This document shows positions 1 through 64,000 of a stretch of DNA of 64,000 nt, piece after piece (the stretch's first letter is position 1; the number at the start of each line of letters is the position of its first letter). The stretch covers positions 1 through 64,000 of the forward strand of contig WTCE01000112.1 in the NCBI GenBank assembly GCA_013138735.1, given 5' to 3'. Source of the DNA: Crocinitomix sp. GTDB taxonomy: Bacteria; Bacteroidota; Bacteroidia; Flavobacteriales_D; Crocinitomicaceae. The notes under the pieces are model-generated. The model had not been told where the DNA came from, ran no database searches, and saw nothing but the letters and a program-made list of their open reading frames with translations. Made by a program: the position numbers and the translations under genes.

Positions 1-115
1 GAGCTTCCTTCAGATTCCTGCTCACGCAGGACACCCTTGCTATTGGCTAACACTTCCTGCTATAAAGGCGTGCTCGGGACTTGAACCCTATAATCATTGC
101 CCATGCTGGGCACAC
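1..115 (-). mobile_element. Group IIC intron, 5' end (domain I start), cut by window edge
   Basis: Read on the minus strand, this begins GTGTGCCCAGCATGGGC and continues with the blocks GGGTTCAAGTCCCGA, GTTAGCC, GCAAGGGTGTCC and GGAATCTGAAGGAAGC. This is the order and wording I recall for the 5' end and domain I of bacterial group IIC introns such as the Oceanobacillus iheyensis intron. GTGTG fits the group II 5' splice-site consensus. The 5' exon is a strong terminator hairpin ending a few bases upstream, which is the usual class C target. The reverse-transcriptase ORF and the 3' end lie outside the window. The TTCAAGTCC block can be mistaken for a tRNA T-arm, but no cloverleaf forms. Confidence 0.88.
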
Positions 116-118
116 AAC

Positions 119-157
119 AAAAAATCCCTATCGATTCTTGATCGATAGGGATTTTTT
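119..157 (-). terminator. Rho-independent terminator of the small lipoprotein gene; intron target
   Basis: ATCCCTATCGAT and ATCGATAGGGAT form a perfect stem of about 15 pairs (with flanking A/T pairs) and a 5-base loop, followed on the minus strand by TTTTTT. It lies 20 bases past the stop of the lipoprotein gene. The group IIC intron starts 3-5 bases further on. Confidence 0.9.
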
Positions 158-176
158 AATATCTCTGTTATTTGTT

Positions 177-431
177 TTATTCCATTTTTTCAGCAACATC
201 TGGGCATTTTTCTTCTAATGCTTCAACCCACGAACCTTCTTCAAAGGTCTCTGTTCCATAAGTTTCTTTCAATTGTGCGTCGCACTCATAAAAATTAATA
301 TCGTAGTCACCGTAAGGATCACCTTCCATGCAATCACACATAGCTTCTGCTGCTTTCCCTTGTTCTTCGGTGAATCCACCGCAAGACGCCAATCCAATAA
401 TAATTCCTATTCCTAAAACTGCCTTTTTCAT
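177..431 (-). CDS. Small exported lipoprotein, function unknown
   Basis: An 84-residue protein with a short hydrophobic signal ending in the lipobox GLASC-GG, so it is probably lipid-anchored after cleavage before Cys17. The mature part is acidic and has three further cysteines (MCDCMEG, YECDAQ, EKCPD), which could form disulfides in the periplasm. I do not recognise a family. It stands alone between dciA/recF (80 bases away, same strand) and its own strong terminator. The ATG start gives a proper signal peptide. Confidence 0.75.
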   Translation of the reverse strand: MKKAVLGIGIIIGLASCGGFTEEQGKAAEAMCDCMEGDPYGDYDINFYECDAQLKETYGTETFEEGSWVEALEEKCPDVAEKME

Positions 432-510
432 CTTAATATCTGCTTTAATAATTTTCCTTGTTCTGTCTATTAATTCACAAGTTAAAAATTTATCGTTACA
501 CTCGCACTAA

Positions 511-813
511 TCACCGCAAATAAATATCTGTGATTAATTCAATGCCTGCTGTCTTATTTATTTTTTCGATAATAGCTGGTTTATCATGTTGCAACTCATC
601 TCGCATTACCGCCGAGTTTATATTCAAGTACAATATTTTATCCTTAATAAACTTACGCTCCGTTCTTTTATCAACAGCATCTCCCATTAATTCGCCCCAT
701 TTTGATAAAACACGTGTTTCCAATATTTTATCATCAATACCCAAAGCTTTAAAATAACCTTCTAAGGCCTTATTAATTGGAATTCCGTCTTGATGATTTC
801 TACCCTTTTTCAA
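511..813 (-). CDS. DUF721 / DciA-like protein
   Basis: A 100-residue protein of the DUF721 family, whose proteobacterial member DciA loads the replicative helicase DnaB. The family pattern is visible: an N-terminal helical stretch, W-x-E-L-x-G around residue 40, then the basic KFIKDKILYLNINS strand and the MRDELQHDKPAIIEKIN helix. The start overlaps the end of recF by 14 bases in another frame, so translation is probably coupled. The link with recF fits a replication or repair role. That it loads helicase in this lineage is inference. Confidence 0.85.
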   Translation of the reverse strand: MKKGRNHQDGIPINKALEGYFKALGIDDKILETRVLSKWGELMGDAVDKRTERKFIKDKILYLNINSAVMRDELQHDKPAIIEKINKTAGIELITDIYLR

Positions 814-1903
814 CTTGTCCTCCTTCTACATTAAATAATTTCCGATCAATATCAATGTCTTTAAACACCTTTTCAATTCGATCTCGGTCCGTATCTGAGA
901 TAAATACTTGTCCAAAAATATGTTGCGAAATCAATTGCATTAAATGTGAAACACGGTTGTGATCTAATTTATCAAAAACGTCATCTAATAAAAGAATCGG
1001 TTTTGTCTTTAACAAATTACTGACAATTTCGAACTGCGCCAACTTTAATGCAATTAAAAATGATTTTTGTTGTCCTTGCGAGCCAAATTTTTTGATGGGT
1101 TGCTCATGTATTAAAAAAACTAAATCATCTTTATGCACTCCAACAGTTGTATACCCAACGGCATTATCTTTCCGTGTGCTTTTTTCTAAAGCTTCTGCAA
1201 ATGACTCGGTTTCTAATTGTGACTTATAAGAAATATTGATGGACTCTTTGTGATTGGCAATTATGTTAAAAAACTTCTGGAATACTGGAATAAAATCAAT
1301 TAAAAAAGCTTTTCTTTTTTCATAGATCACCTCTCCTAAACTAACCAGTTGTATATTCCAAACTTCAATGCTTTCGGCATCAAAGATCCGCAATTCTTGA
1401 AACTGTTTTAGCAAAGCGTTGCGTTGTTGTAATACTTTATTGTAGCGAATTAAGGTTTCCAAATAATTTCGATCGAATTGAGAAATTATACTATCGATAA
1501 ATTTGCGCCGTGTTTCACTTCCTTCGATAATTAAATTTGTGTCGTATGGAGAAATAACTACAGCGGGAAAACGTCCAATATGGTCTGCCAACTTTTCGTA
1601 TTCCTTTTTATTGCGTTTAACGGTTTTCTTATGACCTTCTTTAATGGAACAGGTAATCGCAATATCCTTATCATCTTTAAAATAAGTGCCCTGCAACAAA
1701 AAAAACTTCTCGTTTAATCGAATGCACTGTTTATCAATTGGATTTAGAAATGAACGACAAAAGGACAAAAAATGGACTGCATCCAAAATATTCGTCTTAC
1801 CAGCCCCATTTTCACCAATAAACACATTGATATCTGCCGACAATTCTATTGAGGCGTCTGCATAATTCTTGAAGTTGACGAGGGCAAGCGATTTTAAATG
1901 CAT
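800..1903 (-). CDS. recF: DNA replication and repair protein RecF
   Basis: A 367-residue SMC-like ATPase that helps load RecA at single-strand gaps with RecO and RecR. The Walker A motif GENGAGKTNILDAV is at residues 31-44. Near the C-terminus are the ABC-type signature region (KKFGSQGQQKSFLIALKLAQ) and Walker B (PILLLDDVFDKLD). The length is normal for RecF. The downstream DUF721 gene overlaps it by 14 bases. A -7 box and a short hairpin leader lie upstream. Confidence 0.97.
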   Translation of the reverse strand: MHLKSLALVNFKNYADASIELSADINVFIGENGAGKTNILDAVHFLSFCRSFLNPIDKQCIRLNEKFFLLQGTYFKDDKDIAITCSIKEGHKKTVKRNKKEYEKLADHIGRFPAVVISPYDTNLIIEGSETRRKFIDSIISQFDRNYLETLIRYNKVLQQRNALLKQFQELRIFDAESIEVWNIQLVSLGEVIYEKRKAFLIDFIPVFQKFFNIIANHKESINISYKSQLETESFAEALEKSTRKDNAVGYTTVGVHKDDLVFLIHEQPIKKFGSQGQQKSFLIALKLAQFEIVSNLLKTKPILLLDDVFDKLDHNRVSHLMQLISQHIFGQVFISDTDRDRIEKVFKDIDIDRKLFNVEGGQVEKG

Positions 1904-1919
1904 TAATGTTTTTCATTTT

Positions 1920-1960
1920 ACGTTGAAAAATAGCGCTCGTTCAACGTGATTTCAAAGATA
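1920..1960 (-). promoter_or_regulatory. recF promoter -7 box and hairpin leader
   Basis: On the minus strand, TATCTTTG (1953-1960) matches the Bacteroidota -7 consensus TAnnTTTG. The predicted leader of about 45 bases contains ACGTTGAA and TTCAACGT (1920-1927 with 1940-1947), a perfect 8-pair stem with a 12-base loop, just upstream of the recF start. It lacks a T-run, so it is not a terminator. It may affect recF mRNA stability or translation (inference). Confidence 0.55.
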
Positions 1961-2015
1961 TAAATAACCATTGGAAAATACTATCGGAATCCTTTTTTCA
2001 ATTAATTTTGAACAT

Positions 2016-2471
2016 ATGTTTCCAGACCTTAACCTTCCAAAAGCAGAAATTCAGATCAAAGGTGATCAAATTTGGGACAGGTTGCGAAAGAAATATTTAA
2101 AATGTACGCCCGAAGAATGGGTGCGGCAAAATTTCATTTCCTATTTAATTGAACAGCTTAAATTTCCAGAAGGAAGAATGGTTTCTGAATATAAAGTAGT
2201 TTATAACGGATTGAATAAAAGGTGTGACATTGCAGTTTTCGATCAGTATAGCAAATGTCAGGTGATAGTTGAATGCAAAGCGCCAAAAATTAAAATTACG
2301 GAAGACACTTTTTATCAAATAGCAAAATATGCGAATGTTTTAAAAGCCCAACTATTAATTTTATCAAATGGTTTAGAACATTATTGTGCTTTAATTAATC
2401 CTGCTGAAGGAACAATTTCATACCTGCAAGACATTCCGTCCTACGGGCAAATTGAGCAACTTATTGACTGA
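2016..2471 (+). CDS. Type I restriction HsdR N-terminal-like nuclease fold protein (HSDR_N_2)
   Basis: About 151 residues, from the internal ATG giving MFPDLNLPKAE; the ORF track start adds 15 residues that look non-native. The protein matches the stand-alone HSDR_N family: an N-terminal PEEWVRQ helix, then the PD-(D/E)XK-like core with CDIAVFD and VIVECKAP (candidate D, E and K residues). No modification or specificity subunit is nearby, so it is not a restriction system. Bacteroidota carry many such orphans, and their role is unknown. It is divergent from recF and converges on the next gene with an 11-base overlap. Confidence 0.75.
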   Translation: MFPDLNLPKAEIQIKGDQIWDRLRKKYLKCTPEEWVRQNFISYLIEQLKFPEGRMVSEYKVVYNGLNKRCDIAVFDQYSKCQVIVECKAPKIKITEDTFYQIAKYANVLKAQLLILSNGLEHYCALINPAEGTISYLQDIPSYGQIEQLID

Positions 2472-3102
2472 GTTGATAGCGCCCCGTTCCTATTCCTTTA
2501 ATAAAATCACTCCAAGCTGCAGGGTTTAACAAGTTGTTGACAGGCGATTGCCCTCTGGTATAAAACTCTTGTTGTTGTTGTACGCGATAATTACTGTAAG
2601 AAGTACTGGCATCCGCAGTTAATAAGGCGCCTACAAAAGCCATTTCTTGTGGTGAAAGTCTTTTTTGCGCTCTTTTTAAATCATCATCTGGGATGTCCAT
2701 ATTCACAAAGGCGTCTGCAAATTGCTCGCGCGACGGCCAAGGATAAACATCTACAGGATCCATCACAATCGTATCCTCTGTCATCAATTGCACTAAAGAA
2801 ATTGCTTTTGAAGTTGTTGAATCAGGCACAACATAAATTTTCTTTTTATATCCTACACTTGAAAATTGAATGGTATCACCGGGATGAACAACTAAAGCAA
2901 AATAACCGTAATAATCTGCAATCGTTCCACGCATAGTTGTCATATCGCCTACTCTGGTAAAAGGTACGCGGTATAAACTATCCGTAATAACAATACCCGT
3001 TAACTGAACATACAATAATGAATCAGAACTCTGCGGAGTATTATTTTGACCAAAACTCGAAGAGCTTAGCGCAAATAACAATATGACCAATAATTTTTTC
3101 AT
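2461..3102 (-). CDS. Exported protein with carboxypeptidase-regulatory-like (CarbopepD_reg_2) domain
   Basis: A 213-residue protein with a signal peptide of about 18 residues (ends SSSFGQ). Residues 30-105 (LTGIVITDSLYRVPFTRV, TIADYYGYFALVVHPGDTIQFSSVGYKKK) show the pattern of the carboxypeptidase-D regulatory-like beta-sandwich that is very common in exported Bacteroidota proteins. The C-terminal half, rich in Q and Y, has no recognised domain. No TonB-dependent receptor barrel follows, so it is not a truncated SusC-type receptor. It is probably periplasmic or surface-associated. Confidence 0.7.
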   Translation of the reverse strand: MKKLLVILLFALSSSSFGQNNTPQSSDSLLYVQLTGIVITDSLYRVPFTRVGDMTTMRGTIADYYGYFALVVHPGDTIQFSSVGYKKKIYVVPDSTTSKAISLVQLMTEDTIVMDPVDVYPWPSREQFADAFVNMDIPDDDLKRAQKRLSPQEMAFVGALLTADASTSYSNYRVQQQQEFYTRGQSPVNNLLNPAAWSDFIKGIGTGRYQLSQ

Positions 3103-3308
3103 TGAAGTTTCGTCTCTTACAAATATCTAGATAATGCTGAACTAATCAAAACTATTTAACATAAATTAAGCTCATTTGTTGTGCTAGAAAAACACAGTTT
3201 CAGAATAATAACCTCTCAATTGATAGCTTTTGGGCTTAAATTTTGGATAAAACGTTAATTAATGGTTAAGATTAAAGTGATAAAGGCGACAATCAAATTC
3301 ATTTTTAG

Positions 3309-3316
3309 TAACTTTG
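3309..3316 (+). promoter_or_regulatory. guaB promoter -7 box
   Basis: TAACTTTG matches TAnnTTTG and lies 32 bases before the guaB ATG. No clear TTTG -33 box could be placed. The rest of the 246-base gap back to the divergent exported-protein gene shows nothing else recognisable. Confidence 0.6.
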
Positions 3317-3348
3317 CGGGAATTTATAAATGAAATAAATTCGAATCT

Positions 3349-4821
3349 ATGCCTGTAGCTGATATAAATAATGTCAAAGAAGGTTTAACCTATGATGACG
3401 TTTTACTTGTCCCAAGATATTCTGAAATATTACCAAGAGAAGTAAATCTCCAAACAAGGTTAACCAAAAACATTACGTTAAACGCCCCAATTGTATCCGC
3501 TGCTATGGATACAGTAACCGAATCTGCATTGGCGGTTGCCATTGCACAACAAGGAGGAATTGGAGTTATTCATAAAAACATGTCTATTGCACAGCAAGCT
3601 TTGGAAGTGCGAAAAGTAAAGCGCTCTGAAAGTGGCATGATTTTAGACCCAATTACATTAGGTTTAGATTCCAAAATTGGAGATGCCTTACGCTTAATGA
3701 AAGAAAACAAAATTGGCGGAATTCCAGTTATCGACTCAGATAGAAAGCTCAAAGGAATTATTACCAATCGTGATTTAAGATTTGAAAAAGACGTGGAAAA
3801 AGCGGTAAAAGACGTCATGACATCTGAACGCATAGTTACTACAAAAGAAGGTACAAGTTTAGAACAAGCAGAAGAAATTCTACAACAGCATAAAATTGAG
3901 AAACTACCTGTAGTTTCAGATGACAATAAATTATTGGGCTTAATTACTTATAGAGATATTATTAAAGTAAAGGAGCATCCAAATTCATGTAAAGACAGAT
4001 TTGGACGCTTGCGGGTTGCTGCTGCTGTTGGAGTAACGCACGATACGCTAGAGCGTGTTTCGGCTTTGGTTGATGCTGGTGTTGATGCCATTGTAATTGA
4101 TACAGCGCATGGCCACACCAAAAGTTTTGTAGACAAACTGAAAGAGGTAAAAGTAAAATATCCGAACCTTGATGTGATTGCTGGAAATATAGCAACCGCA
4201 GAGGCGGCTAAATTTTTAGTTGAAGCTGGCGCAGATGCAGTTAAAGTTGGAATTGGTCCTGGATCAATTTGTACGACAAGAATAATTGCTGGTGTGGGCG
4301 TTCCACAACTTTCGGCCGTCAATGAAGTAGCAATGGCATTAGAAGGGACTGGAGTTCCTGTAATTGCTGATGGAGGAATTCGTTATACTGGAGATTTTGT
4401 AAAAGCCATTGCGGCTGGAGCAGATTCCATAATGGTAGGTTCAATGTTTGCCGGAGTTTTAGAATCACCAGGTGAAACAATTATTTATCAAGGAAGAAAA
4501 TTTAAAGCATATAGAGGAATGGGATCTCTTGAAGCCATGCAAAAAGGTTCAAAAGATCGTTACTTCCAAGATATTGAAGATGACGTGAAAAAATTAGTTC
4601 CTGAAGGAATTTCTGGCCGAGTGCCCTACAAAGGCAATTTGGAAGAGGTAATGCACCAGATTATTGGAGGCATTAGAGCAGGAATGGGATATTGTGGTGC
4701 AATTGATATTGACCACTTAAAAGGAGCGCCATTTATTAAAATTTCAACTGCTGGTGTACAAGAAAGTCATCCGCATGATATTGCCATTACGAGAGAAGCA
4801 CCAAACTATAGTAAGAAATAA
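3349..4821 (+). CDS. guaB: Inosine-5'-monophosphate dehydrogenase
   Basis: A 490-residue cytosolic enzyme that oxidises IMP to XMP with NAD, the committed step of GMP synthesis. The TIM barrel is interrupted after about residue 90 by two CBS domains (to about 205). The catalytic-loop cysteine is in [10 protein letters not shown], followed by the substrate-binding [19 protein letters not shown] and GSMFAG stretches and the mobile flap region ([10 protein letters not shown]). Length and all motifs are standard. A -7 box stands upstream. The parvulin gene follows 55 bases later on the same strand. Confidence 0.98.
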
Positions 4822-4876
4822 TACGTAAGGTATAATAACCGTACAAAACTTTGAAAAACGAAAACTTAAACGAAAA

Positions 4877-6958
4877 ATGAAAAAATTACATTTATTATTA
4901 ATTGGACTTCTTTTATCGGTAGGATCAATCGCGCAAGAAAAAGATCCTGTTGTACTTACAATTGATGGTGACGATATTCATGCATCCGAGTTTTTATACA
5001 TCTACTCTAAAAATAACGACGAACCTTCATTTGCAAAGGATTCTCTATCCGACTATATGGAGTTGTTCATCAACTATAAACTAAAGGTTAAAGAAGCGCA
5101 AGCAAAACAATACGACACGATTCCACGTTTAGTAAATGAATTGGCACAATACCGCAAGCAACTTTCATTGCCGTATATGACGGACAAAACGAAAAACGAA
5201 AAATTGATTGAAGAGGCCTATGCAAGAACAACAAACGAAGTTAGAGCGAGTCATATTCTTATTCGTTTAAAAGCAGATCCAAGTCCTGCGGATACAGCAG
5301 AAGCTTATTCACGTACAATGGCTTTACGTGCTAGAATTGTAGGTGGCGAATCATTTGAAGTTGTAGCTAAAGGTAAAGGCGGTTCTGAAGATCCATCTGT
5401 AAAATCAAACAATGGTGATTTAGGTTATTTCTCTGCATTACAAATGGTTTATCCGTTTGAAGATGCTGCTTTTACTACCCCTGTTGGTGAAGTATCCATG
5501 CCTGTTCGCACAAGATTTGGTTATCACTTGATTAAGGTGGTTGACAATCGTCCAGCACAAGGAATGATTGAAACAGCACATATTTTAATTTTAGCAGACG
5601 ACAAAGCTGCGGATGACGATAAAATGAAAGCTGAGAAAAAAATCAACGAAATTTATGCCTTATTACAAGCAGGTGAAAAATTTGAAGATTTGGCCGCAAA
5701 GTATTCTGATGATAAATCTTCTAGCGCTAAAGGTGGACTTCTTCCATTATTTGGTTCTGGAGCGAAACAACGAATGGTTCCTGAATTTGAAAAAGCAGCT
5801 TTTGCTATTGTAAATGATGGAGATTATTCGGCACCAGTTAAAACTACTTTCGGATACCATATTATTAAACGAATGCAAGTAATTCCAATTCCAGAATATG
5901 ATGTAATGTATCGTGAATTGAAATTAAGAGTAGAACGCGACATGCGGGCTGAAACAACTAAAGAAGCCTTTATCGAGGATTTGAAAAAACAATACGGTTT
6001 CCAAACGAATGCGCAAAAATTACTACCGTATCTCTATAATCCAATGGGAGATGAAATTTTCATGGGAGCATGGGAAGGTATGGAAACGCCAGCACATGAT
6101 GATGATGTATTGTTCGAGTTTAAAGAGAATATGGCAACATTAAAAGATTTGGAGACTTATATTATTAAACGCCAAATTAAAATGCGTCGTGCGGATAAAC
6201 AAATGTTAGTTCAAGATCATTATAATGCAATGGTGAAGGAATGGGTTGTGAATTATGAAGATAGCCAATTGGAAACCAAGTATCCTGAATTCAAATCATT
6301 GATTCAAGAGTATGCTGATGGTATTTTAGTTTTCGAAATCATGCAGGACGAGATTTGGAAAAAAGCTTCTAAGGATACAACAGGAATTCAAAACTACTAT
6401 GATGCCCATAGCGCTGACTTCACTTATAATATTCGATATAAAGGAGATCTATATACGGCTAAAGATAAAGCAACGGCTGCATCAATCGTAAAACTGATTA
6501 ATCTCGGTGAATTAGATGCAAAACAAATTATAGAACAGTTAAATCAAGATTCTGAATTAAACGCGAAAGTGAGAAACCAAGTTTATAATTCAGAAACAAC
6601 TGAGGCTTTTAAAGTGAGAAAACCTTTAAAAACAATTGATAAGCCTGAGGATTTAACTGATGTAAAAGCAATGGCAAAATACAAATCGAAAAATAAAAAA
6701 GCCAAAGCTAAACATGCGAAATACAAATTGAAAACATTTAAAAACGGTTTAAACAAACCTTATAAAAATGCTGGTGTTTATTACGTGTTTGATGTTGAGG
6801 AAACAATGCAACCAAGAAAAAGAGAATTTAGTGAGGCACGCGGTTTAGTAACTGCTGCTTACCAGAATCAATTAGAAAAAGAATGGTTGGCGTCATTGCG
6901 TAAAAAATATACGATTAAAATTCACGAAGATGCTCTTTATGGGCTAGGTGGAAAATAA
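4877..6958 (+). CDS. Periplasmic peptidylprolyl isomerase, two parvulin domains
   Basis: A 693-residue exported protein with a signal peptide ending SVGSIAQ. After a SurA-like helical N-terminal region come two parvulin domains, about 120-228 (RASHILIRLK ... FGYHLIKVV) and about 232-340 (TAHILIL ... FGYHIIKRM), then a long lysine-rich C-terminal part with no recognised domain. It should act as a folding chaperone and prolyl isomerase for outer-membrane or secreted proteins. It heads a set of three related genes and is followed by a terminator, so it is transcribed apart from the next two. Confidence 0.9.
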   Translation: MKKLHLLLIGLLLSVGSIAQEKDPVVLTIDGDDIHASEFLYIYSKNNDEPSFAKDSLSDYMELFINYKLKVKEAQAKQYDTIPRLVNELAQYRKQLSLPYMTDKTKNEKLIEEAYARTTNEVRASHILIRLKADPSPADTAEAYSRTMALRARIVGGESFEVVAKGKGGSEDPSVKSNNGDLGYFSALQMVYPFEDAAFTTPVGEVSMPVRTRFGYHLIKVVDNRPAQGMIETAHILILADDKAADDDKMKAEKKINEIYALLQAGEKFEDLAAKYSDDKSSSAKGGLLPLFGSGAKQRMVPEFEKAAFAIVNDGDYSAPVKTTFGYHIIKRMQVIPIPEYDVMYRELKLRVERDMRAETTKEAFIEDLKKQYGFQTNAQKLLPYLYNPMGDEIFMGAWEGMETPAHDDDVLFEFKENMATLKDLETYIIKRQIKMRRADKQMLVQDHYNAMVKEWVVNYEDSQLETKYPEFKSLIQEYADGILVFEIMQDEIWKKASKDTTGIQNYYDAHSADFTYNIRYKGDLYTAKDKATAASIVKLINLGELDAKQIIEQLNQDSELNAKVRNQVYNSETTEAFKVRKPLKTIDKPEDLTDVKAMAKYKSKNKKAKAKHAKYKLKTFKNGLNKPYKNAGVYYVFDVEETMQPRKREFSEARGLVTAAYQNQLEKEWLASLRKKYTIKIHEDALYGLGGK

Positions 6959-6978
6959 GCCTAATTATTGTTAAAATA

Positions 6979-7019
6979 AAAACCAACCTTAAGCGCAAAG
7001 CAAAGGGTTGGTTTTTTTT
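6979..7019 (+). terminator. Rho-independent terminator after the first parvulin gene
   Basis: AAAACCAACC pairs with GGTTGGTTTT (10 pairs, 17-base loop), followed by a T-run. It lies about 20 bases past the stop codon. Confidence 0.88.
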
Positions 7020-7055
7020 ATGACTACATTTGTTCACTGAGTTGTAAACTTGCGA

Positions 7056-7925
7056 ATGCACGCCTTAAAAAAGATATTAAATCCAACCACTCGCCTAACC
7101 TTCACTGGATTATTAGTGCTGGTCGTAAGCGTAAGTCTTTCTTGCAACGGCAATAAAGATAAAGGTCGTGTAATAGCGCAAGTTGGAGAGCATGAACTTT
7201 ACGAAACAGATGTTCAATTTTTGGCTTATACGCAATTGGATAGCGCTGCGGTAGTTTCGCATTATGTTGAAGAATGGGTGGCTGAACAAATATTGGTGAG
7301 CGAAGCAGAGAAGGATGAAAATGTGGACATGCAAGCAATTGATCGGCGAATTGAGGAGTTTAGAAATGACCTACTCATTCACCAATTAGAAGATAAGCGA
7401 ATTGAGGTACAATTAGACACGACTGTAAGTACAACAGAAATTGAAGCTTACTATAAGGATCATCAGGCTGATTTTCAACTGAACGATTATTTGGTCAAAG
7501 TGCTTTACCTTAAAATCCCATTGGATGCGCCAGACATTGATAAAATTGGTGGGGCCTATAAATTGCGGAATGATGAGGACATAGAAACCATTGAAACCTA
7601 TGCAAAAATGTACGCTTCTAACTTTTATTATGACATTGAAAGCTGGATCTACTTTGATGATATCTTAAAAGAGATACCTTTGCATGATATTAACAAAGAT
7701 CGATTTATACTTAAACGATCGAAAATACGTTTTGAAGAGACTGGATTTTACTACTTTTTGAACATAGTTGATTATAAATTAAAGAACAGTACGTCTCCCA
7801 TTAGTTTTGAGCGAGAAAATATAAAGGCTAGAATCATTAACTTAAGGATTAAGGATTTACGCCAGACGATTAAAAATGATATTATTAAAAAAGCATATGA
7901 TAACGGTAAGGTCACAATTTATTAA
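7056..7925 (+). CDS. SurA-like lipoprotein lacking a parvulin domain
   Basis: About 289 residues from ATG (the track start is an upstream TTG). A signal peptide ends in the lipobox SVSLSC, so the protein is lipid-anchored. The N-terminal helical part ([44 protein letters not shown]) resembles the SurA/PpiC N-terminal chaperone region, but no HI-h-h-parvulin core is present. It overlaps the true parvulin gene that follows, so the two are likely co-translated. It may be a chaperone module without isomerase activity (inference). Confidence 0.75.
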
Positions 7926-9294
7926 AAACAGTATTTTGCTATTGGGGCTTCTCTTAGTAGGATCAGGTGCCATTTTTGCTCAAGGGGGAGAACCTAAGGT
8001 TATTGACAAAATTGTTGGTCAAGTTGGAGATGAGATCATTTTATTATCTGATATTCAAAACCAACGCCTTCAAATTTTGCAAAGCGGTAATGATGGCGAT
8101 AAGCAAACAGATTGCGCCATTCTAGAAGAATTCATGTACGAGAAACTTTTGGTGAATCAAGCAAAAATTGACAGTGTTGTTGTGAATGATGATGACGTGA
8201 ACCGTGAGATGGAAGAAAGATTACGTTATATCGCTGGTCAAATTGGGAGTATTGAAAAATTAGAAGAATTCTATGGAAAATCAGTGGCTAAAATAAAAGC
8301 CGACTTCTTTGAGTTGATAAAGAAACGTTTGTTGGCCGATCAAATGAAAAGAAACATTACTGAAAATGTAAAAGTAACGCCGAAAGAAGTTGAAAAGTTC
8401 TTCAAGGGTTTACCAAAAGACAGTATACCTTATATTAACTCTAAAGTTACCGTAGCACATATTGTTATGTACCCAAAAATAACGCAAAGCGACAGGGACA
8501 AAGCATTTAATGAATTAACAAAATACAAAGGAGAAATTGAGCGTGGCGAACAACGCTTTGGAACTGCTGCAACACTCCACTCTGATGATCCAGGAAGTAG
8601 AATTAGTGGTGGTGATTTAGGATGGCAAACGAGAGGAACTATGGTTCCTGAATTTGAATCAGCTTTATTTAGCTTAAAAAAGGACGAAATTTCTGAAGTT
8701 GTTGAAACGCAGTATGGTTACCACATTATTCAGTTATTAGAACGTAAAGGAGATAATTTCCATTGTCGTCATATTTTAATTGCCCCTAAGGTAAGTGACG
8801 CAGCTTTAGTTAAAGCCGCAACAACAATTGACAGTGTACACCGTGCAATCGCAAATGGTAGCATGAGCTTTGAAGATGCTGCACGTCGCTTTAGTGATGA
8901 TGAAAACTCAAAATTTAATGGAGGACAAATTGTGAATCCTTATTCTGGTGATTATCTATGGGACATTCAAAACATCAATGATATTGATCCTCAAATGTCT
9001 CGTATTATTGAGCGTATGACGGTTGGAAAATTCTCTACGCCATCATTATATGACAATTATCAAGAACAAAAACAAGGAATTAGAATTGTGAAGCTGATTG
9101 CGAAATCAGAGCCGCATATTGCAAGTTTGGCAACAGATCGTCAATTAATTGAAATGGCTGCGCTAAATGAAAAAAGACAAATTGTTATTGATGCTTGGAT
9201 CGAATCTAAAATATCTGGGAACTTCGTTCAAATTGATAAAAGCTATTTGAAAGGCTGTGATTTTAAGTATACTTGGATTAGAGGGGATATTTAG
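7897..9294 (+). CDS. SurA-like periplasmic peptidylprolyl isomerase
   Basis: About 465 residues from the ATG giving [12 protein letters not shown]; the track ATG 21 bases upstream is also possible. Signal peptide to about SGAIFAQ. A SurA N-terminal region ([18 protein letters not shown], then helical) is followed by two parvulin domains ([11 protein letters not shown] ... [12 protein letters not shown] and CRHILIAPK...). The layout is that of SurA, the main periplasmic chaperone for outer-membrane proteins. The gene overlaps the end of the preceding SurA-like lipoprotein by 29 bases. Confidence 0.92.
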
Positions 9295-9341
9295 GATTTA
9301 TTACTTTACTGTTAATTTACTGATCTCATAAATTAGCACAG

Positions 9342-9770
9342 ATGATTAGAATACTTTTCTTTTTCCTTTTTTTTATCTCTTACCAATGTAAAGCTGATGG
9401 TTTGAAAGGCTTAGGAGTTGTTGAGGAAGTATTACCGATATTTTTATGGATCTTAATTTCCATACTGGTTCTTATTTTAGCTAAAATATTAGCTTGGAGA
9501 AAAGAGGTTTTAATTGGTCAGGTTCTAACCTACGTCGGTCTACTTTCATTAACCATTTGCTTCATTCAAATTTACATCCATTACGTATTTGTAGAAGGTT
9601 ATAGATTTTCTACGTTCACACGCTTTTTTTACTTTGGGCGGTTTGCTAAGATTAAAGTTTTTACGCTTCTCATTATCATTGTTCTTTTTAGGTTTATATG
9701 GAAACGGATAAGTTTTGATCGAAAGAATTGGAAAGCTAAAAATGATCTTAACAAAGATCAGCCGGCATAA
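9342..9770 (+). CDS. Small multi-pass membrane protein, function unknown
   Basis: A 142-residue protein with a cleavable-looking signal (FFLFFISYQCKA) and about three further hydrophobic segments (IFLWILISILVLILAKILA, LTYVGLLSLTICFIQIYI, FTLLIIIVLFRFIW), ending in a basic tail. I recognise no family. It lies 47 bases after surA on the same strand and converges with the phosphatase gene, so it may be the last gene of that unit. Confidence 0.65.
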   Translation: MIRILFFFLFFISYQCKADGLKGLGVVEEVLPIFLWILISILVLILAKILAWRKEVLIGQVLTYVGLLSLTICFIQIYIHYVFVEGYRFSTFTRFFYFGRFAKIKVFTLLIIIVLFRFIWKRISFDRKNWKAKNDLNKDQPA

Positions 9771-9799
9771 AAACTATTAATTACTTAGGGGTCGCCTTT

Positions 9800-12139
9800 T
9801 TATATTTGAATACCAATAATACAAACATCATCCACCTGCTCGATCTGTCCTTTCCAATTTTCAAAAGTAATCGCCAAATGCTCTTTTTGAGCTTCAACTG
9901 AAAGGTTTGCTGTATCAAGAATTAGACTTTTAAAAGGACGTGATTTAAACTTCTTTCCTTTTTCACCACCAAACTGATCGATATAGCCATCCGAGAAGAA
10001 ATATAAACGATCGCCTTTAAGTAAAGGAACTTCAATTTGCGTAAAATCCTTCATGAATGAATACAAACCAACGGGCTGTTTATCGCCTTTAAATTCTAAC
10101 AAAGCAAGATCATCCCTAACCAGCGTCCCCTTTTTTTCCAACTCATCATCAGTTAGCAATTCTTTTTTACGAGAAATCCACAAGGGATTATTAGCACCTG
10201 AAAACACGATTTTATCCTCATATAGTGCACCTAGAGAAATATCCATTCCGTCTCTTACTGCTCCTTTTTTGCCTAAAGTCTCTATTACAATTTTACGGGC
10301 ATTGTCTAATATTTCATTTGGTGCTTTCAAACCAAACTCATTCACTGATTGGTTTAAAGCGTTGGAACATACTACGCAAAGCATAGCTCCTGGCACTCCA
10401 TGTCCAGTGCAATCTGCTGCAGCAATATAATTAACGCCATTAATATGTTCAAACCAATAAAAATCACCACTAATAACGTCTTTCGGTTTATACAAAATAA
10501 AATGCGATCCTAAATACTCTCCTATTTCCTCTAATGATGGTAAAATAGCCGATTGCAAATACTTGGCGTAGTGAATACTATCGCGCATATCCTTATGGGT
10601 TGCCGCTAATTCTCTATGTTGCAAATCAATCGCCGATTTTTGCGCATCAATTTCATCTTTTTGCCTGCGTGTTAACTTTAAACGATTGAATAGGATAACT
10701 AAAAATCCTACCACCAACAAAAGGCCAACTGAGATGGCATAAATCAATATTTTTTGCTGTTGTTCCTTCTCTTTCTCAACAAGTAAGGCCGCATCTGTCC
10801 TTGCTTTTTCTAATAATTTCTGTTTTTCATTTTCAACATCATCTAGCGCCTTTTGTTTTTCATAGCTGTACTTATACTCCTGGTTAATAATTTCCATTTG
10901 ATTTTCTTCACGATTAATGCTATCGCGTGTGTTAATAAACACCTCATGCATTATTAACGCTTGAGAATTATTTCCTATCTTCTTATTCCATACGTAAAGC
11001 ATCTCCGAAGCATCTCTTACTAAGTTAAGAACACCTATTTCCGTTCCCAATTCAAGACTCTTTTGCGCCAAATTGATTGCTTTTTTATACTCGCCGGTCC
11101 CTGCATAGGACTTAGCTACATTTACATAAATTGAACTGACATTATAATCATTTTCCAATTCTTGTCCAATTGCTAAAGCCTCTTCTAAATATGACCGAGA
11201 CTCAACATACCGTGCTTGCATAATATAGTTCTCACCAATCCCATTCAAAGCTTCCATCATTCGGACTTTATCTTGGATTTGTCGACTCAAAAGTAAGGCC
11301 TCTTCATAATATTTTAAGGATAATTCAATACTGTCCATTAAAAAATAAACACCCCCAATATTGCCTTTTATAACTGCCTGACCGTTTAGGTTCTCTTGCT
11401 CCACTCTCATTTGATAACCTCGCTCAAAATAATCCAAGGCTTTATCATACTTACCAAAATCGGTGTAAACAACTCCGATATTGTTGAGACCAGAGGCTAC
11501 GCCTTCTGTGTATCCCATGCGCTCATCAATGGTCATACATTGGGTGAAATATGTGATGGCCTGATCATAATTTCCCATGTTCGCAGAAATTATCGCAATA
11601 TTAGACAAACTATTTGCCCATCCATTCGAGTCTTTGGCTGCTTTAAATAATTCAATACTTTGTTCGTAATTATTAAGTGACTTTGCATAATCACCAATTT
11701 CTGCATGCAGCAATCCCTCATTATTTAGCAAGGCCGCCAGTTTTACGTCCTCCTCTAATTCAATGTACAAAGCTTTACTAATTTCGAAATAATCAAGTGC
11801 TTTTTTATATTCAAAATTGTAACGATAAAGATCACCTAAATCAAAAATGCAGTCTGCTTTTTTTTTCTTAAAAAATTTCGCTTCTTTTTTACTCAAATTA
11901 CGTTTTAAATTCACGTCACAAATTGAATCAAGGCTGTTTAACAGCTGTTTTTCCAATTCAAAATCAAGTCCTTCAATTAATGTCGCCCAGTCTGCGTAGG
12001 CATTGATTTTAGAGGAGTCGGGCTGATTTGAAACTAGCGTGTTTTTATAAGAAACCACTAACAATGAATCCTCAACTGACAGTTGGCCAATTGAAAATTG
12101 TGAGAATAAAAGATATAGAAATAGGCTTAAAAATCTCAT
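9800..12139 (-). CDS. TPR-repeat membrane protein with C-terminal SpoIIE/PP2C phosphatase domain
   Basis: A 779-residue protein. After a signal peptide (ends FSIGQ) come about eight TPR units (residues 90-410; repeats such as ANMGNYDQAITYFTQCM), a helical segment, one transmembrane helix (ILIYAISVGLLLVVGFLVILF), a short coiled coil, and a SpoIIE-type PP2C serine phosphatase domain (SGDFYWF, AADCTGHGVPGAM, VFSGANNPLW, FFSDGYIDQFGG). The metal-binding aspartates are present. The TPR part would be periplasmic and the phosphatase cytosolic. This architecture is common in Bacteroidota and is thought to signal through partner switching. No anti-sigma partner is adjacent. Confidence 0.92.
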   Translation of the reverse strand: MRFLSLFLYLLFSQFSIGQLSVEDSLLVVSYKNTLVSNQPDSSKINAYADWATLIEGLDFELEKQLLNSLDSICDVNLKRNLSKKEAKFFKKKKADCIFDLGDLYRYNFEYKKALDYFEISKALYIELEEDVKLAALLNNEGLLHAEIGDYAKSLNNYEQSIELFKAAKDSNGWANSLSNIAIISANMGNYDQAITYFTQCMTIDERMGYTEGVASGLNNIGVVYTDFGKYDKALDYFERGYQMRVEQENLNGQAVIKGNIGGVYFLMDSIELSLKYYEEALLLSRQIQDKVRMMEALNGIGENYIMQARYVESRSYLEEALAIGQELENDYNVSSIYVNVAKSYAGTGEYKKAINLAQKSLELGTEIGVLNLVRDASEMLYVWNKKIGNNSQALIMHEVFINTRDSINREENQMEIINQEYKYSYEKQKALDDVENEKQKLLEKARTDAALLVEKEKEQQQKILIYAISVGLLLVVGFLVILFNRLKLTRRQKDEIDAQKSAIDLQHRELAATHKDMRDSIHYAKYLQSAILPSLEEIGEYLGSHFILYKPKDVISGDFYWFEHINGVNYIAAADCTGHGVPGAMLCVVCSNALNQSVNEFGLKAPNEILDNARKIVIETLGKKGAVRDGMDISLGALYEDKIVFSGANNPLWISRKKELLTDDELEKKGTLVRDDLALLEFKGDKQPVGLYSFMKDFTQIEVPLLKGDRLYFFSDGYIDQFGGEKGKKFKSRPFKSLILDTANLSVEAQKEHLAITFENWKGQIEQVDDVCIIGIQI

Positions 12140-12236
12140 TTCATATAGGTTATGAATTCAAGATACACTAATAATCAAATATGCCTCTTTAAAAAATGAA
12201 AAAAACTATTTATTGAATCGTATTTTAGAGTGAACT

Positions 12237-12677
12237 TTATTTTGGTTCCCCCTCGGCAAACATTTTAAAGTCATTTAGATTCTTTAAGGTTTGTTTTTTA
12301 AAAGCATTGGGCATAAAAAATGAAACTAGCCTCATTAACCCCTTCATTTGGAAGTCTTGCTCGCTCGTGTATCGTGTTCGTCCTTCGGCAATCACCTCAA
12401 ATCTGTTATTTGCAATATTAAAAACACCCTTAGCTTCATAAGTCATCTTCATATTGTCGGGTAAATTATTTTCGGTAATGGTTTCCAACAAAACCATCTC
12501 TCTATTTTTTAATTTGAACGTAATTTCTGATTTGGCCCCCGTTTCCCCTTGTGATCCACTCAATTGATCCCAACTTTCAATGCCTTCCATCCATTTAAAA
12601 ACGTTTTCTTCGTCGTCAAAAAGTTCGACAACTCGATCTCTCGGAAGATCTATTTCAATGTCAACACAATACTTCAT
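12237..12677 (-). CDS. SRPBCC-family (START/Bet v1-like) protein
   Basis: A 146-residue cytosolic protein. The opening YCVDIEIDLPRDRVVELFDDEENVFKWMEGI and the later beta strands (ITENNLPDNMKMTYEAKGV, RYTSEQDFQM) follow the SRPBCC helix-grip fold, which makes a hydrophobic ligand pocket. It ends with the usual amphipathic helix. No ligand can be inferred. The upstream lipoprotein gene ends 28 bases before its start on the same strand, so they may be co-transcribed. Confidence 0.75.
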   Translation of the reverse strand: MKYCVDIEIDLPRDRVVELFDDEENVFKWMEGIESWDQLSGSQGETGAKSEITFKLKNREMVLLETITENNLPDNMKMTYEAKGVFNIANNRFEVIAEGRTRYTSEQDFQMKGLMRLVSFFMPNAFKKQTLKNLNDFKMFAEGEPK

Positions 12678-12705
12678 AACTACTACTTCACTTCCTTTTA
12701 AATTA

Positions 12706-13131
12706 CTAAAATCCTTCCCTCCATCTTATTGACTCATAATTTGTCAATGCTCTTAGTTTAGGTGATTTTCCTTGGGCAAAAACCATGTTTAAATAATGAT
12801 GCGAATATGTAATTGGTTCTAGTTTTATCAAATCATTTCCTTTTTTCAAATACACTTCATTTATGACAGATTTTTCTGTGACTGATCCATATACCAAAAA
12901 TAACGTATCCCCAATTTGCTCATAGGAACCGCCAATTACATTGCCATAATCATCTGCCATTAACGAATCTTGCACATTGAAATAAACATACTCAATAAAT
13001 GTGCCATTTGATTTTATTTGCAATTCCGTATAGGTTTCATTTTCCGACTCATTAAAGAAAAACGAAGTTGATTGACATGAAATCATGAAAATCAACAAGA
13101 AGAATACGCCAAAAACGTGAATTTTTTTCAT
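12706..13131 (-). CDS. Predicted lipoprotein, function unknown
   Basis: About 141 residues from the ATG giving MKKIHVFG (the track adds two residues). The signal peptide ends in the lipobox FMISC, so the protein is lipid-anchored. The rest is beta-rich (TYTELQIKSNGTFIEYVYFNVQDS, YEQIGDTLFLVYGS) and resembles small lipocalin-like or copper-resistance-like barrels only in general pattern. No specific family is recognised. It lies upstream of the SRPBCC gene. The 238-base gap beyond its start contains nothing I can identify. Confidence 0.65.
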   Translation of the reverse strand: MKKIHVFGVFFLLIFMISCQSTSFFFNESENETYTELQIKSNGTFIEYVYFNVQDSLMADDYGNVIGGSYEQIGDTLFLVYGSVTEKSVINEVYLKKGNDLIKLEPITYSHHYLNMVFAQGKSPKLRALTNYESIRWREGF

Positions 13132-13375
13132 AAGCAATTTATTAAACTAAAGTTGTGGGAGAATTACATTTAGATTTACTACAAGATATGAATTTTTTTC
13201 ACGAATTGACGCGATAATTAAGATGTGGGATTTCACTGTTTTCAATGGCCCTCTTATCCCGTTGAATTTGAGTGATATAGTAACGTGTTTTAAGTCCTAT
13301 TATATCAAGTCTGTGAGAATTGAGCTTAATTCATTGGATATATACATATAGTTGAATACTGCTTGTATTTTATCC

Positions 13376-13936
13376 CTAATATTTATAGCCTTCTATCTCT
13401 TCGTCGGAACTTTCTACTCCTAATGACAAGACAATGCGATTTACAAAATTAAAATAGCTTATCACAAGCGTGGCATCCAAAATAGCACTATCACTTAATC
13501 CTGCAACCTTCAAAGGTTCTGTTAAGTTCTCATTATTGGCTTTACCAGGATCAATCGTCACTATTTTAGCATAGCGACACAAGGCTAATTCCTGCTCGTC
13601 AATATCTGCCAATTCAAAATCTGTTTTCAACTGGGTTAATTTATTTTCAGCCTTCCAATAATGATTCAAAGCACTAGCATGATGCAATTGACAATATTCA
13701 CAGTTATTACTTATTGAAACAATTACGGCTAACATCTCTCTCTTGGCGCGTGACAATTCTGACCTTGAAAACATAATTTCCATGTACAGTTCAATGTGCT
13801 TTACAATACTTTCTGGTCGTAAACTTTGAATGGTATGCACCCCTGCAAGTTTTCCACGTTTCGCTATTAAATCGTCATAGATCTCGTGCAGCCTACCCGT
13901 AGAACCTTCGTAATCAATTACTTCAATATTTGCCAT
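13376..13936 (-). CDS. AhpD-like / carboxymuconolactone decarboxylase family peroxidase-related protein
   Basis: A 186-residue all-helical protein of the CMD/AhpD family. The redox centre CEYCQLHHASAL supplies the CxxC pair and the following histidine seen in alkylhydroperoxidase AhpD. The N-terminal region (RPESIVKHIELYMEIMFSRSELSRAKREMLAVIVS) is the usual family lead-in and resembles the uncharacterised peroxidase-related subgroup. It probably reduces peroxides, but the electron donor is unknown. It stands alone between two non-coding stretches. Confidence 0.88.
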   Translation of the reverse strand: MANIEVIDYEGSTGRLHEIYDDLIAKRGKLAGVHTIQSLRPESIVKHIELYMEIMFSRSELSRAKREMLAVIVSISNNCEYCQLHHASALNHYWKAENKLTQLKTDFELADIDEQELALCRYAKIVTIDPGKANNENLTEPLKVAGLSDSAILDATLVISYFNFVNRIVLSLGVESSDEEIEGYKY

Positions 13937-14279
13937 GCTGCTTTTTACCTATTGGACGTTTCTTATTGGGCTTCCTTTCGTTAGCCGTACAGAAAAACAC
14001 GATTTTCTTAAGAATAAGGACATTTAAAAACGCTTTCTAGATTTCTGTACATGCTTTTTTGTAGGGACGGTGATCCCGATAGAAATAGGAATCGTGTTCC
14101 ATTCTAAATCCAGTATATTCTATCTAAATATTGATTTAAATGAAATTAAGTTCCTTCGCTAAGAGCCTCACTAGAGGTTTCGACCGCCGGTGAAAGCTTT
14201 TGAAAACGTAAAAAATAATGATTAAATAGTTCTGTAAATTATCCGATTCATAGTATCTTGTACAGCATTAAACAAGCTT
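13937..14279 (+). other. 343-base non-coding stretch with inverted repeats
   Basis: No ORF of note. GTACAGAAA (13987-13995) and TTTCTGTAC (14042-14050) are a perfect 9-base inverted repeat. GATCCCGAT...ATAGGAATC is an imperfect hairpin. Near 14158-14200 is a patch of higher GC with the short palindrome CCTCACTAGAGG. A weak -7-like TATCTTG lies about 15 bases before the aldo/keto reductase ATG. The GC-richer patch resembles the one after ndk and may be a decayed repeat. Confidence 0.4.
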
Positions 14280-15275
14280 ATGGAATATAGAAATTTAGGG
14301 AAATCAGGATTACAATTAAGTGAATTATCTTTAGGTAGTTGGCTCACATTTGGGAAACAAATTGGTAACAATATTGCGAAAGACTTAATGTATTTGGCTT
14401 ATGACAATGGCGTTAACTTTTTTGACAACGCTGAAATTTATGCCAATGGAGAATCTGAAATTGTAATGGGAGAAATCTTAAAAAATTCTGGTTGGGATCG
14501 CGATAGCTATGTTGTTTCTAGCAAAGTGTTTTTTGGAACTCGTGGTTTAGTTGATTCAAGACCCACGCAAAAAGGATTGAATCGCAAACATATAACAGAA
14601 GCATGTACAGCAGCATTAAAGCGCTTGCAAGTTGATTATTTGGATTTATTCTTTTGTCACCGCCCAGATAAAACTACGCCAATTGAAGAAACGGTTTGGA
14701 CCATGCACAACTTAATTACGCAGGGGAAAATTTTGTATTGGGGCACGTCTGAGTGGAGTGCGCAAGAATATATGGAAGCCCACATGGTTGCCAAACAATA
14801 TAATTTGATTGGACCAACTATGGAGCAGCCGCAATACAATATGCTGCACCGTGATAAATTTGAGGTTGAATTTGATCAATTATATAAAACAGTAGGCATG
14901 GGAACTACAATTTGGTCGCCATTAGCATCAGGTGTTTTAACGGGGAAATATAATTCAGATAACATTCCAACAGATACGCGATTAGGAATTGAAGGCTTAG
15001 AATGGTTGAAGGAAAAAACGGTAACGGATCAAAACTTGAGTAAGATTGGCGCCTTGCAAAACTTAGCATCTGATCTTGAAATTTCTATGCCAGTTTTAGC
15101 AATAGCTTGGTGTTTAAAGAATAAAAATGTAAGCACAGTGATGTTGGGCGCCTCTAAAGTTGCGCAATTAGAAGAAACATTAAAAGCTGGAGAATCAGTA
15201 CATTTATTAACGGATGAAGTGATGCTGAAGATTGATGAATTGTTGGGGAATGTTCCTGCAAGGCCTAATTTTTAG
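14280..15275 (+). CDS. Aldo/keto reductase (KCNAB / voltage-gated K+ channel beta-like family)
   Basis: A 331-residue cytosolic NADPH-dependent oxidoreductase. The catalytic tetrad is visible as Asp and Tyr in FFDNAEIYANG, Lys in VVSSKVFFG and His in DLFFCHRPD. The C-terminal coenzyme motif WSPLASGVLTGKY and the LGASKVAQLEET region fit the KCNAB-like branch. Members reduce aldehydes and ketones, and the substrate here is unknown. The following lipoprotein frame overlaps its 3' end. Confidence 0.93.
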   Translation: MEYRNLGKSGLQLSELSLGSWLTFGKQIGNNIAKDLMYLAYDNGVNFFDNAEIYANGESEIVMGEILKNSGWDRDSYVVSSKVFFGTRGLVDSRPTQKGLNRKHITEACTAALKRLQVDYLDLFFCHRPDKTTPIEETVWTMHNLITQGKILYWGTSEWSAQEYMEAHMVAKQYNLIGPTMEQPQYNMLHRDKFEVEFDQLYKTVGMGTTIWSPLASGVLTGKYNSDNIPTDTRLGIEGLEWLKEKTVTDQNLSKIGALQNLASDLEISMPVLAIAWCLKNKNVSTVMLGASKVAQLEETLKAGESVHLLTDEVMLKIDELLGNVPARPNF

Positions 15276-15837
15276 AGTGTTGCTTTTTTCTAGAATCACT
15301 TTTTGTACCTTAATTGTTCTTATTTCTTGTTCGGATGAAATAGAGCTTGACCCTATTGTTCAGAATGATGCTCATATTATGACAGAGGTCGTCGATTCAG
15401 GCAATCCCTATGATCTACTTTATGCGGATTTAATTGAGGAGCGCGAAATTGAACGGATTTATGAAGAACAAGAACATCTGAATAAAAACATAATAAATTT
15501 TGCAACATGGAAATCACAGGTTTCGCGCATTGACTTTGATGTTTACGAGGAGAATTACTTAAATAAAGCACAGTCGATATTTAATTCGTTTAGTGATCAA
15601 CTGCATGTAATTTCTGAAAGTCGCGATTCATTTTATAATGAAAATCCAATTATCCTAAGGTTCGACAGTGCTTATTTTCATATTGCATATCCAGTAATGA
15701 ACGCGGAAAGAACATACGCTATAGTTGATATTGATTATAGCTGCGGATACTATTGCTCTTATAGTGAACTTAGCATTTATCGCAAAGTAAATGGAAAATG
15801 GACTTTAGATCGAATTATACGGCGAAGTGAATCGTGA
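15250..15837 (+). CDS. Predicted lipoprotein, function unknown
   Basis: About 195 residues. The frame overlaps the end of the reductase gene, and several starts are possible: ATG at 15235 or 15250, or GTG at 15277 just past the reductase stop. Each keeps a signal ending in the lipobox LIVLISC-SDE. The mature protein is acidic at first, then has a beta-rich C-terminal region with a Cys pair (YSCGYYCSY) and a strand ending KVNGKWTLDRII, as in SnoaL/NTF2-like or tachylectin-like modules, but I cannot assign it. Confidence 0.65.
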   Translation: MFLQGLIFRVLLFSRITFCTLIVLISCSDEIELDPIVQNDAHIMTEVVDSGNPYDLLYADLIEEREIERIYEEQEHLNKNIINFATWKSQVSRIDFDVYEENYLNKAQSIFNSFSDQLHVISESRDSFYNENPIILRFDSAYFHIAYPVMNAERTYAIVDIDYSCGYYCSYSELSIYRKVNGKWTLDRIIRRSES

Positions 15838-15866
15838 TATTTGATGAAGGACTTTAAGTAGCTTTT

Positions 15867-17684
15867 TTATTTATTTAGAAAACCAATATCATCAACGAAG
15901 AAATTTCCTTCTGCCGTTCTAATATTTATGAGTGTTCCACAATACGGAATCAAATCTACCTGAAAATAAGAAGCGTTTATTTCGCCAGATATTGTCTTTA
16001 TACTGCAATCTGTTAAAGTTGAATCAAAGAAATCTAAATTTCCACACGTGGTATTCAACGGATGACCAGACGCATATTGAACAGCATAATTCTGGAACTG
16101 AAAGGATTCTAAACTGACCAATTCAGCAGGTGTATAGAGATAAGTCAATGAATCTTCTGTATTAAAATGATATTCAATTGCCACGACCTGACTTTCTATC
16201 ACTTGGTCATTACTATCTATGGCTTGTACTTTATCTCCTAATCGAATTTGATCAATTCTAAGCGCTTGATTATTGGATATGTTCACTTTGGCAGATTCAG
16301 GAAAACAATATTCATGATATTCCAAATTCGGATAATTCCTTTTCAGCAGTGGTAAATCCGTTTCATTCGAATAATGTACGCCTAAATAGGAGAGGTTGTG
16401 TGGACAGTTTAAAAAATCATATTGCTTAGCATATCCATAAATAACAAGACTGTCAATATTGCCCAATTTAAAATTCTCACAATTTAAATCAATGGTGTCG
16501 CATATAATGGTTAAAGACTTGAGTTCACTAATAGCTGAATCAAAAACGGCTTCACCTTCAAATCCGTCGAGGTCTAGCGTTAATTCATTAAAATACTTAC
16601 TCGATTTAGTCATTAAAGCTAGTTCATTGCTGGCATGCACATCAAAAAAAGCCGAATTTACAGTCTTAAAATCATGTTTACGAATGGGAATATTTGACCT
16701 GAGTTTGAGAATTGAATCTGATCCGGTAAGCAAGTCTACATATTTTAGTGAAGAACCTGCATGAATGGAAATACTCATGTTTTCAGGAACAAAAAACTTA
16801 ATCTTTGCGTCATTTGATTGAATCTCAATTTCATTGAGATTTGAAAATTCAGACCAATTGAGATCGCCAAACTGCTCAGGGTTTCCAACGAGTTTATTAA
16901 TGACTTGCTTGTCGATAAAACTGAAAGAATCATTCAAGTTAACTTCAAAGCTTTGTCTATAATTTACAGACCATATCACTGGCCTAATCTCCTTAAAAAG
17001 ATTCATGTTATACCCATCAAAATCTCCTTTATTTTCAAGCGTCCAAGAGCCCTTTAGATGTTTTACTAATTTAATACGATCAAAATAGTAAGGAAAACCT
17101 TCTTTCGATTTTTTTTGCGGTGGATGGACGACGTTAAACTGTTGATCAATATAGACAGAATGCTTTTTTTTATCTTGATCAAATTTTTCCCAAATACCAT
17201 TTATCATCATTGAATCGGGTAATTCTGATAAGTTTGAAATGACCTCTCCAGGGTTTACCAATTGAAAGTCTACACCGTCTAGCGAATAATATATCGCCTG
17301 CATTAACATCATTCCACGATCATAGAAAATAGTATGATTCTCAATAGTTGGATGTAAGGCCTCACTGTATGTTTTATAAGTTTCAATATGAACCTCAGAA
17401 CGCGGCGTATCCATCTTACCAATTGGACGGTAAAATATAAGGCTGTCCGAAAAAGCTTCATATTGAATACCTCTAACTTTCCAATTATTTGGATAGCCTT
17501 TTGAAGAAACATATACAAAACTACAAACACTATCGTTTGTCATAGAAATTTGCAGACGTGTTCCTTGCTCATCATACCACGTTCCAATTTCCTGATCTTG
17601 CCCCCAAACTTGTGCATACACCTGAGCACTCACAAATAAAACAGTAAGACTTAAACAAATTTTACTAAAAGTGACTTTGCGCAT
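15867..17684 (-). CDS. Exported protein with C-terminal Hint-like (hedgehog/intein) domain
   Basis: A 605-residue protein with signal peptide to about residue 24 (AQVYAQ). Residues 30-240 are beta-rich and of unknown fold. Residues 270-455 show leucine-rich-like strand spacing (LNEIEIQS, LKSLTIICDTIDL, NIDSLVIYG). From Cys460 the sequence reads as a Hint module: CFPESAKVNIS, IDQIRLGDKVQAID, a strand VESQVVAIEYH-like, the block-B-like SGHPLNT with His541, and a terminal GNFFVDDIGFLN that matches the family's NFFVDG-hhhHN ending. The final His-Asn is not kept. It could self-process or be a degenerate Hint fold (inference). It may be monocistronic. Confidence 0.7.
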   Translation of the reverse strand: MRKVTFSKICLSLTVLFVSAQVYAQVWGQDQEIGTWYDEQGTRLQISMTNDSVCSFVYVSSKGYPNNWKVRGIQYEAFSDSLIFYRPIGKMDTPRSEVHIETYKTYSEALHPTIENHTIFYDRGMMLMQAIYYSLDGVDFQLVNPGEVISNLSELPDSMMINGIWEKFDQDKKKHSVYIDQQFNVVHPPQKKSKEGFPYYFDRIKLVKHLKGSWTLENKGDFDGYNMNLFKEIRPVIWSVNYRQSFEVNLNDSFSFIDKQVINKLVGNPEQFGDLNWSEFSNLNEIEIQSNDAKIKFFVPENMSISIHAGSSLKYVDLLTGSDSILKLRSNIPIRKHDFKTVNSAFFDVHASNELALMTKSSKYFNELTLDLDGFEGEAVFDSAISELKSLTIICDTIDLNCENFKLGNIDSLVIYGYAKQYDFLNCPHNLSYLGVHYSNETDLPLLKRNYPNLEYHEYCFPESAKVNISNNQALRIDQIRLGDKVQAIDSNDQVIESQVVAIEYHFNTEDSLTYLYTPAELVSLESFQFQNYAVQYASGHPLNTTCGNLDFFDSTLTDCSIKTISGEINASYFQVDLIPYCGTLINIRTAEGNFFVDDIGFLNK

Positions 17685-17736
17685 AGGTGCCCAAATAATA
17701 CAAAATTAAAAAGTAGTTACACCTTGGATGAGTTGA

Positions 17737-18639
17737 TCATTTATTTGCTTGGTCATATTGCGTAAGCTCTTCTGTAAACTCAATCTTTTGTTTGGACGAA
17801 TTCCGTATCCGTTGAAAGATCAACACGGCAAAGAAAATAATCCCCGACACCATGACCATAGAACCAGTAATACTAACGTTTAGCCAAACTGCGAGATAAT
17901 AGCCAGAAATAACGGCCGAAATTCCAAAAAGGCAAGTGAACAAAAGCATTTCACGCAGTTTAGTAGAAACCAACTGTGCCGTTGCAGGTGGAATAATCAA
18001 GAAGCCAACCACCAACACCGCTCCAACAACCTCAAAAGCAACAACTGTTGTTAATGAGACCAATGTCATTAGTGCATAGTGCCATTTCCCTGTGTTGATA
18101 CCTAAAGAACGCGCATAATCAATGTTAAAGGCTAACAATTTAAATCCTTTAAATCCAAAAAACAAACTCAAACCTATAATTGCGAAAGCAATGATTTCAA
18201 CATAAAAGGCACGTGGACCTAAATATAAGTTATCGTCTACAATTATTTTATCCATATGGATGGTTGCGATATCTCCGTAAAGCACGCATTCCATATCAAT
18301 ATCAACATTGCCCTGCATCCATGAAGAAATCATAATCATTCCTACTGCAAAAAGTAACGTATAGGTAATTCCGATAGATGCGTCTCCTTGAATCTTCGCT
18401 TTACGAGATAAAAAATCAATCAAAAAGGCAGCCAAAACACCTGTTAAGGTTGCACCTAATAATAAAAGTCCAGAGGTTTTATCGCCACTAAAATAATAGG
18501 CCACTACAATTCCGGGAAGCACGGCATGCGAAATAGCATCTCCGACCATTGCCATTTTTCGCAAGAGTAAAAAGCAACCGAGTAAGCCAGCGTTTATGGC
18601 TACAATTGATGCGGTTAATATGATCCAAAAGTCGCTCAT
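17737..18639 (-). CDS. Metal ABC transporter permease (TroD/ZnuB/MntB family)
   Basis: A 300-residue integral membrane protein of the ABC-3 family with about eight or nine helices. It contains the family signature region HAVLPGIVVAY, with LLRKMAMVGDAISH just before it, and the later VVGAVLVVGFLIIPPATAQLV stretch. The C-terminal tail is basic and then acidic. Last gene of the metal-import operon, 2 bases after the fused permease gene. It should pair with that permease to form the channel for Mn, Zn or Fe. Confidence 0.93.
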   Translation of the reverse strand: MSDFWIILTASIVAINAGLLGCFLLLRKMAMVGDAISHAVLPGIVVAYYFSGDKTSGLLLLGATLTGVLAAFLIDFLSRKAKIQGDASIGITYTLLFAVGMIMISSWMQGNVDIDMECVLYGDIATIHMDKIIVDDNLYLGPRAFYVEIIAFAIIGLSLFFGFKGFKLLAFNIDYARSLGINTGKWHYALMTLVSLTTVVAFEVVGAVLVVGFLIIPPATAQLVSTKLREMLLFTCLFGISAVISGYYLAVWLNVSITGSMVMVSGIIFFAVLIFQRIRNSSKQKIEFTEELTQYDQANK

Positions 18640-18641
18640 GG

Positions 18642-19925
18642 TTAAAAATCTTCTTTTGGAATTCCTACTATACCGAGTTCTTTCTCTAACTCTTTTTCAA
18701 TTTCTGGAGACAAAATATGCTCGATAGCTTCTGCCCCTGAATGCACATGAAAAATATCCATGGAGGTGCGCTTCAACAAATACTGTTCCCATAAACGGTG
18801 CAATCTTACAATCCGTTTACTTTCTGTCATCCCTTCTTCTGTTAGGAAATAATTATTGTTTTCGCGCCCAATAAACCCACGACGAATCAATTGATTCAAC
18901 CCCTTTTGTAATTCTGTAGTATCAAAACGGCGCACCTTTAAAATTTCGGCTGAAGCTAAGACTAAATTTAAATCATTTTCTAAATTCTGCCTTTCGTGAT
19001 AATGATAAATGGCTTTCAAGATATTTTCCAATAAGATTTTCGATTTGTTTTTGCGCGCCTTTAAATATCTTGCCAAAATCCCGCGTTTTGTTGATCCTAC
19101 AAAGGATATTAGAGTGATAATTGAAAGAATCATAACCACCCAAGGTCCAGTAGGCGTATTCGAATTGGCGTAAGAGATATAAGCCCCTAACAATCCAGAA
19201 AAAACAGAAAACACTACCGCTATGAACAACATCCGTTTCAATTTATGCGACCAAAAGCGCGCCGCCGCTGCAGGAGTTACGATTAAAGCTGACATGAGCA
19301 CAACCCCCAAGGCTTGAATGCCTGCCGCAATTGCTAAAACTGTTAATGAGGTCATTAAAAATTCTATGCTTCGCACAGGCAGTCCAATTGATTTGGCATA
19401 ATCTGAATTGAATGAAACAATAATAAAGGAGCGATAAAAAAGGATGATGGAGCCAACAATGACTGCTAAAATTACCGCGAATAAAATCAACTCATCCTTA
19501 TTAATGGCAGCAGCTTGCCCGAATAAAAAATGATTCAATCCGCCTTGATCACTATATCCTCCATTTTGGATAAAAGTGAGTAAAACAATCCCCAAAGCAA
19601 AAAAACTTGACAATACAATTCCAATTGCCGCATCTTGCTTAATTTTTGACTTATTCACAATATAATCAACCAAATAAGTGGAAAGCCATCCTGTAAAAAA
19701 GGCTCCAAAAAAGAGGTAAATCATGTTTTTTTCGCCCGCCATTATAAAGCCCAAACAAATGCCTGGCAATAATGAATGTGCAACCGCATCACCAATTAAA
19801 GAACGCTTTCGCAAATAAGCAAAACTCCCAATCAAAGCTGAAGAAGAGTTAATGCAAATCATACCAATAACTACGTAAAATACGTTAGGATCTTTGAATG
19901 ATATGAAGTCTATGAAAGTTTGCAC
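18642..19925 (-). CDS. Metal ABC transporter permease fused to a DtxR/MntR-like domain
   Basis: A 427-residue protein. Residues 1-290 are an ABC-3 family permease (LRKRSLIGDAVAHSLLPGICLGF; GVVLMSALIVTPAAAARF). Residues 300-427 are a soluble DtxR-like region: a winged-helix part (RFDTTELQKGLNQLIRRGFI, YFLTEEGMTESKRIVRLHRLWEQYL) and the dimerisation/metal site HSGAEAIEHILSPEIE. The candidate metal ligands, His of LHRLWE and E-x-x-E-H, match those in the separate regulator of this operon. Whether the fused domain senses cytosolic metal to gate transport or binds DNA is open. Such fusions are known in Bacteroidota. Confidence 0.92.
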   Translation of the reverse strand: MQTFIDFISFKDPNVFYVVIGMICINSSSALIGSFAYLRKRSLIGDAVAHSLLPGICLGFIMAGEKNMIYLFFGAFFTGWLSTYLVDYIVNKSKIKQDAAIGIVLSSFFALGIVLLTFIQNGGYSDQGGLNHFLFGQAAAINKDELILFAVILAVIVGSIILFYRSFIIVSFNSDYAKSIGLPVRSIEFLMTSLTVLAIAAGIQALGVVLMSALIVTPAAAARFWSHKLKRMLFIAVVFSVFSGLLGAYISYANSNTPTGPWVVMILSIITLISFVGSTKRGILARYLKARKNKSKILLENILKAIYHYHERQNLENDLNLVLASAEILKVRRFDTTELQKGLNQLIRRGFIGRENNNYFLTEEGMTESKRIVRLHRLWEQYLLKRTSMDIFHVHSGAEAIEHILSPEIEKELEKELGIVGIPKEDF

Positions 19926-20044
19926 GTTTTAGTCTCTAGTCGTTAGTCTCAAGTAAATAGTATTTAGTACTTGGTACTCGGTATTCAGTATTTGCCTTTT
20001 TCATTTGATAATTGAACATTCTCCATTGCAAATTGATCATTGTC
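19926..20044. repeat. Degenerate AGT-word intergenic repeat inside the metal operon
   Basis: On the + strand, TAGTC/TTAGT/TATTTAGTA/TTGGTACTCGGTATTCAGTA words follow each other for about 60 bases, then ATTGATAATTGAACATT / AAATTGATCATTG words. The composition is unlike a coding or terminator sequence. It separates the ATPase and permease genes, which otherwise would abut. Confidence 0.5.
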
Positions 20045-20836
20045 CTACAAATCCACATCTTTTTCACGAATTGGAAATTGATTTTCTTTAATGAGGTTTG
20101 CTACTTTTGCTAATAATGTCAACTGACCTCCGTAGGCGTTTGATAAATTTTCTTCTGTTAAAACATCTTGCGGAGTACCTTTCGCTATGAGGCGTGTATT
20201 CAATAAAACCAAATAGTCAAAATAATCTGATACGGTTTGCAAATCATGGTGAATAATGAGGACTGTTTTGCCAGTATTTCTCATTTCTTCTAAGAGACTT
20301 AAAATCGAATTTTCTGTTGCTGCATCTACTCCAACAAAAGGTTCATCCATCAAATATATATCTGCTTTTTGCGCCAAAGCTCTTGCTATAAATACACGCT
20401 GTTGTTGTCCTCCTGAAAGTTGAGCGATTTGCCGATTTCTAAATTCTGTTAGCCCTACCTTTTCAATGCATTCTTCTACAATTTCAATATCGGTATTATT
20501 GGTGCGTTTAAAAAGGTTGCCCTTGCGATAACGTCCCATCATTACAACATCAAAAACACTAGCAGGAAAATCCCAATCAACGCTTTCTCTTTGCGGAACA
20601 TAAGCAATTTTTTCGCGCATTTTAGACAGGTCTTGATTGAAAATTTTCACGTAACCACTTGAAGGTTCCAGTAAACCCATTATGGTTTTAAGCAAGGTTG
20701 TTTTACCCGAGCCATTTGGACCAATCACACCTATAATTTTACCTGCAGGAAGATCAAAGTCAACATCCCACAGAACGGGAGCACCACCGTATGTCGTTGT
20801 TAAGTTATGAACCTCTATAGCACAGTTTTCATTCAT
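20045..20836 (-). CDS. Metal ABC transporter ATP-binding protein (TroB/ZnuC/MntA family)
   Basis: A 263-residue cytosolic ATPase. Walker A GPNGSGKTTLLKTI, Q-loop YVPQRESVDWDFP, signature LSGGQQQRVFIARAL, Walker B IYLMDEPFVGVD and the switch histidine in IIHHDLQ are all present. The VDWDFP after the Q-loop glutamine is typical of ATPases in manganese/zinc/iron importers of this family. It lies between the binding-protein gene (10 bases away) and the permeases, and should power the importer. Confidence 0.95.
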   Translation of the reverse strand: MNENCAIEVHNLTTTYGGAPVLWDVDFDLPAGKIIGVIGPNGSGKTTLLKTIMGLLEPSSGYVKIFNQDLSKMREKIAYVPQRESVDWDFPASVFDVVMMGRYRKGNLFKRTNNTDIEIVEECIEKVGLTEFRNRQIAQLSGGQQQRVFIARALAQKADIYLMDEPFVGVDAATENSILSLLEEMRNTGKTVLIIHHDLQTVSDYFDYLVLLNTRLIAKGTPQDVLTEENLSNAYGGQLTLLAKVANLIKENQFPIREKDVDL

Positions 20837-20846
20837 TTGTCAACCC

Positions 20847-21761
20847 TTATTTTAATCCGTTTACAATAATTTCTACATTGGCCTTTACCATTCCAATATA
20901 GTTTCCACCGTCAGAGTCTGGTTCACCCAATGCATCTGAATAAAGTGGACCTTCCAAGGTTAATTCGTAGCCTTTATCTTTGGCCCCGTCAACAATGGCT
21001 TGCGCGGTTTTATCAGAGGTAGATGTTTCTACAAAGATCGATTTGATTTGACGTTCAATTACAAAATCAACCATATTTGAAATATCCTTCAAGCCTACTT
21101 CTGATAATGTTGATACACCTTGAATTCCTCTTACCTCAATCCCATATCTCCGTCCGAAATACGAAAAAGCATCATGTGAAGTAATGAGCACGCGAACAGA
21201 ATCTGTAATACTGGACAATGAAATTCGAATCGACTGATCCAATTCATCCACTTTTTTCTTATAAACCTCAAAATTTTTGATGAAATAGTCGGTTGTATCT
21301 CCTTCAACACGCGCTAATTCTTTGGCAACAAATTCCATCCCACTCATCCATATTTCAAGATCAAACCATATGTGTGGGTCAAAAGAATCATCAAAATCGG
21401 CCGACTTAATGAATTTGGTTTTATCAATTCCGTCAGAAACTTTAATCACGGGCTTTTCACTACCGTATTTCTCTAACATTTCGGCCATTTTCCCTTCTAA
21501 ATGCAGACCGTTTGAAATGATTATGTCCGCTTCATCTAGCAGTTCAATATCACCAGGAGTTGGTTTATATAAATGCGGATCAGTTCCAGGCCCCATTAAA
21601 GCCGAAACTTCGGCGCTATCACCCACTATATTTTCAACAACATCCTGTATTATTCCAGTAGTTGTAACAATATGTAAAGGTCCTTTTCGTTCCTTTTCCT
21701 CAAGGCGGCAACTGGCAGCAACTACCACAATAGCCATAAAGATTGTTATTCTTTTCATCAT
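20847..21761 (-). CDS. Metal ABC transporter substrate-binding lipoprotein, TroA-like
   Basis: A 304-residue protein with lipobox VVAASC, so it is lipid-anchored in the periplasm. It belongs to the cluster A-I (ZnuA/TroA/PsaA) binding proteins. Candidate metal ligands are His in GTDPHLYKP, His in FDPHIWFD, His in ITSHDAFSYFG and Asp in LYSDALG. The third being His rather than Glu, together with RGIQGVSTLSEVG, resembles TroA (Zn/Mn) more than the Mn-only PsaA type. Its start overlaps the regulator stop by 4 bases (ATGA), so translation is coupled. Confidence 0.93.
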   Translation of the reverse strand: MMKRITIFMAIVVVAASCRLEEKERKGPLHIVTTTGIIQDVVENIVGDSAEVSALMGPGTDPHLYKPTPGDIELLDEADIIISNGLHLEGKMAEMLEKYGSEKPVIKVSDGIDKTKFIKSADFDDSFDPHIWFDLEIWMSGMEFVAKELARVEGDTTDYFIKNFEVYKKKVDELDQSIRISLSSITDSVRVLITSHDAFSYFGRRYGIEVRGIQGVSTLSEVGLKDISNMVDFVIERQIKSIFVETSTSDKTAQAIVDGAKDKGYELTLEGPLYSDALGEPDSDGGNYIGMVKANVEIIVNGLK

Positions 21762-22438
21762 AATTTTGATATGAATTTTACGCCAATATTTTCGGTTACT
21801 TTTTTAGAAAGGTTGGTCTCTGGTTGATCCCCAATTCGAATGGACATTGAATCGTCAAAAGGAAATTTTTCAAGCACATCTATTTCTGTTCCTAAAGTGA
21901 GATGATGACGTTCTAAAAATTTTAGTAAGGCTAATGAATCTTCATTAACCCGTACAATTTCAACGCGCGAATTTATTGCCGCATCAATTAACTTAATCTT
22001 TGATTTACGGTAAACAATATTTCCGTCTTTATCTGGAATTGGATCTCCATGCGGATCAAATTTTGGATAGTTCAAAAAACGATCCAATGAGTCTATTAAT
22101 TTGGTTGAATCGATATGCTCTAGTTGCTCTGCAACATCATGAACTTCTTCCCAGCCAAAACTTAATTTATTCACTAAGAAAGTTTCCCATAAACGGTGTT
22201 TTCGAATAATTTGAATTGCTATTCGTTCCCCTTCCTCTGTTAAAAAACAGCCTTTGTATTTTACATACTCGACCAATTTTTTTTCAGACAACTTTTGCAA
22301 CATGTCTGTTATGGAAGATGCCTTTGTATTTAACCTGGCAGCCAAACCATTAGTTGAAACTCTTTTTTCTGTTAATCCCGAAAGGTGAAAAATCTCTTTG
22401 AGATAATTTTCTTCGCTATGGCTAAGTGATTTCATCAT
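21758..22438 (-). CDS. mntR: DtxR/MntR-family metal-dependent transcriptional repressor
   Basis: A 226-residue regulator: an N-terminal winged helix (SHSEENYLKEIFHLSG, ITDMLQKLSEKKLVEY), a dimerisation/metal-binding domain (IRKHRLWETFL, HDVAEQLEHIDS) and a C-terminal FeoA/SH3-like domain (to FISKL). The E-x-x-E-H motif and the preceding His are the metal ligands. It should repress the operon when Mn or Fe is plentiful. It starts directly after the outer-membrane protein gene and overlaps the binding-protein gene by 4 bases. A 20-bp palindrome upstream of the operon is its likely operator. Confidence 0.92.
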   Translation of the reverse strand: MMKSLSHSEENYLKEIFHLSGLTEKRVSTNGLAARLNTKASSITDMLQKLSEKKLVEYVKYKGCFLTEEGERIAIQIIRKHRLWETFLVNKLSFGWEEVHDVAEQLEHIDSTKLIDSLDRFLNYPKFDPHGDPIPDKDGNIVYRKSKIKLIDAAINSRVEIVRVNEDSLALLKFLERHHLTLGTEIDVLEKFPFDDSMSIRIGDQPETNLSKKVTENIGVKFISKL

Positions 22439-23197
22439 TTATTTAGGAAGTCTTACACTTATTCCAAGCGCTTGGTAATTCATTCTGTTGGTAATGCCAA
22501 CTCCAAATGAATAGTCCAATTGAATATTGTCTTTTAGTAAATAGGTAATCCCAGCATCTGCATTGGTCACAAAATTTTGAATATTCTCATATGCCCCGTA
22601 AGATTCAATATAAGCTCCTAGCTTTTCCGTTATTGGCATTGCTAAGGAAATGGAATAAGTTAAATCGCCATCACCTGTTCCTAAATAAGTATAGCCCAAA
22701 TTATAACCCAGTCCCCATCCATTACTAAAACCATGTGAAAATAGAAGTTTATTAACTACTCCATAAACACCATCAACGGCATTTGTTCCGCTTGGTAACA
22801 CTACATGAGACATAAAGCCGATTTGTGGTTTTACGCGATCTCCTTCTGCAATTTTCCATTTAAAACCCACTTGCAAATTATCGATTAGCCAATTACTTTC
22901 TGCTCCAAAAAACACATTTTGAGAGCGGTTATTATATAAAGTGTTAACAACGCGTAACTCAAATTTATTGGCCACCGCAATTCTAAATAAGGATGTTGGC
23001 AGCATGAATGAGCGATCATTTAATCCCGTAATGTCATTCTGCGTTACTTGAATACCTATGCCAGATTCGATTTGAAACGTTCCTTTTGGAATCGTATTAC
23101 TCGATTCTGTTTGGTCTGGACGATCAGTTTGTAAAGCCTGTCCATACGTTGTAACTGTGAATAAAGTCACAATTATTACTGCTGCTATTTTAACCAT
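22439..23197 (-). CDS. Predicted outer-membrane beta-barrel transporter (Phenol_MetA_deg-like family)
   Basis: A 252-residue exported protein with signal peptide ending TTYGQ. The body starts with TDRPDQTESSNTIPKGTFQIESGIGIQ and continues in regular amphipathic strands to a C-terminal strand, as in the 'transporter' family PF13557. It is the first gene of the metal operon and its stop touches the repressor start, so it may help metal cross the outer membrane (inference). In other Bacteroidota such barrels also precede metal importers, which supports this, but the specific substrate is unproven. Confidence 0.82.
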   Translation of the reverse strand: MVKIAAVIIVTLFTVTTYGQALQTDRPDQTESSNTIPKGTFQIESGIGIQVTQNDITGLNDRSFMLPTSLFRIAVANKFELRVVNTLYNNRSQNVFFGAESNWLIDNLQVGFKWKIAEGDRVKPQIGFMSHVVLPSGTNAVDGVYGVVNKLLFSHGFSNGWGLGYNLGYTYLGTGDGDLTYSISLAMPITEKLGAYIESYGAYENIQNFVTNADAGITYLLKDNIQLDYSFGVGITNRMNYQALGISVRLPK

Positions 23198-23216
23198 GGT
23201 GAATTATTTATTTCTG

Positions 23217-23250
23217 TAAAGGTAACATTATTTTTAGACATGCCTAAAAA
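23217..23250 (-). promoter_or_regulatory. Metal-operon promoter with MntR/DtxR-type operator
   Basis: TTTTTAGACATGCCTAAAAA (23231-23250) is a 20-base palindrome with only one mismatched pair (two positions), of the form known for DtxR/MntR/TroR-type repressors. On the minus strand it is followed by the -7-like TACCTTTA (23217-23224), 19 bases before the first ATG of the operon. The operator sits in the spacer between the -33 and -7 regions, so binding should block RNA polymerase. This supports autoregulation by the encoded repressor. Confidence 0.75.
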
Positions 23251-23265
23251 TTTAAATGAAGTAGA

Positions 23266-23298
23266 TTTGTTTATGTTTTAAAAAGTGATGTATCTTTG
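23266..23298 (+). promoter_or_regulatory. ndk promoter (-33 TTTG, -7 TATCTTTG)
   Basis: TTTG (23266-23269), a 21-base spacer and TATCTTTG (23291-23298) match the Bacteroidota housekeeping promoter. The ndk ATG is 23 bases downstream. The promoter is divergent from the metal operon. Confidence 0.7.
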
Positions 23299-23321
23299 CC
23301 CAAAATTTTAAAACGATTGCA

Positions 23322-23744
23322 ATGGCAACAAATAGAACATTTACAATGATTAAACCTGAGGCAGTAGCTAAAGGATATACTGGGAAAATCACTGATATGA
23401 TTATCGAGGCTGGTTTTACAATTAAAGCAATGAAATTGAAAGAATTGTCTAAAGAGGCTGCTAGTGAGTTCTATGCTGTGCATAACGAGCGTCCGTTTTA
23501 CGGAGAATTAGTTGACTATATGTCTGGCGGACCAATTGTTGCTATGATTTTAGAAAAAGACAACGCTGTTGCTGATTTCCGTGCTTTAGTTGGCGCAACT
23601 GATCCTGCTGAGGCAGCTGAAGGAACAATCAGAAAGACTTATGCAACTTCTAAAGGAGAAAATGCAGTTCATGGTTCAGATTCAGATGAAAATGCTGAAA
23701 TCGAATGTAACTTCCATTTTTCTGCTGAAGAGATTGTAGGATAG
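23322..23744 (+). CDS. ndk: Nucleoside-diphosphate kinase
   Basis: A 140-residue cytosolic enzyme that moves the gamma phosphate between nucleoside triphosphates and diphosphates. The opening [11 protein letters not shown], the GPIVAMILE strand, the RALVGATDP loop and the active-site histidine in [12 protein letters not shown] are all standard. The length is typical. It is monocistronic, with a promoter and terminator of its own. Confidence 0.98.
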
Positions 23745-23773
23745 ATTTTCAAACTACATCATAAAATATTAAG

Positions 23774-23804
23774 AACCTAGGCGAGTAATTGTCTAGGTTT
23801 TTTT
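23774..23804 (+). terminator. ndk terminator
   Basis: AACCTAG pairs with CTAGGTT (7 pairs, 12-base loop), followed by TTTTT. It lies 30 bases past the ndk stop. Confidence 0.8.
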
Positions 23805-23819
23805 GTGGGTTCTCTGTGC

Positions 23820-24080
23820 AATTCAAGAGCACTTCGAGAGCCTCAGTATTCTTGAGTTACTCGCCTTGCTTTACGGCAGTTATTCGAAGGCGAAGAACTG
23901 ACTACAAAAAATTGCCCGCCGTTTTATTGATGCTAAATTCCACGTTTTGGTGCATACTGTGCTAGCTGTGCAGTCGCAGGATTACAAATCCAGCGAAGCT
24001 CTAAGTTAGAATTTCCATGTTCGTTATTCGAGATTCATTTTTCCTAAGCTCCAACTTTTGATCCTCATTGGTAATTCCAT
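23820..24080. repeat. GC-richer non-coding region, possible REP-like or decayed mobile sequence
   Basis: About 260 bases without an ORF, with higher GC than its neighbours and many short palindromes: GGATTACAAATCC, ACTGTGCTAGCTGTGCAGT, and TTCGAAGGCGAAGAA. The GGATTACAAATCC hairpin within a GCGAAGC context resembles REP-type repeats linked to RAYT transposases in Bacteroidota (inference from memory). No transposase is seen here. Confidence 0.35.
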
Positions 24081-24085
24081 TTTCC

Positions 24086-24102
24086 AAAAAAAAAAAAAAA
24101 AA
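24086..24102 (+). repeat. A17 homopolymer tract
   Basis: Seventeen consecutive A residues in non-coding DNA between the GC-richer region and the candidate small-RNA terminator. It is unusually long for a bacterial chromosome and may vary in length or hold an assembly error. Confidence 0.8.
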
Positions 24103-24136
24103 CAGTCATGGGGAAACAAATAAAAAGTTTAGAAAC

Positions 24137-24275
24137 AAAAAAAACCGAGATGGCCCTACTCTTCCATCTCGGCTTATCGTTAACCGATTTCTGTTTTAAA
24201 GAAATAAAACAAATCGTGTGCTTACTCTGTTTGGGATTTTCAGCTAACTCCCTGCGTTAAATCTAATAGATACAA
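24137..24275 (-). ncRNA. Candidate small RNA ending in an intrinsic terminator
   Basis: On the minus strand a perfect 9-pair hairpin (CCGAGATGG / CCATCTCGG, 24145-24172) followed by eight T is a strong terminator, but the nearest minus-strand gene ends 230 bases upstream and has its own terminator-like hairpin at 24285-24314. The 100 bases before the strong terminator contain another stem (GATTT-GTTTT with AAAACAAATC, 24186-24215) and no ORF. This is the layout of an independent small RNA of about 140 bases. The 5' end is a guess. It could be a 6S-like RNA, but I cannot assign a family. Confidence 0.5.
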
Positions 24276-24284
24276 ATGTCGGGG

Positions 24285-24314
24285 TAATAAAACCTTTTAA
24301 AAACAGTTAAAAGG
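24285..24314 (-). terminator. Likely terminator of the beta-barrel gene operon
   Basis: CCTTTTAA and TTAAAAGG form a perfect 8-pair stem with a 6-base loop, followed on the minus strand by TTTTATTA. It is AT-rich, so only moderately strong. It lies about 87 bases past the stop of the 185-residue protein gene. Confidence 0.5.
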
Positions 24315-24400
24315 CTGAATTTTGCATAAAAAAAGCCCGTATTAAAACTGACTTTTATCAAAAAAAGGGAAAATTGATCAAATTTGAACGAAATAAGAGA

Positions 24401-24958
24401 TTATTCTAAACGATCTAATTTTCGGCTGCGCTTCATAGCATAAAACGAAAATCTATAGCCAACTTTAATTGAGACCCAGGCGTAATTTATTTTACTTCCG
24501 AAACCAATTTCCGTTTCTGATTGATCAAATTGCCTTTTTAAGAGTGGTCCAGCATCTAATTCTAGATTAATGCGATTTAGGGTAAAAAAGGAGAGTCCGA
24601 TTGGCGCCGAATAGAACATATAATTAGTTCCGTTAAGGGGAAGAAAGGCATTTGCTCTTAAGCCCAGATTTAAAACGAGCTTATCTCGCTTAACTCCCCA
24701 AGGGTAAAATTTAACATCAGCCCCAGCCCCTGAATATCCGCCACCAATTCCTACACGCCATTTTCTAGACAATAATAAATCGTAAGAAATTCCTCCGTAA
24801 CCTGATTTACCGCCTCCTTCTAAACTTATTGAGCTTTTAAAAACTCCCGCAAATTCCATTTTTTTTAGATCTGATCTATCCAATTCAATATTCAAAGTAG
24901 AGTCTTGCGCATGGCAAACACCGGTAAACAAAAGTATTATGACTATCGATATCTTCAT
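24401..24958 (-). CDS. Predicted outer-membrane beta-barrel protein, function unknown
   Basis: A 185-residue exported protein with a signal peptide ending GVCHAQ. The mature part has alternating amphipathic strands (KSGYGGISYDLLLSRKWRVGIGGGYSG, VLNLGLRANAFLPL, INYAWVSIKVGYRFSFYAM) typical of small eight-stranded barrels. It ends in a short basic tail rather than an aromatic residue. The start overlaps the monooxygenase-like gene by 4 bases. No family is recognised. Confidence 0.7.
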   Translation of the reverse strand: MKISIVIILLFTGVCHAQDSTLNIELDRSDLKKMEFAGVFKSSISLEGGGKSGYGGISYDLLLSRKWRVGIGGGYSGAGADVKFYPWGVKRDKLVLNLGLRANAFLPLNGTNYMFYSAPIGLSFFTLNRINLELDAGPLLKRQFDQSETEIGFGSKINYAWVSIKVGYRFSFYAMKRSRKLDRLE

Positions 24959-25263
24959 TTATTTTGGATAGATTCTAGTTTAATTTCAGTACTCCAGGCT
25001 TCTGGCTTTGCTGCAAACCATTCCTTTACTTTTGGCCACACCTCTCCAAATAAAGGAGTATAGCGATAAGCGTTTAACGCAGCCTCATTATCCCACACGC
25101 TATAGGTAAAGAAAACGCCTGTTTCGGCAATGTCTTTTAACAGTTTAACGCCTTGACATCCTGGTTGATTGCCTACTTGATTTTTAATTTCATTAAAATA
25201 TAGTTCAAAATCGGCACAGCGATCTGTTTTAAACGTCATTTTTACAATTCGTTGTATCGCCAT
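24955..25263 (-). CDS. ABM-fold (antibiotic biosynthesis monooxygenase-like) protein
   Basis: A 102-residue protein with the ferredoxin-like dimeric alpha/beta-barrel pattern of PF03992: IQRIVKMTFKTDRCADFELYFNEIKNQVGNQPGCQGVKLLKD, then VFFTYSVWDNEAALNAYRYTPLFGEVWPKVKEWFAAKPEAW. Members include quinol monooxygenases and heme-degrading enzymes, but many have no known substrate. It is co-transcribed with the SAM-hydrolase-like gene upstream (14-base gap) and the beta-barrel gene downstream (4-base overlap). Confidence 0.85.
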   Translation of the reverse strand: MAIQRIVKMTFKTDRCADFELYFNEIKNQVGNQPGCQGVKLLKDIAETGVFFTYSVWDNEAALNAYRYTPLFGEVWPKVKEWFAAKPEAWSTEIKLESIQNK

Positions 25264-25277
25264 CTTATTCTTAATTT

Positions 25278-26144
25278 CTAATCGGTTGGGAAAAGTGAAT
25301 CTATATTATCTTTTGATCCTTTCGGATGGAACTCCATTCGTATTGTTTCCCCTACATTTAGTCCTAATAAAGATCCTGCTCCACCTCCATTACCTGCAAC
25401 GCCTTTATTTATCGCAATTTCTAAGAATCCTGACTCATTAAATAAGGCCAATTTTTCAGCTGTTGGCACTTCATAATAGTTCTTAGAGATGTTTTCTATA
25501 AAATACTGAGAGTTTTTAAAATAAATAGTAAAGGGATTTCCGCCTCCAATTTCATTAAAGAGTTTTTCAGTAATATTTACAATTACATTGCTATATTTAT
25601 CTACGTGAATGACGGTTCCTTTGATTAGATTTTTTTCTAAAATAGGTTGTGTGGTAAACACCTTTTTAACATGATCAATCGGATCTCCTATCTCTTCTAA
25701 TTGAACCCCTTCAATCAACTTTAAAATGGTTGGAATATAAATGTAGCGGGTTGGAAACCTCAGCGCAAATTTTGAACTAAAGTCATCAATCCGAACAATT
25801 TCTTGCGCTTTTCTATAACCATTGAGCAAAGAGAATATTCCATTATCGCATCCTACAAAATAATGCCCTCCCATTTTCATGACAATAGGGTATAAATTTG
25901 ATTCGGGATTTCCAATGCTAATTTGCGGCAAAGCGTCCACTCCTAAAAAGTGAATTGTCCCTTCAGGAAAATCGCGCAGGATATTATTTACAAAAAAAGC
26001 GGCTTGAGCAATATTAAAGGGTTGAATCTCATGCGATACGTCAACAATCTTAATTTCGGACGTAGAACCATAAAGTTGCCCTTTTAATGAGGCGACGTAG
26101 TGGTCTTTTAATCCCAAATCTGTCGTTAACGTAATTATTTGCAT
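25278..26144 (-). CDS. S-adenosyl-L-methionine hydroxide adenosyltransferase (SAM hydrolase) family protein
   Basis: A 288-residue protein of the former DUF62 family, which splits SAM into adenosine and methionine with water. The N-terminal ITLTTDLGLKDHYVASLKGQL, the DVSHEIQPFNIAQAAFFVNN and the HYFVGCDNGIFSLL motifs are present. The usual VVDPGVG block is replaced by GVDALPQIS, a variation I recall in Bacteroidota homologues. The C-terminal half holds the beta-barrel domain (VIHVDKYSNVIVNITE). It is the first gene of a three-gene unit, divergent from phoH. Confidence 0.9.
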   Translation of the reverse strand: MQIITLTTDLGLKDHYVASLKGQLYGSTSEIKIVDVSHEIQPFNIAQAAFFVNNILRDFPEGTIHFLGVDALPQISIGNPESNLYPIVMKMGGHYFVGCDNGIFSLLNGYRKAQEIVRIDDFSSKFALRFPTRYIYIPTILKLIEGVQLEEIGDPIDHVKKVFTTQPILEKNLIKGTVIHVDKYSNVIVNITEKLFNEIGGGNPFTIYFKNSQYFIENISKNYYEVPTAEKLALFNESGFLEIAINKGVAGNGGGAGSLLGLNVGETIRMEFHPKGSKDNIDSLFPTD

Positions 26145-26160
26145 GTAATACGTTCTTTAT

Positions 26161-26195
26161 GTACACGAAATTACTATTCTAAGGTGCTCGTGTAC
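26161..26195. promoter_or_regulatory. 8-bp inverted repeat in the SAM-hydrolase/phoH divergent region
   Basis: GTACACGA and TCGTGTAC are perfect inverted repeats with a 19-base spacer, 16 bases upstream of the SAM-hydrolase start. No T-run follows in either direction, so it is not a terminator. It could be an operator or a leader hairpin. Confidence 0.4.
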
Positions 26196-26273
26196 AGAGA
26201 AATTTTTAATTTTACCCAAAATTAATTTTAATTTTAAGTAAAAACGTTTAATACACCATAATTAATTAACATT

Positions 26274-27209
26274 TTGCAAGAGAAAACTATTGAAATAGTC
26301 GGAATATCTCCCATGGATTTATTTGGCGTTAATGATCAAAAACTAAAACTAATCCGTGCTTATTTTCCTAAACTAAAAATAATCTCGCGTGGAAACACGA
26401 TAAAAGTTGTTGGTGAATCGGAGGTTATAGAGGAGTTTGAAAAAAAAATCGACCTTTTGACCCGTCATATTAGCGAATACAATTCTTTATCTGAAAACAA
26501 TATTGAAACGTTGATGTTAAAGGAAACTGACGCCATTCCTTTTAAAGATTTTGGGGACACAATTGTACATGGAAATGCTGGGAAATTGATTAAAGCCCGC
26601 ACAGCGAACCAACGCAAATTGGTGAAAGCCTCAATGGAGAATGATATGGTCTTTGCTGTTGGTCCAGCAGGTACTGGGAAAACCTATACCGCAGTTGCAT
26701 TAGCTGTTAGAGCATTAAAAAACAAAGAGGTTAAACGAATCATACTAACCCGCCCGGCAGTTGAAGCTGGTGAAAACTTAGGTTTTTTACCGGGAGATAT
26801 GAACGAAAAGTTAGATCCGTATTTGCAACCACTTTTCGACGCATTACGCGATATGATTCCAGCTGAAAAGGTATTGGAATACATTGAAACGGGTGTGATT
26901 CAAATTGCGCCATTGGCTTTTATGCGCGGACGTACATTGGACAAAGCATTTGTTATTTTGGATGAAGCGCAAAACACAACTGTCAATCAAATGAAAATGT
27001 TTTTAACCCGAATGGGTAGAAATGCAAAATTCATTATTACAGGAGATCCTTCGCAAATTGATTTACCTAGAAATCAAAAATCTGGCTTAATTATCGCAGT
27101 GAATAGATTAGAAGATGTTGAAGGAATTGAGAAAGTACAATTAACAACTAGTGATGTTGTGAGACATAAATTAGTAAAGAAAATAATAGACGCATTTAAA
27201 GAAGATTAA
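26274..27209 (+). CDS. PhoH-family ATPase
   Basis: A 311-residue cytosolic P-loop protein. An N-terminal KH-like region (KLIRAYFPKLKIISRGNTIKVVG) is followed by the PhoH core: Walker A GPAGTGKTYTAVALAV, PAVEAGENLGFLPGD, and Walker B FVILDEAQNTTVNQMKMFLTRMG. Members are linked to RNA metabolism alongside YbeY and YbeZ. The start is a TTG (QEKTIEIVGISP), supported because the next ATG would cut off the conserved N-terminal strand. The SAICAR synthetase gene follows by 39 bases. Confidence 0.93.
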   Translation: MQEKTIEIVGISPMDLFGVNDQKLKLIRAYFPKLKIISRGNTIKVVGESEVIEEFEKKIDLLTRHISEYNSLSENNIETLMLKETDAIPFKDFGDTIVHGNAGKLIKARTANQRKLVKASMENDMVFAVGPAGTGKTYTAVALAVRALKNKEVKRIILTRPAVEAGENLGFLPGDMNEKLDPYLQPLFDALRDMIPAEKVLEYIETGVIQIAPLAFMRGRTLDKAFVILDEAQNTTVNQMKMFLTRMGRNAKFIITGDPSQIDLPRNQKSGLIIAVNRLEDVEGIEKVQLTTSDVVRHKLVKKIIDAFKED

Positions 27210-27248
27210 TCCGCCTCTGTCGGATCAAAACATTGAAATTTATATAAA

Positions 27249-28193
27249 ATGAACGCAATAAAAGAGTCAAAATTTGAATTCCCTAACCAAACTGCTGTTT
27301 ATAATGGTAAAGTTCGGGATGTTTATACGATTAAGGACGGTCACTTGGTAATAGTCGCTTCTGATCGGATTTCGGCATTTGATTATATTTTGCCAAAAGC
27401 AATTCCTTATAAAGGACAAGTATTGAATCAATTGGCTGCTAAATTTTTAAAAGCTACTGAAGATATTGTTCAAAATTGGTTGGTTGACACTCCTGATCCA
27501 AGTGTTGCTGTTGGACATGCATGCGAGCCTTTTAAAATTGAAATGGTTATTCGCGGTTATATGGCAGGTCATGCTGCACGTGAATATAAAGCAGGCCGAA
27601 GAATTTTGTGCGGTGTTGCTTTACCCGAAGGTTTAAAGGAGAATGATAAATTTTCGGAACCAATCATTACACCAGCCACAAAAGCTGTAGAAGGTCATGA
27701 TGAGGATATTTCTCGTGAAGAGATTATAGCGCAAGGCATTGTTTCTGAAGCGGATTATATACTGTTAGAAAAATATACACGCGAACTATTTCAACGCGGA
27801 ACGGAGATTGCTGCAGAACGTGACTTAATCTTAGTGGACACCAAATATGAGTTTGGTAAAAAGAACGGTGAAATTTATTTGATTGATGAAATTCATACGC
27901 CAGATTCATCCCGTTATTTTTATGCTGAAGGGTATGAAGAAAGACAGGCTGCTGATGAAAAACAAAAACAACTTTCGAAGGAATTTGTACGTGAATGGTT
28001 AATTGAGAATGATTTTCAAGGTCTAGACGGACAAACCATTCCTGACATGCCGGATGATTTTGTGGAGATAGTAAGCAATCGTTATATCGAATTATACGAA
28101 AAAATTACTGGCGAAACTTTTGTTAAGGCAGATGTAAGTGACATCCATGCGCGAATAGATGCGAACGTTAACCGTTTTTTGCAAAGCGTTTAG
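27249..28193 (+). CDS. purC: Phosphoribosylaminoimidazole-succinocarboxamide synthase
   Basis: A 314-residue enzyme joining aspartate to CAIR in purine synthesis. Motifs seen are [56 protein letters not shown] and [30 protein letters not shown]. It is the longer form found in Bacteroidota and eukaryotes (about 300 residues) rather than the 240-residue E. coli form. The TPR gene starts one base after its stop. Confidence 0.97.
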
Positions 28194-28194
28194 G

Positions 28195-29472
28195 ATGATG
28201 CGCCGGGGGATTTTCTTATTATTGATTTGCTTGTTCTCATTGAATGTTCAGGCGCAGGATAAAAAGGCCCTAAAAAAGGCGACAAAATATGCCAAGAAAG
28301 GTGAAAAGGCTTACGAAAAAAGAAATTTTGAAAAGAGTGTCTTTTGGTTTACAGCCGCCATTGATCAAAATCCAAATTTAGACGATTATTATTATCAGCT
28401 TAGTAAATCAAATCTTGTTCTATTAAACGATTCTGCCATAATAGCGGATTGTAATAAGGGCATCCAATTAAACCCGAGTAAATCACAGTGTTATTATTTA
28501 CGAGGCCGTGGCTACAGTTTCTCAGGATTGCATCAAGCTGCTTTTAATGATTTTACAACACACGCTACTATCCATGGAGAAACAAAAGAAACATTAGTTG
28601 GAAAAGCTCAGTCATTATTTGGCTTAAAGGACTACCGGGAGGCCATTCCGTATTATAATGAAATAATTGCCATGGAGCCAAAGCGCGCTGATTATTATTT
28701 TGCTCGGGCCTTTTGTTTTATTCATACCGATAATTTGGATAAAGCTGAATTAGATTTAAAATCACTTGGTGAATTGGCTGACTTGACCGCTTGGGACTAT
28801 CAATTTATTCAAGGCTTGTTTTATCTACGCAAAAAAGAATTTCAAAAATCGATTATAGCATTTGATTCTTTTGTGACGGACACAAATGGTTACGTCCACC
28901 TACTTAGTCCAGATATTTATTGGTATTTCTCTAATGCTTACCACGCCAACGGACAATTAGATTCCGCGATAATTCAAATTAATAAAGCTATTGACTCTCA
29001 AGAAAGTGCTAAATATTACCTTGATCGTGGAAATTACTATGCCGAATTAGAAGACATGGACAATGCTTTATTGGATTATTCTAAAGCGATTGAATTAGAT
29101 TCCTCCACGACAGGTGCTTATAATAACCGCACATTTTACATTTGGTTTCCGCAAAAGAAATTTCAAAATGCCGTGCAGGATATGACAGCAATTATTGACC
29201 TGGATCAGTATAACGCTTACGCATATAGCAATCGGAGTTATGCCTACTATGGGTTAAAAGATTTTGAACATGCTTTTATAGATGCTTTTAAATCCGTAGA
29301 GCTAGAAAAGCGCAACCCCTACGTTTATAAGAACTTGGCTTTATTGTATTTTGCCATTGGTGAAAAGGAGGAAGCTACAAATGCAGTAAAAGGTGCTTTG
29401 AATTGGGGTTTTCCTGTTGAATCTGATGTTGAGTTTCAGACAGTGATGAAGGAGTTGGGGTTTGAGGAGTAG
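28195..29472 (+). CDS. Exported TPR-repeat protein
   Basis: About 425 residues from the ATG-ATG pair next to the purC stop (the track start lies inside purC and spoils the signal peptide). Signal peptide ends NVQAQ. Nearly the whole mature protein is TPR helices, about ten units (for example KGEKAYEKRNFEKSVFWFTAAIDQNPN, RGNYYAELEDMDNALLDYSKAIELD), a scaffold for protein-protein contacts, probably in the periplasm. No catalytic domain is seen. Its tight spacing suggests co-transcription with purC. Confidence 0.85.
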   Translation: MMRRGIFLLLICLFSLNVQAQDKKALKKATKYAKKGEKAYEKRNFEKSVFWFTAAIDQNPNLDDYYYQLSKSNLVLLNDSAIIADCNKGIQLNPSKSQCYYLRGRGYSFSGLHQAAFNDFTTHATIHGETKETLVGKAQSLFGLKDYREAIPYYNEIIAMEPKRADYYFARAFCFIHTDNLDKAELDLKSLGELADLTAWDYQFIQGLFYLRKKEFQKSIIAFDSFVTDTNGYVHLLSPDIYWYFSNAYHANGQLDSAIIQINKAIDSQESAKYYLDRGNYYAELEDMDNALLDYSKAIELDSSTTGAYNNRTFYIWFPQKKFQNAVQDMTAIIDLDQYNAYAYSNRSYAYYGLKDFEHAFIDAFKSVELEKRNPYVYKNLALLYFAIGEKEEATNAVKGALNWGFPVESDVEFQTVMKELGFEE

Positions 29473-29547
29473 GCTAAAAGGCAAAAAATAGACTCTCGAC
29501 AATCGGTTGAATAAATATTTAAATTTTAATATGTTAACTGTAGTTTT

Positions 29548-29913
29548 CTACTCTAAGTATGGATAGTTGCAATCTTGTGATGAAGTGATGATAACATTCA
29601 CACTATCTCTACTCCTAAACTGATACTTCAAAAGATTTTGATTCAATTCTAGTAATTCGAGATCTAAAGTGTCATCAATGGTGATTAATTTCTCAGAATA
29701 TTTCCATATGCCTTTTGATTCAACCAGACCTTTCGCTTCGTATTTTTTGTCCTTAAAAAACTCGATATAATAATCGCAAGTATCGAAATAACTGATTTCT
29801 CCTTCATCATTGCGAACGTCAATTACGTACCATTTTCCATGAAGTTCATTTGGAACGTTGGAGCAAGAATAAATGATTAACGTTATAAGGGTGAAAGTTA
29901 AAACTCTCTTCAT
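29548..29913 (-). CDS. Predicted lipoprotein, lipocalin-like, function unknown
   Basis: A 121-residue protein with lipobox LIIYSC-SN. The mature part reads ELHGKWYVIDVRNDEGEISYFD ... YYIEFFKDKKYEAKGLVESKGIWKYSEKLITID ..., a strand order like the lipocalin-like/META-type small lipoproteins of Bacteroidota, where a GxW is followed by beta strands. Its ligand or role is unknown. It converges with the TPR gene. Confidence 0.65.
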   Translation of the reverse strand: MKRVLTFTLITLIIYSCSNVPNELHGKWYVIDVRNDEGEISYFDTCDYYIEFFKDKKYEAKGLVESKGIWKYSEKLITIDDTLDLELLELNQNLLKYQFRSRDSVNVIITSSQDCNYPYLE

Positions 29914-29977
29914 TTCGGTTAGTTCTGGTAATTACAGCTAACTTAAAAGTAAATACACAAATTAATAATTGAACGCT

Positions 29978-30064
29978 TCAATAAGCTCTGCTCAGAGCAG
30001 CGCATTGTTCATTAAAAATTCTAATGGAACACCGAGTTGCACGCAGTACAAAAACTCGAAGTGA
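29978..30064. other. Hairpin-rich intergenic sequence after the T9SS gene
   Basis: On the minus strand, CGAGTT...AACTCG, then CATTA...TAATG, then GCTCTGAGCAGAGC form three consecutive short hairpins just past the T9SS-cargo stop. No T-run follows the strongest of them, so its role as a terminator is uncertain. Confidence 0.35.
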
Positions 30065-30598
30065 TTATTGCAGCGTCACTTTTCTAGTAACTGTTCCTTT
30101 ATCAGATGTCAACTGAACCATATAGATTCCGCGTGGTTGATTGCCTAAATCAATTTGTGTGGCATTTTTAGCGCTTAGGATTATTTCTCCAACTACGTTA
30201 TAAACCACAATATCAACGGGTACTGAACTTTGAATGTTTAGGAGGCCATTTGTTGGATTTGGATAGAGTGATATTTCGAATGGCATTTCTTCCTTAATTG
30301 AGGTATGATCACCATTCGTCACTACCACTTCTAGCGTAGCGATTCCACAATAGTTATCCGTTACCGTTACACTGTATGTTCCAGCTTCTAAATCAGTTAA
30401 ATCTTCAGCTGTTGATGAAAACCCGCCAGGACCTGTCCAATCAAAAACAAATGGCGCTACACCACCTGTTACATCCAAACTAATTCCTCCTGTGCTTTCT
30501 CCTGGATCAGATTCAGTAACTACTGCTTCTAAATCTGCCGCAAAAGTTATTCCTGCAAAAAGAAAAGTCCCTAAAATTCCAAGTATTAATTTATTCAT
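30065..30598 (-). CDS. T9SS type A sorting-domain protein with SprB-like repeat
   Basis: About 177 residues from the second Met (MNKLILGIL; the track adds six residues). Signal peptide ends GITFAA. Residues 25-95 form one SprB-like repeat (GGISLDVTGGVAPFVFDWTGPGG ... LEAGTYSVTVTDNYCG). The C-terminal 75 residues (SLYPNPTNGLLNIQSS ... NVVGEIILS ... PRGIYMVQL...VTRKVTLQ) form a classic type A sorting domain for type IX secretion, so the protein is probably surface-bound or released. It is the last gene of a three-gene exported set. Confidence 0.9.
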   Translation of the reverse strand: MNKLILGILGTFLFAGITFAADLEAVVTESDPGESTGGISLDVTGGVAPFVFDWTGPGGFSSTAEDLTDLEAGTYSVTVTDNYCGIATLEVVVTNGDHTSIKEEMPFEISLYPNPTNGLLNIQSSVPVDIVVYNVVGEIILSAKNATQIDLGNQPRGIYMVQLTSDKGTVTRKVTLQ

Positions 30599-30643
30599 AA
30601 TTCTATTTTTAGTCAAGCTAACTTCAATTAATCGAAGTTTGCC

Positions 30644-31486
30644 CTATTCGTTAATTCTTACTTTAATCGCCATTTCACTAATCATATCCGTCATGGATTT
30701 TTCATAGTTAAACTGACTTCTCTTCATATAGTAAACTATATTCTTGTCGCGATCATCTATCAACACAACATCTTTTAATCTAAATGTCGCATCCACACTA
30801 AAAGTAACCGCCTTGGCACCACCACTAATTGAAATTTCATAGGCTTTGCCGTTCGCGGTTAGCAGATAGATTGCTTCGTTCACTGTCAATAAAGTAAATG
30901 GTCCATCCACTTTAAAGTTTTCAATTATTTCGCTGTGATACCATTCGTCACCAACATGATTCCAAATGATTAATTCTTCATTATTTGTTACTGCCATCCA
31001 ATAATTTCCGCCTAGCACTACTCCATCAAAATAAAAATGATTCAAAAAATCAGAGCGTTCTTTAATAAAATGGTATGGCTCATTGAAAACATACATTGGC
31101 GCATCAACACTTTGCATGATAAGCTCATCTACACTCACATTTGCCCCCCACAACTTTAAATCATTGATTGCAAACTTTTTAATTGATTCATAGCGATCAT
31201 TCAAAGAATGATCCATAAAATTAACGGCATACATATCTTCACCATCAATATCCCAAGCTAATGGGTTCGTTTGCGCGCTAACTCCTCGCCCAGCAGGGAT
31301 CGCATAAGCTTTAGCATCCTTCAGCAAACCGTCCATTGCCCCTTTATAGAGCGTACCAATTTGCAAATTATCATCTACACTTACATAATAAAACGCACCA
31401 TCTTTTACAATGACTTTTCGTTCAAAGTCTTGCGCCGTGGAACTGAATCCTACACCAAAGAGTAATATGAGTATAAATGCTTTCAT
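30644..31486 (-). CDS. Exported protein, function unknown
   Basis: A 280-residue protein with signal peptide ending GFSSTAQ. The body has repeating short beta segments (KVIVKDGAFYYVSVDDNLQIG, EELIIWNHVGDEWYHSEIIENF, FTLLTVNEAIYLLTANGKAYEISI), resembling beta-propeller blades, but without a recognised motif. It lies 6 bases after the transglutaminase-like gene and 27 bases before the T9SS gene, so the three are likely one operon. A joint role at the cell surface is inference. Confidence 0.65.
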   Translation of the reverse strand: MKAFILILLFGVGFSSTAQDFERKVIVKDGAFYYVSVDDNLQIGTLYKGAMDGLLKDAKAYAIPAGRGVSAQTNPLAWDIDGEDMYAVNFMDHSLNDRYESIKKFAINDLKLWGANVSVDELIMQSVDAPMYVFNEPYHFIKERSDFLNHFYFDGVVLGGNYWMAVTNNEELIIWNHVGDEWYHSEIIENFKVDGPFTLLTVNEAIYLLTANGKAYEISISGGAKAVTFSVDATFRLKDVVLIDDRDKNIVYYMKRSQFNYEKSMTDMISEMAIKVRINE

Positions 31487-31492
31487 TCTTAT

Positions 31493-32752
31493 TTAGAACG
31501 TCGTTATTGATTGTGACAATTCTGTTGCTTCCATATCATTTGTAAACCTTGCATGGGTAACTCCGCCTGAATTATAGCGATATCCCCAACCATCAAAAGC
31601 TTCAAACGGTATGTCTTCTAAACTATCAAAAGTCACGCCATAACACGCATCATAATAAACCCCATCAATTAAAGCAATTTGATGATTATTAAAATAGGAA
31701 CTTGGATTGGTTGAACATTGCCCCGCTAATCCTTCTTGATCGGACACGTCTTCTGTAAGAAAACTGTAAGCTACATAAGGATATGGCAATAAGGTCGTAT
31801 ACGTGTTTTCAAATGGGTATGCTTCACAACCATCTCCAGTAGCTGCTCCAAAATCCCAATTCTTAACTAAGAATCGATTTACAGAATAACCGCAAGCCGT
31901 GGAATATTGTGGCGTGATATAAACATAGTTATTTGTACGCACAACTCCTTGAATTTTGATACTTGCTAAAAACAATTGCGCAAACGTATAACACTGGGCA
32001 TTGCGATAATTCAATAAGGCGCCCAAATTAGTGTTAGAAGTATTTTTAGGACTATAATAATGCAAACTATCCCCTTTATAATTAAAGACGATATGATCGG
32101 TGAATTCAGCCCAAATGGCTGCTATAACATCCTCATCTGAACTTTCCCCATCTGCATTTCGGCAACTAATATCATATACACTGTGGTAAAATTTAAAATG
32201 TCCTGCTTCAGCCATTGGAGTAGAACGTGTGATATACATTGTATTTCTTGTTGTATCAGCAGCGCGCCATGTACCTCCTTCATCAAAAGAAACATCCCAC
32301 CCAATTTTAAAGGGTTTAAAAAAACGTGCTTCATCTGCCTCAAATTCTAAATCGGCATAAGTTGAAGGATAATAGAAAGAATGCAGATCTCCACCATCTG
32401 GATTTACAACTACTTTCTGTGCTTGAAAATTAAATCCTTCTGGCCCCATTCCTCTTACCCAAATAGAATCAGGTGCATTGGAACATTCAAAACCAAAATT
32501 CACGTTTACTCTTGGTGCGTTTCCACTAACATAAGCTACAGGAACTTGCACAACTTCATCTGCAACCCAATGTGGTGTGCCGTAAAAACTAGCACCTTCA
32601 TCTCTTCGAATGGGTAAATTACCACCAGTAAAAGTCGCACTTTCAACAGATACACTGCCGTACGAAAAATCCTGTGCAATAACATCTACCGATAGAAAAG
32701 TGAGCGCTGTACCGATTGCCCATGACAATTTTGTAAACTTTAAAACCTTCAT
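31493..32752 (-). CDS. Exported protein with transglutaminase-like (papain-fold) domain
   Basis: A 419-residue protein with signal peptide to about SVDVIAQ. Residues 60-200 form beta-rich material. From about 205 the sequence follows a transglutaminase-like core: Cys254 in RNAQCYTFAQLFLASIKIQGVV, His357 in NNHQIALIDGVYYDAC and Asp368 give a plausible Cys-His-Asp triad in the expected order and context. It could be a protease, peptidoglycan or protein amidase, or crosslinking enzyme; the substrate is unknown. First gene of the exported three-gene set. Confidence 0.65.
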   Translation of the reverse strand: MKVLKFTKLSWAIGTALTFLSVDVIAQDFSYGSVSVESATFTGGNLPIRRDEGASFYGTPHWVADEVVQVPVAYVSGNAPRVNVNFGFECSNAPDSIWVRGMGPEGFNFQAQKVVVNPDGGDLHSFYYPSTYADLEFEADEARFFKPFKIGWDVSFDEGGTWRAADTTRNTMYITRSTPMAEAGHFKFYHSVYDISCRNADGESSDEDVIAAIWAEFTDHIVFNYKGDSLHYYSPKNTSNTNLGALLNYRNAQCYTFAQLFLASIKIQGVVRTNNYVYITPQYSTACGYSVNRFLVKNWDFGAATGDGCEAYPFENTYTTLLPYPYVAYSFLTEDVSDQEGLAGQCSTNPSSYFNNHQIALIDGVYYDACYGVTFDSLEDIPFEAFDGWGYRYNSGGVTHARFTNDMEATELSQSITTF

Positions 32753-32850
32753 AATGCTCTAATATAATTATTTTAGGTCAGTAATCATAGCTTCAAGAGT
32801 ATGAAAAATACTAAAATTCAAGTGATGATTCCACTAATTAAGAACGTCTT

Positions 32851-33426
32851 ATGAAGGCCTTACTCAATGAAATAAGTAATTGCACGATATGCAAAGCGCA
32901 TTTGGCTTTGGGACCGCGTCCAGTTTTGAGCGCGCACAAAAAAAGTAAAGTGTTAATTATTGGTCAAGCGCCTGGCACTAGAGTACATAAAAGCGGTATT
33001 CCTTGGGATGACCAAAGTGGAAAACGTTTGCGACTTTGGTTGGGGGTGGATGACGTTGACTTTTACGATCCCGAGCAATTTGGCATTGTTCCAATGGGCT
33101 TTTGTTATCCTGGAAAAGGTAAGTCAGGCGACCTTCCACCAAGGAAAGAATGTGCACCTCAATGGCATGATCAACTGTTTGCAAAGATGGAAGGAGTTGA
33201 ACTCATTTTGCTTATTGGTCAATACGCGCAGAAATATTATTTAGGGAAAACAGCTAAAAAAAACTTAACAGAAACGGTGTGGAATTTTGGAGAGTATTTA
33301 CCCAAATATTTTGTATTGCCACATCCTTCTCCTAGAAATGGTATTTGGTTAAAAAAGCATGATTGGTTTGAAAAGGAGGTTATTCCTGTTTTACAAGATC
33401 GAATTCAGCAGATTTTCGGAAAGTAA
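32851..33426 (+). CDS. Uracil-DNA glycosylase family protein
   Basis: A 191-residue cytosolic protein. GPRPVL, VLIIGQAPGTRVHKSGIPWDDQSGKRL (the catalytic-site loop), IVPMGFCYPGKGKSGD, LILLIGQYAQKYYL and HPSPRN follow the UDG superfamily order (motif A GQAPG, motif B HPSP). Two N-terminal cysteines are present (NCTICKA), but the full 4Fe-4S set of family 4 is not. It probably removes uracil or related bases from DNA, with exact specificity unknown. It is divergent from the transglutaminase-like operon. Confidence 0.9.
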   Translation: MKALLNEISNCTICKAHLALGPRPVLSAHKKSKVLIIGQAPGTRVHKSGIPWDDQSGKRLRLWLGVDDVDFYDPEQFGIVPMGFCYPGKGKSGDLPPRKECAPQWHDQLFAKMEGVELILLIGQYAQKYYLGKTAKKNLTETVWNFGEYLPKYFVLPHPSPRNGIWLKKHDWFEKEVIPVLQDRIQQIFGK

Positions 33427-33498
33427 TCACAAGAAAATTATCTGCGGTTTTTCCTAAAATTGATTTTTAATTTTTGGCTTGTAGCTCTAAATTATACG

Positions 33499-34059
33499 CT
33501 AATATTTTATATCAAAACGTCCGCCAGTAATTTTTAGAACTGCATTGCTGGAGCAATCTGTGTTTATTAAATCCATGCTAAAGAGTCCAGAAATTATGTT
33601 TTGCTCTTTATCAATAAATTTTATTTCGATCATCCCTAAATTGTTTTCATCATGCAGGTAATAACAATTTGCTCCGCTATAATCTACATATCCCTCATAT
33701 TCCTCACCTTCATTCAAGAAAATCGGATATGTTCCAATTGTATCGGTCAGGTATGATTTCATTTTAATGGACTCTAATCTATCATTTGCTGTCTCCATTG
33801 TTGCTTGCATTCTGAAGAAATTTGTTACCTCATCAAAAGATGCCCATAGTGCAATCGCTCCTCCAGTATTAGGTTCTACATTTGCAACAAAAATTTCATT
33901 GTTTAAATAACAACCAGCAGTATTCTTACCTTCTTGGGTCAATTCGGGCAACTGAAGGGCAAGGTCAGGTTCTATTTGCGGAGTTTTTTTACAGGCCCCA
34001 AAAATAAAGAGTATCATTAAAACACTAAAAAACTTTTTTATTTGACCTTTTCTCTTCAT
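33499..34059 (-). CDS. Predicted lipoprotein, function unknown
   Basis: A 186-residue protein with lipobox FIFGAC-KK. The mature part includes TAGCYLNNEIFVANVEPNTGGAIALWASFD and the beta-rich EGYVDYSGANCYYLHDENNLGMIEIKFIDKEQNIISGLFSMDLINTD, a pattern common to DUF6252-like Bacteroidota lipoproteins that assess 'no longer than needed' features, but I cannot confirm the family. Three cysteines are in the mature part. No operon partner is evident. Confidence 0.6.
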   Translation of the reverse strand: MKRKGQIKKFFSVLMILFIFGACKKTPQIEPDLALQLPELTQEGKNTAGCYLNNEIFVANVEPNTGGAIALWASFDEVTNFFRMQATMETANDRLESIKMKSYLTDTIGTYPIFLNEGEEYEGYVDYSGANCYYLHDENNLGMIEIKFIDKEQNIISGLFSMDLINTDCSSNAVLKITGGRFDIKY

Positions 34060-34168
34060 TGTTAGGTTAATAGTCTGGTAAATATGATGAGAAATTTATT
34101 AATAAAAACCATATTTACACGTATTCTTATTCGTAAAAAGACTTACGTTCTTCAGCTTAAGCAGTCCA

Positions 34169-34681
34169 TCAGTACGCCTTACTACCAATCACATTTCCAT
34201 GTGGATCATAGTTGCATACCCAAATTTGACCACCGTGTTTGCAATTAGCAACCGCGCCACCTACATGGGTTGTAGCACTCCAAATTATTTGTGAATAATG
34301 ACCTGATTTACGTCCAGACCCTTTTTTATAGGTTCGATTGCGGTGATTAAAATACGTTTCTTCTGTTGCCCAATAATCAACAATACTCGACTCGGTGGCA
34401 GTACCACTCGTCCAATAAATATTTTCACCATACGGGCCTGAACTGTGGTACATATTACATTTTTTCGCCAATTTATTAGCCCAATTCTGTGCATATTCGG
34501 CTAATTCATCAGACCATTCTAAATGTGGAACGCCCACTTGATCTCTGTAAAAATTGTGCTGTGCAAGAATGGCTTCTTTATCAATTGACCCTTGATTTTT
34601 GCTTGCTTTCATAGTAAAGCTACTGACCAAAACAATGACCAATAAAGCTGCTATAATTTTATAATTCTTCGTAATATTCAT
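34169..34681 (-). CDS. Exported CAP-domain (SCP/PR-1-like) protein
   Basis: About 170 residues, ATG MNITKNYK. A signal or anchor helix (IIAALLVIVLVSSF) is followed by a CAP domain: AQHNFYRDQVGVPHLEWSDELAEYAQNWANKLA, HSSGPYGENIYW, YWATEETYFNHRNRTY, then SGHYSQIIWSATTHVGGAVANC and IWVCNYDPHGN. The four central CAP residues (two His, two Glu) are visible. It resembles the eukaryotic-type CAP (GHYTQVVW) more than the bacterial YkwD type. The gene overlaps the preceding glycosidase-like gene by about 23 bases. Confidence 0.92.
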   Translation of the reverse strand: MNITKNYKIIAALLVIVLVSSFTMKASKNQGSIDKEAILAQHNFYRDQVGVPHLEWSDELAEYAQNWANKLAKKCNMYHSSGPYGENIYWTSGTATESSIVDYWATEETYFNHRNRTYKKGSGRKSGHYSQIIWSATTHVGGAVANCKHGGQIWVCNYDPHGNVIGSKAY

Positions 34682-35645
34682 ACGCATCTATTATATCCAA
34701 ATACGTGCCATCATATCCTAAATCTAAAAGTGAGTTTAAATAAGAATCTGCATTACCGTAAATAAAGTTTTTCCAAGATTCCATCCAATAGAATACTTTA
34801 TAATTTCCTCTCCACTTTTTATTTTCTCTATATAGCCAATCTGGACTAGTTTTAAATTTCTCCCATTCTTTTTGCCAATATGATCTATAATCCTCTGCTT
34901 CGCCAATGCTCATATAGCAAACTACCAATCTTCGTGCACCATTTTTTTTCCATTTTAACGACTCAATTTCAAGCGCTGTATAATTCTCGTCATTAAAATC
35001 TCTATCCAAAATCAACAAATCGTAATTCGTTTCCTTTATAGCGTTAATAAACGTTTGTTTATCACTAAACTCTTCAGTTGGATTAATGAGGTATAAAAAA
35101 TTCTTCGCTTGACTTAAATTTTCGATCTCCTCCTCATTCTCATTGTGTACGTTAACTGTATAATCTGGAATGTTGGTTAGGTTACGTTCTGTAGCAGCAA
35201 AACTGATGTAGTTTTTGGCTTCATTTTTTGCATAAGAATCCAATATATTTTCCTGTGTTGAGCAATAATCGGTAGCTAATACGGCCACTCCATTGGCTTC
35301 CATCAAATCCAAATAATACAAAAAATGTCCATTCGCATCTGCCGGAGTTGCTTTGTCATCCTTATCATACCCGTAAAATAAATCCTCTTGTCCTTGCCCA
35401 TCAATGGCCGCTAGGTATTCTTCAGCTAATACCCCATCTCTTTCGCGAGAAATTGTCGCCAATGGCACGCCGTTTTGCGGAATTATTAAAAAATCAGGAT
35501 CAATTGCTTTAGCCGTTTGAGAAATTTCAATCACGAAATTTCTCATTTCAGTTGCATAATCAACCTGTGGCACATCTTTTTTTCGACAAGCAACTAGTAT
35601 TAGGCATAAAACTGTAAAATTTGTTATGACGGTGATTCTTCTCAT
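34659..35645 (-). CDS. GH114-like (MJ1477/TM1410) putative glycoside hydrolase, lipoprotein
   Basis: A 328-residue protein with lipobox LILVAC-RK. The body follows the TM1410/GH114 TIM barrel: FVIEISQTAKAIDPDFLIIPQNG near the start, then YDLLILDRDF, RLVVCYMSIGEAEDYRSYW, and LLDLGYDGTYLDIIDAYEYY at the end. The family includes endo-alpha-1,4-polygalactosaminidases, but the bacterial lipoprotein members lack a known substrate. It is followed by the overlapping CAP gene, so a joint role is possible. It is divergent from pheT, with a 158-base gap. Confidence 0.82.
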   Translation of the reverse strand: MRRITVITNFTVLCLILVACRKKDVPQVDYATEMRNFVIEISQTAKAIDPDFLIIPQNGVPLATISRERDGVLAEEYLAAIDGQGQEDLFYGYDKDDKATPADANGHFLYYLDLMEANGVAVLATDYCSTQENILDSYAKNEAKNYISFAATERNLTNIPDYTVNVHNENEEEIENLSQAKNFLYLINPTEEFSDKQTFINAIKETNYDLLILDRDFNDENYTALEIESLKWKKNGARRLVVCYMSIGEAEDYRSYWQKEWEKFKTSPDWLYRENKKWRGNYKVFYWMESWKNFIYGNADSYLNSLLDLGYDGTYLDIIDAYEYYEEL

Positions 35646-35798
35646 TTAATGCAAATAGTTTTTCAAAATGTGGTATTACAAAGCTATCCTTTATTCAGGC
35701 CAATTAAAAATAAATTCGACCAATTTCACAATTATTAATACTTGAAAAGAAATCTCTAAAATTAAGAGTAAGAATTTCACTATTGCAACCGTAATAAT

Positions 35799-35806
35799 TA
35801 CATTTG
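35799..35806 (+). promoter_or_regulatory. pheT promoter -7 box
   Basis: TACATTTG matches TAnnTTTG and lies 24 bases before the pheT ATG. A possible -33 TTTC is 20 bases upstream. Confidence 0.6.
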
Positions 35807-35830
35807 CCGTGGACAAGGATTGCAATAGAA

Positions 35831-38260
35831 ATGAAGATATCTTATAATTGGTTAAAAACCTATATTGACACTGACTTATCAGCGCAACGTGTGGCTGAAA
35901 TTTTAACGGATACTGGACTGGAGGTAGAAGGCTTAGAAAAGGTTGAAACCATTAAAGGCGGATTAGAAGGTGTTGTAATTGGACATGTATTAACAAAAGA
36001 GCCGCATCCTGATGCTGATCGACTAAACGTAACAACCGTTTCTGTTGGAACAGGTGAACCCGTACAAATTGTTTGTGGTGCACCAAATGTTGCTGCCGGA
36101 CAAAAAGTTGTTGTCGCAACAGTAGGATCTACTCTTTATCCTTCTCCTGAAGAACCACCATTGAAGATTAAAAAATCTAAAATTCGCGGTATTGAATCAT
36201 TTGGTATGATTTGCGCCGAGGATGAATTGGGCTTAGGACAGTCACATGATGGCATTATGGTATTGGATGCCGCTACCGAAGTTGGTTTAACTGCCAAAGA
36301 ATTTTTCAATATTGAGGATGATTATTTAATTGAAATAGGATTAACGCCTAACCGAGCAGATGCTATGGGGCATTATGGTGTGGCAAGAGATTTAAAAGCA
36401 TATTTGAATTATCATGAGGGTGCTAATTTAAGTCTAAAAACTCCTGCCGTTGCCGACCTGAAAGAAGGATCTGAAAGTGTATCTATTAGTATAGAAAATA
36501 CTGACGCCTGCCCGCGCTATGCTGGAGCTGTCATTACTGGAGTAAAGGTTACAGATTCGCCAGATTGGCTGCAGAATAGATTGCGCTCAATTGGACTAGC
36601 ACCAATTAACAATATTGTAGATATTACAAATTTCGTAATGCACGAAATTGGAAACCCATTACATGCTTTTGATCTTGATACCGTAAATGGAGCGATTGTC
36701 GTTCGTAAAGCAAAAAACGGAGAAAAATTAGTCACACTAGACGAAGTTGAGCGCGAATTAGATGAAAATGATTTAATGATTTGCAATGCTACTGAAGCCA
36801 TGTGTATTGCTGGTGTATTTGGTGGCTTGAAATCAGGCGTTAAAACGGAGACGAAAAGCATTTTCTTGGAAGCTGCCTATTTTAATCCGGTTTCTATTCG
36901 TAAATCAGCAAAAAGACAAGGATTGAATACAGATGCTTCATTCCGCTTTGAGCGTGGAATTGATCCAAATTCCTTAATTTTATCACGTGACAGAGCAATC
37001 AGTTTAATTCTAGAAATTACTGGCGGTAAATTAGAAACATTGCATGATCAATATCCTGCTAAAATAGAAGACTTTGAAGTTGTATTCAGTTTTGATCGTT
37101 GTAGAAAATTGTGCGGTGCAAATATCTCTGATGAAGACATTGTGACAATTTTAGAAGAGCTGGATATTAAAATGATTTCAGATTCTGAAGAAGAAGTGGT
37201 ATTAAAAGTTCCAGCTTACAGAGTTGATGTTCAACGTGAAGTAGATGTTATTGAGGAAGTTTTAAGAATTTATGGTTTCAATAATGTGCCCTTACCAGAA
37301 AAACTGAACACTTCGCTTTCTTTCCAAGAAAAACCGAATAAGGAGAATATATATAACGTTACGGCTAATTTATTAGCTGATAACGGCTTTGCTGAAATCA
37401 TGAACAATTCATTGACTAGTTCGGCGAATTGGAATTTAGTGAATTCAGAAGTATTAAAAGCTGAACATGACGTAAGGTTATTGAATCCACTCAGTAATGA
37501 ATTAGATGTCATGCGCCAAACCATGTTATTTGGTGGATTGAGAAGCATTGAATTTAATCAAAACAGACAACATCCTGATTTAAGATTGTTTGAATTTGGA
37601 AGTGTTTATAATAAAGTAGAAGGAAAGTATTCTGAAGCAAAGAAAATGGGGCTTTGGATTACAGGAGTGAAAGAAGTTGAGAATTGGTCAAGCACTGGTC
37701 AAAAATCATCCTTTCATACTTTAAAAGGAGCTACTGAAGCTGTTTTGCAACGTTTGGGCGTATTTAAAGCACCGCGTATTGGAGAATTGACCAACGACTT
37801 TATGGAAGATGGTTATTCCCTAACAATTGCAAACAAACCGGTTGTTGAATTGGGTTGGATCAAACCAGAAATATTGAAAGCTTTTGGCATTAAACAAGCT
37901 GTTTATTATGCTGAGTTTAATTGGGACGTTGTGATTGACATTTCAATCATGAATAAAATCAATTTTAAACCAATTCCGAAAACGCAATTTGCGCGCAGAG
38001 ATTTCTCTTTATTGTTAGACAAATCTGTTCAATTTGGACAAATTCAATCAATTGCACAAAAGGCGGATCGTAAAATTTTAAAGGAAATTGGTTTGTTTGA
38101 TGTTTACGAAGGAAAAAACTTGGAGAAAGGAAAAAAATCCTATGCGGTTTCATTCATCTTTCAAGATGATGAAAAGACATTAAAAGACAAACAGATTGAT
38201 GCCATTATGGCAAAAATCCGTCAAGGATTAGAAGGGCAGTTGGGTGCTGAGTTAAGATAA
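35831..38260 (+). CDS. pheT: Phenylalanyl-tRNA synthetase beta subunit
   Basis: About 809 residues from ATG MKISYNWLKTYI (the track includes 9 extra upstream residues). It is a subunit of the alpha2-beta2 synthetase that charges tRNA-Phe. An N-terminal tRNA-binding OB domain (VIGHVLTKEPHPDADRLNV), the B3/B4 editing region (NIVDITNFVMHEIGNPLHAFD), the B5 domain, the synthetase-like core (FEFGSVY) and a C-terminal FDX-ACB domain (FARRDFSLLLDKSV) are in the normal order. pheS is not in the window. Confidence 0.97.
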   Translation: MKISYNWLKTYIDTDLSAQRVAEILTDTGLEVEGLEKVETIKGGLEGVVIGHVLTKEPHPDADRLNVTTVSVGTGEPVQIVCGAPNVAAGQKVVVATVGSTLYPSPEEPPLKIKKSKIRGIESFGMICAEDELGLGQSHDGIMVLDAATEVGLTAKEFFNIEDDYLIEIGLTPNRADAMGHYGVARDLKAYLNYHEGANLSLKTPAVADLKEGSESVSISIENTDACPRYAGAVITGVKVTDSPDWLQNRLRSIGLAPINNIVDITNFVMHEIGNPLHAFDLDTVNGAIVVRKAKNGEKLVTLDEVERELDENDLMICNATEAMCIAGVFGGLKSGVKTETKSIFLEAAYFNPVSIRKSAKRQGLNTDASFRFERGIDPNSLILSRDRAISLILEITGGKLETLHDQYPAKIEDFEVVFSFDRCRKLCGANISDEDIVTILEELDIKMISDSEEEVVLKVPAYRVDVQREVDVIEEVLRIYGFNNVPLPEKLNTSLSFQEKPNKENIYNVTANLLADNGFAEIMNNSLTSSANWNLVNSEVLKAEHDVRLLNPLSNELDVMRQTMLFGGLRSIEFNQNRQHPDLRLFEFGSVYNKVEGKYSEAKKMGLWITGVKEVENWSSTGQKSSFHTLKGATEAVLQRLGVFKAPRIGELTNDFMEDGYSLTIANKPVVELGWIKPEILKAFGIKQAVYYAEFNWDVVIDISIMNKINFKPIPKTQFARRDFSLLLDKSVQFGQIQSIAQKADRKILKEIGLFDVYEGKNLEKGKKSYAVSFIFQDDEKTLKDKQIDAIMAKIRQGLEGQLGAELR

Positions 38261-38261
38261 A

Positions 38262-38915
38262 ATGAGCCACAATAAAATTATAATAGCGTGTTTAGTAATA
38301 AGCACGCTATTTTCATGTTCGGGTACTTCAGACGAAAACCGGGCTATAAATCCAATTGAAACAGATTCAATTACTGAAAGAAAAAACTTTAAAGATTGGA
38401 CAGATGAAAGCGGCACATGGTTAGATCTGCCGTTGGACACGCTACAACTTATAGCGGATATGGATTTAATTGATCAAGTGAATCGAACTGATCTCATTCA
38501 AAATGATCCTGATAGCATCATACTAAATACGCAACTTGACACTTTTATCATGCGTGATATTTTCGCGGCTTGTACCTGCCCAAATTGGGAAATTATAACA
38601 TGCCCAGATTCATTACAAAATCCAAGTTTTGGTGGACCCTGCAAATTCTACATTGAGGCTGCGCATGCAGATTTGGAAATACGAGTACCCTACGTTGGCA
38701 CGGAATTGAATGTTCGTTTTATCGGTAAAAAATATTTAAAACCTGTTAAAGATGGTGAAAAAGGAGAAGCGAGTATTGGAGGAAATATTTTTAAATATTA
38801 TAGTTTCGAATTTATTAGACCATACCATATATATGGACCAAGTTATAATGACACCCTCGTTAACAATAACGACACAACCTTACAAACATTGAGCTCACAC
38901 CTCACGGTGCACTAA
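38262..38915 (+). CDS. Predicted lipoprotein, function unknown
   Basis: A 217-residue protein with lipobox LFSC-SG. The first half of the mature protein is acidic. A cysteine group CTCPNWEIITCPDSLQNPSFGGPC suggests a metal- or disulfide-bound knuckle, and the last part is beta-rich (FYIEAAHADLEIRVPYVGTELNVRFIGKKYL). No family is recognised. It starts one base past pheT and is probably read through from it. It converges on the glycosyltransferase gene with a 21-base overlap. Confidence 0.65.
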   Translation: MSHNKIIIACLVISTLFSCSGTSDENRAINPIETDSITERKNFKDWTDESGTWLDLPLDTLQLIADMDLIDQVNRTDLIQNDPDSIILNTQLDTFIMRDIFAACTCPNWEIITCPDSLQNPSFGGPCKFYIEAAHADLEIRVPYVGTELNVRFIGKKYLKPVKDGEKGEASIGGNIFKYYSFEFIRPYHIYGPSYNDTLVNNNDTTLQTLSSHLTVH

Positions 38916-40052
38916 ACACTTTTCAAAATCATTTATTTTTTGCTCCACCACTTTTTCCCAAACAAATTGTGCTGCGATTAAATCCAATGATTTTTGTTTC
39001 AGGGCGGTTAAAAATTCATCCTCTAAATTAGCGATTGAGGTTATGGCTTCTTCCAAAGCATTTACATCTGGTTTTTCAAGCAAGAGTCCGTTTCCTTGAA
39101 TCTGACGGGCAACAGCACCTACATCTGTCCCAATTATTGCCAATCCACAAGCCATTGCTTCTAAAATAACAGTTGGCATTCCTTCTGAATGACTGGGGCA
39201 AACCAAACAATCTTGCTGCGCTAAAATGGCCTTAATGCGATCTGTATCTCTAATCTCACCCAAATAATGAATGCGCTCATCTTGAATATGTTTGTTTTCT
39301 GGAATTGGGCCAATAAATGTAAACTCAAAATTAGTTTCCATCTGAATTAGTAATTGAATTGCCTTATTGAGCTCTTCAATTCCTTTTCGGCGTTCATCCC
39401 TGCCAATAAACACGAACTTTCTAACCGCATTATTGGGTGTAGTATTCTCCGCCAACCAATGTGCTTCAATTCCGTTTGATTGATGTAAGATTTCTTCGGT
39501 TTTCACACCAAGGTTTAGCAGTATTTCATCTATTTTTCCGCCGAAGGAATAAACATAATCTGCATTTCTTAAATTCCATTTTACTGCATTTTTAAATAAT
39601 GTGTATTCAGCCATTACTCTTAAACTTGGCGCAGTTTGATACATTTCTAATCCATGAAAATTAACAAAAACGGGGATTGTCAACTTTTTTTTATGCTTTT
39701 CTCGAATAAATCGCCAACCCGTAAAACCTTGGGCATAAATCAAGTCAAATTCATGCAGTTGATCTTCTAATTCTAGAAAAGCATTTCTCGAATAAGCTTT
39801 ATTCTCACGAATGTAATGCCCAGGAAAAGGATCAGTTTTAGGGAATTTCACAACTGTTTCGGCAATAAAATTGAACTCGTCCTCAGTAAATAATTCCTTG
39901 AATTTTTCAGGACTATATTCATTTCCACCGCAATGCATGAGGTGTACTTGAATTTGTGAATTGGCTAAAAGTTTTGCAAGTATTAAGGAATGCTTCTGCA
40001 TGCCCCCAATCTGGAACGGGAATATCCCATCTGTCAATAACAAAACTTTCAT
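38895..40052 (-). CDS. GT4-family glycosyltransferase
   Basis: About 385 residues from ATG MKVLLLTDG; the track TTG start adds three residues. N-terminal Rossmann domain (FPFQIGGMQKHSLILAKLLA) and a C-terminal one with the GT-B nucleotide-sugar loop KFVFIGRDERRKGIEEL and the retaining E-x7-E motif in HSEGMPTVILEAMACGLAIIGTDVGAV. It probably adds a sugar to a lipid or polysaccharide acceptor in the cytosol. Promoter TAATTTTG lies 6 bases before the ATG, so the mRNA may be leaderless. Confidence 0.9.
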   Translation of the reverse strand: MKVLLLTDGIFPFQIGGMQKHSLILAKLLANSQIQVHLMHCGGNEYSPEKFKELFTEDEFNFIAETVVKFPKTDPFPGHYIRENKAYSRNAFLELEDQLHEFDLIYAQGFTGWRFIREKHKKKLTIPVFVNFHGLEMYQTAPSLRVMAEYTLFKNAVKWNLRNADYVYSFGGKIDEILLNLGVKTEEILHQSNGIEAHWLAENTTPNNAVRKFVFIGRDERRKGIEELNKAIQLLIQMETNFEFTFIGPIPENKHIQDERIHYLGEIRDTDRIKAILAQQDCLVCPSHSEGMPTVILEAMACGLAIIGTDVGAVARQIQGNGLLLEKPDVNALEEAITSIANLEDEFLTALKQKSLDLIAAQFVWEKVVEQKINDFEKCLVHREV

Positions 40053-40058
40053 ACGCGG

Positions 40059-40066
40059 CAAAATTA
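40059..40066 (-). promoter_or_regulatory. Glycosyltransferase promoter -7 box
   Basis: TAATTTTG on the minus strand matches TAnnTTTG and ends 6 bases before the ATG. A similar sequence in the duplicated segment at about 42291-42300 has TAATTTTA at the same place. Confidence 0.55.
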
Positions 40067-40167
40067 ACGAAATTCTACCACGTAAAAGTTTTTTTAATTA
40101 GGATATAGCCACTGTTTAAAGTAGCGCATTGGTTAGTTGGGATATATGACCTAATAAAGCTTGAATA

Positions 40168-41553
40168 TTACTGTGAAATAACTTTTGACATAGTTCCGTC
40201 TGTATAGATATATACTTTCAAACCTTTATAAGTCTCGTCAACTTCGTGTCCCATAAGGTTGATAATTTTCACAATTTCTTTAGCAGCACCATTTTGGACA
40301 GAAACAGTGCCTAACCTATTCTTTTTTCCATCAAAATCTGTTTGAGAAAGACGATAATACGTTATTTCATTTTCAACGCTATAATCTGTATACTCATAAC
40401 CTATTTTACCAGTTGAATTTCCGGCTCCGGCAATGTCAGCTTCAAATTCCCAATTCACACCATCAATGCTTGTTTCAAGGGTGTAGTGTGAATTATTTAA
40501 TTCAGACACAGTACGCCATTCAATTAAGTTACTGTGCCCAACTTGCTTCGCTTCAAATAAAATCAGGTCTATGGGTAATAGTAAACAATCAAATGATGCG
40601 CCCGCAGTTAAATCCCAAGTTAAGTCAAATGAGGTTCCATCTGCCGTATAATTATCAATACAAATAATAAAAATGTCATCCGCGCTAGCAGTAATCGGAT
40701 CAACTACTCCATCACCAAAAGCATCTTCACTAAGATCTCCTGCACCTGCCTCTAAACCAGTATTTCCAGCTACTGCAGCAAATGAACAACGCAATGGCGC
40801 ACCGACTGGTGGACATACTATTGCAGCAAGAGGACCCCAAACGGCAAAATCATAATCCACAGCAGTTTCTATAGTAAACGCGTAATCACCATCAGTTGCA
40901 GCTTGAAAATAATACCATGATGATTGATTTTCTCCAGAGAGACAGCCTTCGTTTGTGGCATCCAGGTCAACAAAATTACCATCACCATCACTATTCCCTG
41001 TAAAGGTCTCATCTGTGCAAACTGTTGTACCACCATCACAATCTGCTGTTGTTGGTTCAACGCAGTTTGCATCTGCTGAAAATAATAAACTCCAACTAGT
41101 TAATGTTCCGTCATCTCCAAATGCATCATCCGCAACATAAAGGGTCCAAGCTCCATCTGCATCTTGTCCATTATTTGCCATATCGATATTTCCGTCAGGA
41201 ATGTATGAACCGTTAAACGGCGCCGTTCCAATCGAAACTGGTGTTACTGCCGCCATGTTAAAACAGGTCACACTATAATCATCTCCCCCTCCACCATTAT
41301 AGGCAGTTAATAAATAAAGGTCGCCGGCTGGATCTTCAAGATATATGAATAAATCTGAATCCCATGTGTGGTCAATGTCAATACAAACCTCTTCTAAGCC
41401 GTAATCACAATCAATTATTCCTACTCCTGCCACTGTAATTGAACTTGAAATTGTTGCCAGCGATACGATTGACGTACCCGGAGTGGTTGTGAAAGTTTGC
41501 CCCCAACCTATTCCAATCGTAAAACTTATAAGAAGTGTGAGTAGTTGTTTCAT
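40168..41553 (-). CDS. Exported protein with P-domain and T9SS-like C-terminal tail, copy 1
   Basis: A 461-residue protein. Signal peptide ends GIGWGQ. Residues 30-165 match the proprotein-convertase P-domain (IDCDYGLEEVCIDIDHTWDSDLFIYLEDPAG ... YIPDGNIDMANNGQDADGAWTLYVADDAFGDDGTLTSWSLLF). Residues 170-330 form a cysteine-containing beta-sandwich with calcium-like Asp/Gly loops. Residues 335-430 form a fibronectin-like strand set (VSELNNSHYTLETSIDGVNWEF), and the last 35 residues (INLMGHEVDETYKGLKVYIYTDGTMSKVI) resemble a short T9SS sorting tail. It overlaps the preceding small gene by 4 bases. A close paralogue follows upstream. Confidence 0.85.
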   Translation of the reverse strand: MKQLLTLLISFTIGIGWGQTFTTTPGTSIVSLATISSSITVAGVGIIDCDYGLEEVCIDIDHTWDSDLFIYLEDPAGDLYLLTAYNGGGGDDYSVTCFNMAAVTPVSIGTAPFNGSYIPDGNIDMANNGQDADGAWTLYVADDAFGDDGTLTSWSLLFSADANCVEPTTADCDGGTTVCTDETFTGNSDGDGNFVDLDATNEGCLSGENQSSWYYFQAATDGDYAFTIETAVDYDFAVWGPLAAIVCPPVGAPLRCSFAAVAGNTGLEAGAGDLSEDAFGDGVVDPITASADDIFIICIDNYTADGTSFDLTWDLTAGASFDCLLLPIDLILFEAKQVGHSNLIEWRTVSELNNSHYTLETSIDGVNWEFEADIAGAGNSTGKIGYEYTDYSVENEITYYRLSQTDFDGKKNRLGTVSVQNGAAKEIVKIINLMGHEVDETYKGLKVYIYTDGTMSKVISQ

Positions 41554-41852
41554 CCCAGGTCAATTTTCACAATTTCTCCTTCAATAGCGACTCCATTTGC
41601 TACTAACTTCAATAATAACTCGGCTGGATCAAATTCTAAATGCGTAAAAACAATGAAACGATCCAAAGAATCGTCAAACTTTACTGCTTTAACACCCATT
41701 AATTTTCGGATGAGGTCAATTTGCATTTTTGCCGCACCATTTTCGGTAATTCCAGTTATCGAAAATTTATATTGAAAATCAAAACTTGGTTCTTGAGCAT
41801 AGCTTAGTGTTCCTAAAAAAAGGGCGAAATTAATCAGGATAATTTTTAGCAT
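41550..41852 (-). CDS. Small exported HMA-fold-like protein, copy 1
   Basis: A 100-residue protein with signal peptide ending GTLSYAQ. The mature part has the beta-alpha-beta-beta-alpha-beta order of heavy-metal-associated domains (FQYKFSITGITENGAAKMQIDLIRKLMGVKAVKFD, FIVFTHLEFDPAELLLKLVANGVAIEG) but lacks the CxxC metal site. It is translationally coupled to the P-domain gene through an ATGA overlap, and the pair is duplicated next door. Its role is unknown. A partner or chaperone for the P-domain protein is possible (inference). Confidence 0.7.
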   Translation of the reverse strand: MLKIILINFALFLGTLSYAQEPSFDFQYKFSITGITENGAAKMQIDLIRKLMGVKAVKFDDSLDRFIVFTHLEFDPAELLLKLVANGVAIEGEIVKIDLG

Positions 41853-42399
41853 TGGGTGGTTAATTGGTAGTTATCTCAGGGAATGTATGACAAAGTTTAT
41901 GACTTTCCTAACAGAATTCGATAAATCCTGTTCAAAATACGACAAATCCTTGATTTGGGTATCTTCAATTATTTTCTCATTTTCATAAAACAGCTTTATT
42001 CTTGATTGACTTTATTATTTGGGTCTGAATTGCTTTACAGGCAATGATTTATGACCTGTCGCCAATCAAGGCAAATCTTAAACCATACGCCAAACCCCAT
42101 CCTACTCTACTTGTTCGATAGATTAGTAGCTTGAAAACCAACTAATATTTATTAAAAAATCCGCGAATTCGGCGGTTAGATCTGTTTTAGGAATTTTAAA
42201 CCTAAAATTGAAATTAATTCGGCGCAAATAATTCCTTAAAATTTTCAAAAAAAATCCAATGGATAGCAATTCAAAAAATTTCATACGTGGTAAAATTATT
42301 GATATTCCACCACGTATAAACTTTTCAAATTGGTTAAAACTACGCGTTAAAGTAGTTCATTGGTTGGTATGGGGTATATGACCTAGTAAGAGTAGAACC
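41853..42399. other. 547-base intergenic region between the duplicated cassettes, holding duplication remnants
   Basis: Its 3' part (about 42282-42399) repeats the sequence between the glycosyltransferase start and copy 1 (40050-40167) at roughly 75-80% by eye, including TTCATACG[C/T]GG and the tail GACCTA[A/G]TAA...TTACTGTGAAATAACTTTT. A minus-strand ORF of 53 codons (42123-42284), starting at the position that matches the glycosyltransferase ATG, is probably a relic. No other gene or terminator is seen in 41880-42120. Confidence 0.55.
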
Positions 42400-43788
42400 T
42401 TACTGTGAAATAACTTTTAACATAGAACCGTCTGTATAGATATATACTTTCAGTCCTTTATAATCCTCATCAACCTCATGTCCCATAAGGTTAATAATTT
42501 TCTCGACTTCTTTATCCGCCTTATTTTGAACAGAAATGGTCCCTAACTTTTTCTTCTTTCCATCAAAATCTGTTTGAGAAAGACGGTAATACGTAATTTC
42601 ATTTTCAACTGTATAATCAGTGTACTCATAGTCTAATTCATTGGACGAATTTCCGGCACCAGCAATTTCAGCTTCTAACTCCCAGTTAATCCCATCATAA
42701 CTCGTTTCAAGTGTGTAATGCGAATTATTCAATTCCGACTTCGTTCGCCATTCAATTAAATTGCCATGTCCAACTTGCTCCGCTTTAAACACAATCAAGT
42801 CAATTGGTAAAAGTGTACAGTCAAATGTCGCTCCTGCCGTTAAATCCCAAGTTAAATCAAAAGAAGTTCCGTCTGCTGTATAATTGTCAATACAAATTAT
42901 GAAAATATCATCTGCAAGCGCTGTTATCGGATCTACCACCGCATCTCCACCCGCGCCTTCGGTATTATCACCAGCTCCAGCTTCTAAGCCAGTATCTCCA
43001 GCGTTTCCAGAGTATGAACAGCGTAGTGGATCGCCAACAGGTGGACATGCTAATTCCGTTAAAGGTCCCCAAACTGCAAAATCATAATCCACAGCTGTTT
43101 CTATCATAAACGCATAGTCACCATCTGTGGCTGCTTGAAAATAATACCATGACGATTGATTCTCACCTGAGAGACAGCCGTCATTTGATGCATCTAAGTC
43201 TTCGAAATTTCCTCCACCATCACTATTCCCCGTGAAGGTCTCATCTGTACAAAGCGTTATCCCGCCATCACAATCTGCAGTTGTTGGTTCAGGACCACAA
43301 TTAGGAGTTGATGCAAATACTAAACTCCAGCTATTTAAAGTCCCTGAAGTTCCACTTCTATCATCTGTTACCTCCAATGTCCAAGTGCCATTTGCATCTT
43401 GACCGTTATTTGCTAATCCAATATCTCCTTCAGGTACATAAGAACCGTTAAATGGAGCCGATCCTGCATTAATATCTGTACCAGCCGTCATATCAAAACA
43501 TGTAACAATATAGTTATTTCCTCCACCTCCGTTATCTGTTGTAAGCTCATAAGTATCTCCATTTGGGTCAATTAAAAAAATGTCCATATCCGCATCCCTA
43601 TTGTGCGAAAGATCAATACAAACTTGTTCTAACCCATAATCGCAGTCAATCGTTCCAACGCCCGTTACAGTAATATCGTCTGTTTCTGTTGAATTATTGG
43701 GGATACTCAGACTTGGCGAGGATGAAAATGTTTGACCAAATGCCAAACCAGTTATGAAAAATGATATGAAGATTAATATTCTGTTCAT
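42400..43788 (-). CDS. Exported protein with P-domain and T9SS-like C-terminal tail, copy 2
   Basis: A 462-residue paralogue of the 461-residue protein, with the same order: signal peptide ending GLAFGQ, P-domain (DCDYGLEQVCIDLSHNRDADMDIFLIDPNG ... YVPEGDIGLANNGQDANGTWTLEVTDDRSG), cysteine-containing beta-sandwich (SSWYYFQAATDGDYAFMIETAVDYDFAVWGP), fibronectin-like strands and the terminal INLMGHEVDEDYKGLKVYIYTDGSMLKVIS. The C-terminal halves are almost identical, while the P-domains differ most, as if the P-domain surface is under change. It overlaps the small gene before it by 4 bases. Confidence 0.85.
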   Translation of the reverse strand: MNRILIFISFFITGLAFGQTFSSSPSLSIPNNSTETDDITVTGVGTIDCDYGLEQVCIDLSHNRDADMDIFLIDPNGDTYELTTDNGGGGNNYIVTCFDMTAGTDINAGSAPFNGSYVPEGDIGLANNGQDANGTWTLEVTDDRSGTSGTLNSWSLVFASTPNCGPEPTTADCDGGITLCTDETFTGNSDGGGNFEDLDASNDGCLSGENQSSWYYFQAATDGDYAFMIETAVDYDFAVWGPLTELACPPVGDPLRCSYSGNAGDTGLEAGAGDNTEGAGGDAVVDPITALADDIFIICIDNYTADGTSFDLTWDLTAGATFDCTLLPIDLIVFKAEQVGHGNLIEWRTKSELNNSHYTLETSYDGINWELEAEIAGAGNSSNELDYEYTDYTVENEITYYRLSQTDFDGKKKKLGTISVQNKADKEVEKIINLMGHEVDEDYKGLKVYIYTDGSMLKVISQ

Positions 43789-44087
43789 TCTATAATTATT
43801 TTAACTAAATCACCAACCAATACTAATCCAATTGTTCCAAAATCATAGCCCATCTCCTCTATGCTCCAGTCCAAATGCGTTAAGATTGTAAACTCATCCG
43901 TTTCGTTATTAAAACGCACTACTTTTACTCCCAACAATTCTCGAATTTCGAAAATTGTATGCTTGGCATCTGAAGGCTCTGTGATTCCTTCAAATTTGAA
44001 TACATAATTAAAGTCGTGACTTGAGTCTTGAGCAAAACTAAAAGACCCTATAAATAGGACGACACTGAAAAATATTATTTTAAGCAT
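43785..44087 (-). CDS. Small exported HMA-fold-like protein, copy 2
   Basis: A 100-residue paralogue of the copy 1 small protein, with signal peptide ending GSFSFAQ and the same fold order (FNYVFKFEGITEPSDAKHTIFEIRELLGVKVVRFN, FTILTHLDWSIEEMGYDFGTIGLVLVGDLVKI). Again no CxxC. It has diverged more than its partner P-domain gene. A -7 box lies upstream and the P-domain gene is ATGA-coupled to it. Confidence 0.7.
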   Translation of the reverse strand: MLKIIFFSVVLFIGSFSFAQDSSHDFNYVFKFEGITEPSDAKHTIFEIRELLGVKVVRFNNETDEFTILTHLDWSIEEMGYDFGTIGLVLVGDLVKIIIE

Positions 44088-44105
44088 TTGAGGTGGCTTT
44101 TTTTA

Positions 44106-44113
44106 TAAATGTA
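44106..44113 (-). promoter_or_regulatory. Copy 2 cassette promoter -7 box
   Basis: TACATTTA on the minus strand is one base from TAnnTTTG and lies 18 bases before the small-protein ATG. The equivalent place in copy 1 reads TACATTCC, a weaker match, so copy 1 may be less active or use another promoter. The rest of 44114-44292 shows nothing recognisable. Confidence 0.45.
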
Positions 44114-44292
44114 GGTCGTCACTTACGGTTTTCCTAAAACAATTCGACCAAAGCCTTTCAATATTCGACCAGAAGCTGAATATTGGTAAAAAGACCTGTT
44201 TTGAATTTATTTGAAATTACATTCTATATTTTAAACGGTTTAGGTAAAACAAAATGCAATGCGTGCATAGTTTTTAAAAATTTAGACTTATA

Positions 44293-44334
44293 CAAAAAAA
44301 AGCCCTGATCCGCCTTAGGCGGTCAGAGCTTTTG
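44293..44334 (-). terminator. Terminator after the DUF4197 gene (bidirectional shape)
   Basis: AAAAGCCCTGATCCGCC and GGCGGTCAGAGCTTTT form a long stem (about 15 pairs with mismatches) around TTAG, with an A-run before and T-run after, so it can work in both directions. It is 25 bases past the DUF4197 stop. Confidence 0.85.
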
Positions 44335-44358
44335 AATTTATTTTTACTCTAATAACCT

Positions 44359-45105
44359 CTAATCCAGTAAACTACCGAATACTTTTTTCAATAAATCAGT
44401 CACTTGCGCAACAGGATCTTTTCGAATCTTTTTTTCTTCTTGCTTTACTAAATAAAACAGGCCAGAAATTCCTTTTTGTGTAACATACTCGTCCAAATCA
44501 GCAGTTACTTTGTCTTTACCGAATAAAGGTGCCCAGTTATTATAACGCGTCGCTATTGGGTTCCAATAGCTCGTTAATTTTACCGTTTCAATTGCATTGT
44601 GCACAACTGGTTTAAAAGCAGCCGTTAATGGTGAAGTAGTTTTATCCATTAAAAAAGTTGTTGCGGCTGAATCCGATCCTTTCAAAATTGAAAAACCGTC
44701 AGAAATACTCATATTCCTAATTGCATCAACAAAAATTGGTGCTGCTTTTTTAGAAGCTTCTTCAGCCGCACGGTTAAGAGTAAGTGTGATTTCGTCCACC
44801 TTTCCTTGTAAACCCCATTTAATAGCCTGGTCTTTCATTGCAACTGCACTTTCTGGAAAAGGAAGCTTAATAATGTCATTTTTGAAAAAACCGTCTGTAA
44901 GGCTCGCCTTACTTGCGCCATTTTTAATTCCAATTGTCAATGCCTCTTTTAATCCGGCTATTACTTCATCATTTGTGAGCGAAGGTGTAGTAACGCCTCC
45001 ATCTTCCCCACCATTGATTACTTCTCCGGCTACACTTTCTAATATATCACACTGTGTAAATGTTAACATACTGAGAAGTCCTAATACTATACTTAATTTT
45101 CTCAT
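44359..45105 (-). CDS. DUF4197 family lipoprotein
   Basis: About 248 residues from ATG MRKLSIVLGLL (the track adds 22 unlikely residues). Lipobox LTFTQC-DI. The family core is visible: ALTIGIKNGASKASLTDGFFKNDIIKLPFPESAVAMKDQAIKWGL, DEITLTLNRAAEEASKKAAPIFVDAIRNMSISDGFSIL, SAATTFLMDKTTSPLTAAFKPVV, and YVTQKGISGLFYLVKQEEKKIRKDPVAQVTDLLKKVFGSL. The function of DUF4197 is unknown. It is helical and periplasmic. It is divergent from cinA. Confidence 0.9.
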   Translation of the reverse strand: MRKLSIVLGLLSMLTFTQCDILESVAGEVINGGEDGGVTTPSLTNDEVIAGLKEALTIGIKNGASKASLTDGFFKNDIIKLPFPESAVAMKDQAIKWGLQGKVDEITLTLNRAAEEASKKAAPIFVDAIRNMSISDGFSILKGSDSAATTFLMDKTTSPLTAAFKPVVHNAIETVKLTSYWNPIATRYNNWAPLFGKDKVTADLDEYVTQKGISGLFYLVKQEEKKIRKDPVAQVTDLLKKVFGSLLD

Positions 45106-45202
45106 CTTGATCCTTTCTTTATATTTGCTCAAACTTAATAATTTCTTTAAGTTTATCAAAAAGAATACCACGAATTAATTCATCCCAATTATATTACCAT
45201 AA

Positions 45203-46444
45203 ATGAACGCGATAATTATTACAATAGGAGACGAAATCCTTGTCGGACAAACCGTTGACACAAACTCGGCTCACATTGCAAGAGAACTTAACCTTCTTGG
45301 TATTTCAATAAAAGAAATTGTGAGTATTTCTGACACCGCCGAACATATTATTAAAACAGTAGACCAAGCCATTGGAAATTGTGACTTTTTAATTCTAACT
45401 GGCGGCTTAGGCCCAACCAATGACGATATTACTAAAAAAGTTTTAACCGATTACTTTAAAGATGAATTGGTCATGTATCCAGCTGTTTTAGAGCGGATCA
45501 AAAACTACTTTGTAAAATTTAACAAACCATTTTTAGAAGTGAATGGCCTGCAAGCCATGTTACCCAAAAAAGCAACAATACTGGAAAACGAATTAGGAAC
45601 AGCCAGTGGTATGTGGTTTAAAGAAAAGGGTTGCAATGTTTTGGCCATGCCAGGTGTACCCTATGAAATGAAAGGCTTATTGGATAAATTTACTGAAGCT
45701 ATTTCTAAAGAATACGCCGTAGGTGATTTTTACCATAGAACGGTACAGGTGATTGGCATTGGCGAATCATACTTGGCACAAATGTTAGAAAGTTGGGAAG
45801 CCAAAAATAGAGGCGAAGGAATTAGTGTATCCTATCTTCCCTCTGTTGGCACCTTAAAACTGCGACTAACAGGGACATTGGAACAAAAAGAAACAATTGA
45901 CCGCAGAATTCAGCACTTAATTGACACTTACAGTAAATATGTAATAGGCGGTGAGTTTGACACGATTGAAAAAGTGATTGGTGCATTACTTGTCAGAAAG
46001 CAGATGACATTAGGTACAATTGAAAGTTGTACAGGCGGAAGCATTGCCAAAAAAATTGTTTCCATTTCAGGCTCAAGTGCCTTCTATTTAGGATCGATTA
46101 TATCATATACCAATAAATTAAAGGAAGAGCTTGTAGGCGTTAAAAAGGCCACGTTAGTTGCAAATGGCGCAGTGTCTTCTGCCGTTGTGAAGGAAATGGC
46201 TGAAAATGGGCGCAAAAAATTAGGCATTGATTATTGCATAAGTGTATCTGGTATTGCGGGGCCAACTGGCGGAAGTGATGCAAAACCTGTTGGCACCATT
46301 TGGATTGGAATTGCCACTCCTACAGCAACCTATACGAAACTGTTTAATTTTGGATTGAATCGCAAAAGGAACATTCAAGGAACGGTGGTAGCTTCACTCA
46401 ATTTTTTAAGACTAATTTTAACCGATCAAATCGAGTCGGAGTAG
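45203..46444 (+). CDS. cinA: CinA-family competence/damage-inducible protein
   Basis: A 413-residue protein with an N-terminal MoCF (COG1058) domain (IITIGDEILVGQTVDTNSAHIAREL, ILTGGLGPTNDDITKK, MPGVPYEMKGLL) and a C-terminal NMN-deamidase domain (GTIESCTGGSIAKKIVSISGSS, SGIAGPTGGSDAKPVGTIWIGIA). It works in NAD recycling by removing the amide of nicotinamide mononucleotide and is linked to ADP-ribose pyrophosphatase activity. Full length. The 3' flank runs to rpmB with a 137-base gap that holds the rpmB promoter. Confidence 0.95.
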   Translation: MNAIIITIGDEILVGQTVDTNSAHIARELNLLGISIKEIVSISDTAEHIIKTVDQAIGNCDFLILTGGLGPTNDDITKKVLTDYFKDELVMYPAVLERIKNYFVKFNKPFLEVNGLQAMLPKKATILENELGTASGMWFKEKGCNVLAMPGVPYEMKGLLDKFTEAISKEYAVGDFYHRTVQVIGIGESYLAQMLESWEAKNRGEGISVSYLPSVGTLKLRLTGTLEQKETIDRRIQHLIDTYSKYVIGGEFDTIEKVIGALLVRKQMTLGTIESCTGGSIAKKIVSISGSSAFYLGSIISYTNKLKEELVGVKKATLVANGAVSSAVVKEMAENGRKKLGIDYCISVSGIAGPTGGSDAKPVGTIWIGIATPTATYTKLFNFGLNRKRNIQGTVVASLNFLRLILTDQIESE

Positions 46445-46510
46445 AATTTTATAAAAAAAGATGGCGCAATTTATCCTCATTCAAAATTAAAGAATTATTT
46501 TTGCCTTTTA

Positions 46511-46565
46511 TTTGTAAAACCAGAAAATAATGAGTTACTTTGCACTCCATTTTTGGAAGTAGTGC
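46511..46565 (+). promoter_or_regulatory. rpmB operon promoter and leader hairpin
   Basis: TTTG (46511-46514), a 20-base spacer and TTACTTTG (46535-46542) are close to the Bacteroidota consensus. The start of the transcript can fold as GCACT-CC-ATTTTT-GG-AAGT-AGTGC, a 5-pair plus 2-pair stem with an asymmetric AAGT bulge, 17 bases before the rpmB ATG. Bulged leader stems of this kind often bind ribosomal proteins (inference). Confidence 0.5.
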
Positions 46566-46581
46566 AGTAAATATATAGAAA

Positions 46582-46818
46582 ATGTCAAAAATTTGTCAAT
46601 TAACAGGAAAGAAGGTAATGTCTGGGAACAACGTTTCTCACTCAAAAAGAAGAACTAAGAGAAAGTTCTTGCCGAACCTTATTACCAAGAAGTTTTATAT
46701 CCCTGAAGAAGATCGTCACGTAACACTTAAAATTAGTGCTTCGTCGTTAAGAACGGTTAATAAAATTGGAATCTCTGCTGCAATGAAAAAAGCAAAAGAA
46801 CAAGGGTTTTTAAAATAA
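46582..46818 (+). CDS. rpmB: Ribosomal protein bL28
   Basis: A 78-residue basic protein: [30 protein letters not shown], then [31 protein letters not shown]. This is the bL28 family pattern at typical length. The CxxC zinc pairs of some homologues are absent. First gene of the rpmB-rpmG-DUF4295 set found throughout Bacteroidota. Confidence 0.98.
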
Positions 46819-46839
46819 TCTTTTTTAAAGAAATTAGAA

Positions 46840-47025
46840 ATGGCTAAAAGTAAAGGAAATAGAGTTCAAGTTATATTAGAGTGCACTGAGCACAAAGAAT
46901 CTGGAAAACCAGGTACATCTAGATATGTAACTACGAAGAATAGAAAAAACTCTCCAGACAGAATGGAATTGAAGAAATTCAACCCAATCTTAAAGAGAAT
47001 GACTGTTCACAAAGAAATTAAATAA
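46840..47025 (+). CDS. rpmG: Ribosomal protein bL33
   Basis: A 61-residue basic protein: [48 protein letters not shown]. This is the bL33 signature without the full zinc ribbon (one Cys only). It follows rpmB by 21 bases. Confidence 0.98.
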
Positions 47026-47042
47026 AATTAAGAATAACGATA

Positions 47043-47104
47043 AAAGATTATAGATCAAAGACTTTAAGGTTCATTCCTAATCCAGTCTTTTCTCTTGTAT
47101 CTTT
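47043..47104 (+). repeat. Imperfect 21-bp inverted repeat between rpmG and DUF4295
   Basis: AAAGATTATAGATCAAAGACT (47043-47063) pairs with AGTCTTTTCTCTTGTATCTTT (47084-47104) at about 16 of 21 positions. The arms are made of degenerate AAAGAT/ATCTTT words. It lacks a T-run and lies in the middle of a ribosomal operon, so it is unlikely to be a terminator. Confidence 0.5.
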
Positions 47105-47123
47105 CATCTAAAATCTAAACATC

Positions 47124-47273
47124 ATGGCTAAGAAAACAGTAGCATCATTGCAAACAGGTGGAGGTAAAGAGCACACAAAGTGTATCAAAATGTCCAAAAA
47201 TGAAAAAGGGTCGTATGGCTTCAAAACTGAGATTGTTCACAATGACAGGGTAAAAGATTGGTTTACCAAATAA
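47124..47273 (+). CDS. DUF4295 small basic protein
   Basis: A 49-residue protein, too short for the ORF track: MAKKTVASLQTGGGKEHTKC..., ending VHNDRVKDWFTK. Members of DUF4295 always sit after L28 and L33 in Bacteroidota and are thought to be ribosome-associated (inference from context). It starts with a clear ATG. The terminator follows 30 bases past the stop. Confidence 0.92.
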   Translation: MAKKTVASLQTGGGKEHTKCIKMSKNEKGSYGFKTEIVHNDRVKDWFTK

Positions 47274-47303
47274 CCGATTTGAAAAAAATATTATAATCTT
47301 AAC

Positions 47304-47334
47304 AGCTTCTTCCTTTACAGGGAGAAGCTTTTGT
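47304..47334 (+). terminator. Terminator of the L28-L33-DUF4295 operon
   Basis: AGCTTCTTCC pairs with GGGAGAAGCT (about 10 pairs with one G-T, 6-base loop), followed by TTTTG. The stem ends at the edge of the ftsY -7 box, so transcription of the two units is tightly packed. Confidence 0.75.
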
Positions 47335-47342
47335 TATATTTG
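47335..47342 (+). promoter_or_regulatory. ftsY promoter -7 box
   Basis: TATATTTG matches TAnnTTTG and ends 3 bases before the ftsY ATG, so the transcript is likely leaderless or starts at the start codon. It abuts the terminator hairpin of the ribosomal operon. Confidence 0.5.
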
Positions 47343-47345
47343 ACT

Positions 47346-48299
47346 ATGGGAATTTTTGATTTTTTTTCTAAAGACAAAAAAGAGAGTCTTGATAAAGGAC
47401 TCGAAAAAACGAAACAAAGTTTCTTATCTAAACTAACGCGTACAGTTGTTGGAAAATCACGTGTTGATGATGAAGTTTTAGATGAGTTAGAAGAAGTACT
47501 AATTACATCTGACGTTGGTGTTGAAACAACCCTCAAAATTATTGAGCGGATTGAAGCACGCGTATCGAAAGACAAGTATGTTGGTACGGATGAATTAAAC
47601 GGCATTTTGAAACAAGAGATTGCTGCCTTGCTCGAAGAAAACAATACCAACGATTTACAAGATTTTGTAACGCCAAACGATACAGGCGAACCATATGTGA
47701 TTATGGTTGTAGGTGTTAATGGCGTTGGTAAAACAACCACCATTGGAAAATTGGCACATCAATTAAAAACCGCTGGTAAAAGCGTTGTATTAGGTGCGGC
47801 AGATACATTTAGAGCGGCCGCTGTGGATCAATTAATAATTTGGTCAGAACGCGTAGGTGTACCAATTGTACAACAAGGAATGGGTGCCGACCCTGCTTCG
47901 GTTGCCTTTGACACACTGCAATCAGCCAAAGCACAAGGTGCTGACATTGCAATTATTGATACTGCCGGAAGATTGCATAATAAGGTGAATTTGATGAACG
48001 AGTTAACCAAAATTAAAAACGTAATGGGTAAAATCATACCCGGAGCACCGCACGAAATTTTATTAGTATTGGATGGTTCAACTGGACAAAATGCATTTGA
48101 ACAAGCCAAACAATTTTCATTGTCAACTGAAATTAATGCGTTGGCTATTACAAAATTAGACGGAACAGCAAAAGGTGGCGTTGTAATCGGAATTTCAGAC
48201 CAAATGAAGGTGCCTGTTAAATACATTGGCGTTGGTGAAGGAATTGAAGACTTGCAAGTATTTAATAAAGCGGCATTTGTTGAATCTCTTTTCAATTGA
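47346..48299 (+). CDS. ftsY: Signal recognition particle receptor FtsY
   Basis: About 317 residues from ATG MGIFDFFSKDKKE; the track starts five residues earlier at a TTG. N domain helices are followed by the G domain: VVGVNGVGKTTTIGKLAHQL (P-loop), DTFRAAAVDQL, IAIIDTAGRLHNKVNLM, ITKLDGTAKGGVVI. It guides ribosome-nascent chains to SecYEG together with SRP. It lacks the long acidic A domain of E. coli FtsY, as in other Bacteroidota. The next small gene starts 1 base past its stop. Confidence 0.97.
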   Translation: MGIFDFFSKDKKESLDKGLEKTKQSFLSKLTRTVVGKSRVDDEVLDELEEVLITSDVGVETTLKIIERIEARVSKDKYVGTDELNGILKQEIAALLEENNTNDLQDFVTPNDTGEPYVIMVVGVNGVGKTTTIGKLAHQLKTAGKSVVLGAADTFRAAAVDQLIIWSERVGVPIVQQGMGADPASVAFDTLQSAKAQGADIAIIDTAGRLHNKVNLMNELTKIKNVMGKIIPGAPHEILLVLDGSTGQNAFEQAKQFSLSTEINALAITKLDGTAKGGVVIGISDQMKVPVKYIGVGEGIEDLQVFNKAAFVESLFN

Positions 48300-48300
48300 T

Positions 48301-48684
48301 ATGCGCTGGCTAATTCTCCTTTTCGTTTCTTTTCAGTTGGCCACAAGTTACGGTCAAAACACTGATTCTACGGCATGTTCTCAAATCAAAACTGGAGAGT
48401 TTTATGTCATCAATAAAGGTGATACCTGCTTTATTTCAAGAACCGCAGACCGTCAAACAGAAAAATGTAATGGTAGTGATTCCGAATACGAATTGATTGT
48501 TATTTGGTTATCAGAAAAAAAATATATCCTCCGAGACGTTCATTATAATCCCTCTACTAATCCACGTGTTATGCGTAAAGATGTGGTGATGACAATAATG
48601 AATAAAACGCTCGATTGGCACGTGGTAAACGTAAAAATTAAAGGGCAAAAAAACCGGTTAATGACCGTTTATTGCAATAAGTAA
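48301..48684 (+). CDS. Small exported protein, function unknown
   Basis: About 127 residues from ATG MRWLILLF (the track start lies inside ftsY). Signal peptide ends QLATSYGQ. The mature protein has three cysteines (STACSQ, GDTCFIS, KCNGS) and a beta-rich C-terminus (ELIVIWLSEKKYILRDV, WHVVNVKIKGQKNRLMTV). I do not recognise a family. It lies between ftsY and rimO with minimal spacing, so it is co-transcribed. Confidence 0.65.
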   Translation: MRWLILLFVSFQLATSYGQNTDSTACSQIKTGEFYVINKGDTCFISRTADRQTEKCNGSDSEYELIVIWLSEKKYILRDVHYNPSTNPRVMRKDVVMTIMNKTLDWHVVNVKIKGQKNRLMTVYCNK

Positions 48685-48689
48685 TTCGA

Positions 48690-50009
48690 ATGAAAACAAA
48701 GACTTTAAAAAAGAACAAGGTAAACGTTGTGACACTTGGATGTTCAAAAAATATTTTTGACTCTGAGATCATGATGGCACAATTGCAAGCCAATAAGTTT
48801 ACTGTTGAACATGAAGCGCAGCAAGATGATTCAGAAATTGTAATCATCAATACATGCGGTTTTATTGATAATGCTAAGCAAGAATCAATTGAAACAATTA
48901 TTCGTTATGCAGATGCAAAGGCGGCAGGTTTAGTTGAGAAAGTTTATGTCACCGGCTGTTTATCTGAGCGATATAAAGAAGAGTTGAAAGCTGATATCCC
49001 TGAAATTGACGGATATTTTGGAACACGCGATTTACCGCGTTTATTAAAGACCTTAAAAGCGGATTATAAAAAAGAGTTGGTTGGCGAACGCTTATTAACG
49101 ACACCGTCACACTACGCTTATTTTAAAATTGCGGAAGGTTGCGACCGTCCCTGTTCATTTTGTGCAATTCCGCTCATGCGCGGGAAACACGTTTCAACAC
49201 CAATTGATCAATTAGTGAACAATGCAAAGTCGTTGGCCGAGAAAGGTGTGAAAGAATTGATGCTAATTGCGCAAGATTTGACCTATTATGGGTTGGACAT
49301 TTATAAAAAGCGAAACTTAGCCGAGTTGTTAGATAAACTTTCTGATGTAAATGGAATTGATTGGATTCGCTTGCATTATGCATTCCCTTCAGGCTTCCCA
49401 ATGGATGTTTTGGATGTAATGAAAGGTCGTGAAAATGTTTGCAATTACTTAGATATGCCTTTACAGCATGGTTCGTCTGCAATGCTTAAAGCAATGAAAC
49501 GCGGAATTACAAGAGAAAAAACAGAAGATCTGATTGCAAAAATTAGAGATAAAGTACCGGGAATTGCCTTACGAACTACACTTATTGCTGGTTTTCCAGG
49601 TGAAACAGATGCTGATTTTCAAGAAATGTACGATTGGGTTGAAAAATCACGTTTCGAACGCCTTGGAATCTTCACCTATTCTCATGAAGAGAACACTTCG
49701 GCGTATGTCTTAGATGATAATGTGCCTGCTGAATTGAAACAAGAACGTGCAGATATCATTATGGATTTGCAAGCTGGAATCTCGCATGATCTGAATCAAG
49801 CTAAAATTGGCAAAACCTTTAAAGTGCTTATTGATAAAGCTGAAGGTGATTATTTTATTGGGCGAACAGAATTTGATTCTCCTGAAGTAGACAATGAGGT
49901 ATTGGTTAAGATTTCAGAAGAAAACCATGTTAGAATTGGTGATTTTGCAAATATCAAGATTGAGTCTGCTGATCATTATGATTTGTACGGTAATGTTGTT
50001 CTAGGTTAA
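48690..50009 (+). CDS. rimO: Ribosomal protein uS12 methylthiotransferase RimO
   Basis: A 439-residue radical-SAM enzyme that adds a methylthio group to Asp of ribosomal protein S12. UPF0004 cysteines are seen in TLGCSKN, NTCGFID and VTGCLSERY; the radical-SAM CxxxCxxC is in EGCDRPCSFCAIP; the C-terminal TRAM domain runs to VVLG. All domains for RimO rather than MiaB are present, including the LMLIAQDLTYYG loop. Co-transcribed after ftsY. Confidence 0.96.
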   Translation: MKTKTLKKNKVNVVTLGCSKNIFDSEIMMAQLQANKFTVEHEAQQDDSEIVIINTCGFIDNAKQESIETIIRYADAKAAGLVEKVYVTGCLSERYKEELKADIPEIDGYFGTRDLPRLLKTLKADYKKELVGERLLTTPSHYAYFKIAEGCDRPCSFCAIPLMRGKHVSTPIDQLVNNAKSLAEKGVKELMLIAQDLTYYGLDIYKKRNLAELLDKLSDVNGIDWIRLHYAFPSGFPMDVLDVMKGRENVCNYLDMPLQHGSSAMLKAMKRGITREKTEDLIAKIRDKVPGIALRTTLIAGFPGETDADFQEMYDWVEKSRFERLGIFTYSHEENTSAYVLDDNVPAELKQERADIIMDLQAGISHDLNQAKIGKTFKVLIDKAEGDYFIGRTEFDSPEVDNEVLVKISEENHVRIGDFANIKIESADHYDLYGNVVLG

Positions 50010-50073
50010 ATCATAATTATAAAACCCCATCTTTCTCCAACTTAAAGAAGAATAGGCATCTATAAATGTGATA

Positions 50074-50400
50074 TTAGACTGTTCTAAAATCAAATTCATT
50101 CAATTCAATACTGAATTTAATGTTGGTTTTCAAAGCTTTAAAAACTTTCAATATTGTTTCAATGGTAACATTTTTTGCGTTTCGCTCTAGTTTAGATATT
50201 TGAGATTTTTGAACCCCAACTAAACTTCCTAATTGTTCTTGCGTTAATTTTCGCTCTTTGCGAACGGATTTTATTGTTTCACCGAGGATATCTAAGCTTA
50301 AATCAAACTCGTATTTATCACGCTCTTCGGACCCAACTTTACCAATATGTTTATCTTTCATTTGGTCAAGTGTCATTGACCTTATTTTTTTAGTTGCCAT
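50074..50400 (-). CDS. HTH-type antitoxin (HigA-like, XRE family)
   Basis: A 108-residue protein. The N-terminal 34 residues (RSMTLDQMKDKHIGKVGSEERDKYEFDL) are followed by an XRE helix-turn-helix (SVRKERKLTQEQLGSLVGVQKSQISKLERNAKNVTIETILKVFKAL). It should bind and neutralise the upstream toxin and repress the pair. The gene lies 6 bases after the toxin gene, the order of HigBA systems. Confidence 0.9.
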   Translation of the reverse strand: MATKKIRSMTLDQMKDKHIGKVGSEERDKYEFDLSLDILGETIKSVRKERKLTQEQLGSLVGVQKSQISKLERNAKNVTIETILKVFKALKTNIKFSIELNEFDFRTV

Positions 50401-50406
50401 AATCTA

Positions 50407-50736
50407 TTATTTAAAATATTCAACTCTTATTTTCTTTGCCTTTTCTATTTCCACTTTTGGAACCTTACTCACTTTTTTAATGATTCCATGCGTTGTAATT
50501 ACTAAAGAATTACTTTCTCCAGTTTTATCCCAAAAGGCAAATAATCTATATTGAATTCCGCCATATTGAGTTCGAAATTCCCAAATATCATCATTCAACT
50601 TTTTGAATAATTTAGGATCAATAGTATATTTCGACTTGTCTAAATTGTAAAAGATTTTCCTTCTACTTTTTGCGTCAAGTTGCTCCACAAAATCAATTGC
50701 TTGATCAAGAAAAATGATATCGAATTTTGGGTTCAT
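50407..50736 (-). CDS. Type II toxin (HigB / phage-derived Gp49-like, RelE fold)
   Basis: A 109-residue protein of the Gp49-like/HigB family: FLDQAIDFVEQLDAKSRRKIFYNLDKS, then LFKKLNDDIWEFRTQYGGIQYRLFAFWD, and HGIIKKVSKVPKVEIEKAKKIRVEY. The RelE-fold features (Asp-x-Trp-Glu-Phe-Arg, K-x-x-x-P-x-x-x-I-x-x-A) are seen. It would cleave mRNA on ribosomes. Likely promoter TATCTTTA (50763-50770, minus strand). First gene of the pair. Confidence 0.9.
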   Translation of the reverse strand: MNPKFDIIFLDQAIDFVEQLDAKSRRKIFYNLDKSKYTIDPKLFKKLNDDIWEFRTQYGGIQYRLFAFWDKTGESNSLVITTHGIIKKVSKVPKVEIEKAKKIRVEYFK

Positions 50737-50913
50737 TATACAATTATTTCTTATTACTCTGATAAAGATACAATAAAAAGTTGACCTATAAGGACACTTT
50801 AGTCCAGTTTTTGAACAAATAAAGACGAATATTTAGAAAAGATGCAGAGATCATATTCAATTTTGGTTACAGTCGAATAGCAGCAGAACAAGAGATTTCA
50901 ATCAAAAAAAAAC

Positions 50914-51897
50914 CTACAACTCACTTAAGTCAATCCGATACACACCGTCTCCCCAAGTAAAAACGTGCAATATACTGTCGTTTTGAATCCACATATCAGT
51001 TGTGGTATCAAAAGCGATTCCTTCTATTTTTGTCCAGTTATAATCATTACGCATTAAATAACAACCTTGCCCCCAACTACCCGCTATCACATATTCTAAT
51101 TGCTCTATAACTACTACTTCATTCATTGTAATATTTGGAATGTTCTTCGTAATGAACCAATGCTCGCCACGATCATAACTAAAATAAAACACACCTGAAC
51201 TATCATTCGCGCCAGCAGCCCAAATTTTTGCAGAATTAACTGAGGAAATAGCCAAATCATAAAACATGATGCCATCATGCGTTAAAACAGATTGCCAAGA
51301 ACATCCTTGATCTATAGATCTTAAAACAGCTCCGCTAAATGACATAGCGTAAACTATTGAATCATTTTCTGGATCAATTTCAATTGACCAAGCACCAGTG
51401 CTTTTAATTATAGAATCTGCCGTGCAAGTAACCCAAGTATAGCCATTATCAAATGATTTGAGAATACCTTTATCCATTGTGACAGCATAGATTAATTGTG
51501 AATGTGGACTCACTTGAATAGAACGAATGTCTTGCGAAGGAAAGGCCAGTAACTTTTCCCAAGACTTGCCTTTATTCTCACTAATGAACAAGCCATTTTT
51601 CCATGTTCCAGCTAAATAAATATCGGCAGTAACTATTGCTACTGCTTGCACATCCTCAACATCAGGACTCAATGCTTTGCCTTTATTTAAAGCCGTCCAT
51701 TTTCCTTTATTATTCAAACCGTAAACACAACCACCCCCCTTTTTTTCTCCTTTTGTGCCTAAAAGACCACTATCCCCATCCACAACACTCGAACGAATAG
51801 TCAATCCTTTGAGTTGATGATCCACGGCTATGTTTTGACCACTTGCTGCAAAAATGATGAGAAAGGCACAAAAAAAGCTAAGAATTAATTTCATCAA
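50914..51897 (-). CDS. Exported beta-propeller (BNR/YCF48-like) protein
   Basis: A 327-residue protein with signal peptide ending FAASGQ. It has repeated blades ending in Asp-box-like segments (SENKGKSWEKLLAF, SFDNGYTWVTCTAD, SIDQGCSWQSVLTH, SYDRGEHWFITKNI), as in sialidase-like and VPS10/YCF48 propellers. No catalytic residues of sialidases are seen. Probably a binding or scaffold protein on the surface or in the periplasm. It overlaps the start of nothing but follows the membrane-protein gene with a 4-base overlap (ATGA). Confidence 0.85.
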   Translation of the reverse strand: MMKLILSFFCAFLIIFAASGQNIAVDHQLKGLTIRSSVVDGDSGLLGTKGEKKGGGCVYGLNNKGKWTALNKGKALSPDVEDVQAVAIVTADIYLAGTWKNGLFISENKGKSWEKLLAFPSQDIRSIQVSPHSQLIYAVTMDKGILKSFDNGYTWVTCTADSIIKSTGAWSIEIDPENDSIVYAMSFSGAVLRSIDQGCSWQSVLTHDGIMFYDLAISSVNSAKIWAAGANDSSGVFYFSYDRGEHWFITKNIPNITMNEVVVIEQLEYVIAGSWGQGCYLMRNDYNWTKIEGIAFDTTTDMWIQNDSILHVFTWGDGVYRIDLSEL

Positions 51898-52649
51898 TCT
51901 AATTTTTTATCATCTTGATCTGTTACGTCTTCAACATCAGTAACATCTTCATAATCTACAAAACCATCATCCGTTTGCTGTTGTTCTCTAAATTGCTCGA
52001 ATGGATTTGACCCCGCCCCTGCTTGTCCACCAAACTTAAAGCCACCTGTTTTTGGTCTATTAATTGGCTGACCGGTAAGTATACTACCAATAACATTTGC
52101 CGCGCGAATAAGCATGTTTATTAAAAAGAAAAAGGCGATTGCAGAAAAAATCCACCCCAAAATAGGAGCATTATAAATGCTATGGATACTGGCTGTAAAC
52201 CAATTTACAATTCCATTATCTACAATGAAAGGGTATTGTAAGCACACAATAAAAGCAACAATTGAACCGCTAAATATATAGCCATCAATTTTTGGATTAA
52301 CGGGAGGAACCAATAACGCCACCAGTTTATGTTGAGAGAATTGCCCAATTGTAGGACGGTTTTGGAATTTACCCATAAAGTAGAGCGCCATAACAGCTAT
52401 CCCAAGAATCATATTCGAAGTTGCCACACTTGTATTATCACCAGACTCCTGTGTATTTAGTATATAATTGGCCACCACCGAAACAAGCAATACATATTTA
52501 ATTACTAGCAATACTAAAAAGTGAATTGGTTTTAAACCAACATTCAATCGACCCGTGATGAAGTTTAACAAAATCATGAACAAACCCCAGATAAAACCAA
52601 AAATCGAAAAGGCAATTCCAAGTCCAAAAATAAAATTCAATACTTCCAT
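51894..52649 (-). CDS. Multi-pass membrane protein, function unknown
   Basis: About 251 residues from ATG MEVLNFIFGLG; the track begins five residues earlier. It has about six hydrophobic helices (FIFGLGIAFSIFGFIWGLFMILLNFI, HFLVLLVIKYVLLVSVVANYIL, MILGIAVMALYFMG, FSGSIVAFIVCLQYPF, APILGWIFSAIAFFFLINMLI), then a low-complexity acidic and Gln-rich tail (FEQFREQQQTDDGFVDYEDV). No family recognised. It is coupled to the propeller gene (ATGA). Confidence 0.7.
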   Translation of the reverse strand: MEVLNFIFGLGIAFSIFGFIWGLFMILLNFITGRLNVGLKPIHFLVLLVIKYVLLVSVVANYILNTQESGDNTSVATSNMILGIAVMALYFMGKFQNRPTIGQFSQHKLVALLVPPVNPKIDGYIFSGSIVAFIVCLQYPFIVDNGIVNWFTASIHSIYNAPILGWIFSAIAFFFLINMLIRAANVIGSILTGQPINRPKTGGFKFGGQAGAGSNPFEQFREQQQTDDGFVDYEDVTDVEDVTDQDDKKLD

Positions 52650-52760
52650 AATTAATAAGGGCAATATATAACACCCGATTTAGTAGGATCAATTAACATG
52701 CAAAAGCAATTTTAAATAAAAAATACTGCCAAAATTTACCTTTTGCTGCCATGCTGACAT

Positions 52761-53267
52761 TTATAATTTTGTTTTTACCTTACTCCAGAGTTTAATCTGC
52801 CAATTGGTATAACCTGTTGCTACATGGTTTCCATTAACATCATGCAGTAATATTTCGCATTTAATATAAATAGAATCGCTCCCTTCAAGCGGGTCATAAA
52901 TATTCGTTTTCATCCAATCTGTATCCGCCTTAAATTCTGCATGGATATCCGCTTTCGCTTGATAATGATACTTCATTTCTAAAGACTCCATAATCAAACG
53001 GTATTTTTTACTACCCAATTTTGTGAGTAACATAAAACCTGACGAAAACTCGGCTGCTGTTGCCATTCCACAAGCATGCACTCCCTTAATATGATTGAAA
53101 TTCTTACGCTTATAAGGAATAATGGTTTTTACAGAATCATCATTAATTTCAAGAATTTTAATTTTATGTGGCCGGTTAAAAGGAATTACATAGCCTAATC
53201 CTAAATTCAATTTGAAGAGTCCAAATTTAGAGGTCTTCGCTGCATTTACATATTTCTCAAAATCCAT
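52761..53267 (-). CDS. DUF4442 hotdog-fold (PaaI-like thioesterase-like) protein
   Basis: A 168-residue protein. NLGLGYVIPFNRPHKIKILEINDDSVKTIIPYKRKNFNHIKGVHACGMATAAEFSSG is the hotdog helix and strands of the DUF4442/PaaI group. RLIMESLEMKYHYQAKADIHAEF and EILLHDVNGNHVATGYTNWQIK follow. Members may hydrolyse acyl-CoA or be non-catalytic; substrate unknown. It may be monocistronic. Confidence 0.85.
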   Translation of the reverse strand: MDFEKYVNAAKTSKFGLFKLNLGLGYVIPFNRPHKIKILEINDDSVKTIIPYKRKNFNHIKGVHACGMATAAEFSSGFMLLTKLGSKKYRLIMESLEMKYHYQAKADIHAEFKADTDWMKTNIYDPLEGSDSIYIKCEILLHDVNGNHVATGYTNWQIKLWSKVKTKL

Positions 53268-53339
53268 TTACGGTTTGCTTTTAAATACTGATAATTTCTA
53301 AAAACATAAATTTCGACATTCTTCTTCATAAAACAATAT

Positions 53340-53347
53340 TATCTTTG
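53340..53347 (+). promoter_or_regulatory. S46 peptidase promoter -7 box
   Basis: TATCTTTG matches TAnnTTTG and lies 27 bases before the peptidase ATG. Confidence 0.6.
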
Positions 53348-53374
53348 CTTACATATCAAAAAATCATCTTTTTA

Positions 53375-55480
53375 ATGAAAAATTTTATTCTTATAGTCGT
53401 TGCTTGTTTTAGCTTTCAGTTTGGATCATACGCTGTTGAAGGTATGTGGATTCCATCCTTAATTGACATGTTCCATTCAGACATGAAAACTTATGGCATT
53501 AACCTTTCCCCCGAAGAGATTTATTCAACGAACAAAGCAAGTTTAAAAGACGCTATTGTTCAGTTCAACGGTGGCTGTACTGCAGAACTAGTCTCTGATC
53601 AAGGTTTATTGTTAACCAATCATCATTGCGGTTTTGGTGCAATACAGTCGCATTCATCTTTGGAGAATGATTATTTGAAGAATGGATTTTGGTCTAAAAA
53701 CAAAGGAGAGGAATTAGCATGCCCGGGCATGTATGTCACGTTTGTTAAAGAAATTAAAGATGTTACTGAACTTATTTTGGTGGGAGATGCATCTGGAATT
53801 AGTGACAGGATTAAAGCATTAGAAGCTGAGTATACTCAAGCATCTCTTGTTGCGAAAATCAAACCTTTTAATCAAGGGAACCAATATTACATGCTAATTA
53901 CAGAAGATTTTAATGATATTCGATTAGTTGGGGCGCCACCTTCAGCAATTGGTAAATTTGGCGGTGATACAGATAACTGGTTGTGGCCAAGACATACGGG
54001 TGATTTTTCAGTTTTCAGAATTTATGCCGACGGAAACAATGCTTCAGCAAAGTATAGTGAGAGCAACAAGCCCTTCAAGCCGATTAAATCATTACCAATT
54101 AGTCTAAAGCCAAAAAATGCTGGTGACTTTACAATGGTTTACGGTTTTCCTGGATCCACATATCAACATACCGCATCTGGCAAGCTAGATTTCTATATGA
54201 ATGAAGAGCGCCCTGCAAGAATTGAGATGCGTCAAAAGACATTGGACCTTATGGGGCCTGCAATGAATTCAGATGATCAAACGCGCATCCAATACGCCTC
54301 AAAACAAGCACGAATTGCAAACGCTTGGAAAAAATGGATTGGTCAAATTGGTGGACTAAAAGAAACGCATGCCATGGACAAAAAGAAAGCCTTTGAAGAG
54401 GAATATATGGCAAAGGCTGCTGAAAAAACAGAATGGAAAACAAAGTACTTTGGTGTAATTAAAGAATTGAACGACCTACAAAAAGAAAAAGGTAAATATG
54501 AATTTGGACGGTCAATGTTTATTGAATATTTTTATGTTGGGCCTGAGTTCTTAGGTTTTGTAATGAACTTTGCAAATGTCGTTAACAACTATGAAACATT
54601 AGAAGCTGAAGACAAATTACAAGCCGAGTTGGACAAATTAATGAAACGCCAAAAAGGTTTTTTCAAAAACTACAATAAGGAACTCGATCAAAAAATATTT
54701 AATGCATTAACGCCACTTTACCTCTCATATGTAGATGCTGATTTATTGCCTGATAATATAGCCAGTTCATGGCAACGAAGCGGTGATAGAATTTATGAAA
54801 AGTCACTGTTTTTAAACCAAGAAAAATTAGAAGCAACATTGACAAAGTTTAGCAAAAAGACCGTTAAAAAAATAAAAAAGGATCCTGCGTATAACTATGC
54901 ACTTTCAATTTACAAATCGTATTTGACAAACATTAATCCTGGTTATGGTGAATACGCTAAGCAAGAAGAGGCATTGATGAAGCGTTATGTAGAAGGAATG
55001 TTGGTCATGTTTCCAGAACGAAAAATGTGGGCAGATGCCAACTCAACTTTAAGAATTGCCTATGGCAAAGTAGATGGTTCGGCGCCACGAGATGGTATGG
55101 AGTATATTCACTACACGACTATTGATGGTATCATGCAAAAATACGATCCAGAAAATCCAGATTTTCAATTAACAGATCGTTTTATTGAATTGTACAAAAA
55201 AGGAAATTGGGGAGATTATGCACAAGACGGTGAATTATGGGTTTGCTTTACAGCATCTAACCATACAACCGGCGGTAATTCCGGCAGCCCAGTAATTGAT
55301 GCAGACGGAAACTTAATGGGAATTAACTTTGACAGAAGTTGGGAAAGTACAATGAGTGACTTTATGTTTGACGAGTCGCGTTGTCGTAACATTGTAGTTG
55401 ACATTCGTTATGTTTTATGGGTGATCGACGAATATGGCGGTGCCTCACATTTGATTGACGAAATGAATTTTGTAAAATAA
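53375..55480 (+). CDS. S46-family dipeptidyl peptidase, DPP11-like (Asp/Glu-specific)
   Basis: About 701 residues from ATG MKNFILIVVACF. Signal peptide ends about FGSYAVEG. It has the S46 fold: the catalytic His in TNHHCGFGAI, the central helical insert that reads the N-terminus of peptides, and the catalytic Ser in GGNSGSPV. Eighteen residues after that serine is Arg (GINFDR), the residue that in DPP11 gives specificity for acidic P1 residues, where DPP7 has Gly. It removes dipeptides from peptides in the periplasm for amino-acid use. No T9SS tail is seen. Confidence 0.93.
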   Translation: MKNFILIVVACFSFQFGSYAVEGMWIPSLIDMFHSDMKTYGINLSPEEIYSTNKASLKDAIVQFNGGCTAELVSDQGLLLTNHHCGFGAIQSHSSLENDYLKNGFWSKNKGEELACPGMYVTFVKEIKDVTELILVGDASGISDRIKALEAEYTQASLVAKIKPFNQGNQYYMLITEDFNDIRLVGAPPSAIGKFGGDTDNWLWPRHTGDFSVFRIYADGNNASAKYSESNKPFKPIKSLPISLKPKNAGDFTMVYGFPGSTYQHTASGKLDFYMNEERPARIEMRQKTLDLMGPAMNSDDQTRIQYASKQARIANAWKKWIGQIGGLKETHAMDKKKAFEEEYMAKAAEKTEWKTKYFGVIKELNDLQKEKGKYEFGRSMFIEYFYVGPEFLGFVMNFANVVNNYETLEAEDKLQAELDKLMKRQKGFFKNYNKELDQKIFNALTPLYLSYVDADLLPDNIASSWQRSGDRIYEKSLFLNQEKLEATLTKFSKKTVKKIKKDPAYNYALSIYKSYLTNINPGYGEYAKQEEALMKRYVEGMLVMFPERKMWADANSTLRIAYGKVDGSAPRDGMEYIHYTTIDGIMQKYDPENPDFQLTDRFIELYKKGNWGDYAQDGELWVCFTASNHTTGGNSGSPVIDADGNLMGINFDRSWESTMSDFMFDESRCRNIVVDIRYVLWVIDEYGGASHLIDEMNFVK

Positions 55481-55485
55481 TTCCA

Positions 55486-55803
55486 TTGAAACTATTTGCG
55501 GCCAACGCTTTATTGGTGTTGCTATTTGTAACACAATCTTGTAAAAAAGAGGACCCTGCTCCCCTACCTGAAGCTAATTTTTATGTAGAAGGAAACGGTT
55601 GCGTCAGTCCTTGTTACCTCTTTTTTTACAATCAATCTCAAAATAGTATGGCATGGGAATGGGATTTCGGAAATGGAACTTCATCAATTCTTGAAAATGA
55701 CTCTTGCCTTTACGACACCACGGGTACTTACGAAGTTTGGCTGTATTCAACCAATGTTGATTTGGTAAAAGATTCTGTGCGGAAATATGTACATGTTAAC
55801 TAA
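55486..55803 (+). CDS. Small lipoprotein with PKD-like domain
   Basis: A 105-residue protein with lipobox FVTQSC-KK, beginning at TTG (KLFAANALLVLLF); no better start exists. The mature part is a PKD-like beta-sandwich (CYLFFYNQSQNSMAWEWDFGNGTSSIL, CLYDTTGTYEVWLYS) as found in many Bacteroidota surface proteins. A role in binding is inferred only from the fold. It follows the DPP gene by 5 bases, and a terminator lies 8 bases past its stop, so the two form one unit. Confidence 0.75.
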   Translation: MKLFAANALLVLLFVTQSCKKEDPAPLPEANFYVEGNGCVSPCYLFFYNQSQNSMAWEWDFGNGTSSILENDSCLYDTTGTYEVWLYSTNVDLVKDSVRKYVHVN

Positions 55804-55810
55804 ACAAAAA

Positions 55811-55850
55811 AAGAGCCCCAAATGTTGCGAATCATCAAAGGCTCTTATTT
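55811..55850 (+). terminator. Terminator after the PKD-like lipoprotein
   Basis: AAGAGCC and GGCTCTT pair (7 pairs) across a 22-base loop, with a T-rich tail (ATTTCTT). Upstream A-run makes it usable on both strands. The remainder of 55851-56044 shows nothing recognisable. Confidence 0.65.
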
Positions 55851-56044
55851 CTTAATCACTTAATTATCTTAAGTGACACAGTAGATAGGTGTAGTATCCG
55901 ACTAGAACAAACATAAACTAATCTTGCCTGCCATAAAAGGATATTATTTTCAGAAAATCACTTATTTATACTCGTCTAGTAAGTTTGTTAAAACATTTTC
56001 AAGCACAATTGTAAGGTAGAAAACCAACTTTCGTCTTATCAAGC

Positions 56045-56596
56045 ATGAAAACATATATTGACATGATTCAGTCTCTATTAGAAGAGAATAAAACAACTGG
56101 AAACAACCATTCAGAAGACATGTTGCATTACACAACAATGAACGTTAAACGACTTGAACGTTGGTTAACTAAAGGGAAACTGTTAGATGAAACAGTAGCT
56201 GCTGTTAAGGAAATTAATACAAAACAGCATTGGACTATTTTGACAGAAGCCTGGTGTGGAGATGCCGCACATTCAATTGGTTTTATTCAAAAAATAGCCG
56301 ATTTAAATGAGCACATCAACCTAGAATGGAAATTACGTGATGAAAATTTAGATTTAATGGATCAGTTCTTAACCAATGGTGGCCGTTCTATCCCTAAATT
56401 AATTGCAAAAGATGCTAACGGAAACGATTTATTTCATTGGGGTCCACGTCCAAGCCATATTCAAACCATTTATTTGGATTTAAGAGCAAAAGAGGTACCG
56501 TATAGCGAAATCAGCATTGAATTACAGAAACTTTACAATAAAGATAAGGGCGTTTCGATTCAGCAAGAAATTACAGACTTAATCAAAGGTGCTTAG
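56045..56596 (+). CDS. Thioredoxin-family protein (PF14595-like)
   Basis: A 183-residue protein. WTILTEAWCGDAAHSIGFIQKIADL replaces the usual CxxC with a single Cys (WCGDA), followed by the cis-Pro region in NGGRSIPKLIAKDANGNDLFHWG. This is the pattern of the PF14595 group with a lone N-terminal cysteine, which cannot act as a simple dithiol oxidoreductase. It may be a chaperone-like or glutathione-linked protein (inference). Cytosolic. Monocistronic. Confidence 0.85.
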   Translation: MKTYIDMIQSLLEENKTTGNNHSEDMLHYTTMNVKRLERWLTKGKLLDETVAAVKEINTKQHWTILTEAWCGDAAHSIGFIQKIADLNEHINLEWKLRDENLDLMDQFLTNGGRSIPKLIAKDANGNDLFHWGPRPSHIQTIYLDLRAKEVPYSEISIELQKLYNKDKGVSIQQEITDLIKGA

Positions 56597-56616
56597 CAAA
56601 AGATATTAGCGTCGAG

Positions 56617-56880
56617 TTAGTCTACTATTTGCTCTGTGTCTATAGATTCAATGTCTTCCTCGGCGCTTTTTTCATCTCCAGCCTGTGATAAAAGAATAGC
56701 AATCAAAACAATTAAAAGCAGCACCAAAAACATTTTCTTATCCTTATACAATGGCACTTTAGGACGCTTCACCATTTTATCGTATTCATGGGAAAGCGAA
56801 GTAAAGTCCTTGTATTTCTCGATCGTTTCTTTCGACGGGACTTTCGGTTTTTTGGTTCTATTTACTTTATAGGTTCTCAT
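56617..56880 (-). CDS. Small single-pass membrane protein paired with the ECF sigma factor
   Basis: An 87-residue protein: basic N-terminal region (RTKKPKVPSKETIEKY), one transmembrane helix (MFLVLLLIVLIAILLSQAG), and an acidic tail (EEDIESIDTEQIVD). It overlaps the sigma gene by 4 bases, the position where an anti-sigma factor is usually encoded. It has no zinc motif (HxxxCxxC), so a true anti-sigma role is only a possibility. Confidence 0.65.
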   Translation of the reverse strand: MRTYKVNRTKKPKVPSKETIEKYKDFTSLSHEYDKMVKRPKVPLYKDKKMFLVLLLIVLIAILLSQAGDEKSAEEDIESIDTEQIVD

Positions 56881-57434
56881 TTAGTTTTCCAACCTTTTTT
56901 TAGGCGTTCCAAAATGCGATAAACTCTCATTTTGGCATTTGCTTCAGTAATATTATAAAATTCTGCTATTTGTTTAAAAGAATAACGCATAAAAAATCGC
57001 AAGTCAATAATTTCAGAATGCTCGGGCTTTAATGTATTTAAGGCTGCAATCAATCTTTCTTGTTGATCTTGATCGTCTATTTTTTGCAAAGAAATTTCCG
57101 ACATGATGTCCTTTAAGTCCTTTTCCTGAATTTCAACCGAAACCATTTTTTTTGATTTTCTAAAAAACAAATTCACTTCATTTGAAGCAATTCGGTACAA
57201 CCAGGCAGAAAAAGGCGCACCCCTATTTTCATATTTCTTAATATTGAACATAGCCTTTAACATTGCTTCTTGACAAATATCGCCAGCTTTAGCCTCATCT
57301 TGCACACGTTTATATACAAATAAATAAATGCGTTCAAAATACTTCTCATAAAGTAAACCAAAAGCATTGCGGTCTTTTTGAGCCAACAAAACTAATTTTT
57401 GGTCATCCTTATATATTTCAGGCGATACTTTCAA
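56877..57434 (-). CDS. ECF-type RNA polymerase sigma factor
   Basis: A 185-residue sigma-70 family protein. Region 2 FGLLYEKYFERIYLFVYKRVQDEAKAGDICQEAMLKAMFNI, KYENRGAPFSAWLYRIASNEVNLFFR, and region 4 LKPEHSEIIDLRFFMRYSFKQIAEFYNITEANAKMRVYRILERLKKGW. Regions 1.1 and 3 are absent, as in ECF sigmas. The small membrane protein gene is coupled to it. No recognisable autoregulatory promoter upstream. Confidence 0.93.
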   Translation of the reverse strand: MKVSPEIYKDDQKLVLLAQKDRNAFGLLYEKYFERIYLFVYKRVQDEAKAGDICQEAMLKAMFNIKKYENRGAPFSAWLYRIASNEVNLFFRKSKKMVSVEIQEKDLKDIMSEISLQKIDDQDQQERLIAALNTLKPEHSEIIDLRFFMRYSFKQIAEFYNITEANAKMRVYRILERLKKGWKTK

Positions 57435-57491
57435 GGTTCAATACACGGTTTATAAGCATAAATGCACTTCAACTAAAAAGTAACAGTTTAT

Positions 57492-58076
57492 TTACAATCT
57501 TTTTTTTAATTCATCCACCACTTCAATAATTGAGAGATAGGTATTGGCCATTATGGGTTCCAATTCTGCCAGTTTAAAGTAAGCAACCTCTGTAATCCCC
57601 TCCTCTGCTTGCGGAATCAATTCTGTTTTTTGATCTCCCTCATCTAACCAATACCAATAGGTGCGCTTTAAAACATTTTTGCCTTTGTGCGGATACGTAT
57701 GCCATGTATCTATTAAATGACATTTAATTATTGGTGCTAATAATCCACATTCCTCTTCAATTTCGCGAACGGCTGCAATTTCAGGTGTTTCACCAGACTC
57801 AAGCTTTCCTTTTGGAATGTCCCAAACATCATTTCTTTTGATGAATAAAAATCCGTCATCCCTTTGCACCATACCGCCTGCGGCCTCGATATATTTATAG
57901 GTTGCAAAAAATTGCTGAAAATCTGCTTCGTCGCGAATTGATATTAGCATTTCAGTTTCCTCTGAGCGTAAAAAAGATTCTACGTCATGCCATAATTGGT
58001 CAATATTCAAATCAGTCAAAACTTCTGAATTAATTTGAAATATTAAAGGTTTATTTTCAATAAAAACTTTATACAT
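57492..58076 (-). CDS. NUDIX hydrolase
   Basis: A 194-residue cytosolic protein. The Nudix box is GKLESGETPEIAAVREIEEECGLLAP, with the metal-binding glutamates intact. The N-terminal 65 residues (IFQINSEVLTDLNIDQLWHDVESFLRSE) lie before the Nudix fold and are unassigned. RTYWYWLDEG precedes the C-terminal helix. Substrate unknown (dNTP clean-up or coenzyme pyrophosphates are common). Divergent from pyrE, whose -7 box covers its start codon. Confidence 0.92.
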   Translation of the reverse strand: MYKVFIENKPLIFQINSEVLTDLNIDQLWHDVESFLRSEETEMLISIRDEADFQQFFATYKYIEAAGGMVQRDDGFLFIKRNDVWDIPKGKLESGETPEIAAVREIEEECGLLAPIIKCHLIDTWHTYPHKGKNVLKRTYWYWLDEGDQKTELIPQAEEGITEVAYFKLAELEPIMANTYLSIIEVVDELKKRL

Positions 58077-58079
58077 TTG
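58072..58079 (+). promoter_or_regulatory. pyrE promoter -7 box, overlapping the NUDIX start codon
   Basis: TACATTTG matches TAnnTTTG and ends 6 bases before the pyrE ATG, so the mRNA is likely leaderless. The box overlaps the CAT of the divergent NUDIX start. Confidence 0.55.
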
Positions 58080-58085
58080 TCGTCT

Positions 58086-58727
58086 ATGATTCTAAATAAG
58101 GATAAGGCCTTAAAAATAGCAGATTTTTTGTTACAAATCAAAGCGGTTAAGTTAAATCCATCCGATCCATTCATTTGGTCGAGCGGAATGAAATCGCCAA
58201 TTTACTGTGACAATAGAAAAACGCTTTCTTTCCCATCTATTCGCACAGCAATTCGACAAACGTTTTCTGAGCAAATAAAAGAACAGTATGAAACGGTTGA
58301 TGTAATCGCAGGTGTAGCAACTGGCGGAATTGCTATTGGAGCATTAGTAGCTGAAGAAATGGGACTTCCATTTATATATGTTCGCTCTACTGCAAAAGGG
58401 CATGGCTTGCAAAATATGATTGAGGGAGAATATCATTCAGGACAACGTGTTGTTGTAATTGAAGATTTAATCTCGACAGGTGGAAGCAGTTTAAAAGCAG
58501 TTGAAGCATTGCGAGAAGCAAAATGCAACGTCTTAGGATTAACAGCAATTTTCTCGTATGGCTTTCAAGTTGCAGAAGATAATTTTCAAGCTGCAGACTG
58601 CCCCTATTTCACATTGAGCAACTATGATGTACTTATTGAACAGGCGGCAAAAGAAAATTATGTCTCTGAAAAAGACTTAGCGTCTTTGGAAAATTGGAAA
58701 AACGACCCTAAAAACTGGAATCAATAA
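58086..58727 (+). CDS. pyrE: Orotate phosphoribosyltransferase
   Basis: About 213 residues from ATG MILNKDKALKIADFLLQI; the track begins 9 bases earlier at a TTG. It joins orotate and PRPP to give OMP in pyrimidine synthesis. SGMKSPIYCDNRKTLSFP, GVATGGIAIGALVAEEMGLPFIYVR, and the PRPP-loop VVVIEDLISTGGSSLKAV are typical. Its stop overlaps the next start by one base (TAATG). Confidence 0.96.
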   Translation: MILNKDKALKIADFLLQIKAVKLNPSDPFIWSSGMKSPIYCDNRKTLSFPSIRTAIRQTFSEQIKEQYETVDVIAGVATGGIAIGALVAEEMGLPFIYVRSTAKGHGLQNMIEGEYHSGQRVVVIEDLISTGGSSLKAVEALREAKCNVLGLTAIFSYGFQVAEDNFQAADCPYFTLSNYDVLIEQAAKENYVSEKDLASLENWKNDPKNWNQ

Positions 58728-59137
58728 TGGCTACAAATATTGAAAGTAACAAAGTAACAATAAACGCTTCTCAAGAAGTGGTGTATACTTTTCTAACAGA
58801 TTTTAATAATGTTAAGGAACTCCTTCCGCAAGACAAAATTTCAGATTGGAATGCAACGGTTGATCAATGTTCTTTTAAAATTCAAAATGCGGCTATAATT
58901 CCATTAGTTAAAGATAGTGTTGTGCCACATAATAAAATCAATATAAAATCGGGTGAAAAAGCCCCATTCCCTTTCACTTTAGAGGTTTTTATTAACCCTT
59001 TAGATGGTGGTGATGGTTGCGAGGCTTACATGCAGTTTGAAGGTGAAATTAACGCCTTTTTGAAAATGATGGTGGTTAAACCATTAACCAACCTCTTTAA
59101 CTATATGGCAAATCGCATGCAAGAAGTGCACGCCTAG
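58727..59137 (+). CDS. SRPBCC-family protein
   Basis: A 136-residue protein: VTINASQEVVYTFLTDFNNVKELLPQDKISDW is the opening of the SRPBCC (polyketide cyclase/Bet v1-like) fold; CEAYMQFEGEINAFLKMMVVKPLTNLFNYMANRM is its C-terminal helix. Ligand unknown. It is coupled to pyrE (TAATG), but a link to pyrimidine synthesis is not established. It is a distant relative of the SRPBCC protein at 12.2 kb. Confidence 0.8.
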   Translation: MATNIESNKVTINASQEVVYTFLTDFNNVKELLPQDKISDWNATVDQCSFKIQNAAIIPLVKDSVVPHNKINIKSGEKAPFPFTLEVFINPLDGGDGCEAYMQFEGEINAFLKMMVVKPLTNLFNYMANRMQEVHA

Positions 59138-59165
59138 TTCTTTTAAGCTTTAGCAGTTACGTTTC

Positions 59166-59909
59166 CTACAGGGTGTTAAATTGCACTTCTTTTAAATCAA
59201 AATGCTTTAATCCGCTATCGGTTAAAATTTGCAATTTACCAACGGCATCTATTCCTGTGATTCGGCCTTCAAAAATGCCCGACAGGTCTTTAAATTCACA
59301 TAATTCATTATAACAATGCATTGCGGCATAATACTTTTTAAGTAATAAATCAAAGTTAGACTGCATTAGGATATCACAATAAAAATCTAAATTGACAAAA
59401 TAATTTTCAAAAACGTCATCAATTTCGACCTCAATTCCCTTTTCCATAGCAATTGAGGTTGCTTTTATTGCATCTGGAAAAATAAGTTGATTCACATTTA
59501 AACCCAAACCAATTATAGAACTGTGAATTAATTTTCCCTGTATCTGATTTTCAATTAAAATGCCCGCTATTTTATTTCCATCCACATAAATGTCATTCGG
59601 CCATTTCACTTTTGAAACTATTCCAACATCTTGTAATGTCTTTTTTACAGCCAAAGAAACAGCAATATTTAAGTAAAATGCACGCTCATTTTTCAAAAGT
59701 GGAAAAATAATAGTAGAAACAATCATATTTTTACCTGGCGCAGTATGCCAAATAGTCCCCATTTGACCCCGTCCATTCTCCTGCCTTTTTGTCAGAATTG
59801 TCGTGCCATTGACCACATTTGTCGTCTTTAATAAATTGGCAGCATAATTGTTCGTTGAATCAACGGTGCTAAGTTCGATTAGATTTCTTTTAAATCTTTT
59901 GAAATTCAT
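59166..59909 (-). CDS. birA: Biotin--[acetyl-CoA-carboxylase] ligase
   Basis: About 247 residues from ATG MNFKRFKRNLIEL; the track adds 19 upstream residues. It lacks the N-terminal DNA-binding domain of E. coli BirA, so it is a class I ligase without repressor function. Motifs: TVDSTNNYAANLL, RQENGRGQMGTIWHTAPGKN (biotinyl-AMP loop), VKWPNDIYVDGNKIAGILIEN. It attaches biotin to carrier proteins. Divergent from rsfS. Confidence 0.95.
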   Translation of the reverse strand: MNFKRFKRNLIELSTVDSTNNYAANLLKTTNVVNGTTILTKRQENGRGQMGTIWHTAPGKNMIVSTIIFPLLKNERAFYLNIAVSLAVKKTLQDVGIVSKVKWPNDIYVDGNKIAGILIENQIQGKLIHSSIIGLGLNVNQLIFPDAIKATSIAMEKGIEVEIDDVFENYFVNLDFYCDILMQSNFDLLLKKYYAAMHCYNELCEFKDLSGIFEGRITGIDAVGKLQILTDSGLKHFDLKEVQFNTL

Positions 59910-59953
59910 AAAAACAAAAGTGCCAATTTTCAAGGTAAATAAAACAAAAAACG

Positions 59954-59961
59954 TAATTTTG
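59954..59961 (+). promoter_or_regulatory. rsfS-ftsH-cdsA operon promoter -7 box
   Basis: TAATTTTG matches TAnnTTTG and lies 19 bases before the rsfS ATG. No clear -33 TTTG is seen. Confidence 0.55.
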
Positions 59962-59980
59962 TTCAATCAAATAACTACAA

Positions 59981-60364
59981 ATGCTAAAAACCCTCGAGGA
60001 AAAGGAATTAGAGACTAAAAAATTGATCGATTCCATCATTGACGGAATTCAAGATATAAAAGGTAAAGACATTGTCGTGCTTAACTTATCTGAACTTCCA
60101 AATGCGGTCACAGACTTCTTTATTATTTGCAGCGGAGAATCGAACACACAAGTCGAAGCTTTAGCGCAATCAGTTGTGCGCAAAACTAGAGAAGATGTAC
60201 AAGACAAACCATGGCACCAAGAGGGAACACGTAATGCCGAATGGATTCTATTAGACTATGTCAACATTGTTGTACATATTTTTTATAGAGACGTTCGCGA
60301 ATTTTACGACTTGGAAAACCTGTGGGCTGATGCCGAACGAATTGATATTCCAAACATTGATTAA
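59981..60364 (+). CDS. rsfS: Ribosome silencing factor RsfS
   Basis: A 127-residue protein: LIDSIIDGIQDIKGKDIVVLNLSELPNAVTDFFIICSGESNTQVEALAQSVVRKTRE, then PWHQEGTRNAEWILLDYVNIVVHIFYRDVREFYDLENLWADAE. This is the RsfS (Iojap/YbeB) family. It binds ribosomal protein uL14 and blocks 50S-30S joining. It is followed 8 bases later by ftsH. Confidence 0.96.
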   Translation: MLKTLEEKELETKKLIDSIIDGIQDIKGKDIVVLNLSELPNAVTDFFIICSGESNTQVEALAQSVVRKTREDVQDKPWHQEGTRNAEWILLDYVNIVVHIFYRDVREFYDLENLWADAERIDIPNID

Positions 60365-60372
60365 AAAGTAAT

Positions 60373-62526
60373 ATGAGTAATACTACACCGAAAGGAAAAA
60401 AGAAAAGTGGCTTTAATGCCTATTGGATATACGCAGGTATAGCTGTTCTATTGATCGGATTTAGCTTAATGTCTAAGCAACCTGTTTCAATTGAAATTAG
60501 CAAAGCCAATTTTTATGAGTTAGCCAGCAGTGGTTATATCGAAAAAATTGATGTATTCAAAAATACAGAAGTTGCAGAAGTTTATGTAAATCAAGAAAAT
60601 ATTGATGTTGTTAGAGCATTAGATTCTACGACTTACAAAAATTTAAAAGCTAGCACAACTGGAATGCCAGACAGATCAGCTGATTTGACATTCAAAACCC
60701 CGCCAATGGAATCATTCGCGGATGAGTTAGATGCTTTTTATGTCCAATTAATTGAGGCTAAAGGTCCGAAATACGATTTCATTATAAATTATGATGACGC
60801 GACAGATTGGATGAGTAACTTAAGTTGGTTATTTTTCCCTTTGCTGTTAATTATATTCTGGATCTTTATCATGCGTCGAATGTCTGGCGGCGGCGGTGGC
60901 GCTGGTGGTGGCAACATTTTCAATATTGGTAAATCTAAAGCTACCATATTTGAAAAAGGAAAAGGAACGAATACAACCTTTGCTGATGTTGCTGGATTAG
61001 AAGGCGCTAAGGAAGAGATTGAAGAAATTGTTGATTTCCTGAAAAATCCAAAAAAATATACTGAACTAGGCGCGAAAATTCCAAAGGGCGCATTATTAGT
61101 AGGCCCTCCGGGAACAGGTAAAACATTATTAGCTAAAGCTGTAGCTGGTGAAGCAAAAGTTCCTTTCTTCTCACTTTCTGGATCTGACTTTGTTGAAATG
61201 TTTGTAGGTGTTGGAGCTTCACGTGTAAGAGACCTCTTTAAACAAGCAAAAGAAAAAGCTCCATCAATTATATTTATTGATGAAATTGATGCGATTGGAC
61301 GAGCCCGTGGTAAAAATGCCAATATGGGATCGAATGATGAGCGTGAAAACACATTGAACCAATTATTGACTGAGATGGATGGATTTGGCACCAATAGTGG
61401 TGTAATTATCCTCGCAGCTACAAATAGAGCGGATGTATTAGATTCAGCTTTAATGAGAGCGGGCCGTTTTGATCGTCAAATCTATGTCGATATGCCGGAT
61501 ATTAATGAGCGCAGGGCAATTTTCCAAGTTCATTTAAAACCTTTAAAATTGGCAAAAGACTTAGATGTAAGTTTTTTAGCGAAACAAACACCTGGTTTTT
61601 CAGGAGCAGACATTGCCAACATTTGTAATGAGGCTGCATTAATTGCGGCACGTAAAAAGAAAAAACAAGTTGAAAAACAAGATTTCTTAGATGCTGTTGA
61701 TCGAATTGTAGGCGGACTTGAAAAGAAAAATAAAATTATAACACCGCGTGAGAAAAAGACTATTGCTTTTCACGAAGCAGGTCATGCTGCAACCTCGTGG
61801 TTGTTAGAGCATGCTTCTCCATTGGTTAAAGTAACTATTGTACCACGCGGAAGATCTTTAGGGGCAGCTTGGTATTTACCCGAAGAACGTCAAATTACGA
61901 CAACGGAACAGTTGCTTGACGAAATGTGTTCTGCACTTGGAGGTAGAGCTGCTGAGCAAATTATGTTCGGTAAAATTTCAACTGGAGCTTTAAGTGATTT
62001 AGAAAAAATAACGAAGCAAGCTTATGCTATGGTTTCAATTTATGGATTAAGCGCCAAGTTGGGTAATATTAGTTATTATGATTCTCAAGGGCAAGGTAGT
62101 TTCACCAAACCCTATTCAGAAGATCGTGCGAAAATAATTGATGAAGAAGTATCGCGCATCATTGAGGAGCAATATGACCGTGCGTTGAAAATTTTGACAG
62201 AGAATAAAGATAAGTTGGTTCTATTGGCTGATGCCTTATTGGAAAAAGAAGTTATCTTTAAAGACAACCTTGTAGCAATTTTCGGGAAACGTGCTTGGGA
62301 AAGTGAGCATGAAATAGAAGAGGCGAAAATGCTGAAAAATGAAGCTGAAAACAAAGCTGCGGCTGAGTTAGCTGCTGAGACTGCGAAAGAAGATGATAAG
62401 TCTGAAACTTCGGAGGAACCAGCAGACAACACGGAAGAGGACAAACCTGTTGAAGACAATAAACCTGCTGAGGACGAAACAACCTCAGAGGATGAAACAC
62501 CTAAAAAAGAAGAAGATGGAGAATAG
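60373..62526 (+). CDS. ftsH: ATP-dependent zinc metalloprotease FtsH
   Basis: A 717-residue membrane-anchored protease. Two transmembrane helices flank a periplasmic loop (residues 15-165). AAA ATPase: [19 protein letters not shown] (Walker A), [13 protein letters not shown] (Walker B), [22 protein letters not shown]. Zinc protease HEAGHA in [16 protein letters not shown]. The C-terminal 45 residues are acidic and repetitive ([22 protein letters not shown]). It degrades unneeded membrane and cytosolic proteins. Its stop lies inside the DUF2007 start (overlap 11 bases). Confidence 0.97.
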
Positions 62527-62719
62527 AAAATTGGTTTATACAACCACGCAAGACCACATGGCAGCAATGATTAAAGGTGCTTTGGAAGCTGAAGGATTAA
62601 ATGTATTGGTAATGAATCATAAAGATTCTGCCTACACCGTTCTTGGTGATATTGAACTATATGTTGCAACAGAAGAAGAAGCAAGGGCCAAGGAAATAAT
62701 TTCCCAAGGTCAAGAATGA
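62516..62719 (+). CDS. DUF2007 domain protein (putative signal-transducing protein)
   Basis: A 67-residue protein from [15 protein letters not shown], inside the last codons of ftsH; the track ORF begins earlier in the ftsH acidic tail and is not real there. The DUF2007 pattern is present: VYTTTQDHMAAMIKGALEAEGLNVLVMNHKDSAYTVLGDIELYVATEEEARAKEIIS. Role unknown. It is coupled to ftsH and overlaps cdsA by 4 bases. Confidence 0.88.
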   Translation: MENRKLVYTTTQDHMAAMIKGALEAEGLNVLVMNHKDSAYTVLGDIELYVATEEEARAKEIISQGQE

Positions 62720-63543
62720 GCAATTTGTTGCAAAGGGCAATTACAGGAGCGATTTTCGTCGCTGTAATTGTTTGTGCAATTATTTTCAAAAGTTGGATCT
62801 TTCATTCTGTATTCGGTTTAATTGCATTAGTCGGATTAAATGAGTTCTATGGTCTTTTTAAAAAGTCAGGAAATTCGCCCCACGCAACGCTAGGCGTTAT
62901 TTTTGGATTTTTAATCTACACAAGTGGTATTGCACTGCTTTATGTACCTGAAAGTGCTCAAAAATACTTGATCGGGTTTTCATTTTTGGCTTTTACAGCC
63001 ATTGCGTTAGCTGAATTATATCGGAAAAAGAAAACGCCTTTTGAAAACATAGGCGTAACATTATTGGGTATTTTTTATGTTGTGCTGCCAATGCTTCTGC
63101 TGAACTTCATTATTGAGTTCAATCCCGAAACATTCGATATCACACTCTTTTGGCCTGTGTTAACTATTTTCATTCTAGTTTGGTGCAGCGATACTTTCGC
63201 TTATCTGGTTGGAAGAAAAATTGGAAAACATAAATTATTTGAGCGGATATCACCTAAGAAATCTTGGGAAGGTTTTTTTGGAGGAATGCTTTTTAGCATA
63301 ATTGGAGCAATCATAATTGCATATTTTACTGAGCAATCCTATTTTCAATATATTATTTACGGTCTTATAATTAGTGCCTTCGGTACCATTGGTGATTTAA
63401 TAGAATCAATGCTCAAACGAAGTTTAGGAATTAAAGATTCTGGGAATATACTGCCGGGTCATGGTGGAATCCTTGATAGATTTGATGCCGTGCTATTCGT
63501 AATTCCAATAATTTACTTTTTACATACATACATTTTCATATGA
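62716..63543 (+). CDS. cdsA: Phosphatidate cytidylyltransferase
   Basis: A 275-residue integral membrane enzyme with about seven helices that makes CDP-diacylglycerol from CTP and phosphatidate. The signature is at the C-terminal side: SDTFAYLVGRKIGKHKLFERISPKKSWEGFFGGM, then GDLIESMLKRSLGIKDSGNILPGHGGILDRFDA. It overlaps the DUF2007 gene and the psd gene by 4 bases each (ATGA). Confidence 0.96.
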   Translation: MSNLLQRAITGAIFVAVIVCAIIFKSWIFHSVFGLIALVGLNEFYGLFKKSGNSPHATLGVIFGFLIYTSGIALLYVPESAQKYLIGFSFLAFTAIALAELYRKKKTPFENIGVTLLGIFYVVLPMLLLNFIIEFNPETFDITLFWPVLTIFILVWCSDTFAYLVGRKIGKHKLFERISPKKSWEGFFGGMLFSIIGAIIIAYFTEQSYFQYIIYGLIISAFGTIGDLIESMLKRSLGIKDSGNILPGHGGILDRFDAVLFVIPIIYFLHTYIFI

Positions 63544-64000
63544 AAATTCATAAGGAAGGATATACAATTATTCTCGTTAGCCTTTTAATTGCAGCTGGTA
63601 TTTATACATTAAATCATCTGTTCCTTTGCCAATATCCTATTTTTTATTGGCTCGTAAATGCGTTCATAATTGTAATGCTTTATTTGGTAATCCAGTTCTT
63701 TCGCGTTCCAACTCGAACAAGTCCCACGGGAGATAATTTAATTATTTGTCCTGCAGATGGTAAAGTTGTTGTCATAGAGGAAGTGGAAGAAACAGAATAT
63801 TTCAAGGATAAACGCATCCAAATTTCAATTTTTATGTCGCCTTTAAATGTGCATGCCAATTGGAATCCAATAAGTGGGATTACAAAATATTATAAATATC
63901 ATCCTGGTAAATTTTTAGTAGCATGGCATCCTAAGTCATCCACAGAAAATGAGCGATCAACAGTAGTAACGCAGCATAAAAATGGACAAGAGGTATTATT
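63540..64000 (+). CDS. psd: Phosphatidylserine decarboxylase-related protein, 5' part
   Basis: Runs off the window end after about 153 codons, so it is missing from the ORF track. After a hydrophobic pair of N-terminal segments (IILVSLLIAAGIYTL, YWLVNAFIIVMLYLVIQFF) the domain starts RVPTRTSPTGDNLIICPADGKVVVIEEV ... ISIFMSPLNVHANWNPISGIT, the start of the Psd family of the short, archaeal-like type. It decarboxylates phosphatidylserine to phosphatidylethanolamine. The LGST processing site is beyond the window. It overlaps cdsA by 4 bases, so phospholipid synthesis genes are coupled. Confidence 0.92.
   Translation, partial: MKIHKEGYTIILVSLLIAAGIYTLNHLFLCQYPIFYWLVNAFIIVMLYLVIQFFRVPTRTSPTGDNLIICPADGKVVVIEEVEETEYFKDKRIQISIFMSPLNVHANWNPISGITKYYKYHPGKFLVAWHPKSSTENERSTVVTQHKNGQEVL

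Follow-up and report, generated by a model that had tools for sequence, protein, structure and literature searches.

An HMA-like small protein encoded upstream of putative T9SS cargos in a Crocinitomix-related genome: a candidate dedicated cargo partner

In the current view, a signal peptide and a CTD suffice for type A substrates of the T9SS, the CTD being recognised by one general shuttle, PorV (PMC12618676). The only T9SS precedents for cognate pairs are the type B substrates with their barrel shuttles: the gene of a substrate with a type B CTD adjoins that of a dedicated PorP/SprF-like protein, which is needed for secretion or anchoring of that substrate (PMC9143113, PMC12618676). No paper pairing the T9SS with an HMA-domain protein was found in the open-access literature. 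In a window of 64,000 nucleotides (the whole stretch of DNA that was analysed), belonging to a 6.8 Mb genome whose closest relatives are Crocinitomix, two gene pairs resemble the type B arrangement in that a putative T9SS substrate gene adjoins the gene of a small exported protein, most likely a cognate partner dedicated to that cargo.

Layout and duplication of the locus

Along the direction of transcription on the minus strand the genes follow the order DUF4197-like (a name that we take to be correct for this first gene), small B, cargo B, small A, cargo A and glycosyltransferase-like (Table 1). A preliminary description of this DNA had claimed four open reading frames, two ATGA overlaps and a tandem duplication, each unit combining a 100-residue small protein with a P-domain protein of 461-462 residues, and all of this was recovered on the minus strand, with P_proprotein scoring above the Pfam cut-off in both cargos. 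Behind cargo B lies a remnant that includes the first codons of the glycosyltransferase-like gene, which shows that the duplication took in the small gene and everything up to the first codons of the gene behind the cargo; the unit ends at this remnant.

Table 1. Positions in the window of the features of the duplicated cassette
Feature	Position	Strand	Basis
Small protein B, 100 aa, signal peptide about 1-19, HMA-like ferredoxin fold (predicted), without CxxC	43785..44087	-	ORF, AlphaFold2, Foldseek
Cargo B, 462 aa, start codon within the ATGA overlap with small B	42400..43788	-	ORF
P-domain, cargo B residues 55-158	43315..43626	-	Pfam PF01483, 47 bits
Central domain, cargo B residues 169-324, no Pfam/NCBIfam family	42817..43284	-	profile A5, 218.9 bits
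Short T9SS-type C-terminal tail (putative), cargo B residues 422-462	42403..42525	-	tail comparison
Remnant behind cargo B: cargo A-glycosyltransferase intergenic region and first glycosyltransferase codons	42274..42389	-	78% identity, 117 columns
Small protein A, 100 aa	41550..41852	-	ORF
Cargo A, 461 aa, start codon within the ATGA overlap with small A	40168..41553	-	ORF
P-domain, cargo A residues 56-157	41083..41388	-	Pfam PF01483, 36.6 bits
Central domain, cargo A residues 168-323	40585..41052	-	profile A5, 217.7 bits
Short T9SS-type tail (putative), cargo A	40171..40293	-	tail comparison

Copies A and B share 73% protein identity between the cargos and 43% between the small proteins. Between the copies, dN is 0.60 in the small protein, 0.35 in the P-domain and about 0.10 in the central, FN3-like and tail segments, and dS amounts to 1.1-1.8 (0.53 in the tail, over 41 codons), with synonymous sites near saturation. 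The C-terminal parts, previously called nearly identical, are indeed conserved (81-83% protein identity), but the wording was overstated in view of a dS of about 1.1-1.3 (0.5 in the tail), and their similarity points to an old duplicate kept under strong purifying selection. A recent duplication or a gene conversion of the C-terminal half was ruled out by the dS above 1 found there, the tail being too short to judge. Positive selection was likewise rejected for both the small protein and the P-domain, since dN is below dS in every segment and dS is near saturation. The preliminary description had proposed that the P-domain and the small protein form an interface that changes in concert, and had suggested a comparison of synonymous and non-synonymous change by domain. 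This proposal was not supported: in no segment does dN exceed dS, the distances between small proteins correlate at rho 0.75-0.86 with those of the central domain, the FN3-like segment and the tail and at only 0.21 with those of the P-domain (8 sequences, with no correction for phylogeny), and the seven scanned cargos of distant genera have no P-domain. Across all eight pairs, conservation is highest in the central domain. In trees of the small protein and of the whole cargo, copy A groups with the orthologs of sister genomes and copy B branches earlier, with moderate support; the tree of the central plus C-terminal parts departs from both.

The duplication does not define the module, four sister genomes having one copy. 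In fact, a single-copy pair, syntenic beside DUF4197-like and cinA-like genes, is present in four further Crocinitomix genomes, among them those of Crocinitomix algicola 0182 and C. catalasitica ATCC 23190, and its presence in named isolates makes an experimental test feasible. In another genus (G016) a separate tandem pair forms a cluster of its own in trees (100/100) and arose independently of the tandem in the window. The exact 4-nt ATGA overlap is found in 8/8 core pairs, from six genomes, and the search for the pair in other genomes that had been recommended at the outset recovered the linkage beyond the window. One genome (L050, G006:C54, about 7004-7700, minus strand) has a deletion scar in which the beginning of the small gene runs directly into the very end of the cargo tail. 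A single deletion thus took most of the small gene together with the cargo, which shows that the module is dispensable and is lost as a unit.

Fold of the small protein and domains of the cargo

The small protein had been read as a beta-alpha-beta-beta-alpha-beta, HMA-like pattern that lacks CxxC, and both parts of this reading were confirmed. The AlphaFold2 model of small B (15 sequences) is ferredoxin-like, with a pLDDT of about 95 in the mature part, and comprises a strand at 26-30, a helix at 38-52, strands at 56-60 and 65-70, a helix at 76-85 and a strand at 95-98; its Foldseek neighbours are mostly HMA domains (ATP7B, Ccc2, Atx1, CopZ, MerP), with E of 0.006-0.08, probability mostly of 0.98-1.00 and TM-score to target mostly of 0.6-0.7. 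CxxC is missing from both A and B. More widely, the CxxC metal site of loop 1 is absent from 8/8 core members and from the distant set, the loop being replaced in all core members by GITEPSD, GITENGA and similar; in our reading of the alignment the counterpart of the HMA loop GMTCxxC is GIT followed by non-cysteines, so that GxT is kept. The Pfam HMA model matched none of 18 small-family members, no Pfam or NCBIfam family matched the small protein, and a PDB sequence search with the small-protein and central-domain profiles returned no convincing match. Weak matches to the small profile include genuine CxxC HMA proteins adjoining TonB-receptor genes, matches below about 24 bits being mostly signal-peptide noise or such true CxxC proteins. 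Judged by the CxxC criterion, the small protein is predicted to be an HMA-like scaffold and no metallochaperone.

Each cargo consists of a signal peptide, a Pfam P-domain, a Cys/Asp-rich, family-less central domain with the motif DYDFAxWGP...RCSY, a segment labelled FN3-like from the appearance of its sequence, and a short C-terminal tail. The hydrophobic N-termini of cargos A and B end in GQ and were read as Sec signal peptides by inspection and simple hydropathy. The AlphaFold model of the cargo is of low confidence (mean pLDDT 65.7, pTM 0.39), and its Foldseek list of generic beta-sandwiches was therefore set aside. No protease domain was found in any of the scanned partnered cargos, and Pfam scans of 15 cargos returned no subtilase catalytic domain.

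The tail, of about 40 residues (N-L-x-G-Q-E-V...Y-K-G...D-G-S...K), had been described as T9SS-like. This stands as regards its position, where homologous cargos have the classical tail, and its recurrence, other ORFs ending in the short tail in 20 of 40 related genomes, but the sorting-domain models PF18962/TIGR04183 (Por_Secre_tail) match neither cargo A nor cargo B. We take the short tail as a probable lineage variant of the T9SS sorting signal. It is carried by 25 partnered and 15 fused cargos, another, mostly classical-looking tail being carried by 41 partnered ones. A third copy of the short tail in the genome of the window (G000:C150:39682-39771) lies at the end of a 475-codon frame.

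Linkage to the central domain, partner types and fusions

Stand-alone small homologs above 35 bits (profiles A2, then A4) lie directly 5' of a cargo gene in 26/26 loci, one of these cargos being cut by a contig end and another frame-disrupted, and distant homologs of the family reach other genera across Bacteroidia. The P-domain was absent from 7/7 scanned partnered cargos of other, distant genera, and the central domain is common to nearly all partnered distant cargos; the test was therefore reversed to start from central-domain cargos. Sixty-six of these were gathered through a cargo/domain search blind to the small gene, controls were taken from related genomes, and upstream genes were called as mechanical ORFs with a simple hydropathy criterion for export. 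A small exported ORF on the same strand was found just upstream of 42/66 central-domain cargos, against 1/39 generic Por_Secre_tail cargos, a linkage beyond chance (Fisher p = 7e-11, an indicative value, with no correction for kinship and with genome sets that overlap yet are not identical). The overlap of exactly 4 nt occurs in 29/67 partnered cargos. Neither a separate nor a fused partner was found for about 9/66 central-domain cargos, some of them in GC-rich genomes with uncertain starts, and only about a quarter of the P-domain cargos with no detected central domain have a small exported gene upstream. The association tracks the unannotated central domain of the cargo rather than the P-domain.

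The partners fall into three types. Type 1 is the HMA-like small family found here; type 2 has an HMA-like core with a C-terminal extension (hhalign to type 1: 96.5% probability, E = 8e-10); type 3 has nothing in common with type 1 except the signal peptide, which suggests that the slot upstream of the cargo is not always HMA-like. In two genomes, G126 and G132 (L087 4208-5261, minus; L089 3905-4922, plus), a type 3 gene is followed by a type 1 gene and then by one cargo. Chitinophagaceae and relatives (L346, L347, L349-L351, L353, L361, L366) have P-domain cargos behind another HMA-like small gene (GVxxREDVxSLxxxIQKKxGVxxFMAERFPVRCFVL), some of these cargos having no detected central domain. 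A weak HMA-like small gene also lies upstream of proteins of 962-980 aa with a type B-like C-terminus (L148, L150; G162, G048). As an exception in gene order, a weak small-family match lies 3' of two central-domain cargos (L151 4657-4998, G103:C3), and the N-terminus of at least one of these two is itself a fused HMA-like stretch.

An HMA-like stretch follows the signal peptide in 15/24 "unpartnered" central-domain cargos, five of the 15 being called from the strand/helix pattern alone. The best-supported case is in G034, where one cargo has an N-terminus that matches the stand-alone partner of a paralogous cargo with 35% identity over 95 aa (E = 5.7e-19). Sequence comparison gave further fusions with E between 3e-7 and 3e-5, and profile search added two with 6.6e-7 and 2.1e-6. 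Because the small profile scores generic control cargos with E values as low as 8e-4, no fusion close to that value was accepted as proven. No separate partner was found directly upstream of the fused cargos. That two proteins otherwise encoded side by side occur fused is the best indication obtained here that the small protein acts in direct physical contact with its cargo.

Proposed role and comparison with known systems

The exported two-gene module with a T9SS-type cargo, as first described, is supported by the pairing and by its linkage in other genomes. We hypothesize that the small protein would be translated first, coupled to its cargo through the ATGA, exported by Sec and folded as an HMA-type ferredoxin-like domain devoid of the metal site. 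In the periplasm it would bind the cognate cargo, most likely at the central domain or at the adjacent chain end, thereby behaving as a detachable N-terminal domain of the cargo, and in the preferred version it would pass the translocon as a subunit. We infer such binding, its site, co-secretion and the T9SS route of these cargos, and to the reading as a whole, in which the dedicated partner leaves with its surface cargo, we give a probability of about one half. By extension, it may tentatively be proposed that across Bacteroidia many T9SS surface proteins, forming a large class, each have a dedicated metal-free HMA domain that serves them as a detachable N-terminal subunit (or as a chaperone). 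With the unrelated type 3 in the same slot, this cargo class would follow a general rule of "cargo plus upstream partner", for which the open literature searched has no description.

A rather unlikely alternative is a cargo-specific periplasmic chaperone that, through binding, maintains the nascent cargo in a soluble or unfolded state, passes it to the T9SS and remains behind, the fused forms acting as intramolecular chaperones. Such a role would agree with a small protein that has a signal peptide and no T9SS tail, with a partner gene that comes first and overlaps the cargo start, and with an association tied to one cargo domain. Nevertheless, in the fused relatives the HMA-like domain must travel with the cargo, and SkpA, the known T9SS periplasmic chaperone homolog, is general and not cargo-specific (PMC10994853); co-secretion is thus ranked above a retained chaperone. 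Operon linkage alone never proves contact, and the two genes might be co-regulated, physically independent and held together by operon structure, but this is improbable in view of the fusions, the mutually exclusive cis and trans states and the rarity of such partners with other T9SS cargos. The small protein is very unlikely to be an antagonist or regulator of its cargo in the manner of the ferredoxin-like inhibitor/propeptide I9 of subtilases: I9 belongs to the same fold class and P-domains classically follow subtilase catalytic domains, but the scanned partnered cargos have no protease domain, distant ones have no P-domain, and the top Foldseek matches are HMA domains, with no I9 among the first 50. 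The least probable role is that of a metallochaperone loading the cargo, which is suggested by the HMA fold neighbours and the weak profile matches to CxxC proteins beside TonB-receptor genes and is contradicted by the replaced CxxC loop of all core members.

If Bacteroidia do have a dedicated partner tied to a body domain of the cargo, whether encoded separately or fused to it, the T9SS route would gain a step of specificity or folding, two protein families absent from Pfam and NCBIfam would acquire testable roles, and a metallochaperone fold would have been reused as a protein-binding module. Among known systems, the HMA metallochaperones (Atx1, CopZ, MerP) share with the small protein the predicted fold and the GxT of the GMTCxxC loop, but the small protein has neither CxxC nor a Pfam match and is encoded beside a T9SS cargo instead of a transporter. 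Proteases with a subtilase propeptide/I9 and a P-domain likewise combine a ferredoxin-like fold and a P-domain in one locus; here, in contrast, there is no protease domain, the fold neighbours are HMA domains and the P-domain is dispensable for pairing. SkpA, of the extended translocon of F. johnsoniae, is also an exported periplasmic protein serving T9SS transport, although it is a general component of trimeric Skp fold and is unpaired with single cargos (PMC10994853). Finally, the CTD-reading shuttles of type B substrates are beta-barrels of the outer membrane, encoded downstream in the described cases, whereas the partner described here, predicted to be a soluble ferredoxin-like protein of 100 residues and no FadL-type outer-membrane barrel, is HMA-like, encoded upstream and tied to a body domain of the cargo, and the cargos themselves, unlike type B substrates, mostly carry type A or short tails.
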